From: Pseudobdellovibrionaceae bacterium
GTDB lineage: Bacteria; Bdellovibrionota; Bdellovibrionia; Bdellovibrionales; UBA1609
Assembly (NCBI GenBank): GCA_030591685.1
Contig: JAUVAX010000004.1
Span: forward strand, 1-40,229
Direction: 5' to 3'
Length of the DNA stretch: 40,229 nt
This document shows, piece by piece, positions 1-40,229 of this stretch. The position numbers were made by a program, and so were the translations under genes. Position 1 is the stretch's first letter; each line of letters begins with the position of its first letter. The notes beneath the pieces are model-generated. The model was not told where the DNA came from. It saw only the letters and a program-made list of their open reading frames with translations, and did not search any database.

Positions 1-1100
1 AAAACGCCATCTGACTGAGGTATTAAGCCCTGTAGCTTATCAATGAATGAAACTTCTGAGTTTGAATACTCCCCTAAGGAATCACTCAGTAATCGAGCAC
101 ACTGATGATCAATGGCCTTTACCTGAGTTAAACTCTCATGGGTCAAGCTCTCTAAAGGCAACTCATTTATATGAGAAATAGCTGTAGGCGGCTCATTTAT
201 AAAACTTAAACCTGTGAACTGAGTGTCACTAAAGTTCAATACGGGTAATTTTGAGGTTTCTAAGTCTCTCCAAAACCTCACCGTAGGCACCCCGCCAATT
301 CTTATGACTCCATCAATTAAGTTTTTATTTTGCAACGCCTTTAATGAAACCTCGCCACCTTTTAACGAAAACTCTTTTAACGAATACACATTCGAATGAG
401 CCTCAACATATACAGGGATTTGAATTTGATTTAATGTGCCCTTTATTTTTTCAGCCTGGCGTTCACTTAGTGAAGATAAAATCACAATGGGTTTTTTAAC
501 CCTGTTTTTAAACCGTTCAAAGGTTTCTCTTACCTCAGCTGTGGACTCAACAAAGTCTAAATGTGCGGCCTTCCATTCGATGACAGGTTTTGAAAAGTTT
601 ATTTTCGCAACCTCTCCCTCAAGCAAAGGCTCAGAAAAGCATACATTCACATGAAGTGGGCTTTTAAGATTTTTTATCAAATCTAGTCCGGCCAAGCCCT
701 CATTAATATCAATATCTAAACAAGAGGCAAAGTGTGAAAACATACCCACTTGATTTGTACTTTGCGGGGCCCCGCTGCCCCTAAAATTTTTGGGGCGATC
801 GGCCGTTAGAACGATCAATGGATGCTCGCTATGGAAAGCCTCCATTACGGGCGGGAGCAGGTTTCCCCCTGCTGTCCCTGAGGTCGTTACAACACAAACC
901 GGACGACCCTGTTTTTTTATTCTCCCTAGAGCAAAAAAACCTGCCGAACCCTCTTCGAAAAAAGAATAACAACGAACTCCTTTGCTTTCAGATAGTGCTT
1001 TAATCAAGGGTGCGTTTCTAGCGCCAGCACAAAGCACGAACTCTTTAACGCCTAGGCGAACTAAGTTTTTTATGATCTCTAGGCTGAAATTTAAATTCAT
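1..1100 (-). CDS. menD: MenD, SEPHCHC synthase (N-terminal part, cut by window edge)
   Basis: Thiamine-diphosphate enzyme of menaquinone synthesis. It joins isochorismate and 2-oxoglutarate to give 2-succinyl-5-enolpyruvyl-6-hydroxy-3-cyclohexene-1-carboxylate. I translated the complement by hand: an open frame of 366 codons runs from the ATG at 1100 off the left edge, so about the last third of a usual MenD is missing. Near residues 48-58 the segment FFEEGSAGFFALG matches the N-terminal Pyr domain of MenD, including the Glu that activates the cofactor. TTSGTAGGNLLPPVMEA and LTADRP follow, also typical of the family. The ATG overlaps the menF stop as ATGA, so the two are translationally coupled. 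Gene order menF-menD supports MenD over other ThDP enzymes. Confidence 0.9.
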   Translation of the reverse strand, partial: MNLNFSLEIIKNLVRLGVKEFVLCAGARNAPLIKALSESKGVRCYSFFEEGSAGFFALGRIKKQGRPVCVVTTSGTAGGNLLPPVMEAFHSEHPLIVLTADRPKNFRGSGAPQSTNQVGMFSHFASCLDIDINEGLAGLDLIKNLKSPLHVNVCFSEPLLEGEVAKINFSKPVIEWKAAHLDFVESTAEVRETFERFKNRVKKPIVILSSLSERQAEKIKGTLNQIQIPVYVEAHSNVYSLKEFSLKGGEVSLKALQNKNLIDGVIRIGGVPTVRFWRDLETSKLPVLNFSDTQFTGLSFINEPPTAISHINELPLESLTHESLTQVKAIDHQCARLLSDSLGEYSNSEVSFIDKLQGLIPQSDGV

Positions 1101-2197
1101 AGTCCTAAACTTTTTTTAACAGCATCTCTTTTGTTTTGTAGCTCTTGCCACTCGTCTTCAAGTTGGCTTTGGGGCACAACGCCACTGCCTGAAAATAAGT
1201 ATGTGCTCTTATCAAACCACTGGATATTTCTAATGGCGACCAAGCAAAAATTAAGTTCATTTTTAATTTTAATGCCAAAAGGCGCGCCGAAACGCTTTCT
1301 TAATTTAGAGGACTCTTGGCCCATTAAAACCTTTAAAGCTAATTTTTGGGGCTCACCCCCCAGTGCCGGCGTGGGGTGCATAACACTCACGGCCTGTTCA
1401 AAAGTAATTGGGGATTTAAGGGGCACATGAATATCTGCTTTTAAATGTGTTAAATCTCCGATAACCCACTGTTTAGTTTCGCCTCTCTGCACATCACCAA
1501 ACTGCGAAAAGGTTTTTTGTAATCTGTCGGCGACGACTTCGTGTTCAAAAACCTGCTTTGGGTCATCAAGTAATGACGTTTTGTTAGAGCTCAGCTTTGT
1601 ACCTGCTAAAGCCATTGTGCTCAGCTGAGTAGAATTTAAATTAAATAAAACCTCAGGGGTCACCCCCATAATGCCTGACTGTTCAGACCAAAAACCATAG
1701 GGATATGAGTTTTCATGACTTGAAAGTAACCGGTGGGAGAACCTTCTTATTTGCTCCCCTGTGGGGGTCTCATCAGTTGACTCCCAAGCAAGAGGGACCA
1801 ATTTTTTAAGCTCTCCAGCTTTAAATAGTTCTTTTGTTTGCATAAAATCAGCTGTAAACAAGTTTTTATCAGCTGGGCTCCAACGCCAGTCGGCCACCTT
1901 GAGGCCCGAAAGGCCACCTGAGCCTAAACTCGCTAATTTTGCTATTTCTGAGAACGAACGCGCCTGGGGGTTGGCCTGAGTCTCTAGGATTTTTTGAAAC
2001 TGACCCGTTGTGTACACCGCGTTGTTTTCAAAAGACGCCCAGTTAGATTTATTTTCCTTAAAAAAATCAGGTACATAGAAGCCTATCTCGTCTTCACGCA
2101 TAGATTCTTTAGGCTCCAACAGGCCCCATGAGACCAACCATTGGTCCTCAGAAAACCTTACAAAAGCCCCTGATTTTACAAACTCATCACAATTCAT
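1097..2197 (-). CDS. menF: MenF, isochorismate synthase
   Basis: Converts chorismate to isochorismate, the first committed step of menaquinone synthesis. This is a chorismate-binding-fold enzyme of 366 residues. The C-terminal half carries the family marks: ALAGT, the HPTPALGG segment, and a terminal stretch GSGVVPQSQLEDEWQEL close to MenF/EntC enzymes. The frame is open up to 2254, but the extra 19 residues are hydrophobic and atypical. I chose the ATG at 2197, preceded by a weak GTGAGAG, which gives the usual soluble start. The stop overlaps the menD ATG. Family members EntC, TrpE and PabB look similar; the adjacent menD is the main reason for choosing MenF. Its promoter must lie in the 115-nt gap shared with divergent aroF. 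Confidence 0.88.
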   Translation of the reverse strand: MNCDEFVKSGAFVRFSEDQWLVSWGLLEPKESMREDEIGFYVPDFFKENKSNWASFENNAVYTTGQFQKILETQANPQARSFSEIAKLASLGSGGLSGLKVADWRWSPADKNLFTADFMQTKELFKAGELKKLVPLAWESTDETPTGEQIRRFSHRLLSSHENSYPYGFWSEQSGIMGVTPEVLFNLNSTQLSTMALAGTKLSSNKTSLLDDPKQVFEHEVVADRLQKTFSQFGDVQRGETKQWVIGDLTHLKADIHVPLKSPITFEQAVSVMHPTPALGGEPQKLALKVLMGQESSKLRKRFGAPFGIKIKNELNFCLVAIRNIQWFDKSTYLFSGSGVVPQSQLEDEWQELQNKRDAVKKSLGL

Positions 2198-2312
2198 AGC
2201 TCTCACATATATAAACAGATAATAAAAAACATAAAAACAGTAGAGAATTACCAAACTTTACGTTAATTTCCCACTGATTTGTTTCAGTTCTTGTTTTAAT
2301 TTTGAGGTATCA

Positions 2313-3107
2313 ATGAAGACAACCCCTGTCAAAATTGCCAATATAACTATTGGTGGCCCCGAGTTTACGGTTATTGCCGGGCCCTGCTCTGTGGAGTCTC
2401 AGGAGCAGTTCTCCTCCACAGGCCTTGCGGTTAAAAAAAGTGGTGCCAGCCTTTTAAGGGGCGGGATTTTTAAGCTTCGTACACGGCCTGAGTCCTTTCA
2501 AGGGCTTGGATCCAGTGCTTTTAGCATGGCAAAGGAAATTAAAAGTCAGCTTGGCATGGGCTTTATTAGCGAAGTCACTGACCCCAGGCAAATTGGAGAT
2601 CTTGATGATGTTGTGGATGCCTTTCAGGTGGGCTCTAGAAACATGCACAACTATGAGCTGTTAAAAGAACTCGGCAAAACAGATAAGCCCATTGTTTTAA
2701 AAAGAGGCCTTTCAGGGCTGATTAAAGAGTGGCTCCATGCTGCTGAATATATTTTAAGTCAGGGAAACGAACAAATAGTTCTCTGCGAGCGCGGCATTCG
2801 CACCTTTGAAACCGCCACTAGAAACACCTTTGATCTCAACGCTGTTGCTTACATTAAAGAGAACACCCCCTTTCCGATCATTGCAGACCCCTCTCATGCC
2901 ACTGGTAAATCTAGCTTTGTTACACCACTGTCCTTAGCGGCTGCCGCTGCAGGGGCTGATGGATTAATGATCGAAGTGCACCCAAACCCTGCTGACGCCA
3001 AGTCGGACGGGCCTCAATCTCTTAATTTTAATGAGTTTAATTTATTAATGACTCAACTTGAAAGAGTCTTAGAAAGCCTCGATCGAAAGCTTGGTAAACT
3101 CATATGA
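2313..3107 (+). CDS. aroF: DAHP synthase, type I-beta (first shikimate step)
   Basis: Condenses phosphoenolpyruvate with erythrose 4-phosphate to 3-deoxy-arabino-heptulosonate 7-phosphate. It has 264 residues and consists of the (beta/alpha)8 barrel only. Family motifs in order are IAGPCSVES (about 21-29), GGIFKLRTRPESFQGLG, VGSRNMHNYELL, LKRGLSGLIKEWLHAAEYI, LCERGIRTFE, ADPSHATGK and GADGLMIEVHPNP. No ACT, ferredoxin-like or chorismate mutase domain is attached, so I infer it lacks the feedback control such domains provide. The ATG follows GAGGT at 2304-2308. The gene end overlaps the ubiE start (ATGA), making a two-gene operon of the first step of chorismate synthesis and a late step of menaquinone synthesis. 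KDO8P synthase was considered but the motifs fit DAHP synthase. Confidence 0.92.
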   Translation: MKTTPVKIANITIGGPEFTVIAGPCSVESQEQFSSTGLAVKKSGASLLRGGIFKLRTRPESFQGLGSSAFSMAKEIKSQLGMGFISEVTDPRQIGDLDDVVDAFQVGSRNMHNYELLKELGKTDKPIVLKRGLSGLIKEWLHAAEYILSQGNEQIVLCERGIRTFETATRNTFDLNAVAYIKENTPFPIIADPSHATGKSSFVTPLSLAAAAAGADGLMIEVHPNPADAKSDGPQSLNFNEFNLLMTQLERVLESLDRKLGKLI

Positions 3108-3844
3108 GCCTCAACACAGAAAATACTTCAAAAAGCCAAAAAAAAGGGCCTAACCCAGAGGACATAAAAAACTTATTTAACTCTATCTCTAAAACCTACG
3201 ATAAAACCAACGATATAATTACAATGGGTTTTGTAAGGCCTTGGAGAAAAAAAATGATCTCTCACTCCGGGGCAAAATCGGGAGATAAGGTTTTAGACTG
3301 CGCCACTGGCACAGGTGACTTAGCCTTTGAATTTAAAAAGGTTGTTGGCCCCACGGGCACTGTTTTAGGCACTGATTTTTGTAAAGGGATGCTTGAAGAA
3401 GGCCCTAAAAAAGCGAAGCTTTTAAACTTAGATGTTCAATTTGAATTTGCCGATGCCACCTGCTTACAGTACGAAGATAACTCATTTGATATTACTTCCA
3501 TCGGATACGGCATTCGAAACGTCAGCGACCCGGTAAAAGCACTGTGCGAAATGGCCCGAGTTACAAAACCGGGTGGCACAGTGATTGTGCTTGAAACCGG
3601 CGACACTAAAAACCCTGTTCTTCAGCCCTTTATAAATATTTACTTTAAGCACATCGTCCCACGATTAGGGGGGTGGACAAGTGGTAATCGCCCCGCTTAT
3701 GAGTATTTAAATAAATCGTCTAACCACTTTCCGAGTAAAAATGATTTTTTAAATCTCATGAATCAGACAGGTCAGCTACAAGGCCTCTCCTGCAAAACAC
3801 TCATGGGCGGTGCTAGTTTTATTTACAAAGGGACGGTCAACTAA
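3104..3844 (+). CDS. ubiE: UbiE/MenG demethylmenaquinone C-methyltransferase
   Basis: SAM-dependent methyltransferase that finishes menaquinone by C-methylating demethylmenaquinone; homologues also act on ubiquinone precursors. It has 246 residues. The N-terminal FNSISKTYDKTNDIITMG segment (about 26-43) is a UbiE signature, followed by SAM motif I VLDCATGTGDLA (about 63-74), GTDFCKGML, then YGIRNVSDP and the post-core RVTKPGGTVIVLE. A start at 3104 overlaps the aroF stop by 4 nt. Because menF and menD are present and I saw no ubiquinone genes, MenG activity is the likelier role. A hairpin just downstream probably ends the transcript. Confidence 0.92.
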   Translation: MSLNTENTSKSQKKGPNPEDIKNLFNSISKTYDKTNDIITMGFVRPWRKKMISHSGAKSGDKVLDCATGTGDLAFEFKKVVGPTGTVLGTDFCKGMLEEGPKKAKLLNLDVQFEFADATCLQYEDNSFDITSIGYGIRNVSDPVKALCEMARVTKPGGTVIVLETGDTKNPVLQPFINIYFKHIVPRLGGWTSGNRPAYEYLNKSSNHFPSKNDFLNLMNQTGQLQGLSCKTLMGGASFIYKGTVN

Positions 3845-3849
3845 ACCTG

Positions 3850-3880
3850 CTGAGTTTTAAATACTTAAAAACTCAGTTTT
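3850..3880. terminator. Bidirectional terminator between ubiE and the small secreted protein gene
   Basis: CTGAGTTTT (3850-3858) pairs with AAAACTCAG (3868-3876) around a 9-nt loop. It is followed by TTTT on the plus strand, and an A/T-rich flank lies on the other side. It sits exactly between two convergent stop codons. Confidence 0.6.
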
Positions 3881-4283
3881 ATAAACCACCGAGTTTTATA
3901 AGTATTTTAACCTTTAATTTTAGCACTTCTAGTCTCTTTACCTTGTCTTCAAAGCTGTCTTCTGAGCCAGTAATGCTTGCCGTCTCTTCATGCACAAGGG
4001 AGAGAATCTCATACTCCATAGACAGTAGTTTTAATTTTTTAGCGGCAAGATCCTGATACTTATCTGCACTAGCGTCCAAGCTTTCCATGCCCTCTGAAGC
4101 ACTCTCTTGAAAGGATCTTAGTTTTTCAGCTAAATATTTCTCTAATTTTTCTGCGGATTCTGAAACAGACGGTGAGCTCTCATTGTTACTCTCATCTAAC
4201 GTTTCTGCAGACACGCTAAGTGTATATGAAAACACTAAGCCAAGAGATAACATTGCATTTATTAAAGTCTTTTTTACTAACAC
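3879..4283 (-). CDS. Small secreted helical protein, unknown function
   Basis: I do not recognise a family. The frame is open to 4379, but the best start is GTG at 4283, because AAGGAG lies 6 nt upstream and the resulting N-terminus (MLVKKTLINAMLSLGLVFSY, then TLSVSA) is a clean signal peptide with cleavage after SVSA. The mature protein is about 107 residues, rich in Glu, Ser, Lys and Leu, with no Cys, and is predicted by eye to be almost wholly alpha-helical (for example SAEKLEKYLAEKLRSFQ and KRLEVLKLKVKILIKLG). A periplasmic coiled-coil or Lpp-like spacer role is possible but unsupported. It ends convergently with ubiE. Confidence 0.6.
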   Translation of the reverse strand: MLVKKTLINAMLSLGLVFSYTLSVSAETLDESNNESSPSVSESAEKLEKYLAEKLRSFQESASEGMESLDASADKYQDLAAKKLKLLSMEYEILSLVHEETASITGSEDSFEDKVKRLEVLKLKVKILIKLGGL

Positions 4284-4521
4284 TTTTTTCTCCTTAAGTT
4301 TTAGATGCGCCCTGAGAAAACTAACGGCGTAACAAAGCACCTTTAGATTTAATAGTAACGTCGATAAATTCAAAAGCACTGTACCATAGAAATAAGGCGG
4401 GAAATGATGATATGAAAAATCGTTAAAAAACGAGCTTTACTGAAAAAAATATAGGCCTCTTTATGCCTTTTAGCTCATATTCAAATCTTTTGTCTTTATG
4501 GGTCTGTAATAAATTTAGAGC

Positions 4522-5565
4522 TCAAGTACCCGTACACCTGCTTAGACGGTCTTTGAGGGTAAAATCAGCGAGAACAAGCCAGGTCATGGCCTCTAAAACA
4601 CTTATAGCTCTTGGTACTATACAGGGGTCATGGCGCCCTTTTTTGGCAACGTCTAAAACACTCGAAGTGGGCTTAAAGCTCACGCGCATTTGTAGGGTCT
4701 CACCGGTGGTGATGCCCCCACGAATGCCCCCGTAATTGCTGGCCTCACCGGAGTGAAACTCCGTGCCCTCAGCTTTGACAGCATCAAACCCTTGGCCCAA
4801 ATCTACACCATTTGTTGCACCAATGCTTAAGTAGGCTTGCGCTAAAACTGCTTTAATTTTATTAAACACTGGCTCACCTAAATTACTCGGCGGGTTTTTA
4901 ATAATTACCTGAGCGAGCCCCCCATAACTTTGCCCCTGAGCCTTTGCTTTTAACAGTAACTCTTCCACCTGCTTTGACTTATCTTTTATGGGGATGCGGA
5001 CAAGAGAGTTATAAATATCAGAAGGGGTCGCTTTATCAACGATACTCTCGACTTCTTTTTGAGATAATTTCAACTCACCCACCTGCGAGCAAAAACTTAA
5101 AACCGATATGTCGGGGTAAAGCTGTTTGACCATCATTTTTGCAACCGACCCAGCCATAACTCTCGAAACGGTCTCACGGCCTGAAGAGCGACCTCCCCCG
5201 CGGTAATCAGTGTGCAGGTATTTGCTCAACCAAACATCATCAGCATGGCCAGGGCGTGGGCTTTTTTTAATTTCATTATAATCTTCAGAGCGTTGGTCTT
5301 TGTTGTTTACAATAATCGCAATGGGTGTACCTAATGTTTTGCCCTCAAACACACCACTTAGTACCTGGGGGCTGTCGGGCTCGTTTCGCCCCGAGACGAC
5401 TTCACTTTGACCCGGTCGCCTTTGGCGTAAGTCCTTTTCAAGAAGGCTTATGTCAAAATTCACCCCACTGGGGCATCCGTCAATGACGGCCCCTAAAGAG
5501 GGGCCGTGGCTCTCACCAAAAGTCATAACACTGAATAAATCACCAAATACGTTGTTCATACTCAT
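4522..5565 (-). CDS. aroC: Chorismate synthase
   Basis: Catalyses the last shikimate step, EPSP to chorismate, using reduced FMN. It has 347 residues. Signatures are MTFGESHGPSLGAVIDGCPSG (about 14-34), RQRRPGQSEVVSGR, SPRPGHADDVWLSKY, DYRGGGRSSGRETVSRVMAG, GVDLGQGF and GGIRGGITTGE near the C-terminus. The start ATG at 5565 follows AAGGCGG; a second ATG two codons later is also possible. It is monocistronic, divergent from leuS across a 165-nt gap. It completes the set aroF, aroB, aroA, aroKDE and aroC found in this window. Confidence 0.95.
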   Translation of the reverse strand: MSMNNVFGDLFSVMTFGESHGPSLGAVIDGCPSGVNFDISLLEKDLRQRRPGQSEVVSGRNEPDSPQVLSGVFEGKTLGTPIAIIVNNKDQRSEDYNEIKKSPRPGHADDVWLSKYLHTDYRGGGRSSGRETVSRVMAGSVAKMMVKQLYPDISVLSFCSQVGELKLSQKEVESIVDKATPSDIYNSLVRIPIKDKSKQVEELLLKAKAQGQSYGGLAQVIIKNPPSNLGEPVFNKIKAVLAQAYLSIGATNGVDLGQGFDAVKAEGTEFHSGEASNYGGIRGGITTGETLQMRVSFKPTSSVLDVAKKGRHDPCIVPRAISVLEAMTWLVLADFTLKDRLSRCTGT

Positions 5566-5668
5566 TTTTACCGCCTTAGAACACCTGGCGTCAACCTCAG
5601 CCCCAGCAATCTCAACTTAATTTAGCCCTCAGAGCTTTTATTTTTTTAAATTCCCCCCTACATCAACG

Positions 5669-5697
5669 TTGAAAAACTTCAGGTTTACAAGTAAACA
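5669..5697 (+). promoter_or_regulatory. Candidate leuS promoter with embedded palindrome
   Basis: TTGAAA (5669-5674) is followed after 17 nt by TAAACA (5692-5697), an imperfect -10. A perfect inverted repeat GTTTAC-AA-GTAAAC (5683-5696) covers the spacer end and the -10, where a repressor could block polymerase. This is sequence inspection only. Confidence 0.35.
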
Positions 5698-5730
5698 TGT
5701 AGCTTAACTAAAAACACACAGGTCTACCCC

Positions 5731-8310
5731 ATGAGCGAATACAACCACACAAAAATTGAGAAAAAATGGCAACAAAAGTGGGAGCAGGACAAACCCTCAA
5801 AAGCCCTCAACCCAGGCGATGAGGGCTTTGATGACACAAAACCAAGCTACTATATTTTAGACATGTTCCCCTACCCCTCAGGGTCGGGCTTACACGTGGG
5901 GCACGCGAGCGGCTATATCGGTACTGACATTATTGCTCGAAAAAAACGAATGGAGGGCTTTAATGTACTGCACCCCATGGGCTGGGATGCTTTTGGTTTA
6001 CCCGCCGAGCAGTACGCTATACAAAAAGGTCAACACCCTCGAAAAACAACAGACCTGAACTCTGATAACTTTAGAAAGCAGCTTAAGCTTTTAGGCCTCT
6101 CCTATGACTGGGACCGTGAAATTGACACCTCAAAACCAGATTATTACAAATGGACTCAGTGGTTATTTTTAAAACTCTACGAAAAAGGCCTTGTTTATAA
6201 AAAAAATGTGCCCGTATGGTGGTGTGACGAATTGCGAACAGTACTGGCCAACGAAGAGGTTATTGATGGCCGCAGCGAACGAGGCAACCACCCCTGCGAA
6301 CGCCGACCCATGACTCAGTGGATTTTAAAAATCACCGCTTATGCTGAAAGACTCTTAGACGATCTTAAACACATTGATTGGCCCTACGGCATTAAAAAAC
6401 AGCAGCAAGACTGGATTGGTAAATCTATAGGCGCTGAGGTTGATTTTACTATTGAGGGCACAAAAGAAAAAATCAGAGTATTCACCACTCGCCCAGACAC
6501 GCTTTTTGGGGTCACAGCCCTTGTGCTTGCACCTGAAAACCCGCTCTCTAAAACCCTACCAACTACACCCCAAGCTCCCGAGTGCGAAGAGTATATTAAA
6601 GCGGCAATGAGTAAGTCTGAGCGGGACCGAAAGGCCGAAACCAAACAAATGACCGGCGCCTTTACCGGGGCCTATGTCACACACCCCTTACTTGATGAAA
6701 CAAGCCCTCACTACAAAATCCCTATTTACATTGCTGACTACGTCATTGCTGACTACGGCACTGGAGCTGTAATGAGTGTGCCGGCTCATGATGAGCGTGA
6801 TTTTTTATTTGCTAAAACTCTAAACCTACCCATTTTACCAGTTATAATACCTCGTGATGGTGAAGAGCCCGACTTAGACTCTTGTTTTACTGACGAAGGA
6901 GTACTTGTAAACTCAGGTAAGTACTCCATGTACCCCACTGAAAAAGCAAGAGTCGACATTACAAGTGAACTGGTTTTAAAAAATAGTGGTAACGCTAAAA
7001 CAACATATAAAATAAGAGACTGGGTTTTTAGTCGTCAAAGGTACTGGGGCGAGCCCTTTCCTTTATACTTAGATAAAAATGACAACATTATACCCGCAAA
7101 CCTCAAGGACTTACCTGTAGAGTTACCCCCTATGGAGGACTTTACACCGAGCGCTGACGGCTCAGCCCCTTTAAACCGAGCTCAAGACTGGATCAACCTT
7201 AAAGACAAACCTGAACTTAAAGATTTAAAAAGAGTCGCCGACACCATGCCTGGTTGGGCCGGGTCTTGTTGGTATTTTTTAAGGTTCATGGACCCACATA
7301 ATACTAAAGGGGCCTTCTCCAACACTGCCGTAAACTACTGGAAGCAAGTGGACCTATACGTGGGCGGCGCCTCCCATGCCGTCATGCATTTACTCTATGC
7401 GCGCTTTTGGCATAAGGTATTTTTTGATTTTGGTTTAGTGCCCGAGCCGGAGCCTTTTAAAAAACTATTTAACCAAGGCATGGTCACAGCCTTTGCGTTT
7501 AGGGATAAAACAAAACGCCTTGTGCCCAGTGATGATGTTGAAAAGTCTGGGCAAAACTATATTCAAAAATCCACCAAAGAGCCTGTGGAGCATTTTGTAA
7601 CTAAAATGGCTAAGTCTTTAAATAACGTTGTTAACCCAGATGATGTGATCAAAGACCACGGCTGCGACACCCTTAGGCTTTACGAAACCTTTATGGGGCC
7701 CCTTGATATTGATAAACCCTGGAGTGATGATGGCATTTCGGGCTGTGTTCGGTTTATAAAAAGATTTTGGCATTTATTTTACGACGACTCAGGGCAGATT
7801 TTAAAAAATCTCTCTAGCCCACCGCCTACTGAGTACAAAGGTGATGAGCTCACCATTGAGCGCGCGTTAAATGTTTGCCTCAAGCGCACCAATGAGTCTT
7901 TTGATGGATTTAATTTTAACACTGCTATTGCGGCCTTTATGGAGATGCTCAATGAGGTCTCTAAGCATAAAGCCTCAATAAACAGCTCACAGGCTCAGAG
8001 GCTTATAAAAGCCCTCTTCCCGTTTGCGCCTCATATAGCCAGTGAACTTTGGGAGTCCACGGGCAACACCACTCAACTTGATTTTGAACCCTGGCCTAAA
8101 CACATAGATAAGTACTTACAAAAAGACACCTATGAGCTTGTGATTTCGATTAACGGTAAGGTCAGAAAAAAACTACCCACTGCGATTAATACCCCTAAAG
8201 ATCAACTTGAGGCTCTCGCCAAAAGTGCACTTGAAGATAAACTTGAAGGAGTCACCATTAGAAAATGCATAGTGGTGCCCAATAAACTCGTTAACTTTGT
8301 GGTCTCTTAA
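5731..8310 (+). CDS. leuS: Leucyl-tRNA synthetase
   Basis: Class Ia synthetase charging tRNA-Leu, 859 residues, the normal bacterial length. The HIGH motif is HVGH at 55-58, inside YPSGSGLHVGHASGYIGTD. The editing domain follows in the middle (TTRPDTLFGVTALVLAPE, YGTGAVMSVPAHDERD). The catalytic KMSKS loop reads KMAKS (625-629, then LNNVVNPDDV), a mild variant with Ala at the third position. The anticodon-binding region and the C-terminal domain are present. Only a weak AGGT precedes the ATG. A strong terminator lies 120 nt downstream. No T-box or leader peptide was seen. Confidence 0.97.
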   Translation: MSEYNHTKIEKKWQQKWEQDKPSKALNPGDEGFDDTKPSYYILDMFPYPSGSGLHVGHASGYIGTDIIARKKRMEGFNVLHPMGWDAFGLPAEQYAIQKGQHPRKTTDLNSDNFRKQLKLLGLSYDWDREIDTSKPDYYKWTQWLFLKLYEKGLVYKKNVPVWWCDELRTVLANEEVIDGRSERGNHPCERRPMTQWILKITAYAERLLDDLKHIDWPYGIKKQQQDWIGKSIGAEVDFTIEGTKEKIRVFTTRPDTLFGVTALVLAPENPLSKTLPTTPQAPECEEYIKAAMSKSERDRKAETKQMTGAFTGAYVTHPLLDETSPHYKIPIYIADYVIADYGTGAVMSVPAHDERDFLFAKTLNLPILPVIIPRDGEEPDLDSCFTDEGVLVNSGKYSMYPTEKARVDITSELVLKNSGNAKTTYKIRDWVFSRQRYWGEPFPLYLDKNDNIIPANLKDLPVELPPMEDFTPSADGSAPLNRAQDWINLKDKPELKDLKRVADTMPGWAGSCWYFLRFMDPHNTKGAFSNTAVNYWKQVDLYVGGASHAVMHLLYARFWHKVFFDFGLVPEPEPFKKLFNQGMVTAFAFRDKTKRLVPSDDVEKSGQNYIQKSTKEPVEHFVTKMAKSLNNVVNPDDVIKDHGCDTLRLYETFMGPLDIDKPWSDDGISGCVRFIKRFWHLFYDDSGQILKNLSSPPPTEYKGDELTIERALNVCLKRTNESFDGFNFNTAIAAFMEMLNEVSKHKASINSSQAQRLIKALFPFAPHIASELWESTGNTTQLDFEPWPKHIDKYLQKDTYELVISINGKVRKKLPTAINTPKDQLEALAKSALEDKLEGVTIRKCIVVPNKLVNFVVS

Positions 8311-8430
8311 AATCTGCACTTATTTGTACATGTTTTATGATCTATAAATAAATTAGACACTAAATATGATCTTTTAAAGATTCTCAATTTAGCCTAGACT
8401 TTAGGCTATAGTTTTTTTTAAAACCTGTCG

Positions 8431-8464
8431 AAACCCCCTTATACAAAGCATTTGGGGGTTTTTT
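8431..8464 (+). terminator. Intrinsic terminator after leuS, overlapping the next start codon
   Basis: AAACCCCC (8431-8438) and GGGGGTTT (8454-8461) form an 8-bp stem with a 15-nt loop. The T-tract spans 8459-8464. The last two T residues are the first two bases of the TTG start of the next gene, so any transcript of that gene from upstream must pass or start within this hairpin. Confidence 0.75.
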
Positions 8465-10466
8465 GAGAGTATCAATAAAGCAACTTATAGCTCTAACGTT
8501 AAGTCTTTTATGTTTTAATCTAAAGGCCAATGCCATAGATTTTAAGCATTTTACAGTCAATCAAAAGCGTCTTGAAAATTATAAAACACCAGCAGCTCAA
8601 CCCAACTCTCAACAAAATTCTAAATACTATTCTAAAGCCTCAGCGCCCACAGCTGATATGTCCACCGAGAGCCCTTTAATGAATGAGGTGAGGGAGTACT
8701 TAAATCAAAACCACTCGAGTATTAAAGCCGAGCAGCTGGAACACCTTTATCAAAATAAAAGATCATTTAACTTAGGCCTAAAAAATCATAATGGTCTATC
8801 GTGGCAAAAACTGGTGGGTGATTTTACACTTATTACTGACCGGGTTATAGAACCCAATCAGTATGTGGGGGGTAAAAAGTGGGTTGTATCTGATGTGCTC
8901 ATAATAAGCATTGATGCTAAAACCTATCTCACTCAACTAAAAGGCGATGGTGTTATTACCATTGGAGAAAGTGAGCTCGGGGCTTTTGCAGGGCTCACTT
9001 TTAGACGTATTTACACTCACAAGTACTATACTGATAATTATGATAAATCCTTAGAGGGTAATTTTGATAAACTTCTTTTAAGTTTTTTGCTTTTTGAAAA
9101 GGCCGACATTAGCCGTTTAATGCCAAGCTCAGTAGTAACTAAAGAGGATGTCTTGGGTTTTAAGGCCGGTGGCTTACTTAACGCCCCTCTACAGTACGGC
9201 CTATCACTCTCGGCAGGGTTTCTGATAAAAACCGAAAAAACAAAAAGCCTTACCATCACTAGCTCCTCTGAAGCTGATATAATTAAAACTAATCAATTTC
9301 TAACTATTGATTACGAAACTTCAAAACAATTAACGGCAGGTGCTGAATTGAGCTTAAAGCTTGATTTTTTTAACCTTTTAAAACTCACGTTATTAAAGTT
9401 TGAATACTTGCTTGTAAAAACTGAGTCTAAAAACACACGCCTTGCGTTTAGCACCGATGACGTTCATCACTTCATCTCTTCTTCAAAAGAAAACGTAGCC
9501 ATAAAAAAACTTCTTAAATTTAAAGGGCTATCAAAGCACTCACTCACACCCTTTATTCAAACTGAGTATCAAAAAAAGAGTCGAGATCGAACCTTAAAAA
9601 TGACTTTTTTAAATGTCGGAAGTGCTTCGCAAACATCCTCCGAACAAGTCATAGCTTCAAGAGCAAACCACAAGGGTCATTTTATCAAACACCAACACTC
9701 TGAGTTTAAATACAAAAAAGGGTGGAAGGATGCCCTATACTCCATGGCCCTACAAAGCCTTATAAACTTTGATCTCTTTCAAAAGTACCTACGAAGTTCA
9801 AAAAAATCAGTGTCATTTGAATATCAAAAGGGCTCCTCAGACCATTTTACGCTAGAGCTTCGTCAAGAGCGTATGGTGGCAAAAACTCACCGAAGTAAGT
9901 ACAAAAAATACAAATACGAGATGATCCATTTTATTAATAACTTTACTCTCCTGCCCCCTGAGATCAGTGAGTATATTCAACAAAAAAAGCTCATAGGCCC
10001 CATTAAAGTAAAGGCTTATGTAGATGTTAGCCTCAAGGCGATTAATTATTTTAACCACCTCTCCCCACGCGAACTAAACCTTAAAATTGAGAATATCTGC
10101 GATCTTAACCCCTATACAAACCGTCGCTCCTACTCAAGGGGGCACAGTACTCTTAATAGATGTGTGCGTAATTTTAATTACTTAGTTTACAAGTACAAAA
10201 AAAAGCGCTCTCTCGAAAAAAAGTTATGGGTGTTTAAAGCTCTATTGAACTTAGTCAATAAGTACTCGCGCTCTTACCAAGATCAAATTTCTTTTTTTGG
10301 TGAGGACTTTGTAGAGTTACGCGGAGTTATCGAAGCACGCACCCCCTCAAAAACTACTTTTAAGTATTACTACAACTCTCAAAGAAGGTCGCGGCACTCA
10401 CCCCTTGAGAGTTTCTTATCACAAGGGTTAGACAAAAGGCCTACATTAGTTTTTCATCAAAATTAA
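8463..10466 (+). CDS. Large exported protein, unknown function (TTG start)
   Basis: No family recognised. It has 667 residues. The TTG at 8463 is the only usable start ahead of the signal peptide MRVSIKQLIALTLSLLCFNL-KANA, and the in-frame stop upstream is at 8409. Mature residues up to about 100 are Ser/Gln/Asn-rich and low in complexity. The rest alternates short hydrophobic and charged stretches (LSLKLDFFNLLKLTLLKFEY, FKYKKGWKDALYSMALQSL) and is rich in Lys, Tyr, Ser and Phe, with just two Cys after the signal peptide (near 548 and 573). The strand-like middle could be an outer-membrane or surface protein, but that is a guess. GGGGG of the terminator stem is the only Shine-Dalgarno-like sequence. 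The following 200 nt hold no gene. Confidence 0.7.
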   Translation: MRVSIKQLIALTLSLLCFNLKANAIDFKHFTVNQKRLENYKTPAAQPNSQQNSKYYSKASAPTADMSTESPLMNEVREYLNQNHSSIKAEQLEHLYQNKRSFNLGLKNHNGLSWQKLVGDFTLITDRVIEPNQYVGGKKWVVSDVLIISIDAKTYLTQLKGDGVITIGESELGAFAGLTFRRIYTHKYYTDNYDKSLEGNFDKLLLSFLLFEKADISRLMPSSVVTKEDVLGFKAGGLLNAPLQYGLSLSAGFLIKTEKTKSLTITSSSEADIIKTNQFLTIDYETSKQLTAGAELSLKLDFFNLLKLTLLKFEYLLVKTESKNTRLAFSTDDVHHFISSSKENVAIKKLLKFKGLSKHSLTPFIQTEYQKKSRDRTLKMTFLNVGSASQTSSEQVIASRANHKGHFIKHQHSEFKYKKGWKDALYSMALQSLINFDLFQKYLRSSKKSVSFEYQKGSSDHFTLELRQERMVAKTHRSKYKKYKYEMIHFINNFTLLPPEISEYIQQKKLIGPIKVKAYVDVSLKAINYFNHLSPRELNLKIENICDLNPYTNRRSYSRGHSTLNRCVRNFNYLVYKYKKKRSLEKKLWVFKALLNLVNKYSRSYQDQISFFGEDFVELRGVIEARTPSKTTFKYYYNSQRRSRHSPLESFLSQGLDKRPTLVFHQN

Positions 10467-10655
10467 ACCACTAATAGGCGACAATTTACAATAAGTAGTG
10501 CTGCTTGAATCTGTGAAAAGATAAAGGGCTAGCCTTGTATAAAACAGTCTGTTTTTTTAACACAGATCCTGGATCGAACAGGCGCAAGACACGAGCTTTA
10601 TGTCTAGGCTTTTTTATGTTTGAATATTATTTCATTTTTCTACAATTAATTACTA

Positions 10656-10661
10656 TATAAT
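10656..10661 (+). promoter_or_regulatory. -10 hexamer TATAAT, 7 nt before the ATG
   Basis: A perfect TATAAT lies in an AT-rich stretch, with exactly 7 nt between it and the ATG at 10669. No Shine-Dalgarno sequence and no convincing -35 are visible. Transcription would start at or next to the A of the ATG, giving a leaderless mRNA. Confidence 0.5.
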
Positions 10662-10668
10662 ATAAATT

Positions 10669-12252
10669 ATGAAAACCTATCAAATACTACTGTTAATTAT
10701 CGGCCTTTGTTACTCTACATCAGGCTTTTCTGAACAAAAAAAATACTGTGATGACCTACATAGACTGGCCTGTGCTCCCGGCCACAATGATGATGGCACA
10801 GGGGCCTCCTTATCGAATACTGAGATTAAAGCTCTAGAATCAAAAATTTTTAAGGATTTTAGTACAAAGGCGGATGCTGAAATTAAAAAACTATTAGCCG
10901 ATAAAAAAAATGCCTACTTCATAAGTATGGCCATTCCAGCATTCGGCTTGGATGCAAACCCCAAATGCAAAATGTCCAATAAACAGGATAAGAAAGCTTG
11001 TTTTATGGCACTATCTGATGGCCTTAAAGATTTGCTTGAGAAGAGCATGCTAAATATCTCAAGATCACAAAACACAAGAGGCTATGATTTAGACGATATT
11101 TCATGGATTATTAATCACCACAGTTATGTCACTCTGAGTAGTAAAGTAAGGAAAACCTTGAATATTAATGCTCTTTTTTTAAGTCAAAGAAAGAAGGCCA
11201 GAGAGAACGTTTTTCCTAAAGTACAGGCTCAAATTATTGCCCTACTTGACAGGATGGAAATAGAACCAAAAGAAAAGAAACGATTAAAAGAAAAAATCGG
11301 CGCTATTGATATGTCTAAAAGCGACTGTGAAACAGACGGATCTCTTGATGGGGACTCAGTCCCCTTGTTGATGGAATCAGATGCTTATTACTTGCCCCTT
11401 AAAGACAGAATTAATATATGCAGTGGTATGTTTTTAAAATCCACCAGTGAATTTCAAATGGTATTTACTATAGCCCATGAGTTAGCTCATAGTATTGACC
11501 CTTGTAACGTATCAAAAGGGCCTGATGGTTTTGCTTTCAAATACCCAGATCTTATGGATTTACCTGATAAGGATAACCTATACCCCATTAAAAACCTAAT
11601 ATCTTGCCTAAGGGATAAAGATTCAATCGGGGCCAAAAATTTTGAATACACAAGACTTCTAGACGATATTAAGGCCCTTTCAAATAACGGCGAACACCCA
11701 ACATATATATCTGGATCACCGTATAACCCTAACGGAAGGCAACAAGATTATACGTTTATGTCAGCCAACGGACCTGATAACATTGAAATCAAGATAAATC
11801 CAGCAGGTGAAGGGCTTGAGCAGGCCAGCCCTAGTTCAAATATAGCTAAAGATGCGTTAAAAAATGACTTATTAAAATTAGATCACTGTTCGGAGGATCA
11901 AATAGGCGAATCATTTTCAGATTGGGTGTTTGCCGAAATCGCGCCAAAGTATATGAAGGCAAATCATAATCTAACTGAAGACCAATATATATTCGGTTAC
12001 TCTAACGTAATGAAGTCATTGTGCTCCTCAACAAGTCGCACATCTGAGCCATACATGTATTCCGATAATAATGTTCATCCGGACATTAGCCTTCGAATAA
12101 ATAATTTGTTATTGCAAAACCCAAAAATAAGAAAGCAAATGGGCTGCCCTGCTAAGGGAAAGCACAAATACTGTGAAGGAAAAGTGACTTCAGCAGGCCC
12201 TGAAGCAAACACCAGATCTATATTCACCGAAATCAATGGAGGTGTTAAATGA
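10669..12252 (+). CDS. Secreted zinc metalloprotease-like protein (HELAH)
   Basis: Likely periplasmic or secreted zinc peptidase of the gluzincin type. It has 527 residues with signal peptide MKTYQILLLIIGLCYSTSGFS. The zinc motif HELAH is at 270-274 (context FTIAHELAHSIDPC). A probable third ligand is Glu 414 in IGESFSDW, resembling the downstream Glu helix of M13/M48-type enzymes. The pair H470-P471 with R476 recalls the late HP...R segment of M48 proteases. About ten Cys after the signal peptide suggest disulfides, fitting an exported protein. A long helical region (50-230) precedes the catalytic part and may be a prodomain. The stop overlaps the start of the next gene by 4 nt. Family assignment is uncertain; catalysis is inferred from the motif. 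Confidence 0.65.
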   Translation: MKTYQILLLIIGLCYSTSGFSEQKKYCDDLHRLACAPGHNDDGTGASLSNTEIKALESKIFKDFSTKADAEIKKLLADKKNAYFISMAIPAFGLDANPKCKMSNKQDKKACFMALSDGLKDLLEKSMLNISRSQNTRGYDLDDISWIINHHSYVTLSSKVRKTLNINALFLSQRKKARENVFPKVQAQIIALLDRMEIEPKEKKRLKEKIGAIDMSKSDCETDGSLDGDSVPLLMESDAYYLPLKDRINICSGMFLKSTSEFQMVFTIAHELAHSIDPCNVSKGPDGFAFKYPDLMDLPDKDNLYPIKNLISCLRDKDSIGAKNFEYTRLLDDIKALSNNGEHPTYISGSPYNPNGRQQDYTFMSANGPDNIEIKINPAGEGLEQASPSSNIAKDALKNDLLKLDHCSEDQIGESFSDWVFAEIAPKYMKANHNLTEDQYIFGYSNVMKSLCSSTSRTSEPYMYSDNNVHPDISLRINNLLLQNPKIRKQMGCPAKGKHKYCEGKVTSAGPEANTRSIFTEINGGVK

Positions 12253-12632
12253 GCAGTAAGTTTTTTTTAAGTTTTCTCGGTGTGATTTTGTTTTCATGTA
12301 TAGGCGCATCAAAAGGGCTTGTGAATTTTGAGGTTGTTCATGGCGACCTAGTCTCAAAAATTACTATTGATAAAAACAAAGGTTCACAACATATAATATT
12401 TCAAAATAACCGAGGGGCATACGTTAAAAATGAAATGTCTAAAAAAAATTACAACTATATTATAAAATCAATTAATGAGCTCAAGGGCACCCCAAATGAT
12501 GTTAAATTTTGCCATAGATTTCATGTAGAGGTTAAGTATGCCGGCAAAAAAAGAATCGGATGCATTGGCTCAAAAAGTAAATTTGCACGAGAACTCACTC
12601 AACTTTTAAGATTGATTAATATTTTAATTTAA
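12249..12632 (+). CDS. Small secreted partner of the metalloprotease, unknown
   Basis: It has 127 residues, translationally coupled (ATGA) to the zinc protease gene. The N-terminus MSSKFFLSFLGVILFSCIGASKG is a signal peptide; LFSC is a poor lipobox because of Phe at -2, so signal peptidase I cleavage is likelier. The mature part looks like beta strands (LVNFEVVHGDLVSKITID), a helix (KKNYNYIIKSINELKG), two strands (RFHVEVKY, KRIGCIG) and a C-terminal helix, with two Cys that could form a disulfide. This strand-helix-strand-helix layout is reminiscent of emfourin-type protease inhibitors encoded beside metalloproteases, but no diagnostic residue was identified. Inhibitor, chaperone and co-substrate roles all remain possible. 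Confidence 0.6.
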   Translation: MSSKFFLSFLGVILFSCIGASKGLVNFEVVHGDLVSKITIDKNKGSQHIIFQNNRGAYVKNEMSKKNYNYIIKSINELKGTPNDVKFCHRFHVEVKYAGKKRIGCIGSKSKFARELTQLLRLINILI

Positions 12633-12750
12633 ATCTTTTTTAAACGCTGAGTGAGCTTACTATTAAATACTGACTGCACACTTTTATAATCACGAGGATT
12701 TTCATTCCCAGCAGAGTTAGAAATTTATAACTGCAGACCAATTATATTGG

Positions 12751-13728
12751 TTAATAGACGACACAATCATCCCAATGAATAACGTTATAGTACTCATCAT
12801 ACCCATATTTTATAAAATTCATCATCTCCACTAATTTTGCAAACCTTTCTCTTTCACCATAAATATCCGGGCCCATGCCTGATTTCGCTAAATTCGATAT
12901 ATCCTGGTAGCTAAAATCACCGACTCCCCTAGATAAACCCAGTTTCAGCGCAAATGCGGCCACTGCTGCTGCAAATTTAAAATCATCACTCACCCCCGGC
13001 TGTGCCCCATCCCTATACTGTGCTGTTGATTTAACCGTATGTATTGATTTCGAAGAAGGGTCACTATAACTTATTGATAAATCAAATAAGTCACCCTGCC
13101 TCAACAGGGGCACCACCTCATAGAGCACTGTTAGCCTTTCACCAGAATACAAATCACCCATGCCCTTACCATTATCAAAAAACGGCTCCGCAGCAGACAG
13201 CCCGCTCCCATATCCAATTAATCGGTAGGAGTGGACAGAGCTTAAATCAAACACAACCCTTACTTTAACGTCTTTTGCTACAATAGTAGATGGGCCGAGT
13301 GCATCCTTGGTGCTCATGCTTATTTTTACTAATTTATTTTTTTTAGTCCAAGGGGACTCGCCCACCTCTATATCTACATGGAGAGGCCGTTTGCCCTTAG
13401 GTGATTTATAGCTATATTTAAAGAAGTTAATAAACCCCTCTGCCTTTATAGTGTATATCGGTGGATAGACGCCCCATTGTATATAGTCGCGTGCCGCTAC
13501 ATATGAGGTCGCATCATAAATATTTGAAAACTCGCTTTCAGGCCTTTTAGAGGCCAAGACAAAAGAGGCCTGACTATAATAATACCCATCGGTATAAGGG
13601 GGGGATGTTCTTTGCTCTTCTGTCCCTTGGCTAACTGTGGCGTAGTAGCATGTAGGGCTCTGATCATTATCTGAATCACATGCCATTAGGGCTATGCTGA
13701 TAAAACATAAACAAAAGTATTTACTCAT
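12751..13728 (-). CDS. YfbK-like lipoprotein lacking its central vWA domain
   Basis: It has 325 residues, a lipoprotein with lipobox LMAC and the lipidated Cys at 17. Residues about 68-138 match the N-terminal domain of YfbK-type proteins (YDATSYVAARDYI, then GFINFFKYSY, ESPWTKKNKLVKI). Residues about 152-302 match the YfbK C-terminal domain (VKVRVVFDL, YRLIGYGSGLSA, GERLTVLYEVVPL, FKFAAAVAAFALKL, ERERFAKLVEMM). In YfbK a von Willebrand A domain with a DxSxS metal site lies between these blocks. Here only about 13 residues (STKDALGPSTIVA) join them and no such motif exists. The frame is intact and AAGGGAG precedes the ATG, so this looks like a functional shortened protein. The domain matches come from remembered family sequences, not a search. 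Confidence 0.72.
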   Translation of the reverse strand: MSKYFCLCFISIALMACDSDNDQSPTCYYATVSQGTEEQRTSPPYTDGYYYSQASFVLASKRPESEFSNIYDATSYVAARDYIQWGVYPPIYTIKAEGFINFFKYSYKSPKGKRPLHVDIEVGESPWTKKNKLVKISMSTKDALGPSTIVAKDVKVRVVFDLSSVHSYRLIGYGSGLSAAEPFFDNGKGMGDLYSGERLTVLYEVVPLLRQGDLFDLSISYSDPSSKSIHTVKSTAQYRDGAQPGVSDDFKFAAAVAAFALKLGLSRGVGDFSYQDISNLAKSGMGPDIYGERERFAKLVEMMNFIKYGYDEYYNVIHWDDCVVY

Positions 13729-13791
13729 AACTAAACTCCCTTATGAATTCTGGATTAATAATTTCTTACTTTTAGGATCGCATAGTTTTAG

Positions 13792-13823
13792 AAAAAAATA
13801 AGAAATTTCAGCCCCAGAGGCTG
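13792..13823 (-). terminator. Possible terminator of the lipoprotein-TIGR02147 operon
   Basis: CAGCC (13809-13813) pairs with GGCTG (13819-13823) around CCAGA. On the minus strand it is followed, after about ten bases, by seven T (13798-13792). A second perfect inverted repeat, GTATTC-AAGTA-GAATAC (13831-13847), lies between it and the stop codon. The gap before the T-run makes this only moderately convincing. Confidence 0.4.
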
Positions 13824-13860
13824 TAATAACGTATTCAAGTAGAATACATTAGATTTATTT

Positions 13861-14328
13861 TTAAGGGTTTTTTATAAAAGAGCTCTTGCATGATTCTGAA
13901 TAAATCCCTGGGAGTTTTTTAAACGGGCTATTACTTTCTGACTGATAAGAATCCTGAACCTTTTTATCATCACAAGAGAGCGCCTCTAGATTAATTAGAC
14001 AGGCCTGGGAGTCCTCAGCATTCACTCTTAGCTCTCCCATATCCTCTGCATTGACCACATCAGACAAATACCTATAGTCAGAGGTCTTTAACCCAAATGC
14101 TGGAGTTAGCTTCTTAATCGTAAATATAGAGCTCATGCACTCAGCGGTACTTAAGTTAAGATGACAACGACTTAACTTAATGCAAGTATTTGAAGCCACT
14201 TGAGCTGAGAAGAGCCTCGGTTGACCATCCTGGTTACTATTATCGGTAGCAGCACTTGGGTTGCCAGTGTCTGTGCCACAGCCTGACAGAGCGAACATAA
14301 GTATAGTAAAAAAATAAAATCTACTCAC
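13861..14328 (-). CDS. Cys-rich lipoprotein coupled to a TIGR02147 regulator
   Basis: It has 155 residues, signal peptide with lipobox LSGC and lipidated Cys 17, followed by GTDTGNP, an opening I associate with lipoproteins of Bdellovibrio relatives. The mature domain has six further Cys spaced CIKLSRC, AEC, ACL, LSC and ESC, which would fit three disulfides, and no known catalytic motif. The start overlaps the end of the upstream regulator gene by 8 nt, so the two are made together. TIGR02147 genes commonly sit beside exported proteins, suggesting the regulator and lipoprotein act as a unit. Function unknown. Confidence 0.7.
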   Translation of the reverse strand: MSRFYFFTILMFALSGCGTDTGNPSAATDNSNQDGQPRLFSAQVASNTCIKLSRCHLNLSTAECMSSIFTIKKLTPAFGLKTSDYRYLSDVVNAEDMGELRVNAEDSQACLINLEALSCDDKKVQDSYQSESNSPFKKLPGIYSESCKSSFIKNP

Positions 14329-15196
14329 TGGCCCCCCTCTCTTTTTTTGCCGCGAGCTGACCGGCTAGAGGGAATAGCTGAAAGTTTAACTGATAAACAA
14401 CAGTTGCGTCTTTTGAGTCATCAGTAATAGATAGAATTTCATTTCTAAATTCTTTCATAAGGGTTTTAATTTTTTCTACAGTTTCCCTTGAACATGATAT
14501 GCATGTACCTGAAATCTCTCTATCCATATGGTGAATATCATCTATAGAGTCTTTTGCTTTACTAATCATGTCCTTGTGGTATTGAGAAATGAGCGTTGAC
14601 ACCACGCTATCTCCTGGTCGAACATTTTTATAGGTTTGCTTGAGAAGACCCTCTTTATCTCTAAAAATAAACCCGATGCTTATTAGATCCCGTAAGGCCT
14701 GCTCGACTTCACTTGGGCTTACAGCATGGTCAAACTGTTCAGAAATCCAACCAGAATCTTCTTGAAAGTCCTTTGTCGCAACTAACTCACGAAGCGGTAT
14801 ATAGTACCACCTAGCATAGTACTTCATTTCAGTTTGCCTAATAGGATGTATTTTTTTAAAGGTTCTAGATTTTAAAATTCGTTTAGCATTTAGCGTTTTT
14901 TCAGTGGCGTTTTTTGATTGACAAAACTGAACCAAATTTTTAAAAAACTCAGACTCTAGTTTCTCTAATTTTAAGGCTTCACTAAACCTCTCTATGCTTT
15001 CGTCTGATATGTTTCGCTTTCCCTCAATAACAAGTTTCAAAAAATTAGGCGATGCAAAACCCGCTCTTCTTGAAAAGTATCGATATGAGAAATAATTCGT
15101 TGTACCTTTATAGTATTCATACAGGTCCCCTAAGAACACTCGATAATCATCGTATTCAAAAATACTGGGTTTAGTTAAATCGAACTTAAGGGCCAT
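14321..15196 (-). CDS. TIGR02147 family (DUF4423) regulator-like protein
   Basis: It has 291 residues, a full-length member. The N-terminal part has the family opening (IFEYDDYRVFLGDLY, FSYRYFSRRAGFASPNFLK, IEGKRNISDESIERF), which is helix-turn-helix-like and probably binds DNA. The C-terminal DUF4423 part ends with DREISGTCISCSRETVEKIK and VVYQLNFQLFPL, where family members carry a conserved DREISG...LN/QLFPL core. A CISC pair in this core is unusual for the members I recall and could be a redox or metal site (inference). No Shine-Dalgarno precedes the ATG. It forms an operon with the Cys-rich lipoprotein. A regulatory role is inferred from the family and is not experimentally clear. Confidence 0.85.
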   Translation of the reverse strand: MALKFDLTKPSIFEYDDYRVFLGDLYEYYKGTTNYFSYRYFSRRAGFASPNFLKLVIEGKRNISDESIERFSEALKLEKLESEFFKNLVQFCQSKNATEKTLNAKRILKSRTFKKIHPIRQTEMKYYARWYYIPLRELVATKDFQEDSGWISEQFDHAVSPSEVEQALRDLISIGFIFRDKEGLLKQTYKNVRPGDSVVSTLISQYHKDMISKAKDSIDDIHHMDREISGTCISCSRETVEKIKTLMKEFRNEILSITDDSKDATVVYQLNFQLFPLAGQLAAKKERGASE

Positions 15197-15385
15197 AGCA
15201 TATCTATCGGATATTTCAGGGAAAATCTTAAATTATGCCTATCTTACTGTATTCCGTAGGTATTCAAGCCCCTCTGAGTCGGGACTAAGGCCTGAGCGGC
15301 CCCCTCGCCGCTTAATGGACTAATCGTCAACTTCTGATAGACCGACTATTTACGTGTGTAAAAAAATTATAGAGGTGCAAACTCA

Positions 15386-15946
15386 TCATTTACCCTTAAT
15401 TGCAGGTTTAAATGTGCCCTCAATAGAAATTGTCTTTGATTCATCAAATGGGACTATAAATTTACCTAGGTGTTTAAGGAGCCGGCTCTTTGATGTTATT
15501 TCACTAGTTCCTTGATTACAGTAAATGACAATTCCAACTAGTTCTCCGCCTAAGTCATGAGCCTCAAGAAAAATGGTATTCACATACCATGACATCTCAG
15601 ATAGTTCATATGAAGTACTCAATGCGGGTATAGTTCTTAAGCTCCCGCTCTTATACTTTGAAGGCATGTGCCCTTGAGAGAAGGTAATCGCACAAAAATC
15701 TATGAGTTCTTGAGACTGATTTGTTATGTTTTTACCTTCAAAAAAATAATTCCAACTTTCATTAATAATTTTACCATTACGGCCCCTTGTTGGCTGCAGA
15801 TCAATGTCCTTTATCACAGAAAACCTATTACGCTCTGCAAGTCCTGGATAATCTAAACACCCTTTGTTACAGCTTTCACTTGTCTTCGACCAGCCCAGCG
15901 AACTATAAATTAATATAAACAAAGTATAAAAAAATAAATTTTTCAT
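15386..15946 (-). CDS. Secreted protein, unknown function
   Basis: It has 186 residues. MKNLFFYTLFILIYSSLGWS is a signal peptide, cleaved before KTSESC. The mature domain has four Cys and many beta-prone stretches (SWYVNTIFLEAHDLGGELVG, IVIYCNQG), suggesting a small periplasmic or secreted beta protein. No family recognised. The ATG is preceded by AAGGGAAG. It lies 26 nt downstream of the end of the possible C-terminal extension of the HEYVH protein, so both are probably cotranscribed. Confidence 0.65.
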   Translation of the reverse strand: MKNLFFYTLFILIYSSLGWSKTSESCNKGCLDYPGLAERNRFSVIKDIDLQPTRGRNGKIINESWNYFFEGKNITNQSQELIDFCAITFSQGHMPSKYKSGSLRTIPALSTSYELSEMSWYVNTIFLEAHDLGGELVGIVIYCNQGTSEITSKSRLLKHLGKFIVPFDESKTISIEGTFKPAIKGK

Positions 15947-15972
15947 AATAACTTCCCTTTTTGATTTTAAAA

Positions 15973-16098
15973 TTAGTTGTAACGCTTTTTAATTTTTTTC
16001 ATTGTCTCTTGAGATTTTCTGTATAACGACTCAATCTTAGAAATATTAAGTTCTAATCGTTTAATATTTTTCTTCAATGGATTTATAGCTCCCGGCAA
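15973..16098 (-). other. 41-codon in-frame extension beyond the TGA of the HEYVH gene
   Basis: Directly after the TGA stop (16099-16101) the same frame stays open for 41 codons to a TAA at 15973-15975. The product would begin LPGAINPLKKNIKRLEL and continue with ISKIESLYRKSQETMKKIKK. It is amphipathic, helical and Lys-rich, like a genuine C-terminal coil rather than translated spacer DNA. No start codon with a Shine-Dalgarno sequence was seen that would make it a separate gene. Explanations are a recent stop mutation, TGA readthrough, or chance. Confidence 0.4.
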
Positions 16099-17361
16099 TC
16101 ATGGGTAAACTCTAAAATCAAATGGCAGCATTTTTTCAAAGGCTGATTTACTCTCGTCATCTGAGCTGTTATCTACAAAGTATTGTTTAGTTAAGATCTC
16201 AACTCCTTCATATTCCTTCAGGTATACTTCATAAACAGCATAATCTTGGCAAAAATAAGGCCACTGGGTCATCGCAATACTCATTTCATAGCCTCTTTTA
16301 AAACTTTGGGCACCTAAAATAGGCAGGTCATCGACAGCTATTCCCCGAGATGTTAAAGCAAATACTTCACCTTTTACGGATTCTATATCTCGGCAAATAT
16401 TCGTTATATCATCTAGAGTCACATGGCCCTTTTTTTCAGCTGCAGATATATACTTATCTAATGATTCTATCTGTCGCCTAAATGCTGTAATTAACTCATT
16501 TTTAGATTTGCCAATTAAGTTTTTGTCCTGAAGAAACCCCTTTAACCTCTCTATCAAACTATTTCTTTTGGCCTTCATGGCCATTAACTTGTCAATAGGG
16601 CGATATTGCTCAGGAATATTTGCGTACTCACGGCTTTGGTTAACTGAGCCTTTCAACCTAACGAGGCTTTTATTGAGCCGATATAAAATTCCCTCAATAT
16701 CTCCCCCTGCGAGTAAATCATTTATTGTGTTCGGCCCGATAAAGTTCCACATAGCAATTTCAATAGCTCTTGCCTCCTCTTCATTGCCCCCGACTTCGTG
16801 AACATATTCATGTACAATTAAACCTACAAGTGCTGGGTCAACATCTAAAGAATTTAATTTTTCTTCTAACCTGTTTGCACTTATACAAATTTTACCATCA
16901 GCCTCTATTCCATTGCCGGCATCTTTGGCTCCGTGGTTAGTGGGGCAGGCTCCCTTAAACTTTACATCTATAAAGGCTGAGTCTTTCTCTATGATATCAA
17001 AAATATACCTTGGGTTATTTTCAGGAAACAGTTTATTCATAGCGCTTTGAATGTTCTCTATTAGTGCAAGCTTTTCTTTATTTGTATAATTATAAAGTGA
17101 ACCGGCATCATCCTGATCAATATCATCAGAGTTTAAATAATCATCAAAGCTTATATGTTTTTTATGGAACTCAACTACGTTTAGTATAAATCCAAGAATT
17201 TGATGTATCTGTGGCGCGCGGTGAGCAATATATGCCTGTGTCGCACTAGGGATCTCTGAGTTTGTCCCGCCATAGTCGCCGGGGCCAGAAATAGCAAGCA
17301 TGGGGGCACTCAGCAAAGCGAGCACCAGTAAAATGTGGGACCAAGTTAGTTTTTTCATCAT
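16099..17361 (-). CDS. Secreted HEYVH zinc-peptidase-like protein
   Basis: It has 420 residues. Two adjacent ATG codons (17361 and 17358) follow AAGGAG; the second has the better spacing. The signal peptide KKLTWSHILLVLALLSAPMLA is clear. The putative zinc site is HEYVH at 184-188 (VGLIVHEYVHEVGGNEEEA), with Glu 194-196 on the following helix segment as candidate third ligands. Unlike gluzincins with a distant Glu, the acidic cluster is only 6-8 residues away, so the metal site is atypical. The C-terminal half is helical (residues 225-345). It is divergent from the broken TIGR02147 gene 139 nt away, mirroring the pairing of such regulators with exported proteins. The TGA stop is followed by a further open 41 codons. 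Confidence 0.65.
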   Translation of the reverse strand: MMKKLTWSHILLVLALLSAPMLAISGPGDYGGTNSEIPSATQAYIAHRAPQIHQILGFILNVVEFHKKHISFDDYLNSDDIDQDDAGSLYNYTNKEKLALIENIQSAMNKLFPENNPRYIFDIIEKDSAFIDVKFKGACPTNHGAKDAGNGIEADGKICISANRLEEKLNSLDVDPALVGLIVHEYVHEVGGNEEEARAIEIAMWNFIGPNTINDLLAGGDIEGILYRLNKSLVRLKGSVNQSREYANIPEQYRPIDKLMAMKAKRNSLIERLKGFLQDKNLIGKSKNELITAFRRQIESLDKYISAAEKKGHVTLDDITNICRDIESVKGEVFALTSRGIAVDDLPILGAQSFKRGYEMSIAMTQWPYFCQDYAVYEVYLKEYEGVEILTKQYFVDNSSDDESKSAFEKMLPFDFRVYP

Positions 17362-17484
17362 ATCTCCTTATTGTTAAAGCAATTACGAGACCAAAGTACT
17401 TGAAAGCCACTTTTGATTCCACATCATGTTTGCAAATTATTAACTATTTAATTAAATTTTTACTATTTTCTAATTACAACTATC

Positions 17485-17493
17485 TGTTATTAT
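17485..17493 (+). promoter_or_regulatory. Extended -10 (TGTTATTAT) 7 nt before the ATG
   Basis: TG at 17485-17486 plus TATTAT at 17488-17493 form an extended -10, ending 7 nt before the ATG at 17501. There is no Shine-Dalgarno sequence. A leaderless transcript is predicted. Confidence 0.45.
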
Positions 17494-17500
17494 TAGATTA

Positions 17501-18309
17501 ATGGATCTATATAGCTTTAGTAATTACAAAGAGTTCACCTTAAAGTGGATTAAATCTCAGCCTAAAAAGGGCTATGGGCAGCTCCGAAAACTAGCACAAC
17601 ACTTAGACATTAATGCCGTAATTGTCACTCAGGTCTTCAACGGCCCCCGTAACCTGTCTGTTGAGCAGGCCTTTGATGCCACATCATTTTTTGGCCTCAA
17701 TGAGTTAGAGTCCGATTACTACTTACTACTCGTTCAACATGAAAGGGCCGGCAATTATCGCCTGCAAGATAATTTTGCAAAAAAAATTAAGGAGCTAAAA
17801 ACTAAAGCTACTAAAATAAAGTCTCGACTCCCCAAAAATAAGCAAGAGCTCTCGTTTGAAACAAAGGCCCTTTTTTACTCTGACTGGTTCTATAGTGGCA
17901 TTCGATTGATAACAGCAATTGATGGTTTTAACTCCCCTGAGGCCATTGCAAATTATTTTTACCTACCTGTAAGAAAAGTTCGAGAGGTTTTAGATTTTTT
18001 AACTGAAAACAACCTCTGTATTGAGAAAAAAACAAATACTCCATCTTAAACAACTCAACGCATGTTGATGCAAGGTCGCCTCTTGTTTCAAGGCACCATA
18101 AAAATTGGCGACAAAAATCTTCAGAAAAATCAGAGGCCCAAGATCAAAATGACTTATTTTTTACAGGCCCCATGGTCATCGACCAAAAAACTATGGAGGA
18201 TATTAAAGCTAACATATTGTTGCTCATCCAAGAATCTACAAAAAAATCCTCCAAAGCCCCTTGTCAAATGTTGGCTTGCTTAAATATAGATTTTTTTAGC
18301 GTAAAATAA
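17501..18309 (+). pseudogene. TIGR02147 family gene interrupted by a frameshift in an A7 run
   Basis: The first frame (17501-18049) encodes 182 residues of the family: SNYKEFTLKWIKSQ, a helix-turn-helix region with FNGPRNLSVEQAF, and FYSDWFYSGIRL. It then stops. The other frame (from about 18025 to the TAA at 18307-18309) encodes the missing C-terminus: STHVDARSPLVSRHHKNWRQ, LFFTGPMVIDQKTMEDIK and CQMLACLNIDFFSVK, the hallmark DUF4423 ending. The frames meet at seven A residues (18026-18032). Eight A would restore one ORF of about 269 codons, normal for the family. It could be a true pseudogene, transcriptional slippage on the A-run, or a sequencing error. The ATG frame at 18062-18283 is a third, non-coding frame. 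Confidence 0.85.
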
Positions 18310-18440
18310 TATGTAGCTGGTCAATCAGTTTATAAAAACAACCTCAGTAAGAAAAGGTGGTTAGTTAAGGGTGACGGGGTTAGCTCAGCACCCTATTTGA
18401 AACCGCTAAGTAAAAACTTTCACAGCACTGAGCCAACTTT

Positions 18441-20234
18441 CTAAAACGAATTAAGTTTTAAGTAGTACTCTTGTTGGGCTGTGGCTTGGGTTTCAAACAT
18501 TTTAAGGCCTGAGGTGTAATGAGCCTTTGTTTTTTGGGCGTACTCTATCCCAGGTGAGTCGGCTGTATAATTGAGGTCAATGACCTTACTTGGGCGCCAG
18601 TTCTCAGGGGGCCAGTGACAGCCGCTCATTTGAGATCGCCCTATGGCCCAAATAATTATATCGGGGCTAAACGTGGGGGCGTTTTGTGCACCACCTCTTA
18701 ATTGCCCCGTTCGGGCCGAATAGGCGCACGCTTGTGGTAGCTCCCCTAAAATAGCGGACAAAGTACCCCCGCCACCCCAAACCGCCACAGAGCGACCCTT
18801 CGCTCCTGAGAGCAAAACCTTAAGCCCCTCTACATCTGTGTTTGTAGCAAAGCTACCAGTCCTTGTAAATACAGCGGTGTTTACTGACTTTAACTTTTTA
18901 CTCACAGGTGTTAAGCCACATCCGGCCTCTGATAAAAGGTCGTACATTTTATTTTTTAAAGGCGAGGTGACGGCTAAAAAACTTAAACCCATTTCTTTTA
19001 ATTCGCTTAAGAGATCAATACTTAATTCGTCCTTTGCACACTGAATGGCAACAACAGAAGTATCGCGATTTTCAAAAAATATTTTATGCTCAATAGGAGT
19101 ACGACTGTGAAAAATAGGGTCCCCAATCACGGCACCAAAAGAAAAGTGATTGGGTTTAAAGTTAATAATATCAAAAAATGTGGGCTGATCTAAAGCTGAG
19201 CCTTGACCCTCGCGCATGTAATTTAAGGGCATTTTCATAGAGAATATTTTACGATACCAATTAAAGCGCCCCTCTTGACTGCGGGGGAGAAAACTTCGAC
19301 TCTCCCTCTCTTTAAACCACCATTTGTGCCAAAAAAGCAACGAACTTAAGTTCTCTAAAAGTAACGAGAGCTTTATTTGAAACCCCTTTTTCTCAAACCG
19401 CTCTAATTTTTTAATTAACTGCTCCGGGGTCAGATCGTCAAGCTTATGAAGGGACAAGAAACCCTTTTTCTTAAAAGGCGGCTCTCCTAGCTCAAGGGCC
19501 CAGTCATATTTATAACCCTGTTTATTAATTAACTCGCATAAAAATGAGTTTTCTTTTCGCACACTAAGCAGCACACTCTCTTTTGGTATTTTTTTAAGGC
19601 AGTCTTCTATTTGCCCCCTAGTGAGTAAGTCATCGCGCAGCTCAAAATATTTTATATTTAAATCTAAGTACACCTTAAAGCGGTCAAAGTTTTTACTTTT
19701 TAACATTTCAGGCAACACAGTTATACTAAAGCTGGCATCGGTGTGTGTTTTTTTAAGCCCTAAATTATAAATCAACAGTGGGGCAAAGTTGTAATCGCTC
19801 TCAGGTAATGTGATTTGAAGGTCTGAGGTGTTCTTATACCTTAACTCTCTTTCGTTAAAACGAGACTGGTACTCCTCTAGGGCTGAGACGTTTGGGTTCA
19901 AGCGGGGTCTGTTTAAAAATATTCGACCCATTTTATCTGTCGGCCTTCTTACCCAAATAACAATAAAGTCGTCAGGTATTTCAGTCTGAAACCCAGCACC
20001 ACAAGATATTATTATGTTTTCACGGCCCACCGCCAAGCCGTGAAAGGCCTCGCTTTCTAGTTTTCTAAACTCTGCCTCTCCTGAGTTTAGAAAAATGTCT
20101 TCTATTTTTATATTATTTATGCTTTCAATTTCAGCGTCTAAGTCAAAACAAGTAAAACCTTCAAGTTCACTTTTTAATTGATTTACAAGAGTTGTTTTAC
20201 CCACCCCCCTATGGCCAATCAAAGCTAGTTTCAT
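18441..20234 (-). CDS. Trifunctional shikimate kinase / type I dehydroquinase-like / shikimate dehydrogenase fusion
   Basis: It has 597 residues in three domains. (1) Shikimate kinase, about 1-160: P-loop GHRGVGKTT 7-15, FDLD 30-33, FRKLE 56-60, SCGAG in place of the usual GGG, lid NRPRL, R...RY later. (2) A divergent type I dehydroquinase, about 168-356: ELR 198-200, R226, H263 (SLHK), Schiff-base Lys candidate K288 (QIKLSLL), SALDQ 346-350 for the usual SAPGQ; the Glu of the usual FRxxxEGG is not in its normal place. (3) Shikimate dehydrogenase, about 364-597: GDPIFHSRTP 371-380, catalytic K427 (TSPLKNK), SVNT, NTD with D467, GGGG 487-490, FETQATAQ. Together they convert dehydroquinate to shikimate 3-phosphate. 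The ATG overlaps the aroA stop (ATGA). Confidence 0.88.
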   Translation of the reverse strand: MKLALIGHRGVGKTTLVNQLKSELEGFTCFDLDAEIESINNIKIEDIFLNSGEAEFRKLESEAFHGLAVGRENIIISCGAGFQTEIPDDFIVIWVRRPTDKMGRIFLNRPRLNPNVSALEEYQSRFNERELRYKNTSDLQITLPESDYNFAPLLIYNLGLKKTHTDASFSITVLPEMLKSKNFDRFKVYLDLNIKYFELRDDLLTRGQIEDCLKKIPKESVLLSVRKENSFLCELINKQGYKYDWALELGEPPFKKKGFLSLHKLDDLTPEQLIKKLERFEKKGFQIKLSLLLENLSSLLFWHKWWFKERESRSFLPRSQEGRFNWYRKIFSMKMPLNYMREGQGSALDQPTFFDIINFKPNHFSFGAVIGDPIFHSRTPIEHKIFFENRDTSVVAIQCAKDELSIDLLSELKEMGLSFLAVTSPLKNKMYDLLSEAGCGLTPVSKKLKSVNTAVFTRTGSFATNTDVEGLKVLLSGAKGRSVAVWGGGGTLSAILGELPQACAYSARTGQLRGGAQNAPTFSPDIIIWAIGRSQMSGCHWPPENWRPSKVIDLNYTADSPGIEYAQKTKAHYTSGLKMFETQATAQQEYYLKLNSF

Positions 20235-21427
20235 ACACTAACACCAATGGATTGGAAAAACTCAGGGAAGCTTTTGTTAACCACCTCAGGGTCCACGAGA
20301 TCAATTCGAACTCCGCCAGTCATTAGTAACCCCGCCGCCATCGCTAGGCGGTGATCCTCATCAGGGTCAAATTTAAAAGTATCTGTTGAAAATTGCGTGG
20401 GGCCTTGGATTTCCATACCGTCGTCTAAAATTTTGATATTAGCCCCTGCTAGCCTGAGAAGTTCTGCTGTTTTTTTTATTCGATCCGACTCTTTATGTTT
20501 TAAATGAGCGGCCCCGTAAAGGCGACTTCTGCCATGAGCAAAACAACAAAGACTCGCTAGCACTGGGAACAAATCTGGTGAGTCATTTAAATCCACCTCA
20601 ACGGCCTTAAGTTCGCCTGATTTTTTAACAGTTAACTTTTGACTTGAGGTACTCACACCTACCCCCATCCTTGTTAAAATATTAACAAACACACTGTCGG
20701 GCTGTAGGCTTTTTTCAGGGATGCCTAGTAAAATAGCCTCACCAGAAATGGCCGCCACACTCGCCACTGCAAAAGCACTACTCATATCGGGCTCAATAGA
20801 GATTTTATGAGTATTGATCTGCTGCTTAGGGGGGACATATATTTCATTTTCTCGCCAAGTCAAATTCATACCCAGCTGTTTTAATAGCTTTACAGTCATT
20901 TTCAAATAAGACTTAGAGTTTAAATCAGCAGGCAATGACATATAAATTTCAAAGGGCAAACTCCATGCACTTAAAAGTACGCCCGAGGCAAATTGACTAG
21001 AAACATTAGAGGTCAAGTGCAGGGCATCGCCCATAAGGTGCCAACCATCTGTTTTAATAATGAGCCGGTCCTCTTTAAGTTCACAAATAGACCCCAACTG
21101 CCCCAGAACTGTAATTAATGGCCCCTGGGGCCTAGAAAAAAGTCGACGACTGCCCTTAAGAACAAACACGCCCTTTTCTTTAGCCAAACGAGGGGCTAAG
21201 AACCTTAGTACCGTCCCTGCGTGGCCACAGTCAAATTCAGCCTCCAACAAAGGGGCTCCCTGAGCTTTTTTAAAATTTAAACCTTTAACGTTTTTTTCCA
21301 TTAAAACAACATCGTCACACTGGGACTTACCGTCGACCTCTAACTCAGGAAAGTGGCTTTGAACAATCAAAGCCCTGTTCATTAACGACTTACTTGCCGG
21401 AAGACGTCCCATAAAAGAAAAACTCAT
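20231..21427 (-). CDS. aroA: EPSP synthase
   Basis: 3-phosphoshikimate 1-carboxyvinyltransferase, adding the enolpyruvyl group from PEP. It has 398 residues from the ATG at 21427. A GTG at 21439 would add four residues but lacks support, and the chosen ATG gives an ATGA overlap with aroB, the same joint seen at the other end with aroKDE. Motifs in order: LPASKSLMNRALI, CDDVVLM, CGHAGTVLRFLAP (family GNAGTA.R), SRRLFSRPQGPL, VSSQFASGVLLSA, EPDMSSAFAVA, DSPDLFPVLASL, LKHKESDRI and DEDHRLAMAAGLL. Catalytic Asp (DSPD) and Glu (KESD) are present. GHAG instead of GNAG is a minor variant in the PEP-binding loop. Confidence 0.95.
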   Translation of the reverse strand: MSFSFMGRLPASKSLMNRALIVQSHFPELEVDGKSQCDDVVLMEKNVKGLNFKKAQGAPLLEAEFDCGHAGTVLRFLAPRLAKEKGVFVLKGSRRLFSRPQGPLITVLGQLGSICELKEDRLIIKTDGWHLMGDALHLTSNVSSQFASGVLLSAWSLPFEIYMSLPADLNSKSYLKMTVKLLKQLGMNLTWRENEIYVPPKQQINTHKISIEPDMSSAFAVASVAAISGEAILLGIPEKSLQPDSVFVNILTRMGVGVSTSSQKLTVKKSGELKAVEVDLNDSPDLFPVLASLCCFAHGRSRLYGAAHLKHKESDRIKKTAELLRLAGANIKILDDGMEIQGPTQFSTDTFKFDPDEDHRLAMAAGLLMTGGVRIDLVDPEVVNKSFPEFFQSIGVSV

Positions 21428-22476
21428 TTTTTGACCCACTTTGTTTTTTGAGCCGCCGCCAATATTGACTTAAAGCTCACTGGCTTCACCAACACTTGCC
21501 CAGGCGATTTTAACAAAACAAAATTGACCCTTGTTTTAGAGGTCACTTTTTTGTCCGTCTTTATAATTTTTAAAAACTCTGCCGCAGGCATTTTAGATTT
21601 ACCCATAAATGTTAAATTAAATTTAGAGCTCATAAAGTCGACTATGTTTTTATAACTTTTTTGACTGAGCACCCCTTCGCGATTAGACACCTCAAGAGCC
21701 ACCATTAACCCCTGCATAACGGCCTCACCGTGGGGGCAGCGATAATAACTTTCAATGACATGCCCTACTGTGTGCCCTAAATTTAAAACCTCACGGAGGC
21801 CTTTTAGCTCATAGGGGTCCTTTAAAACAACTTTATATTTAATATCTATGGCCTGTGGTAAGAACTTCCACAGTTGCTTTTCACCAGACAATGAACTTTT
21901 ACTTACCGCCTCAAATAATTTTTTATTTAACAAACAATATTTAGAAAACTCACCCATAGCCGATTGGGCTAATGCTTTGGGCTGAGTCTGTAATAAGCTT
22001 TTAACAATAAATACTTTTTTTGCTGGATAAAAAGTACCCACCTGATTTTTATGTCCGGTTAGGTTTAATGCACTTTTACCGCCGTGAGCAGAGTCTAAAG
22101 CCGCCAGCCATGTCGAGGGGATATGTATTAACCCAACGCCTCTTTTATAAATGCTTGCTAAAAACCCCGCAAAGTCACCTGTGCTACCTCCACCAATGGC
22201 GACAAAACAAATATTCTTTCTTGAGACTGGTGGTAGTAACTTTGAAATTTTACAAAGCTCAGCCTCGGCCGAAGAAAATGACTTTAAACCCTCGCCCGCT
22301 TTTAATTTAATTGTAAATTCATACCTTTTAAGCCATGTATTAAAAAACTCGTGTTTGTTTAAAACAGAATCATACAATAATACTGGGGTTTTAAAGCCTG
22401 TGAGTTTTAGTAGGTCACTTTTAGAGGGTAATTTGTTTTTATACTCAACTTGAGATGAAAAATGAACTAAAGCCAT
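21424..22476 (-). CDS. aroB: 3-dehydroquinate synthase
   Basis: Cyclises DAHP to 3-dehydroquinate using NAD and a divalent metal. It has 350 residues. Motifs: AIGGGSTGDFAGFLASIYKRG (NAD-binding), HIPSTWLAALDSAHGGKSAL (family P.T.LA..DS..GGK), HKNQVGTFYPAK, and metal ligands in NLGHTVGHVIE and PHGEAVMQG. It starts 7 nt after the dppC stop, with AAGGTAA as a weak ribosome site, so it appears to belong to the dpp transcript. The following aroA start overlaps its stop. HGEA preceded by RCP is ordinary. Its family membership is clear despite overall divergence. Confidence 0.95.
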   Translation of the reverse strand: MALVHFSSQVEYKNKLPSKSDLLKLTGFKTPVLLYDSVLNKHEFFNTWLKRYEFTIKLKAGEGLKSFSSAEAELCKISKLLPPVSRKNICFVAIGGGSTGDFAGFLASIYKRGVGLIHIPSTWLAALDSAHGGKSALNLTGHKNQVGTFYPAKKVFIVKSLLQTQPKALAQSAMGEFSKYCLLNKKLFEAVSKSSLSGEKQLWKFLPQAIDIKYKVVLKDPYELKGLREVLNLGHTVGHVIESYYRCPHGEAVMQGLMVALEVSNREGVLSQKSYKNIVDFMSSKFNLTFMGKSKMPAAEFLKIIKTDKKVTSKTRVNFVLLKSPGQVLVKPVSFKSILAAAQKTKWVKK

Positions 22477-22483
22477 AAAATTT

Positions 22484-23338
22484 TTACCTTAGCTTTGGAT
22501 CTAATATATCCCTCAACCCATCGCCTAATATATTAAACGTTAACACAGCAATTAGTATACACACGCCAGGCATTGTAACAAGCCAGGGCGCGGTTTCTAT
22601 ATAAGACCGAGCATCGGCAAGCATGGTCCCCCACTCAGAGGTGGGCGCCTGGGCCCCAAGGCCTAAAAACCCCAGTGCTGCAATATTTAATATACCGTCA
22701 CTAAACCCCAGGGTGGCCTGTACAATAATGGGGGCTGCAACGTTTGGTAAAATATTAATAAACACTTGTCTTAAGTGACTGGCCCCAAAGTTTTGGCCGG
22801 CGACGACATAAAGAGCATGTTTTTCAGCCATAACACTCGCCCTAACAATTCTAATAAATGCAGGCAATGCCATAACACTCACCGCAATCACCCCGTTTAT
22901 TAGACTTGGGCCTAATATTGAAACAATCACAATAGCTAACAAAATACTCGGCATGGACATTAATACGTCCACTATACGCATTATTAATGAGTCCACCCAG
23001 CCCCCTGCATAGCCAGAGATCACCCCCAAAACAAGCCCAACACTTAAAGCTAAAATAACAACAAGCGCCCCTACCCCTAAAGACACACGAGCCCCGTAAA
23101 TAAGCCGAGATAATTGATCTCGACCTAAATCGTCAGTGCCTAGTAAAAATTTAAACTCACCGCCGTCTAACCAAAAAGGTGGGAGTTTTAATTGCCCATC
23201 AAAAATTTGTGTTGGGTCAAAAGGCGCAATAAATGGAGCAAAGAGGGCAAAAAAACATAATACACCCAGAAGGGCTAAACTAATTTTAGCGCCAGTGTTT
23301 CGTTTTAATTTTTTTAAGAACTCTTTATACTGGGTCAT
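22484..23338 (-). CDS. dppC: Peptide ABC transporter permease, DppC/OppC type
   Basis: Inner-membrane permease of a di/oligopeptide importer. It has 284 residues with an N-terminal transmembrane segment (ISLALLGVLCFFALFAPFIA), the OppC N-terminal region FDPTQIFDG.., GTDDLGRDQLSRLIYGARVSL, then the permease core with five helices and the cytoplasmic loop ALPAFIRIVRASVMAEK...YVVAGQNFGAS that contacts the ATPase. The end NILGDGLRDILDPKLR is the classic DppC C-terminus. It lies 3 nt from dppB and 7 nt from aroB. The ATPase subunits (DppD/DppF) are not in this window. Confidence 0.93.
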   Translation of the reverse strand: MTQYKEFLKKLKRNTGAKISLALLGVLCFFALFAPFIAPFDPTQIFDGQLKLPPFWLDGGEFKFLLGTDDLGRDQLSRLIYGARVSLGVGALVVILALSVGLVLGVISGYAGGWVDSLIMRIVDVLMSMPSILLAIVIVSILGPSLINGVIAVSVMALPAFIRIVRASVMAEKHALYVVAGQNFGASHLRQVFINILPNVAAPIIVQATLGFSDGILNIAALGFLGLGAQAPTSEWGTMLADARSYIETAPWLVTMPGVCILIAVLTFNILGDGLRDILDPKLR

Positions 23339-23341
23339 TAA

Positions 23342-24352
23342 CTATGAGTCCCTCAACTTTGGGTCAATCCATACATATAATAAATCAACAATCATGTTCA
23401 CAAAAATAACTACAAAGGCAATCAACATGACCCCACCCTGAATCACCGGGTAATCCCTAGAGGTTACAGAGGCCACAATCCAGCGCCCTATACCCGGCCA
23501 GGCAAAAATAGTTTCAGTTAAAATAGCACCGGTTAAAATAGTCCCAAACATTAAACCAATCACGGTAACAACGGGTATTAATGCGTTTCTAAAAGCATGC
23601 TTAATCACAATGGTGTAAAAGCTTAAACCCTTAGCCTTAGCCGTTCTAATGTAATCTTTTTTTAAAACCTCTAATAAACCAGATCTTGTCATTCGAGCAA
23701 TGGCCGCCATGGGGATGGTCCCCAATACAACCGAGGGCAAAATGAGGTGTTTCAGCGAACTCACAAAAGCCCCCCACCCTTCAGGGCTTTTTAAACTATC
23801 AATCAACATAAAGCCCGTAACAGGGTCCACATCAAAAAAAGGGCTAATTCGACCAGAGACAGGGGTCCACCCTAGGCCCACTGAAAAAACCAATATAAGC
23901 ATTAAGCCCCACCAAAAAATAGGCATTGAATAACCCACAAGAGCCCCACTCATAAGAAAATAGTCAAAAAATGTTTTTCTTTTAATTGCCGCAACAACAC
24001 CCAATGGGATGCCTATGATAATAGACCAAAACATAGCTAAAAACCCAAGTTCAACAGTGGCCGGAAAGCGGCTTATAAACTCATCAAAAACAGGTTTTTT
24101 AGAAACTATCGACACCCCAAAGTCACCCTTTGCAGCATTAGATAAAAAATAAAAATACTGCTCTATAACGGGCTTATCGAGACCTAATTTTTGTTGAATA
24201 TCAATATACATTTCTTTTGAAACACCCCGTTCACCAAGTAAGAGCAAAATAGGGTCACCAGGCACTAAGCGAATTAATGAAAAAGCTAATATGGACACCC
24301 CAATAAGAGTTGGGATGGCTATTAGAATTCTTTGCGCCACTATTTTAAACAC
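23342..24352 (-). CDS. dppB: Peptide ABC transporter permease, DppB/OppB type
   Basis: It has 336 residues, partner permease of DppC. The first membrane helix ILIAIPTLIGVSILAFSLIR and the RLVPGDPILLLLG segment are OppB/DppB signatures. The conserved loop RDYIRTAKAKGLSFYTIVIKHA and GILxxE-like LTGAILTETIFAWPGIGRW follow. The end SRDYPVIQGGVMLIAFVVIF...YVWIDPKLR is typical. It starts with GTG 2 nt after the dppA stop, so it depends on translational coupling. Confidence 0.94.
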   Translation of the reverse strand: MFKIVAQRILIAIPTLIGVSILAFSLIRLVPGDPILLLLGERGVSKEMYIDIQQKLGLDKPVIEQYFYFLSNAAKGDFGVSIVSKKPVFDEFISRFPATVELGFLAMFWSIIIGIPLGVVAAIKRKTFFDYFLMSGALVGYSMPIFWWGLMLILVFSVGLGWTPVSGRISPFFDVDPVTGFMLIDSLKSPEGWGAFVSSLKHLILPSVVLGTIPMAAIARMTRSGLLEVLKKDYIRTAKAKGLSFYTIVIKHAFRNALIPVVTVIGLMFGTILTGAILTETIFAWPGIGRWIVASVTSRDYPVIQGGVMLIAFVVIFVNMIVDLLYVWIDPKLRDS

Positions 24353-24354
24353 TT

Positions 24355-25944
24355 TTATTTAAACTCTATGGGGTAAAAGTTCTCTGTCCCCAGAGGCGAT
24401 TGTATATAACCATATACATTGCTTCTCATCGCCTTAAAAGTAATAGAGTGGGCAATGGGTACCCAAGGCAACTCCCTTTTAAAAATGACCTGAAGCTCTT
24501 TGTAAATTTTAGATCTTTGACCCACGTTAGAGACCTGCTTTGCTTTTATAATTAAAGCTGAAAATTTATTATTACACCATCTGGCTGCATTAGAGCCTGG
24601 CTCAACAGCGGCACAAGAGAGCAGAACACCTAAAAAATTATCGGGGTCACCATTGTCGCCCGTCCAACCCAACTGAACTAAATCATGCTCACCTTTATTG
24701 ATTTTAGCTAAATATGTAGGCCAATCATAAGTTACAAGGTTTACCTTTATACCCACTCTTGCTAAATCTGACTGCATGAGTTCGCCCATTTTTTTACCAT
24801 TAGGGTTGTAGGGCCTCGTTATTGGCAAAGTCCAAAGCGTTGTTTCAAAGCCCTTTGGGTAGCCGGCTTTTTTAAGCAAAGCTTTTGCTTTTTTTATATT
24901 ATACTCATACTTTCGTAAACCCGAATGATACCCCCAAATAACCGGAGGCAGTGGGCTTTCAGCAACACTCGCATAACCAAGATATATGGCCTCTATATAG
25001 GACTTTCTATTAAGGGCATGGTAAATGGCCCTTCTCACAAGTAGTTTTTTAAATGGTATTTTTTGTGTGTTAAAGGCCAAATAGCCCACATTCATACCTG
25101 GTCTTTGTAGCAACTTAATTTTTTTATGAGCCCTCATGCCCTCTAAATCAGTGGGCGACGTTTGGCCTACAAAATGACATTCACCTGTTTTTAGCTTTTG
25201 AAACCTCACGTTGGCGTCTGGGGTGATTGCAAAAACCAATTTTTTAATTTTAGATGGACCTTCAAAATAGTTTTTATGACTTTCATAGCGAACAAGGGTG
25301 TCTTTAATATACCTTTTAAAAACAAAAGGCCCCGTCCCTATAGGCTCGTTATCAATTTTGTCTTTAGAGCCGGAAGCCTCTAACTGATCGGCGTATTCTT
25401 TAGAGAGTATGCTAGCAAAATCCATGGCAAGGTTAGCAATAAAAGGGGCTTCCTTTCTAGATAAAATAAACTTAACAGTGTAGTTATCGACCTTAATTAT
25501 ATCTTTAATTATTTTGTCCATCTCCATGGACTTAAAGTATTCATAAGTCCCACCACTAACTAAATGATAAGGGTGCGCCTCATCCCGTTGACGATTAAAG
25601 GTAAATAAAACATCATCTGCATTAAACTCCCTTGAAGGGGTAAAGTCTTTTGTTTGGTGAAACTTCACCCCACGGCGCAAGTAAAAGGAGTACTCTAAAC
25701 CATCATCAGAAATATCCCAGCTTTCAGCTAAAGAGGGCTTAACCTCAGTGGTGCCGGGCTTAAAGGCGATAAGACGGTTGTAAATAGGCTGTGAGCTGGC
25801 GTTAAAAGTAGCTCCATCGGTGGCCAGTTGAGGGTTAAATATACTAGGGCTTCCCTCAGCACAAAAAACAAAGGTCCCCTTGTTTTTTGCAGGGGTGCAG
25901 GCGGCCAAAACACAAAGAGTAATAATCCCAAAAAAATACTTCAA
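24355..25944 (-). CDS. dppA: Peptide-binding lipoprotein, DppA/OppA (SBP family 5)
   Basis: It has 529 residues, the extracytoplasmic solute-binding protein that captures peptides for DppBC. The start is TTG at 25944, with AAGGAG 7 nt upstream. The N-terminus MKYFFGIITLCVLAAC is a lipoprotein signal, lipobox LAAC. Family 5 marks: FNPQLATDG, LAESWDISDDGLEYSFYLRRGVKFH, FNADDVLFTFNRQ, GTGPFVFKRY, RRAIYHALNRK, QSDLARVGIKV and the C-terminal PWVPIAHS. First gene of an apparent six-gene operon that continues into aroB. A predatory or peptide-scavenging lifestyle would fit, but this is inference. Confidence 0.94.
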   Translation of the reverse strand: MKYFFGIITLCVLAACTPAKNKGTFVFCAEGSPSIFNPQLATDGATFNASSQPIYNRLIAFKPGTTEVKPSLAESWDISDDGLEYSFYLRRGVKFHQTKDFTPSREFNADDVLFTFNRQRDEAHPYHLVSGGTYEYFKSMEMDKIIKDIIKVDNYTVKFILSRKEAPFIANLAMDFASILSKEYADQLEASGSKDKIDNEPIGTGPFVFKRYIKDTLVRYESHKNYFEGPSKIKKLVFAITPDANVRFQKLKTGECHFVGQTSPTDLEGMRAHKKIKLLQRPGMNVGYLAFNTQKIPFKKLLVRRAIYHALNRKSYIEAIYLGYASVAESPLPPVIWGYHSGLRKYEYNIKKAKALLKKAGYPKGFETTLWTLPITRPYNPNGKKMGELMQSDLARVGIKVNLVTYDWPTYLAKINKGEHDLVQLGWTGDNGDPDNFLGVLLSCAAVEPGSNAARWCNNKFSALIIKAKQVSNVGQRSKIYKELQVIFKRELPWVPIAHSITFKAMRSNVYGYIQSPLGTENFYPIEFK

Positions 25945-26067
25945 CTAACGTCTCCTTACTTAATATCTCATAATAAAACTAATCTGACATTTTTACTCGT
26001 TTTTGAGCTCAGAAACACGCTGCATATAGACGGCTAATGGAGGGCCTTAGAGCTTGAAATAGACCTG

Positions 26068-26096
26068 AGGCCTTCTCATTTTGAGACACTAGGCCT
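26068..26096. other. Bulged hairpin in the dppA / HPF-like intergenic region
   Basis: AGGCCT-TCTCA (26068-26078), loop TTT, then TGAGA (26082-26086), four unpaired bases, and AGGCCT (26091-26096). That is 11 bp with one bulge. It lies in the 281-nt gap between the divergent dppA and the HPF-like gene. No T-tract is adjacent on either strand, so it is not an obvious terminator. The remainder of the gap holds promoters and nothing else I can identify. Confidence 0.35.
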
Positions 26097-26191
26097 GGCC
26101 CCAGAGACACAGGCTAACTATCTAATACTACTAAGTAAATATATAATTTAATTAATAACTGCAACCTTTACAGGCACTCATTTAGTACACA

Positions 26192-26200
26192 TGTTAAAAT
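26192..26200 (+). promoter_or_regulatory. Extended -10 for the HPF-like gene
   Basis: TG (26192-26193) one base before TAAAAT (26195-26200). TTTACA at 26167-26172 is a possible -35, but its 22-nt spacer is too long. A strong AAAGGAGG (26213-26220) precedes the ATG at 26226. Confidence 0.4.
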
Positions 26201-26225
26201 AGGATATGTACCAAAGGAGGAGATT

Positions 26226-26573
26226 ATGAGCACAAATACAGATTCAGAAATTGTCACTTCGATCGCCTCTGACCCAGAGGTTCGAGCGTTTATCAACCAG
26301 CAGGTCCAAAAATTAAAGCCCTATTTAATACAGTCCGGGACCTGTGGGGTTAAAATTGACGTCTCAAAGGACTCCCCATCTAAGAAAATGGTCAGTTTTT
26401 ATTACACCGTAGATAACGAAGTGATCAAAGCCCAGGCCGAGCATGAGGATGTGTTTCAAGCCACCATCCAGGCTCGTAAAAATATGCAAGAGGGGTTAAA
26501 TAAGCTCATCAACTCGGTAGATGATATCGCAGCTTATACTCATCGAAAAAAACCGACAAGCAACTCACACTAA
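26226..26573 (+). CDS. HPF/RaiA-like short protein (divergent S30AE ribosome-binding fold)
   Basis: It has 115 residues. The order of elements resembles hibernation-promoting factor: a helix VRAFINQQVQKLKPYL, a strand GVKIDVSKDS, a strand MVSFYYTVDNEVIKAQAEHEDVF, then a helix TIQARKNMQEGLNKLINSV. In HPF the matching parts are the LREYV helix, the VxLxVEK strand, the HATAEHEDMYAAID segment and the final helix with DKLxRQL. The usual first beta strand (LNITGHH) is replaced by a polar N-terminus. If homologous it would bind the small ribosomal subunit in stationary phase. The best Shine-Dalgarno sequence of the window suggests high expression. The assignment rests on remembered patterns and is tentative. 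Confidence 0.5.
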   Translation: MSTNTDSEIVTSIASDPEVRAFINQQVQKLKPYLIQSGTCGVKIDVSKDSPSKKMVSFYYTVDNEVIKAQAEHEDVFQATIQARKNMQEGLNKLINSVDDIAAYTHRKKPTSNSH

Positions 26574-26669
26574 GCATAACACTTCATTGAATGCACAATT
26601 AAGAGCAAATAAATGAAGGCCGCTTGTTTTATATTGATCGGGAGCCACCTTATTTAGTTTTATTAAAAC

Positions 26670-28793
26670 TCACTTGGGCCGATTGGCCCTTGTGTTTTTT
26701 TTGTTTCTTTTTTTGGATTTAGTTTTTGATGGGCCCGATGATTTATCATGACGATTTTCGTATTTTTTTTTGTTTTTAGATTTTTTATTTCGTTTCTTTT
26801 TTGAAAAAGCAGCCTTTGGCCTTTCTTCTTCTGGCACACTGCTTTTAACTCTTCTTTTTTCACCATCTGCTAAACAGAAATCAATTTTACCTTGATCAAT
26901 ATCGCAGCGGGCAATCACTATTTTTAACTCATCACCGACTGAGTATTTCATCCCACTTTTACGGCCCACAAGCTGGAGGTTTTCCTCATCGTACTTAAGG
27001 GACTCCGAAGACAACTCCTCAATGCGAACTAAACCATCGACGTTGTACATTCTTAAAGAAACAAACACACCAAACTTAGTTACAGATGATATGATGCCAT
27101 CAAACTCTTCACCAATATGCTTTTGCATAAATCGAGCTTTTTTAATGGCATCAATAAACCGCTCGGCCTTTACTGATCGCTGCTCACAAGCGCTTAGTAC
27201 AGTACCGGCCGTTTCTAGGTCGTCTAAACTCATTTTGGCATAACCCTTTTTCGAGTACAGAACTGACTTAATAAGCCGGTGAATGATTAAATCGGGATAA
27301 CGACGTATGGGTGACGTAAAATGTGAATAATCATCAAACCCCAATCCAAAATGACCCACGTTATGTGGCGAATACTTCGCCTGACTCATAGAACGGAGGG
27401 TAAGAATATTTAAAATTGTCGCCTGAGGCTTACCCTCAAAGCTTTGAAGGGCCGAAGTGAGCCTCTTTTGCAACAGGCCCCCTCGCGGCATAAAAACACC
27501 CTGAGCTGACAGATAATTTTTTAACACCTCAATAGCAACTTCATTAGGCTCGTCATGAATTCTAAATAAGGCCGGAACATCTTTGCCCGTCAAATACTTA
27601 GCAACAGCTACGTTGGCCATTAACATCATTTCTTCAATTAATCTGTGAGCGAAGAGGCGCTCTGACTTAATAATATCTACGGGCTCACCGGCTTCATCTA
27701 ACTCTACTATAGTTTCAGGCACATTCAGCTCTAAAGAGCCGTTTTTAAAGCGATGTGCTAATAATATTTTAGATAAATCTTTAGCTAATAAAATTTTGTC
27801 TTTAACAGAGTCATGTTTTTTAACTTCATTACCATCGATAATCTCTTGGGCCTCACCGTAAGTAACCCTTGCATGGCTGTTTATAACGGCTTCAAAAAAT
27901 TCAAACCCCTGTAGGTCCCCTGTAAAACCTATATTCATTTTAGCCACAAAGGCTAATCGATCTACATTTGGTTTTAAAGAGCACAGTTCATTACTTAAAG
28001 CCTCTGGCAACATGGGAGAGACAAAATTAGGGAAATATGTACTCGTACCCCTTATATAAGCCTCTTTGTCTATGTGGCTTCCGGGCTTAACATAATGGCT
28101 CACATCTGCAATCGCCACAAAAAGTGTAAAACCAGATTTTGTTGACTCAACTAAAATAGCGTCGTCGAAATCTTTAGCCGTTTGCCCATCGATAGTAATA
28201 AAGGGCTTACTGGTTAAATCAACTCGCCCTTTTTTGTCCGACTCACTAACTGTGCTGGGCAAATCTTTGGCTTGCTTTTCGGTCTCATAGGTAAATTCAT
28301 GGGGGATATTTCGCAACACCAACACTCTCTTGTTATCGGTCTGGGGGTCTACAGCGTCGCCAATATGAGCCAGCACTTTACCGGTAAAACCCTTTTTTGA
28401 CTCAGGGTAGTTGGTGATTTCTACCTCCACCCAGTCACCCTCTGTGATTTTACCCTCCACAGAGTGCTCTACAATAAGGTCAGCACCCCAAGCTAGGGAT
28501 TCATCTCGTAAAATACTTAAATTTTCGTTGAGTCTGTAGATTCGGCCGACTATTTTTTTTGTGCCACGCTCTAAAAGTTTTTCAATACTTCCTCTAAACC
28601 GAAGCCCGCCAGGCTCAGGTGTAATGCGAACCTCAACACGGTCAAGACTCATTACAGATCTCATATGTTTTTTAGGTATATAAACATCTGGGACATGAGA
28701 ATTGTCGGGGATAAAAAAGCCAAACCCATCAGGGTGTCTTTTAATTACACCCTGTTGGATGGGGTCAAATGCCTCGGGCCTCTTATTTGCCAT
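26670..28793 (-). CDS. rnr: Ribonuclease R
   Basis: Processive 3'-to-5' exoribonuclease of the RNB family, 707 residues. The N-terminal cold-shock-like domain has KRHPDGFGFFIPD (about 19-31). The RNB catalytic region has ITIDGQTAKDFDDAILVE with the metal-binding Asp cluster, ADVSHYVKPGS, TSTYFPNFVSPMLPEALSN and SPHNVGHFGLGFDDYSHFTSPIRRYPDLIIHR. The S1 domain is near 605-660 (FDGIISSVTKFGVFVSL). The last 45 residues are a very Lys/Arg/Asn-rich tail, as in many RNase R proteins, here unusually repetitive. It follows the outer-membrane protein gene by 8 nt, so the two may share a transcript. Confidence 0.95.
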   Translation of the reverse strand: MANKRPEAFDPIQQGVIKRHPDGFGFFIPDNSHVPDVYIPKKHMRSVMSLDRVEVRITPEPGGLRFRGSIEKLLERGTKKIVGRIYRLNENLSILRDESLAWGADLIVEHSVEGKITEGDWVEVEITNYPESKKGFTGKVLAHIGDAVDPQTDNKRVLVLRNIPHEFTYETEKQAKDLPSTVSESDKKGRVDLTSKPFITIDGQTAKDFDDAILVESTKSGFTLFVAIADVSHYVKPGSHIDKEAYIRGTSTYFPNFVSPMLPEALSNELCSLKPNVDRLAFVAKMNIGFTGDLQGFEFFEAVINSHARVTYGEAQEIIDGNEVKKHDSVKDKILLAKDLSKILLAHRFKNGSLELNVPETIVELDEAGEPVDIIKSERLFAHRLIEEMMLMANVAVAKYLTGKDVPALFRIHDEPNEVAIEVLKNYLSAQGVFMPRGGLLQKRLTSALQSFEGKPQATILNILTLRSMSQAKYSPHNVGHFGLGFDDYSHFTSPIRRYPDLIIHRLIKSVLYSKKGYAKMSLDDLETAGTVLSACEQRSVKAERFIDAIKKARFMQKHIGEEFDGIISSVTKFGVFVSLRMYNVDGLVRIEELSSESLKYDEENLQLVGRKSGMKYSVGDELKIVIARCDIDQGKIDFCLADGEKRRVKSSVPEEERPKAAFSKKKRNKKSKNKKKYENRHDKSSGPSKTKSKKRNKKNTRANRPK

Positions 28794-28801
28794 TTAAACT
28801 C

Positions 28802-29509
28802 TTAGAAATAATATGTGTACCCCACCGACCCCATAATACCCGAGAGGCTAACGCCGACATCACTATTGTTGATTTCATATTCACCATTTAAAGCCGTGCC
28901 CGTATGAATGGCCGCTGGGGCCCCAGTCACTGCATCTACTGTTGTTCGTTCAATAGGTAAATACCTTAAGTTACCTTCAACTGTCATGCAGTGACTTGTG
29001 CCAGCAAAGCAAAACTCAGCCCCTAAGCCAGCAAGACTGCCCATTGCGTTACCGGAATATTCTACTTTAACAGCGGCCTCTGTAACCGTGCCATTCACAA
29101 AACCCCAACCAACGCCAGCGTTAACGAAAAACTTAAATATCTTACTCTCTAAGACATTAAACCTTAAGACTGGAAAGATAGTAAAACCTGAAACCTCGTA
29201 ATTATAAGGGTTGCTCGCCCCGTCGGACCCTGTCTCAGAAAATGAAAAGTAAGAAGGCCTTAACTGAAGCGCCACCATACTTCCTGAAAACCGATAACTC
29301 CAAAAACCCGAATACTCAAGGCCACTACTCATTTTTGAGGTTGAAATGCCTCCGACACGGGTGTTTGCATCTGAAATTAATGTGATAATGTCTGTTTGGT
29401 CCCCTGTTGAAGTGAGCCCCAAAACAACACCTATCGAAAACCCACCCTTGCCTTTTGCAAAACAAACGGGTGTAGCTATGAGTGTTAAAATTAATACTAA
29501 AGTCTTCAT
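28802..29509 (-). CDS. Outer-membrane beta-barrel protein
   Basis: It has 235 residues with signal peptide MKTLVLILTLIATPVCFAKG. The mature protein has alternating hydrophobic residues in strands separated by Gly/Ser/Asn turns (GFSIGVVLGLTS, FWSYRFSGSMVALQLRPSYF, FTIFPVLRFNVL, FKFFVNAGVGWGFVNG) and ends in YTYYF, the terminal aromatic signature recognised by the BAM complex. About 8-10 strands are expected, as in OmpA/OmpW-size barrels. AAGGGGA precedes the ATG. Ligand or role unknown. Confidence 0.75.
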   Translation of the reverse strand: MKTLVLILTLIATPVCFAKGKGGFSIGVVLGLTSTGDQTDIITLISDANTRVGGISTSKMSSGLEYSGFWSYRFSGSMVALQLRPSYFSFSETGSDGASNPYNYEVSGFTIFPVLRFNVLESKIFKFFVNAGVGWGFVNGTVTEAAVKVEYSGNAMGSLAGLGAEFCFAGTSHCMTVEGNLRYLPIERTTVDAVTGAPAAIHTGTALNGEYEINNSDVGVSLSGIMGSVGYTYYF

Positions 29510-29630
29510 TTAATCCCCTTTTATTATCTAATCATTATTACTATAATAGTCTCCCATAGAAGAAGAAATTTTCAATGAAATTATGGGGCACAGATAAATA
29601 AAACTCATTAAAGTATCTGACAAACTAAGC

Positions 29631-29636
29631 TACACT
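29631..29636 (+). promoter_or_regulatory. -10-like TACACT, 7 nt before the ATG
   Basis: TACACT ends 7 nt before the ATG at 29644. No Shine-Dalgarno sequence is present in the 7 nt between, nor within 20 nt upstream of the start. This is the same geometry as at 10656 and 17488. Confidence 0.4.
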
Positions 29637-29643
29637 CACAGTC

Positions 29644-30441
29644 ATGACTTTAAAAAAAATATTAATGGCGAGCCTAGATAGCTTTTACAACTACTACCCC
29701 CAACCAAAGCCTGACATTAATACTCTGGCCAAGGCCCAACTCATTGCACACAGGGGCAATCACCTGCAGTTTACTGAAAACACTATCGAGGCCTTTCAGT
29801 CCTGTTTAGACTCTGGTGTTTTTGGTATTGAATTTGATGTCCGCTGGACTAAAGACCACGAACCTATAGTATTGCATGACCCTACGCTCTCCAGAGTTTT
29901 CAAACGAAATGATTTTTGCCCTTCAAAAGTGACCGTTAAGGAGCTCAAAAGCAAAGAGCCCCGCATACCCACCCTTAAAGAGGTTCTTGAGCTATTTTCA
30001 AAAAAAATTCACCTCATGATCGAACTGAAAACCCCTGTGGATAACTATGCTGAGTTGAGCACTAAACAGCAACGGCTAGAGAACCTCTTACAAACCCTAA
30101 CACCCGGGGCAGACTTTCATATCATGTCTCTTGACCCTAAAAATTTTGACCTTGTGCCCTCTATACAAAAATCAGCCCTTTTAAGTATTGCCGAAACAAA
30201 TACTAAAAGTGTTCTTAAATGGACTCATGAGCTGTCTCTAGGTGGGTACACGGGCCACTATGCTTTAATCAACGAGAGCTTACTTAAAAAACTAAAGGAT
30301 TTAAATTTTAAAACTGGTACTGGATTTATAAATAGTAAAAATCTTTTATTTAGAGAACTCCATAGAGAAGTGGATTACTTGTTCTCAAATAATCCACTTC
30401 TTGTCCAAAAAATAATCCAAGAGGCTAAACAGAGCCTCTAG
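29644..30441 (+). CDS. Glycerophosphodiester phosphodiesterase (GDPD family)
   Basis: It has 265 residues and hydrolyses glycerophosphodiesters to glycerol 3-phosphate and an alcohol. The TIM-barrel active site is visible: LIAHRGNHLQFTENTIEAF (about 33-51) with the catalytic His, Glu and Asn, then GIEFDVRWTKDHEPIVLHD (about 60-78) with metal-binding Glu/Asp and the second catalytic His, and LMIELKTP near 120-127. There is no signal peptide, so it is cytoplasmic, of the UgpQ type. The natural substrate may be released phospholipid head groups. Standing alone, divergent from the outer-membrane barrel gene. Confidence 0.9.
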   Translation: MTLKKILMASLDSFYNYYPQPKPDINTLAKAQLIAHRGNHLQFTENTIEAFQSCLDSGVFGIEFDVRWTKDHEPIVLHDPTLSRVFKRNDFCPSKVTVKELKSKEPRIPTLKEVLELFSKKIHLMIELKTPVDNYAELSTKQQRLENLLQTLTPGADFHIMSLDPKNFDLVPSIQKSALLSIAETNTKSVLKWTHELSLGGYTGHYALINESLLKKLKDLNFKTGTGFINSKNLLFRELHREVDYLFSNNPLLVQKIIQEAKQSL

Positions 30442-30608
30442 AAAAAAATCTACAAAAGTCGCTTAGTTTGATAAAAGAAATGGGCAAAAGGGGTCAATAC
30501 GCCTCGTCAAAAACCTTTTGCAAACTCGACTAGGGTGATTTTTACAAAAAACGGCCATACCTAACCCTGTAAATGCTTACAAATTGAGAGCCCTTACCCC
30601 CCTAAAAC

Positions 30609-30636
30609 TTGAAATTAAATATCATACGCTTATAGT
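30609..30636 (+). promoter_or_regulatory. Sigma-70-like promoter for the 2OG-oxygenase gene
   Basis: TTGAAA (30609-30614), 16-nt spacer, TATAGT (30631-30636). The start codon follows 36 nt later with AAAGG upstream of it. Confidence 0.55.
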
Positions 30637-30672
30637 TTGTTCTCAATTATTAAATAACGAAAGGCCCCAAAA

Positions 30673-31617
30673 ATGAGCTTTAAATATGATCGAGTCCCAG
30701 AGCTGAGCCTAAACCAATATATTGAAGGTAATGACATCGATCGAGCTCATTTCTGCAAACAACTTTACGATGGCTTTCAATATTTTGGATTTATTATTCT
30801 AAAAGATCACCCCGTCTCCACCGAACTTCTTGATAAGGCCTATGAGCAAAACAAGGCCCTCTTTGACCTAGATGATCACTTAAAATTAAAATATAACGCT
30901 CAGTTTGGTGGGCAGCGGGGCTACACGCCTTTTGGTAAAGAGTCAGCAAAGGGTTGTGACTTTCCGGACCTAAAAGAGTTTTGGCACCTCGGGCGAGAGC
31001 TCACCTCAAATAGCCCCTACTTTAAAGTCACACCTCAAAACGTATGGCCCGATGAGCTCAATGAATTTAAAACTACATTTCAAACTCTGTTTACGGCACT
31101 TGAAAAAACCGGCGATATCATGCTCGAAGCTTTAACTCCTGGGCTTGATGTACCTAAAGACTATTTTCGCAACATGACTCACGAAGGAGACACTAAGCTT
31201 CGCCTTCTTCATTACCCTCCTATAGATAAAAATGCCGATCCAAATTGCGTACGAGCCGCTGCCCATGAGGACATAAACCTAATCACAGTCCTCGTTGCAG
31301 CCACGCAAACAGGCCTTGAGCTACTCGACCGCGAGGGCCAGTGGTTACCTGTTGAGACTGATAAAAATAATCTTATTGTAGATGCCGGAGATATGCTCGC
31401 CCGAATTACAAACGACGTTGTACCAGCAACAACACACAGGGTTGTTAACCCTAAAGGTGAAAACGAAAGTCGCTACTCAATGCCGTTTTTTATTCATCCT
31501 AAAACAGATGCCCCGTTGAAATGCATTCCCTCTTGCTTAGGTAAGGGCTCTAAGTACCCTGAAGTGTCTGCCGGTGACTTTTTACTCGAACGCCTTAAAG
31601 AACTGGGGCTTATGTAA
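30673..31617 (+). CDS. 2-oxoglutarate/Fe(II)-dependent oxygenase, isopenicillin N synthase family
   Basis: It has 314 residues. The N-terminal DIOX_N-type region contains LYDGFQYFGFIILKDHPVS (about 30-48). The C-terminal double-stranded helix has the iron triad: H and D in AAHEDINLITVL (about 196-207), and the distal His in TTHRVVNP (about 256-263), with the cosubstrate Arg-x-Ser in SRYSMPFF. It oxidises a small molecule, but the substrate cannot be told from sequence. Such proteins act in hydroxylation or ethylene-forming-type reactions. It stands alone and converges with valS. Confidence 0.88.
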   Translation: MSFKYDRVPELSLNQYIEGNDIDRAHFCKQLYDGFQYFGFIILKDHPVSTELLDKAYEQNKALFDLDDHLKLKYNAQFGGQRGYTPFGKESAKGCDFPDLKEFWHLGRELTSNSPYFKVTPQNVWPDELNEFKTTFQTLFTALEKTGDIMLEALTPGLDVPKDYFRNMTHEGDTKLRLLHYPPIDKNADPNCVRAAAHEDINLITVLVAATQTGLELLDREGQWLPVETDKNNLIVDAGDMLARITNDVVPATTHRVVNPKGENESRYSMPFFIHPKTDAPLKCIPSCLGKGSKYPEVSAGDFLLERLKELGLM

Positions 31618-31748
31618 AGACCTATTGGCTTTATATAAACTTTTTACTGCGTAATATTTTAAAAATCACTGCTTTGAGGGCTTGCTTTTAAAAGCTCACA
31701 AAACTGTATTTTTTTAAAAAACGCTTAGGTCAACTCCACTAACAAAAG

Positions 31749-34439
31749 TTAAGATTTAAGCCTTTGCAGAGCCTCTCTCATTGAGGCAATGCGGATTTTA
31801 TAATCTTCAAGCTGTTTACGACCCAGCTCAACGACGTCCTCAGGGGCCTTACTTAAGAATTTTTCATTTGAAAGCCTTGAAGACAATTGAGATTGCTCTT
31901 TTTCTAATTTTTCAACTGACTTTTGTATGCGCTTTACCTCGTCATTAATATCAACAATACCAGAGAGTGGGATAACCACATCGACCTCCACGTCCCCAAA
32001 CCGAACCGTGGTCACAGCACATTGAGATAAGCTTTCAGGCTTTGACACCTCACACTCACCAAGCCCTGCAATTGAGACAATATAGGTTTTGTTTTCCCCT
32101 AATATTTTTTGAGATTTATCATCTTTTGGGTCAAGTATAGCTTTAAGCTTAATGCCTGGTTTAATACGGTTTTCACCCCGAATGTTACGAACGGCTGTAA
32201 TCACCTCACGAACTAAATCTAAATCAAAAGCCACCTCAGCACTGCCAGACTCTAACCACGATTTATCCTCTTTAACTGTTGGGTAAGAGTCTACGATAAT
32301 GGCCTCGCCTTTGAGGGGTAATTTTTGATACAGCTCTTCGGTTATAAATGGTGCAAAGGGGTGTAGCATCCTAAGTAAGCGGTTTAGAGTTTGAAGCATC
32401 ACCGTTCTTGTGGCTTGTTTTTCATTTAGGTTCTCACCATATAAAATGGGTTTTGAAAACTCTAAGTACCAATCACAAAACTCATGCCATGCAAAAGAGT
32501 AAATGGCATTTGCAGCGTCAGTAAAGCGATTTTGTGAGAGCGCCTCTTCTATTTTCTTTTCACACTCACCACACTTTTGAATCACCCACTGATCGGCATA
32601 CGAAAGGTCTGATTTATTTGCTATGGCCTCTGTGCCTCCGGCTGGAACCTCGTATCCCTCTAGATTAGAAAGCGTAAAGCGGGCCGCATTCCAAATTTTG
32701 TTCATAAAATTTCTATTACCCTCAAGCCTTTGCATTGAAAACTTAATATCCCGGCCCGAGCCGATCTGAGACATCAAAGTGAACCTTAAGGCATCGGCCC
32801 CGTATTGATCTATTAATTCTACAGGGTCAACAGCGTTATTTAATGACTTTGATAATTTGCGTCCTTGAGCATCTCTGACAAGCCCATGAATGTAGACCGT
32901 TCTAAATGGCACATCACCGACGAACTCTAAGCCCAACATCATCATGCGAGCGACCCAGAAAAATATAATATCCTGGCCCGTAACGAGTACACTTGTGGGG
33001 TAAAAAGTTTTTAAGCTCTCTGTTTCTTCGGGCCAACCTAAAGTTGAAAAGGGCCAAAGTGCTGACGAAAACCAAGTGTCTAAAACGTCATCTTCTTGCT
33101 TTAAGTTTTCAGATTTACACTCTTCACACTCTACAGGGTCCTTTTCACTGACTGTGATAAACTCGCAGTCTTGACAATACCATGCCGGTATTTGATGTCC
33201 CCACCAAAGCTGTCTCGAAATACACCAGTCCTGTATGTTGTTCATCCAGTGCAGATAAGTTTTAATCCATTTTTCAGGTTCAAAAACCGTCGTACCGCTT
33301 TCAACCACTCTTTTTGCGGGGATGGAGATTTCTTTTGTGTTCACAAACCATTGCTCTGACAAAAACGGCTCCACAACACAGCCCGAGCGCCCACAATGCC
33401 CTACTGAGTGCTCGTGAGGTTCTGTTTTAACCAAAAGCTCTAAAGCCTCTAAATCTTTTACGACCTGCTCTCGGGCTTGTTTAACTGTTAAACCCTCGTA
33501 GGCTTCGCCTGCGTTTTCGTTAAGCTTACCGTCTCGCGTGAGCAGGTTAATAGACTCTAAATCGTGTCGCTTACCAATTTCGTAATCGTTAAAGTCATGC
33601 GCGGGTGTTATTTTTACCACTCCCGAACCAAAACTCTTATCAACGTATTCGTCTGCAATAATTTTAATTTTTCGACCCACTAATGGTAACTCAATAAACT
33701 TTCCGATAAAACTTTTATAGCGGTCATCATCGGGATGTACGCAAACAGCTGTATCCCCAAGCATTGTTTCAGGGCGTGTTGTGGCTACAACCACCTCTCC
33801 TGAACCGTCGGCCAAGGGGTACTTAATATGCCACAGCTGCCCTTTGGTGTTTTTATGCTCCACTTCTAAATCTGAAATAGCCGACCCTAAAGCCGGCGAC
33901 CAATTAATTAAACGATTGCCGCGATAAATGGACCCTTTTTTATAAAGATTTACAAAGACCTTTCTTACCGCCTTAGAAACCCCGTCGTCTAAAGTAAATG
34001 TGTGTCGTTCCCAATCACAACTATCACCAAGGCGTTTCATTTGTTCAATGATTTGGTTTCCGTACTGCTCCTTCCACTCCCAAGTGCGCTTTACAAAGGA
34101 CTCCCTACCAAGCTCTTGACGAGTGAGCCCCTCTTTTTTCAACTGTTTCTCAACGACACTTTGTGTGGCAATACCCGCATGATCAGAACCCGGCAGCCAA
34201 AGGGTATTAAAACCCATCATCCTTTTATAACGAATCAAAACATCCTGAATGGTATGATCTAAAGCATGCCCCATATGCAGCTGACCCGTTATGTTCGGTG
34301 GGGGCAAAATAATACAAAAAGGAGGCTTAGTGGAAGTCTCTTCACACTTGAAATAGCCCTTTTCCTCCCACCATTTATACCACTTAACCTCTACGCTAGA
34401 AGGGTCATAACGGTCATTAATCTGAGTAATTTCAGCCAT
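31749..34439 (-). CDS. valS: Valyl-tRNA synthetase
   Basis: Class Ia synthetase for tRNA-Val, 896 residues. The HIGH motif is HMGH at 55-58 in PPPNITGQLHMGHALDHTIQD, followed by WLPGSDHAGIATQ. Editing domain motifs are TTRPETMLGDTAV and ITPAHDFNDYE. Around 425-455 a zinc-ribbon-like set CQDC...CEEC precedes DVLDTWFSSALWPFS, a feature of many ValRS. The KMSKS loop is KLSKS near 527-531. The C-terminal 65 residues form the coiled coil that clamps tRNA. The start ATG lies directly after a minimal ATG-TAA. Confidence 0.97.
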   Translation of the reverse strand: MAEITQINDRYDPSSVEVKWYKWWEEKGYFKCEETSTKPPFCIILPPPNITGQLHMGHALDHTIQDVLIRYKRMMGFNTLWLPGSDHAGIATQSVVEKQLKKEGLTRQELGRESFVKRTWEWKEQYGNQIIEQMKRLGDSCDWERHTFTLDDGVSKAVRKVFVNLYKKGSIYRGNRLINWSPALGSAISDLEVEHKNTKGQLWHIKYPLADGSGEVVVATTRPETMLGDTAVCVHPDDDRYKSFIGKFIELPLVGRKIKIIADEYVDKSFGSGVVKITPAHDFNDYEIGKRHDLESINLLTRDGKLNENAGEAYEGLTVKQAREQVVKDLEALELLVKTEPHEHSVGHCGRSGCVVEPFLSEQWFVNTKEISIPAKRVVESGTTVFEPEKWIKTYLHWMNNIQDWCISRQLWWGHQIPAWYCQDCEFITVSEKDPVECEECKSENLKQEDDVLDTWFSSALWPFSTLGWPEETESLKTFYPTSVLVTGQDIIFFWVARMMMLGLEFVGDVPFRTVYIHGLVRDAQGRKLSKSLNNAVDPVELIDQYGADALRFTLMSQIGSGRDIKFSMQRLEGNRNFMNKIWNAARFTLSNLEGYEVPAGGTEAIANKSDLSYADQWVIQKCGECEKKIEEALSQNRFTDAANAIYSFAWHEFCDWYLEFSKPILYGENLNEKQATRTVMLQTLNRLLRMLHPFAPFITEELYQKLPLKGEAIIVDSYPTVKEDKSWLESGSAEVAFDLDLVREVITAVRNIRGENRIKPGIKLKAILDPKDDKSQKILGENKTYIVSIAGLGECEVSKPESLSQCAVTTVRFGDVEVDVVIPLSGIVDINDEVKRIQKSVEKLEKEQSQLSSRLSNEKFLSKAPEDVVELGRKQLEDYKIRIASMREALQRLKS

Positions 34440-34455
34440 TTACATGGTGCTCCTT
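34440..34455 (-). promoter_or_regulatory. valS ribosome site with a start-stop element
   Basis: Read on the minus strand: AAGGAG (34455-34450), 4 nt, ATG (34445-34443), TAA (34442-34440), then the valS ATG (34439-34437). The Shine-Dalgarno sequence is 4 nt from the first ATG and 10 nt from the real start. The tiny ORF could hold the ribosome and feed valS by reinitiation. Confidence 0.5.
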
Positions 34456-34469
34456 GATGAATTTTACTC

Positions 34470-34498
34470 ACTTTAAACTATTTAGAACTCACTGACAA
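34470..34498 (-). promoter_or_regulatory. valS promoter
   Basis: On the minus strand TTGTCA (34498-34493), 17-nt spacer, TAAAGT (34475-34470). This would give a 5' leader of about 23 nt containing the start-stop element. Confidence 0.55.
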
Positions 34499-34658
34499 GC
34501 CTGGCCCTAAATATCACCCATGGATCCCAATCTAGGCCCCTATATGCCCGGACAAATTAAGTGGCAAAATGCCCTCGAAGAATCATAAAAGGCAAATAAA
34601 CAAATGCTCTCGATAAGTATGCAATAGCTACTTGTAAAATCCAGTCCACTACCTAGTG

Positions 34659-34994
34659 CTAAGGAGTGTTTATTTTTAATAAGTATTTTTCTAAACCCTT
34701 AGGCCCACCTAAAACAAAATGAACATTTAACCTATTTTTTTTGAGAAGTTTTTTACAATAAAACTTCGCCACCCAATCCCAATGATGCAATAAAATTATT
34801 GGTTCAGACAGGTTTTCAACACGCCCCTGAATGTACTTTGTGAGGCCTAGTGGACGCACTTGAGTCGCTGAAGTTAAGGCCGAGCAAAGTGCTTTTGAAT
34901 CCTTTTTAATTTGATGCCCTCGGCGCATATCTATAAACACAAAAGGTATACGATTGTTCGTTAAGTTAACTACCTGGTATGGCTCTACTTCCAT
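34659..34994 (-). CDS. Rhodanese-like protein without the catalytic cysteine
   Basis: It has 111 residues. The start of a rhodanese domain is suggested by IPFVFIDMRRGHQ (family pattern of hydrophobics, D, x, R), and the end by VHFVLGGPKGLEKYL, in place of the GG-xxxW turn. The active-site strand reads PIILLHHWDWVAKF, where sulfurtransferases have a Cys plus a CxxxxR loop, so the Cys is replaced by His and no sulfur transfer is expected. It may be a binding or regulatory version. The ATG lies 1 nt after the MFS gene stop, so both are cotranscribed. Homology is moderate at best. Confidence 0.5.
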   Translation of the reverse strand: MEVEPYQVVNLTNNRIPFVFIDMRRGHQIKKDSKALCSALTSATQVRPLGLTKYIQGRVENLSEPIILLHHWDWVAKFYCKKLLKKNRLNVHFVLGGPKGLEKYLLKINTP

Positions 34995-34995
34995 A

Positions 34996-36222
34996 TCAAC
35001 TCTCTAAAGCTTTCATTGGGATTTTTTGATAATTCATGACGGCCATAACCAAAGTCAAAGCAACAAAACCTCCGCCAACAAAAAAGGGGGTTTCTGGGTG
35101 GTAGTATTTATATAAAAAACTCCCCATAAGGGGGCCCAGTATTCGACCCATTGATGAAAGGCTTTGTGAGATCCCCATCATTTGCCCCTGCTCTTTTGCT
35201 GAGGAGAGTAAACTGATGCTCCCCGCAAGAGAGGGGTTTGTTAACCCAATACCTATGCCCATAAATGTGATGGCCACCCCTAACATCCATATTTGTGAAC
35301 TTAAACCCACTCCGATTAAGCACACACTGTATAGAACACTACCTATAATTAAAGTTTTTCTCTCGCCTAGTTTCGGCATCAACTTGCGAACTAAGAACCC
35401 CTGAGTGAGGGCCATGATAAGTCCCATGTATGCAAAGCCAAGGCTGGCTTGGTCAAAGCTCCAACCAAATTTGTCATCAACATAGAGAAACATAGCCACC
35501 TCCATATGCCCCATGGCAATGGCTGCAAATAAGTACATCCACAGTAAAAAACCCTTTTCGGAACTCCACAACAACCCTGTAAGACTTGCCAGCCTTTGAT
35601 ACACACTTTGCCTTTTAGGAGTTAAAGCGCGTTTTGATTTTGGCAAACTCTCCCCTAAAGACCGGTAAGCCCATATAAAATTACCAAAACAAATTAACGA
35701 AGCCACTACGGCCCCTAGACTCATTCCAAAAGGGGGGGCTGTGCCCATCTGAAGACCTAGTCGGCCAAAAACGCCCCCAATAAAAGGACCCATTACAAAC
35801 CCTAAGCCAATAGCGGCCCCCACCATGCCCATAGTTTGAGACCTTTTATTTTCAGGAGTTATATCCGCCACGTAAGCCATTGCGGTTGAAATATTGGCCC
35901 CAAACAAGCCTGCAAACATTCGAGCTATAAACAACAATAAATAACTGTTCGCAAAGGCAAAGCCCATATGAGCGACTGCCGCCCCCAACAAGCTCATAAG
36001 TAAAATAGGTCTCCGGCCATAGCGATCACTTATCTGCCCCCAAAAGGGTGCAAATAAAAACTGCATAAGTGAGTAAATCGACATTAATAAGCCCACTTGA
36101 AAAGGATCAGCCCCAAACTGCCTAGATAAATAGGAGTGAAGGGGGATAACAATTCCAAACCCAACTAAATCTATAAAAACAATTAAAAAAATTAAAATTA
36201 AGGGCTTCTTTTCTGGTCTCAT
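34996..36222 (-). CDS. MFS drug-efflux-type transporter (TetA-like, DHA1)
   Basis: It has 408 residues and about 12 membrane helices. The first helix FLIVFIDLVGFGIVIPLHSY and motif A GQISDRYGRRPIL after helix 2 match the TetA/Bcr proton-drug antiporter branch of the major facilitator superfamily. RMFAGLFGANISTAMAYVAD and GMVGAAIGLGFVMGPFIGG (motif C) occur in helices 4 and 5. The substrate is unknown; calling it tetracycline resistance would be an overreach. A candidate extended -10 ends 7 nt before the ATG and no Shine-Dalgarno sequence is seen. It forms a pair with the rhodanese-like gene. Confidence 0.88.
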   Translation of the reverse strand: MRPEKKPLILIFLIVFIDLVGFGIVIPLHSYLSRQFGADPFQVGLLMSIYSLMQFLFAPFWGQISDRYGRRPILLMSLLGAAVAHMGFAFANSYLLLFIARMFAGLFGANISTAMAYVADITPENKRSQTMGMVGAAIGLGFVMGPFIGGVFGRLGLQMGTAPPFGMSLGAVVASLICFGNFIWAYRSLGESLPKSKRALTPKRQSVYQRLASLTGLLWSSEKGFLLWMYLFAAIAMGHMEVAMFLYVDDKFGWSFDQASLGFAYMGLIMALTQGFLVRKLMPKLGERKTLIIGSVLYSVCLIGVGLSSQIWMLGVAITFMGIGIGLTNPSLAGSISLLSSAKEQGQMMGISQSLSSMGRILGPLMGSFLYKYYHPETPFFVGGGFVALTLVMAVMNYQKIPMKALES

Positions 36223-36229
36223 GACGGGT

Positions 36230-36238
36230 AAAGTAGCA
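36230..36238 (-). promoter_or_regulatory. Extended -10 (TGCTACTTT) 7 nt before the MFS ATG
   Basis: On the minus strand TGC (36238-36236) followed by TACTTT (36235-36230), then 7 nt to the ATG at 36222. Same spacing as the other putative leaderless genes, though the hexamer is a weaker match. Confidence 0.35.
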
Positions 36239-36285
36239 AGTAACCGTAAGCGTTGCTACGAATTCAACGACTTGAAAGGAAAATG

Positions 36286-37308
36286 ATGCGCTGTCTCCCC
36301 GCTTTGTTTAAACTGCTTTTAGTTCTTCTTTACATAGGCCCTGCAGAAGCTCAAGTTTTGAGATACCGAGAGGGGCAGATGAGTTTTTTCACTCGCTTTG
36401 AAGTCTTTAGTACCGACTCTAACTTTGATCCCTCTGGTGGAAGTTTCACAAAGCTCCCCGCAGGGCAAAGCTATGACCTCTCTCTTATAAAAACTCGTAT
36501 GCAGTATGACTACACCAATGACTTTGCCTTTTATGGTGGAGTTAATTTTGCCATTGCAAAAAGTAATGACGGGTTATTTACAAGAAATAACTCTACCCTC
36601 ACCGGCTTTGAGGGGGGATTACAATATAAAGCCATGAAAAAACCCTTCTTAATTGTGCCACAAATTCATGTTATTTTACCTTTTGAAACCATATCTAATA
36701 ACACAGATCAGGTGATAAGCAGTGAATCCGCCGTAGAAGTAGAGGTTGGAGTTTGGCTACAAAAAAAACTATGGCGATTATATAACTATGCCTACTTTGG
36801 CTTTGACTACAGAGACGGTGGTCGATCGGCACTGGGGAAATATAAACTAGGCACCTATGCTCGAATTAAAAATTTTTACATGGGCCTTGACGCCAATGGG
36901 TACCAGTCCATTAGTGACGATGAAAACACGAACACCCCTTTTGTTCGTACTGTAATTACAAACCAAGTGAACGGAAGTAGCTTGAAGTACTACTCCATCA
37001 ACCCTGATAATTTAAGCGTCGACTTGTGGGCCGGAATGATTGCTTTTGAAAACTACCTTTTTAAGGTGGGGTACGCACAGGACGTAAATGGGTCAAACTC
37101 GGCTAAAGGAAGTACTGTTTATGTGGGCCTTGATATCCGAAACTTTTACCTTAAAAGCAAAAAGGTCAGAAGCCAAAGGGCTCGAAGAAAAAGAATAAAC
37201 AACTTAAATGATCAATTTCAGCCTGAAGAGGACACCCTAGATGACGGTGAACTTGATGAAGACAAAATTGAAAAAGATCTTGAGGTTAAGGTGCTTAATA
37301 AAAATTAG
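36286..37308 (+). CDS. Outer-membrane beta-barrel-like protein with charged tail
   Basis: The ORF opens at TTG 36253, but AAAGGA at 36275-36280 points to the ATG at 36286 (36283 is the alternative), giving [22 protein letters not shown] as signal peptide and 340 residues in all. The mature protein has many Tyr/Phe-rich alternating strands ([61 protein letters not shown]), typical of an outer-membrane barrel. The last 50 residues are not barrel-like: a basic segment [12 protein letters not shown] followed by an acidic one ([20 protein letters not shown]). The stop codon overlaps the convergent YchJ gene stop. Confidence 0.65.
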
Positions 37309-37784
37309 CCGCAGCATTTTTTATGCTTTTTACCGCTACCACAAGAGCAAGGGTCGTTGCGACCAATTTTTTTATCCTGCCGCACAAAGGTTTCAATATC
37401 AGGGGTCTTACTGGTTGAAAAAAACCACTTATTTTTATGTTTTACAAATGTACTCAGCTCATGATGCGTTTCAGATTTACCATTAAGTATGTAGCGCACT
37501 TTAAACTCAACAGTGCCGGATTTATCGTCCCCCTCACCCTCAACGCAATTAATAATTTCAAGACCCAACCACTCACTTTTCTGAGACCATGACTCTGTGG
37601 AGTTACGATCAAATTCATTTATTGTTCGAGGATCATGCGTTTTTTCAATATAATCAATATTACCTAATGTGTAGGCTACATACCGAGAGCGCATCAATTG
37701 TTCTGCTGTTTTCGGGGGGGCACCCTTTAAATATAAATCACAACAGTTATCAAAATTAAGCTCCGAACCACATGGACAGCTCAC
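37305..37784 (-). CDS. ychJ: YchJ/UPF0225 family protein with two SEC-C motifs
   Basis: It has 159 residues. A zinc-binding SEC-C motif lies at each end: [13 protein letters not shown] (3-15) and [15 protein letters not shown] (about 144-158). Between them is the NTF2-like YchJ domain ([47 protein letters not shown]). The start is GTG at 37784 after AGGAGGGAAC. The function of the family is unknown; the C-terminal motif resembles the SecB/ribosome-contacting motif of SecA. Confidence 0.9.
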
Positions 37785-37877
37785 GTTCCCTCCTAGCTTT
37801 GCGTTTTAACAAACACAGAGGCTAACATACAAGCTCTCAAAGGGCAGTTGTTTTTTTAAGATCAACTTTATAATTAT

Positions 37878-40229
37878 TTAATAATGAAATTCGAGGTTTA
37901 ATCTCTCTTTTGCAGAACCGTCCTGTTCTGGCGAGCCCTCCATCTCCTTGGGCGCATCATTTTTAGATTTATCGCTCTTAGGATTTTCTGGGTCCGTTTT
38001 ATGATATTTCAAATAGAAATCTTTTTTAAATCTATTTAGTTTTTTAAAATTAGATTTTGTTTTTACTACTTTTCGAATCTCATCTGTAAAATATTTCTCG
38101 ATGTCCTTCATTCTGGTTTTACCTGCGTCTACAAAATCTATATTAATTTTGTTATACTCCTCATGCAGCTCTCGAACCAAGTTTGACTCTTGTGAGATAA
38201 ATGGAACAATAGATTCGTCACTTAATTTTAATTTTTCTACAAAAAATTCATTTAACTGAATAATCCACTCTTCCCTATATTTTATATCTAATTCGTTTTT
38301 AACATAACTCTCTGTATATAAAACTCGATCGGTATATGATTTATGGTACTCACTCACCTTATCAGGGTTAAACGTCGGCTTGTTGGCCTTGACTTCAGCT
38401 ACCTTTTCAGCATATATATCAGTAACAGCCTTTGACTCACTGGCGACCTCTCTGAGGGTGGTCTCTGCTTGTTCTAAGACATCTGAGCCATAAATCACAG
38501 AAACCGCGATTACTACACTGGCCACACCCGATCTGATCCAAAAATTTCTTGTTTTTTTATGCTGCTCATGGGGGTCAACCTGTAAGTAGGCCGCTAAGTC
38601 AGATTCATCATAATCAATATTTAAAAGTACCTTCTCTGAAATTTTATTAATTTCATATTTTATGTCCTCTATAGAGCCCGCATCATTAGGTTTCGACAAA
38701 TGCTTTTTTAAATTTGACACTAGAGCTGCATTTAACTCTCTCACGAGAACCCTTCTGTCTGACTGCAACTTATCTGAAGACTCATGAACTTGGCTTGATA
38801 TTTCTGACTCAATTTGTTTCATTTGCCTAAGTCGCAGTGATGACATTTCAGTTTCTAAGTCTTTTTTTCGCTTATCAAATGTATCCTCAAGCTCCTCAAT
38901 TCTCTCTGCGTGCCCCGAGGTAAATTTATCTTTTACTTTCTTTTGCTCTAACTTTAAATCTTTAATTAATATCTCTGATCGATCATTCACGGCACGTAAA
39001 ATCTCGTCAGCATCTAATTGAGCCTTAGACTTAATCGAGTCAGCTTCATTTAAAAGAGCCTCTCTTTCTTTTTGAATCTCAGCTTTCAGCCCATCCGTAG
39101 AGTCGATAAGTTGCTTATGCTCATCAAGAGAGTGCTCCTTTACGGCCTGCACATCAGCTAAAATCTCCTTTTCCTCGCCCTTTGCCCTCTCAACTATTTG
39201 GCGAGCCTCATCTTCAGCCTTTTTGACAAATTCCTCGGCCTGCTTCGTTGAGGAGGCAATGCGCTCATCAATTTTTTCATACGCAACTCTTGTTTGCTCT
39301 TCTCGATCCTGGAGTGCTTTTTTATCTTTATCCATCATAACGGTTTGAGCATTTGCTATGATGTCCTCGGCACGCTTCTCAGCATCCTCTTTGATTTTCT
39401 TAGCATCCTTTAAGTATAAATCTCTTTCTTTTTCAAATATTTCAATTTCATCTTTTTTGGCTCTGCTAAAATTTTCCAAACTTTTTTCAATGGATTCTTG
39501 CCTTTTGTATAATTTATCTAATCGACGCTGCGCCTTTTCTGCGTTTTCTGCCACCTCTAAATGCTCAGCCTTATAGCCTGTAATCTCGTCTTTTAACGAG
39601 GCGCTCTCTTTTTTTAATTCTTCATTTTGCTCCAAAAGTTGCTCATGGCTGTTTTTTCCCTTAATTAACTCTTCGTGTAAGGCTTGATGATCTTCCTTCA
39701 CTGATGAAAAGTTATTTTCAATTGTAAAAATCTGGCCTTCCAGGTGAGCTTTTCTGGACTCAAAGGACTCCTCCTCACTCTTTAAAAGGCCTTGGACTTT
39801 ATTTCTTTGATTTTCAGCAGCTTTCTGTTCATTTTGAACGCTTTTTTTATCTGTGTCTAATTTTTCTAAATCAGTCTTTATAGATGAGATCACTTCTACA
39901 AGCTTTGTCCTCTCATTTTTAGTTTCCTTAAGCTCCTCACGAGCTTTCGCCTGCAATATATGGCCTTCTTTTTCAATATTTTCCTTCTTGTTCTCAGCGT
40001 CTAATATGATTTTTTTGGCATGACCGTAGCTTTCAGAAATCTCACTCTCTGCTTTGAGTTTTATTTTTTCAGCATCCCCACGACTTATCTCTATTAATTT
40101 TTCAGCTTCAACTTTAGCGCTTTCAATTTTTTTCGCACCATCTTCATTTGCTTTGATAATAATACTTTTGTACTTAGAACGCGCGTTTTTGATGCTCTCC
40201 TCGGCGTCCACAAATATCTGTGCTGACTG
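37878..40229 (-). CDS. Long coiled-coil membrane protein (N-terminus beyond window)
   Basis: At least 783 codons are open to the right edge. A GTG at 40211 exists but the frame continues through it (QSAQIF before VDAEES), so the true start is probably outside. Residues 1-500 (numbered from 40211) are nearly continuous coiled coil, very rich in Glu, Lys and Ala, with DivIVA-like repeats such as DAEKRAEDIIANAQTVM. Around 557-576 is one membrane helix (WIRSGVASVVIAVSVIYG). About 200 residues follow, helical and charged, ending in a Pro/Glu/Lys-rich tail. By charge, the long coil is probably cytoplasmic and the end periplasmic, but topology is uncertain. No named family recognised; a cytoskeletal or polar scaffold is conceivable. 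Confidence 0.75.
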   Translation of the reverse strand, partial: QSAQIFVDAEESIKNARSKYKSIIIKANEDGAKKIESAKVEAEKLIEISRGDAEKIKLKAESEISESYGHAKKIILDAENKKENIEKEGHILQAKAREELKETKNERTKLVEVISSIKTDLEKLDTDKKSVQNEQKAAENQRNKVQGLLKSEEESFESRKAHLEGQIFTIENNFSSVKEDHQALHEELIKGKNSHEQLLEQNEELKKESASLKDEITGYKAEHLEVAENAEKAQRRLDKLYKRQESIEKSLENFSRAKKDEIEIFEKERDLYLKDAKKIKEDAEKRAEDIIANAQTVMMDKDKKALQDREEQTRVAYEKIDERIASSTKQAEEFVKKAEDEARQIVERAKGEEKEILADVQAVKEHSLDEHKQLIDSTDGLKAEIQKEREALLNEADSIKSKAQLDADEILRAVNDRSEILIKDLKLEQKKVKDKFTSGHAERIEELEDTFDKRKKDLETEMSSLRLRQMKQIESEISSQVHESSDKLQSDRRVLVRELNAALVSNLKKHLSKPNDAGSIEDIKYEINKISEKVLLNIDYDESDLAAYLQVDPHEQHKKTRNFWIRSGVASVVIAVSVIYGSDVLEQAETTLREVASESKAVTDIYAEKVAEVKANKPTFNPDKVSEYHKSYTDRVLYTESYVKNELDIKYREEWIIQLNEFFVEKLKLSDESIVPFISQESNLVRELHEEYNKINIDFVDAGKTRMKDIEKYFTDEIRKVVKTKSNFKKLNRFKKDFYLKYHKTDPENPKSDKSKNDAPKEMEGSPEQDGSAKERLNLEFHY

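Follow-up and report, generated by a model that had tools for sequence, protein, structure and literature searches.

A shikimate operon of Bdellovibrionales in AROM order, with trifunctional and tetrafunctional relatives

Bacteria are usually described with single-domain shikimate enzymes. In the window studied here, a stretch of 40,229 nucleotides from a Pseudobdellovibrionaceae bacterium (GenBank assembly GCA_030591685.1, contig JAUVAX010000004.1, positions 1 to 40,229), the initial annotation reported genes that follow one another as the domains of the eukaryotic pentafunctional enzyme AROM do, that is, N-DHQS-EPSPS-SK-DHQD-SD-C (PMC6851490). It left three accounts side by side, a convergent order, a remnant of the ancestral gene cluster, or kinship with the donor of AROM. 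How, then, did the same order come about in both?

Three genes and five domains

The open reading frame list gives, on the minus strand from 22476 to 18441, aroB, then aroA, then one three-domain gene. These genes, their domains and the related features of the window, with the pathway steps predicted for them, are as follows.

21424..22476, minus strand: aroB, 3-dehydroquinate synthase, step 2; 350 aa; PF01761/PF24621; TIGR01357 6.6e-68
20231..21427, minus strand: aroA, EPSP synthase, step 6; 398 aa; PF00275 1e-62; TIGR01356 1.5e-76
18441..20234, minus strand: trifunctional shikimate kinase - type I dehydroquinase - shikimate dehydrogenase, steps 5, 3 and 4; 597 aa
19785..20234, minus strand: shikimate kinase domain, residues 1-150; PF01202 1e-15
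19167..19745, minus strand: divergent compact type I dehydroquinase domain, residues 164-356; assigned by residues, profile and fold
18441..19151, minus strand: shikimate dehydrogenase domain, residues 362-597; PF08501 8e-07
22484..25944, minus strand: oppA-oppB-oppC peptide transporter genes (Pfam), directly upstream with a 7-nt gap to aroB
2313..3107, plus strand: DAHP synthase, step 1; TIGR01361 342.6 bits, above cut-off; outside the operon
4522..5565, minus strand: aroC, chorismate synthase, step 7; NCBIfam PRK05382 350.8 bits, above cut-off; outside the operon

Pfam, NCBIfam and the structural model together give the order DHQS-EPSPS-SK-DHQD-SD, identical to that of AROM, and the colinearity first reported is confirmed on three ORFs; the five domains of the window do not lie on one polypeptide. 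Both of the 4-nt ATGA overlaps described earlier can be read in the DNA, as '...aaaaATGAgt...' at the aroB/aroA junction and as '...gtATGAaa...' at the junction of aroA with the fusion gene. The start codon of AroA is the ATG at 21427, not the GTG upstream of it. Promoter and terminator scans of the locus returned signals at chance level only, and these were left unused.

The residues expected of working enzymes are in place. In AroB, E176, K179, H235, H249, K134 and D128, which make up the metal ligands and the active site, are at least 95% conserved among 41 relatives, and in AroA K13, R75, R99, Q145, D285, E313, R316, R360 and K385 are conserved in a set of the same size. That the third protein carries shikimate kinase, a type I dehydroquinase-like domain and shikimate dehydrogenase in a single chain was borne out by Pfam and NCBIfam for the two outer domains and by the modelled fold for the middle one. 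The kinase matched PF01202 (SKI) at residues 9-142 with 58.6 bits against a cut-off of 22.1. Its Walker A motif reads GHRGVGKT (G7-K13), and G7-K13, D33, R57, G79-G81 and R129 are invariant or nearly so in 44 fusions; the modelled domain aligned with known shikimate kinases at Z 18-19. The dehydrogenase matched PF08501 (SDH N-domain) at residues 369-453 with 29.6 bits against a cut-off of 27. K427, N452, D467, Y556 and Q583 are invariant in the 44 fusions, K427 and D467 being the catalytic Lys/Asp, and the modelled domain aligned with 5dzs at Z 21.7.

The enzymes are identified by family membership, conserved active sites and a complementary distribution of type II dehydroquinase (see below), and their activities are predicted. 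AroB would produce dehydroquinate, from which the middle, C-terminal and N-terminal domains of the triple protein would make dehydroshikimate, shikimate and shikimate-3-phosphate in turn (steps 3, 4 and 5); AroA would then yield EPSP, and AroC (4522-5565) chorismate. With DAHP synthase and chorismate synthase included, all seven shikimate steps fall within the window. The most likely effect of the ATGA overlaps, through coupled translation, and of the fusion would be to hold the five activities in a fixed ratio.

The oppA-oppB-oppC genes are probably on the same transcript as the aroB operon. Peptide-transporter genes (oppABC or oppA alone) often precede the operon in the window's family. In about 14 relatives the distance from aroB to oppC, or to oppA alone, is no more than about 75 nt, so that the genes for peptide uptake may be transcribed together with those for aromatic synthesis. 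Downstream of the operon are two genes for DUF4423-type proteins, at 14321-15196 (minus) and 17501-18049 (plus), the second scoring below the Pfam cut-off.

The middle domain as a divergent type I dehydroquinase

The middle domain, about residues 165-356, has no significant Pfam match of its own, and PF01487, the type I dehydroquinase model, matched nothing in the window's genome at E values up to 10. Against the middle domain of 22 relatives, the best PF01487 match reached an E value of 0.0012. The domain does not pass the Pfam cut-off, which is a threshold set in curation and not a property of the biology. Could the domain be a degenerate dehydroquinase that serves as a structural linker only, step 3 being performed by another enzyme? 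The missing PF01487 match would fit such a linker, and there is a precedent in Candida albicans AROM (Aro1), where the dehydroquinase domain is inactive though fused (PMC9074039); a fused domain thus need not work. However, the Schiff-base lysine K288 and the catalytic histidine H263 are invariant in all 44 fusions, in which E198, R200, R226, D244 and Q350 are also conserved. We therefore consider the linker explanation very improbable.

Profile and structure point in the same direction. The best PDB match of the middle-domain profile was the type I dehydroquinase 2ocz (E 4e-4), with the stretches around the His and the Lys aligned. The predicted structure, with a mean pLDDT of 93-94, shows an eight-stranded barrel, the (beta/alpha)8 fold of type I dehydroquinases. 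The best 9 Foldseek matches and the best 31 VIA matches of the modelled domain were all dehydroquinases, and it superposed on 2egz with Z 14.8 and 3.2 Å over 182 residues. The domain is compact; judged by sequence comparison, the segment from the second to the fifth strand appears shorter than in AROM.

A third line of evidence is the distribution of the alternative enzyme. Type II dehydroquinase was detected in 4 of the 141 genomes of the order, all four without the triple fusion (Fisher p 4.5e-5, in a test that ignores shared ancestry). It was found in family f7, which is without the fusion, and no type II enzyme was found alongside a fusion, which also argues against a linker. On the conserved residues and profile, the predicted fold and this distribution, we assign the middle domain to type I dehydroquinase. 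It adds a far-diverged family of that enzyme, which the Pfam and NCBIfam models miss. Four nearly complete genomes (G030, G007, G043 and G038) have neither a detected triple fusion nor a type II dehydroquinase and may belong to aromatic auxotrophs.

Spread of the operon and further fusion among relatives

The triple-fusion profile was matched by 130 of 141 genomes and 59 of 66 genera of the window's order. Since G041 and G047 matched it in single domains only, about 128 of the 141 genomes carry the fusion. Elsewhere in the phylum the triple fusion is present in families f16, f17 and f26; in the large family f18 the kinase and dehydrogenase genes are separate. In the order and phylum together, aroB, aroA and the fusion gene are contiguous in 53 of 69 triple-fusion loci, with aroA fused in frame in 9, and the colinearity is thus no local accident. 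Among the non-contiguous loci, several are truncated where the contig ends, and others show rearrangement or have no adjoining aroA or aroB. The exact 4-nt overlap occurs at 15 of about 35 aroB/aroA junctions and at 24 of about 35 aroA/fusion junctions, and it is the commonest spacing at both. No triple fusion was found on the viral contigs searched, nor in 297 genomes of a Desulfuromonadales bacterium's phylum, a set that had no positive control. A search of the open-access literature, to which subscription papers were external, yielded no description of the arrangement.

Several loci depart from the common pattern. In two members of family f7, of the same order (L071 in G047 and L072 in G052), the operon is absent; in its stead they have separate SK-AroB genes, a type II dehydroquinase and an EPSP synthase that belongs to a different class, which would fit either replacement of the operon or a lineage that never acquired it. 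In L101 and L102 of family f17, the SK-DHQase-SDH gene directly follows AroB, without aroA between them. Two fusions are unusually long, L065 with 886 aa and L063 with 697 aa, owing to insertions between or inside domains. Six otherwise full-length fusion matches (G138, G103, G100, G080, G096 and G213) contain single in-frame stop codons, for which sequencing error, a pseudogene or a split gene are possible causes.

The proposal that small indels would suffice to give one chain was supported by relatives that have joined AroA to the fusion. EPSPS-SK-DHQase-SDH is encoded in one ORF, equivalent to AROM minus its first domain, on three separate branches: in family f10 (L059, L062, L068, L106, L107 and, cut by a contig end, L108), in one genus of family f8 (L104 and L105) and in family f17 (L096 and L097). 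Apart from those whose open frame extends far upstream, these tetrafunctional proteins are about 980-1140 aa long. The linker from EPSPS to the kinase ranges from a few residues to about a dozen. aroB precedes the gene as a separate gene. Parsimony on a tree of the three shared domains gives three aroA fusion events, a count to be read as an estimate since the tree was a quick one with long branches. These three sub-lineages would represent one step beyond the operon of the window, with AroA fused to the triple protein. Among the relatives examined, neither a five-domain protein nor an AroB fused in frame was seen. A 1366-aa open frame in G246 was considered as a pentafunctional fusion and rejected; its AroB lies in another frame, leaving a tetrafusion.

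Most of a bacterial order thus uses a trifunctional shikimate protein, and three branches use a tetrafunctional one, in AROM order. Is the match more than chance? The order could be pure coincidence, the product of random rearrangement that reached one of 120 orders for no functional reason, an explanation that overlaps with that of independent origin. Bacterial aro clusters occur in other orders, such as AroB-AroA-SDH/SK in L180, and one match among many is to be expected. Against this, although only in part, stand the conservation across families and the repeated fusion of aroA, which indicate that the arrangement is kept once formed. Conservation and repeated fusion explain the upkeep of the AROM order, not its choice, and we regard coincidence as a serious possibility that falls somewhat short of probable. 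Two findings bear on it in opposite ways: AROM groups with unrelated bacterial enzymes, as coincidence would have it, and the order extends well beyond this one genome.

Relation to AROM and to other known systems

One fixed order among 120 for five genes is by itself not strong evidence of kinship. Shared descent would mean that one ancestral cluster, or a transfer of AROM from this lineage, brought the five domains together before their later full fusion in eukaryotes, and in its favor are the identical five-domain order and the tetrafunctional intermediates in bacteria. In the gene trees, AROM was represented by the fungal sequences of PDB 6hqv, 7u5s, 5swv and 1dqs, all from ascomycetes. 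The search bait was a sequence of Aspergillus AROM, its DHQS part being identical to PDB 1dqs. A scan of about 85,000 genomes, in which the query began with the DHQ synthase of AROM, yielded 80 bacterial AroB loci spread over many phyla. As these were picked by likeness to AROM, the sample is biased to the neighbors of AROM, which qualifies the AroB verdict given below. None of the 80 loci has the AROM gene order. AroB is accompanied by a kinase gene alone in 55 of them, and the kinase is fused to AroB in three; a kinase adjoining AroB is the usual bacterial arrangement.

A quick AroB tree and its AU test were set aside because the constrained search beat the free search, which had fallen short of the optimum, and a careful tree on fewer rows was used. 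In that tree the enzymes of the operon fall into a single clade (100/100). AROM groups with ordinary AroB enzymes of bacteria, next to a sequence from Acidobacteria (97/87). The AU test rejected a clade of AROM and operon enzymes, weakly, at p=0.041. In the EPSPS trees the operon enzymes form their own clade and AROM sides with the E. coli type; in the SDH tree AROM groups with ordinary AroE, apart from the operon enzymes. AROM thus never falls inside the operon clade in the free trees. The AU tests on EPSPS (0.55 and 0.30), SDH (0.58) and the concatenation (0.19) did not reject the joint grouping, which leaves room for shared descent. This grouping is a permissive one, given an unrooted tree and the long branches of the operon enzymes, and it also takes in a basal position of AROM among the remaining bacteria. 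Of the trees proposed at the outset, that of AroB hence speaks against a link, and those of EPSPS and SDH neither support nor reject it.

Sequence scores and geometry also stand against shared descent. AROM EPSPS reached about 235 bits against the E. coli enzyme and 256 against one from a plant, and the window's AroA scored 86 to AROM. For the dehydrogenase part, the general NCBIfam AroE model (70 bits) scored above Shik-DH-AROM (30 bits). The profile comparison of the dehydroquinase domain with AROM was weak, the first strands alone being aligned, and the interdomain geometry of the model is unlike that of AROM. Shared descent is accordingly unlikely in our judgment. It is just as improbable that the operon lineage and AROM had an ancient cluster in common, with the trifunctional and tetrafunctional proteins as preserved stages toward the eukaryotic enzyme. 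The suggestions of a relic cluster or a relative of the AROM donor fared poorly against three trees that place AROM among ordinary bacterial enzymes. A very deep link with AROM is unsupported, although the AU tests outside AroB leave the joint grouping standing, and we infer rather than observe the absence of common descent.

Convergence, among the options first listed, is the one supported by the position of AROM outside the operon clade in the AroB, EPSPS and SDH trees. Very probably, the locus is a working shikimate operon for steps 2-6, made of three translationally coupled genes, whose AROM order is independent of eukaryotic AROM. Independent, stepwise evolution of that order in bacteria is the best reading, and the trifunctional and tetrafunctional proteins are most likely convergent with AROM. 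If the origin was independent, these proteins would be a natural replay of AROM assembly with the intermediates still alive, and the question of why DHQS-EPSPS-SK-DHQD-SD, an order unlike that of the pathway, arose twice would become testable.

How does the operon compare with known systems? AROM/Aro1 of fungi and protists (PDB 6hqv and 7u5s) has the same five enzymes in the same order, and AROM was the top Foldseek match of the modelled triple protein, with about 16-19% identity in the structural alignment. Whereas AROM is one chain, the operon encodes three polypeptides, and its relatives fuse at most four domains with AroB always separate. The DHQase-SDH pair of the predicted model superposed on AROM only at 18.5 Å, the domain packing of the model differs, and the enzymes occupy separate positions in the gene trees. 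As cited in PMC9074039, C. thermophilum AROM gave no throughput gain over its isolated domains (Veraszto et al. 2020), and this, together with the inactive C. albicans dehydroquinase domain, leaves no ground for a claim of channelling. Bacterial SK-AroB gene pairs and fusions link shikimate genes likewise, with different partners and order. On the bifunctional DHQ-SDH of Arabidopsis (2gpt/6bmb) the model superposed at 3.6 Å over 407 residues. In the plant enzyme and in bacterial DHQase-SDH proteins (ORFs in L236, L242 and L250), type I dehydroquinase is N-terminal to SDH, as it is here; unlike them, the triple protein has a shikimate kinase preceding the pair in the chain and a dehydroquinase that is shorter and far diverged.
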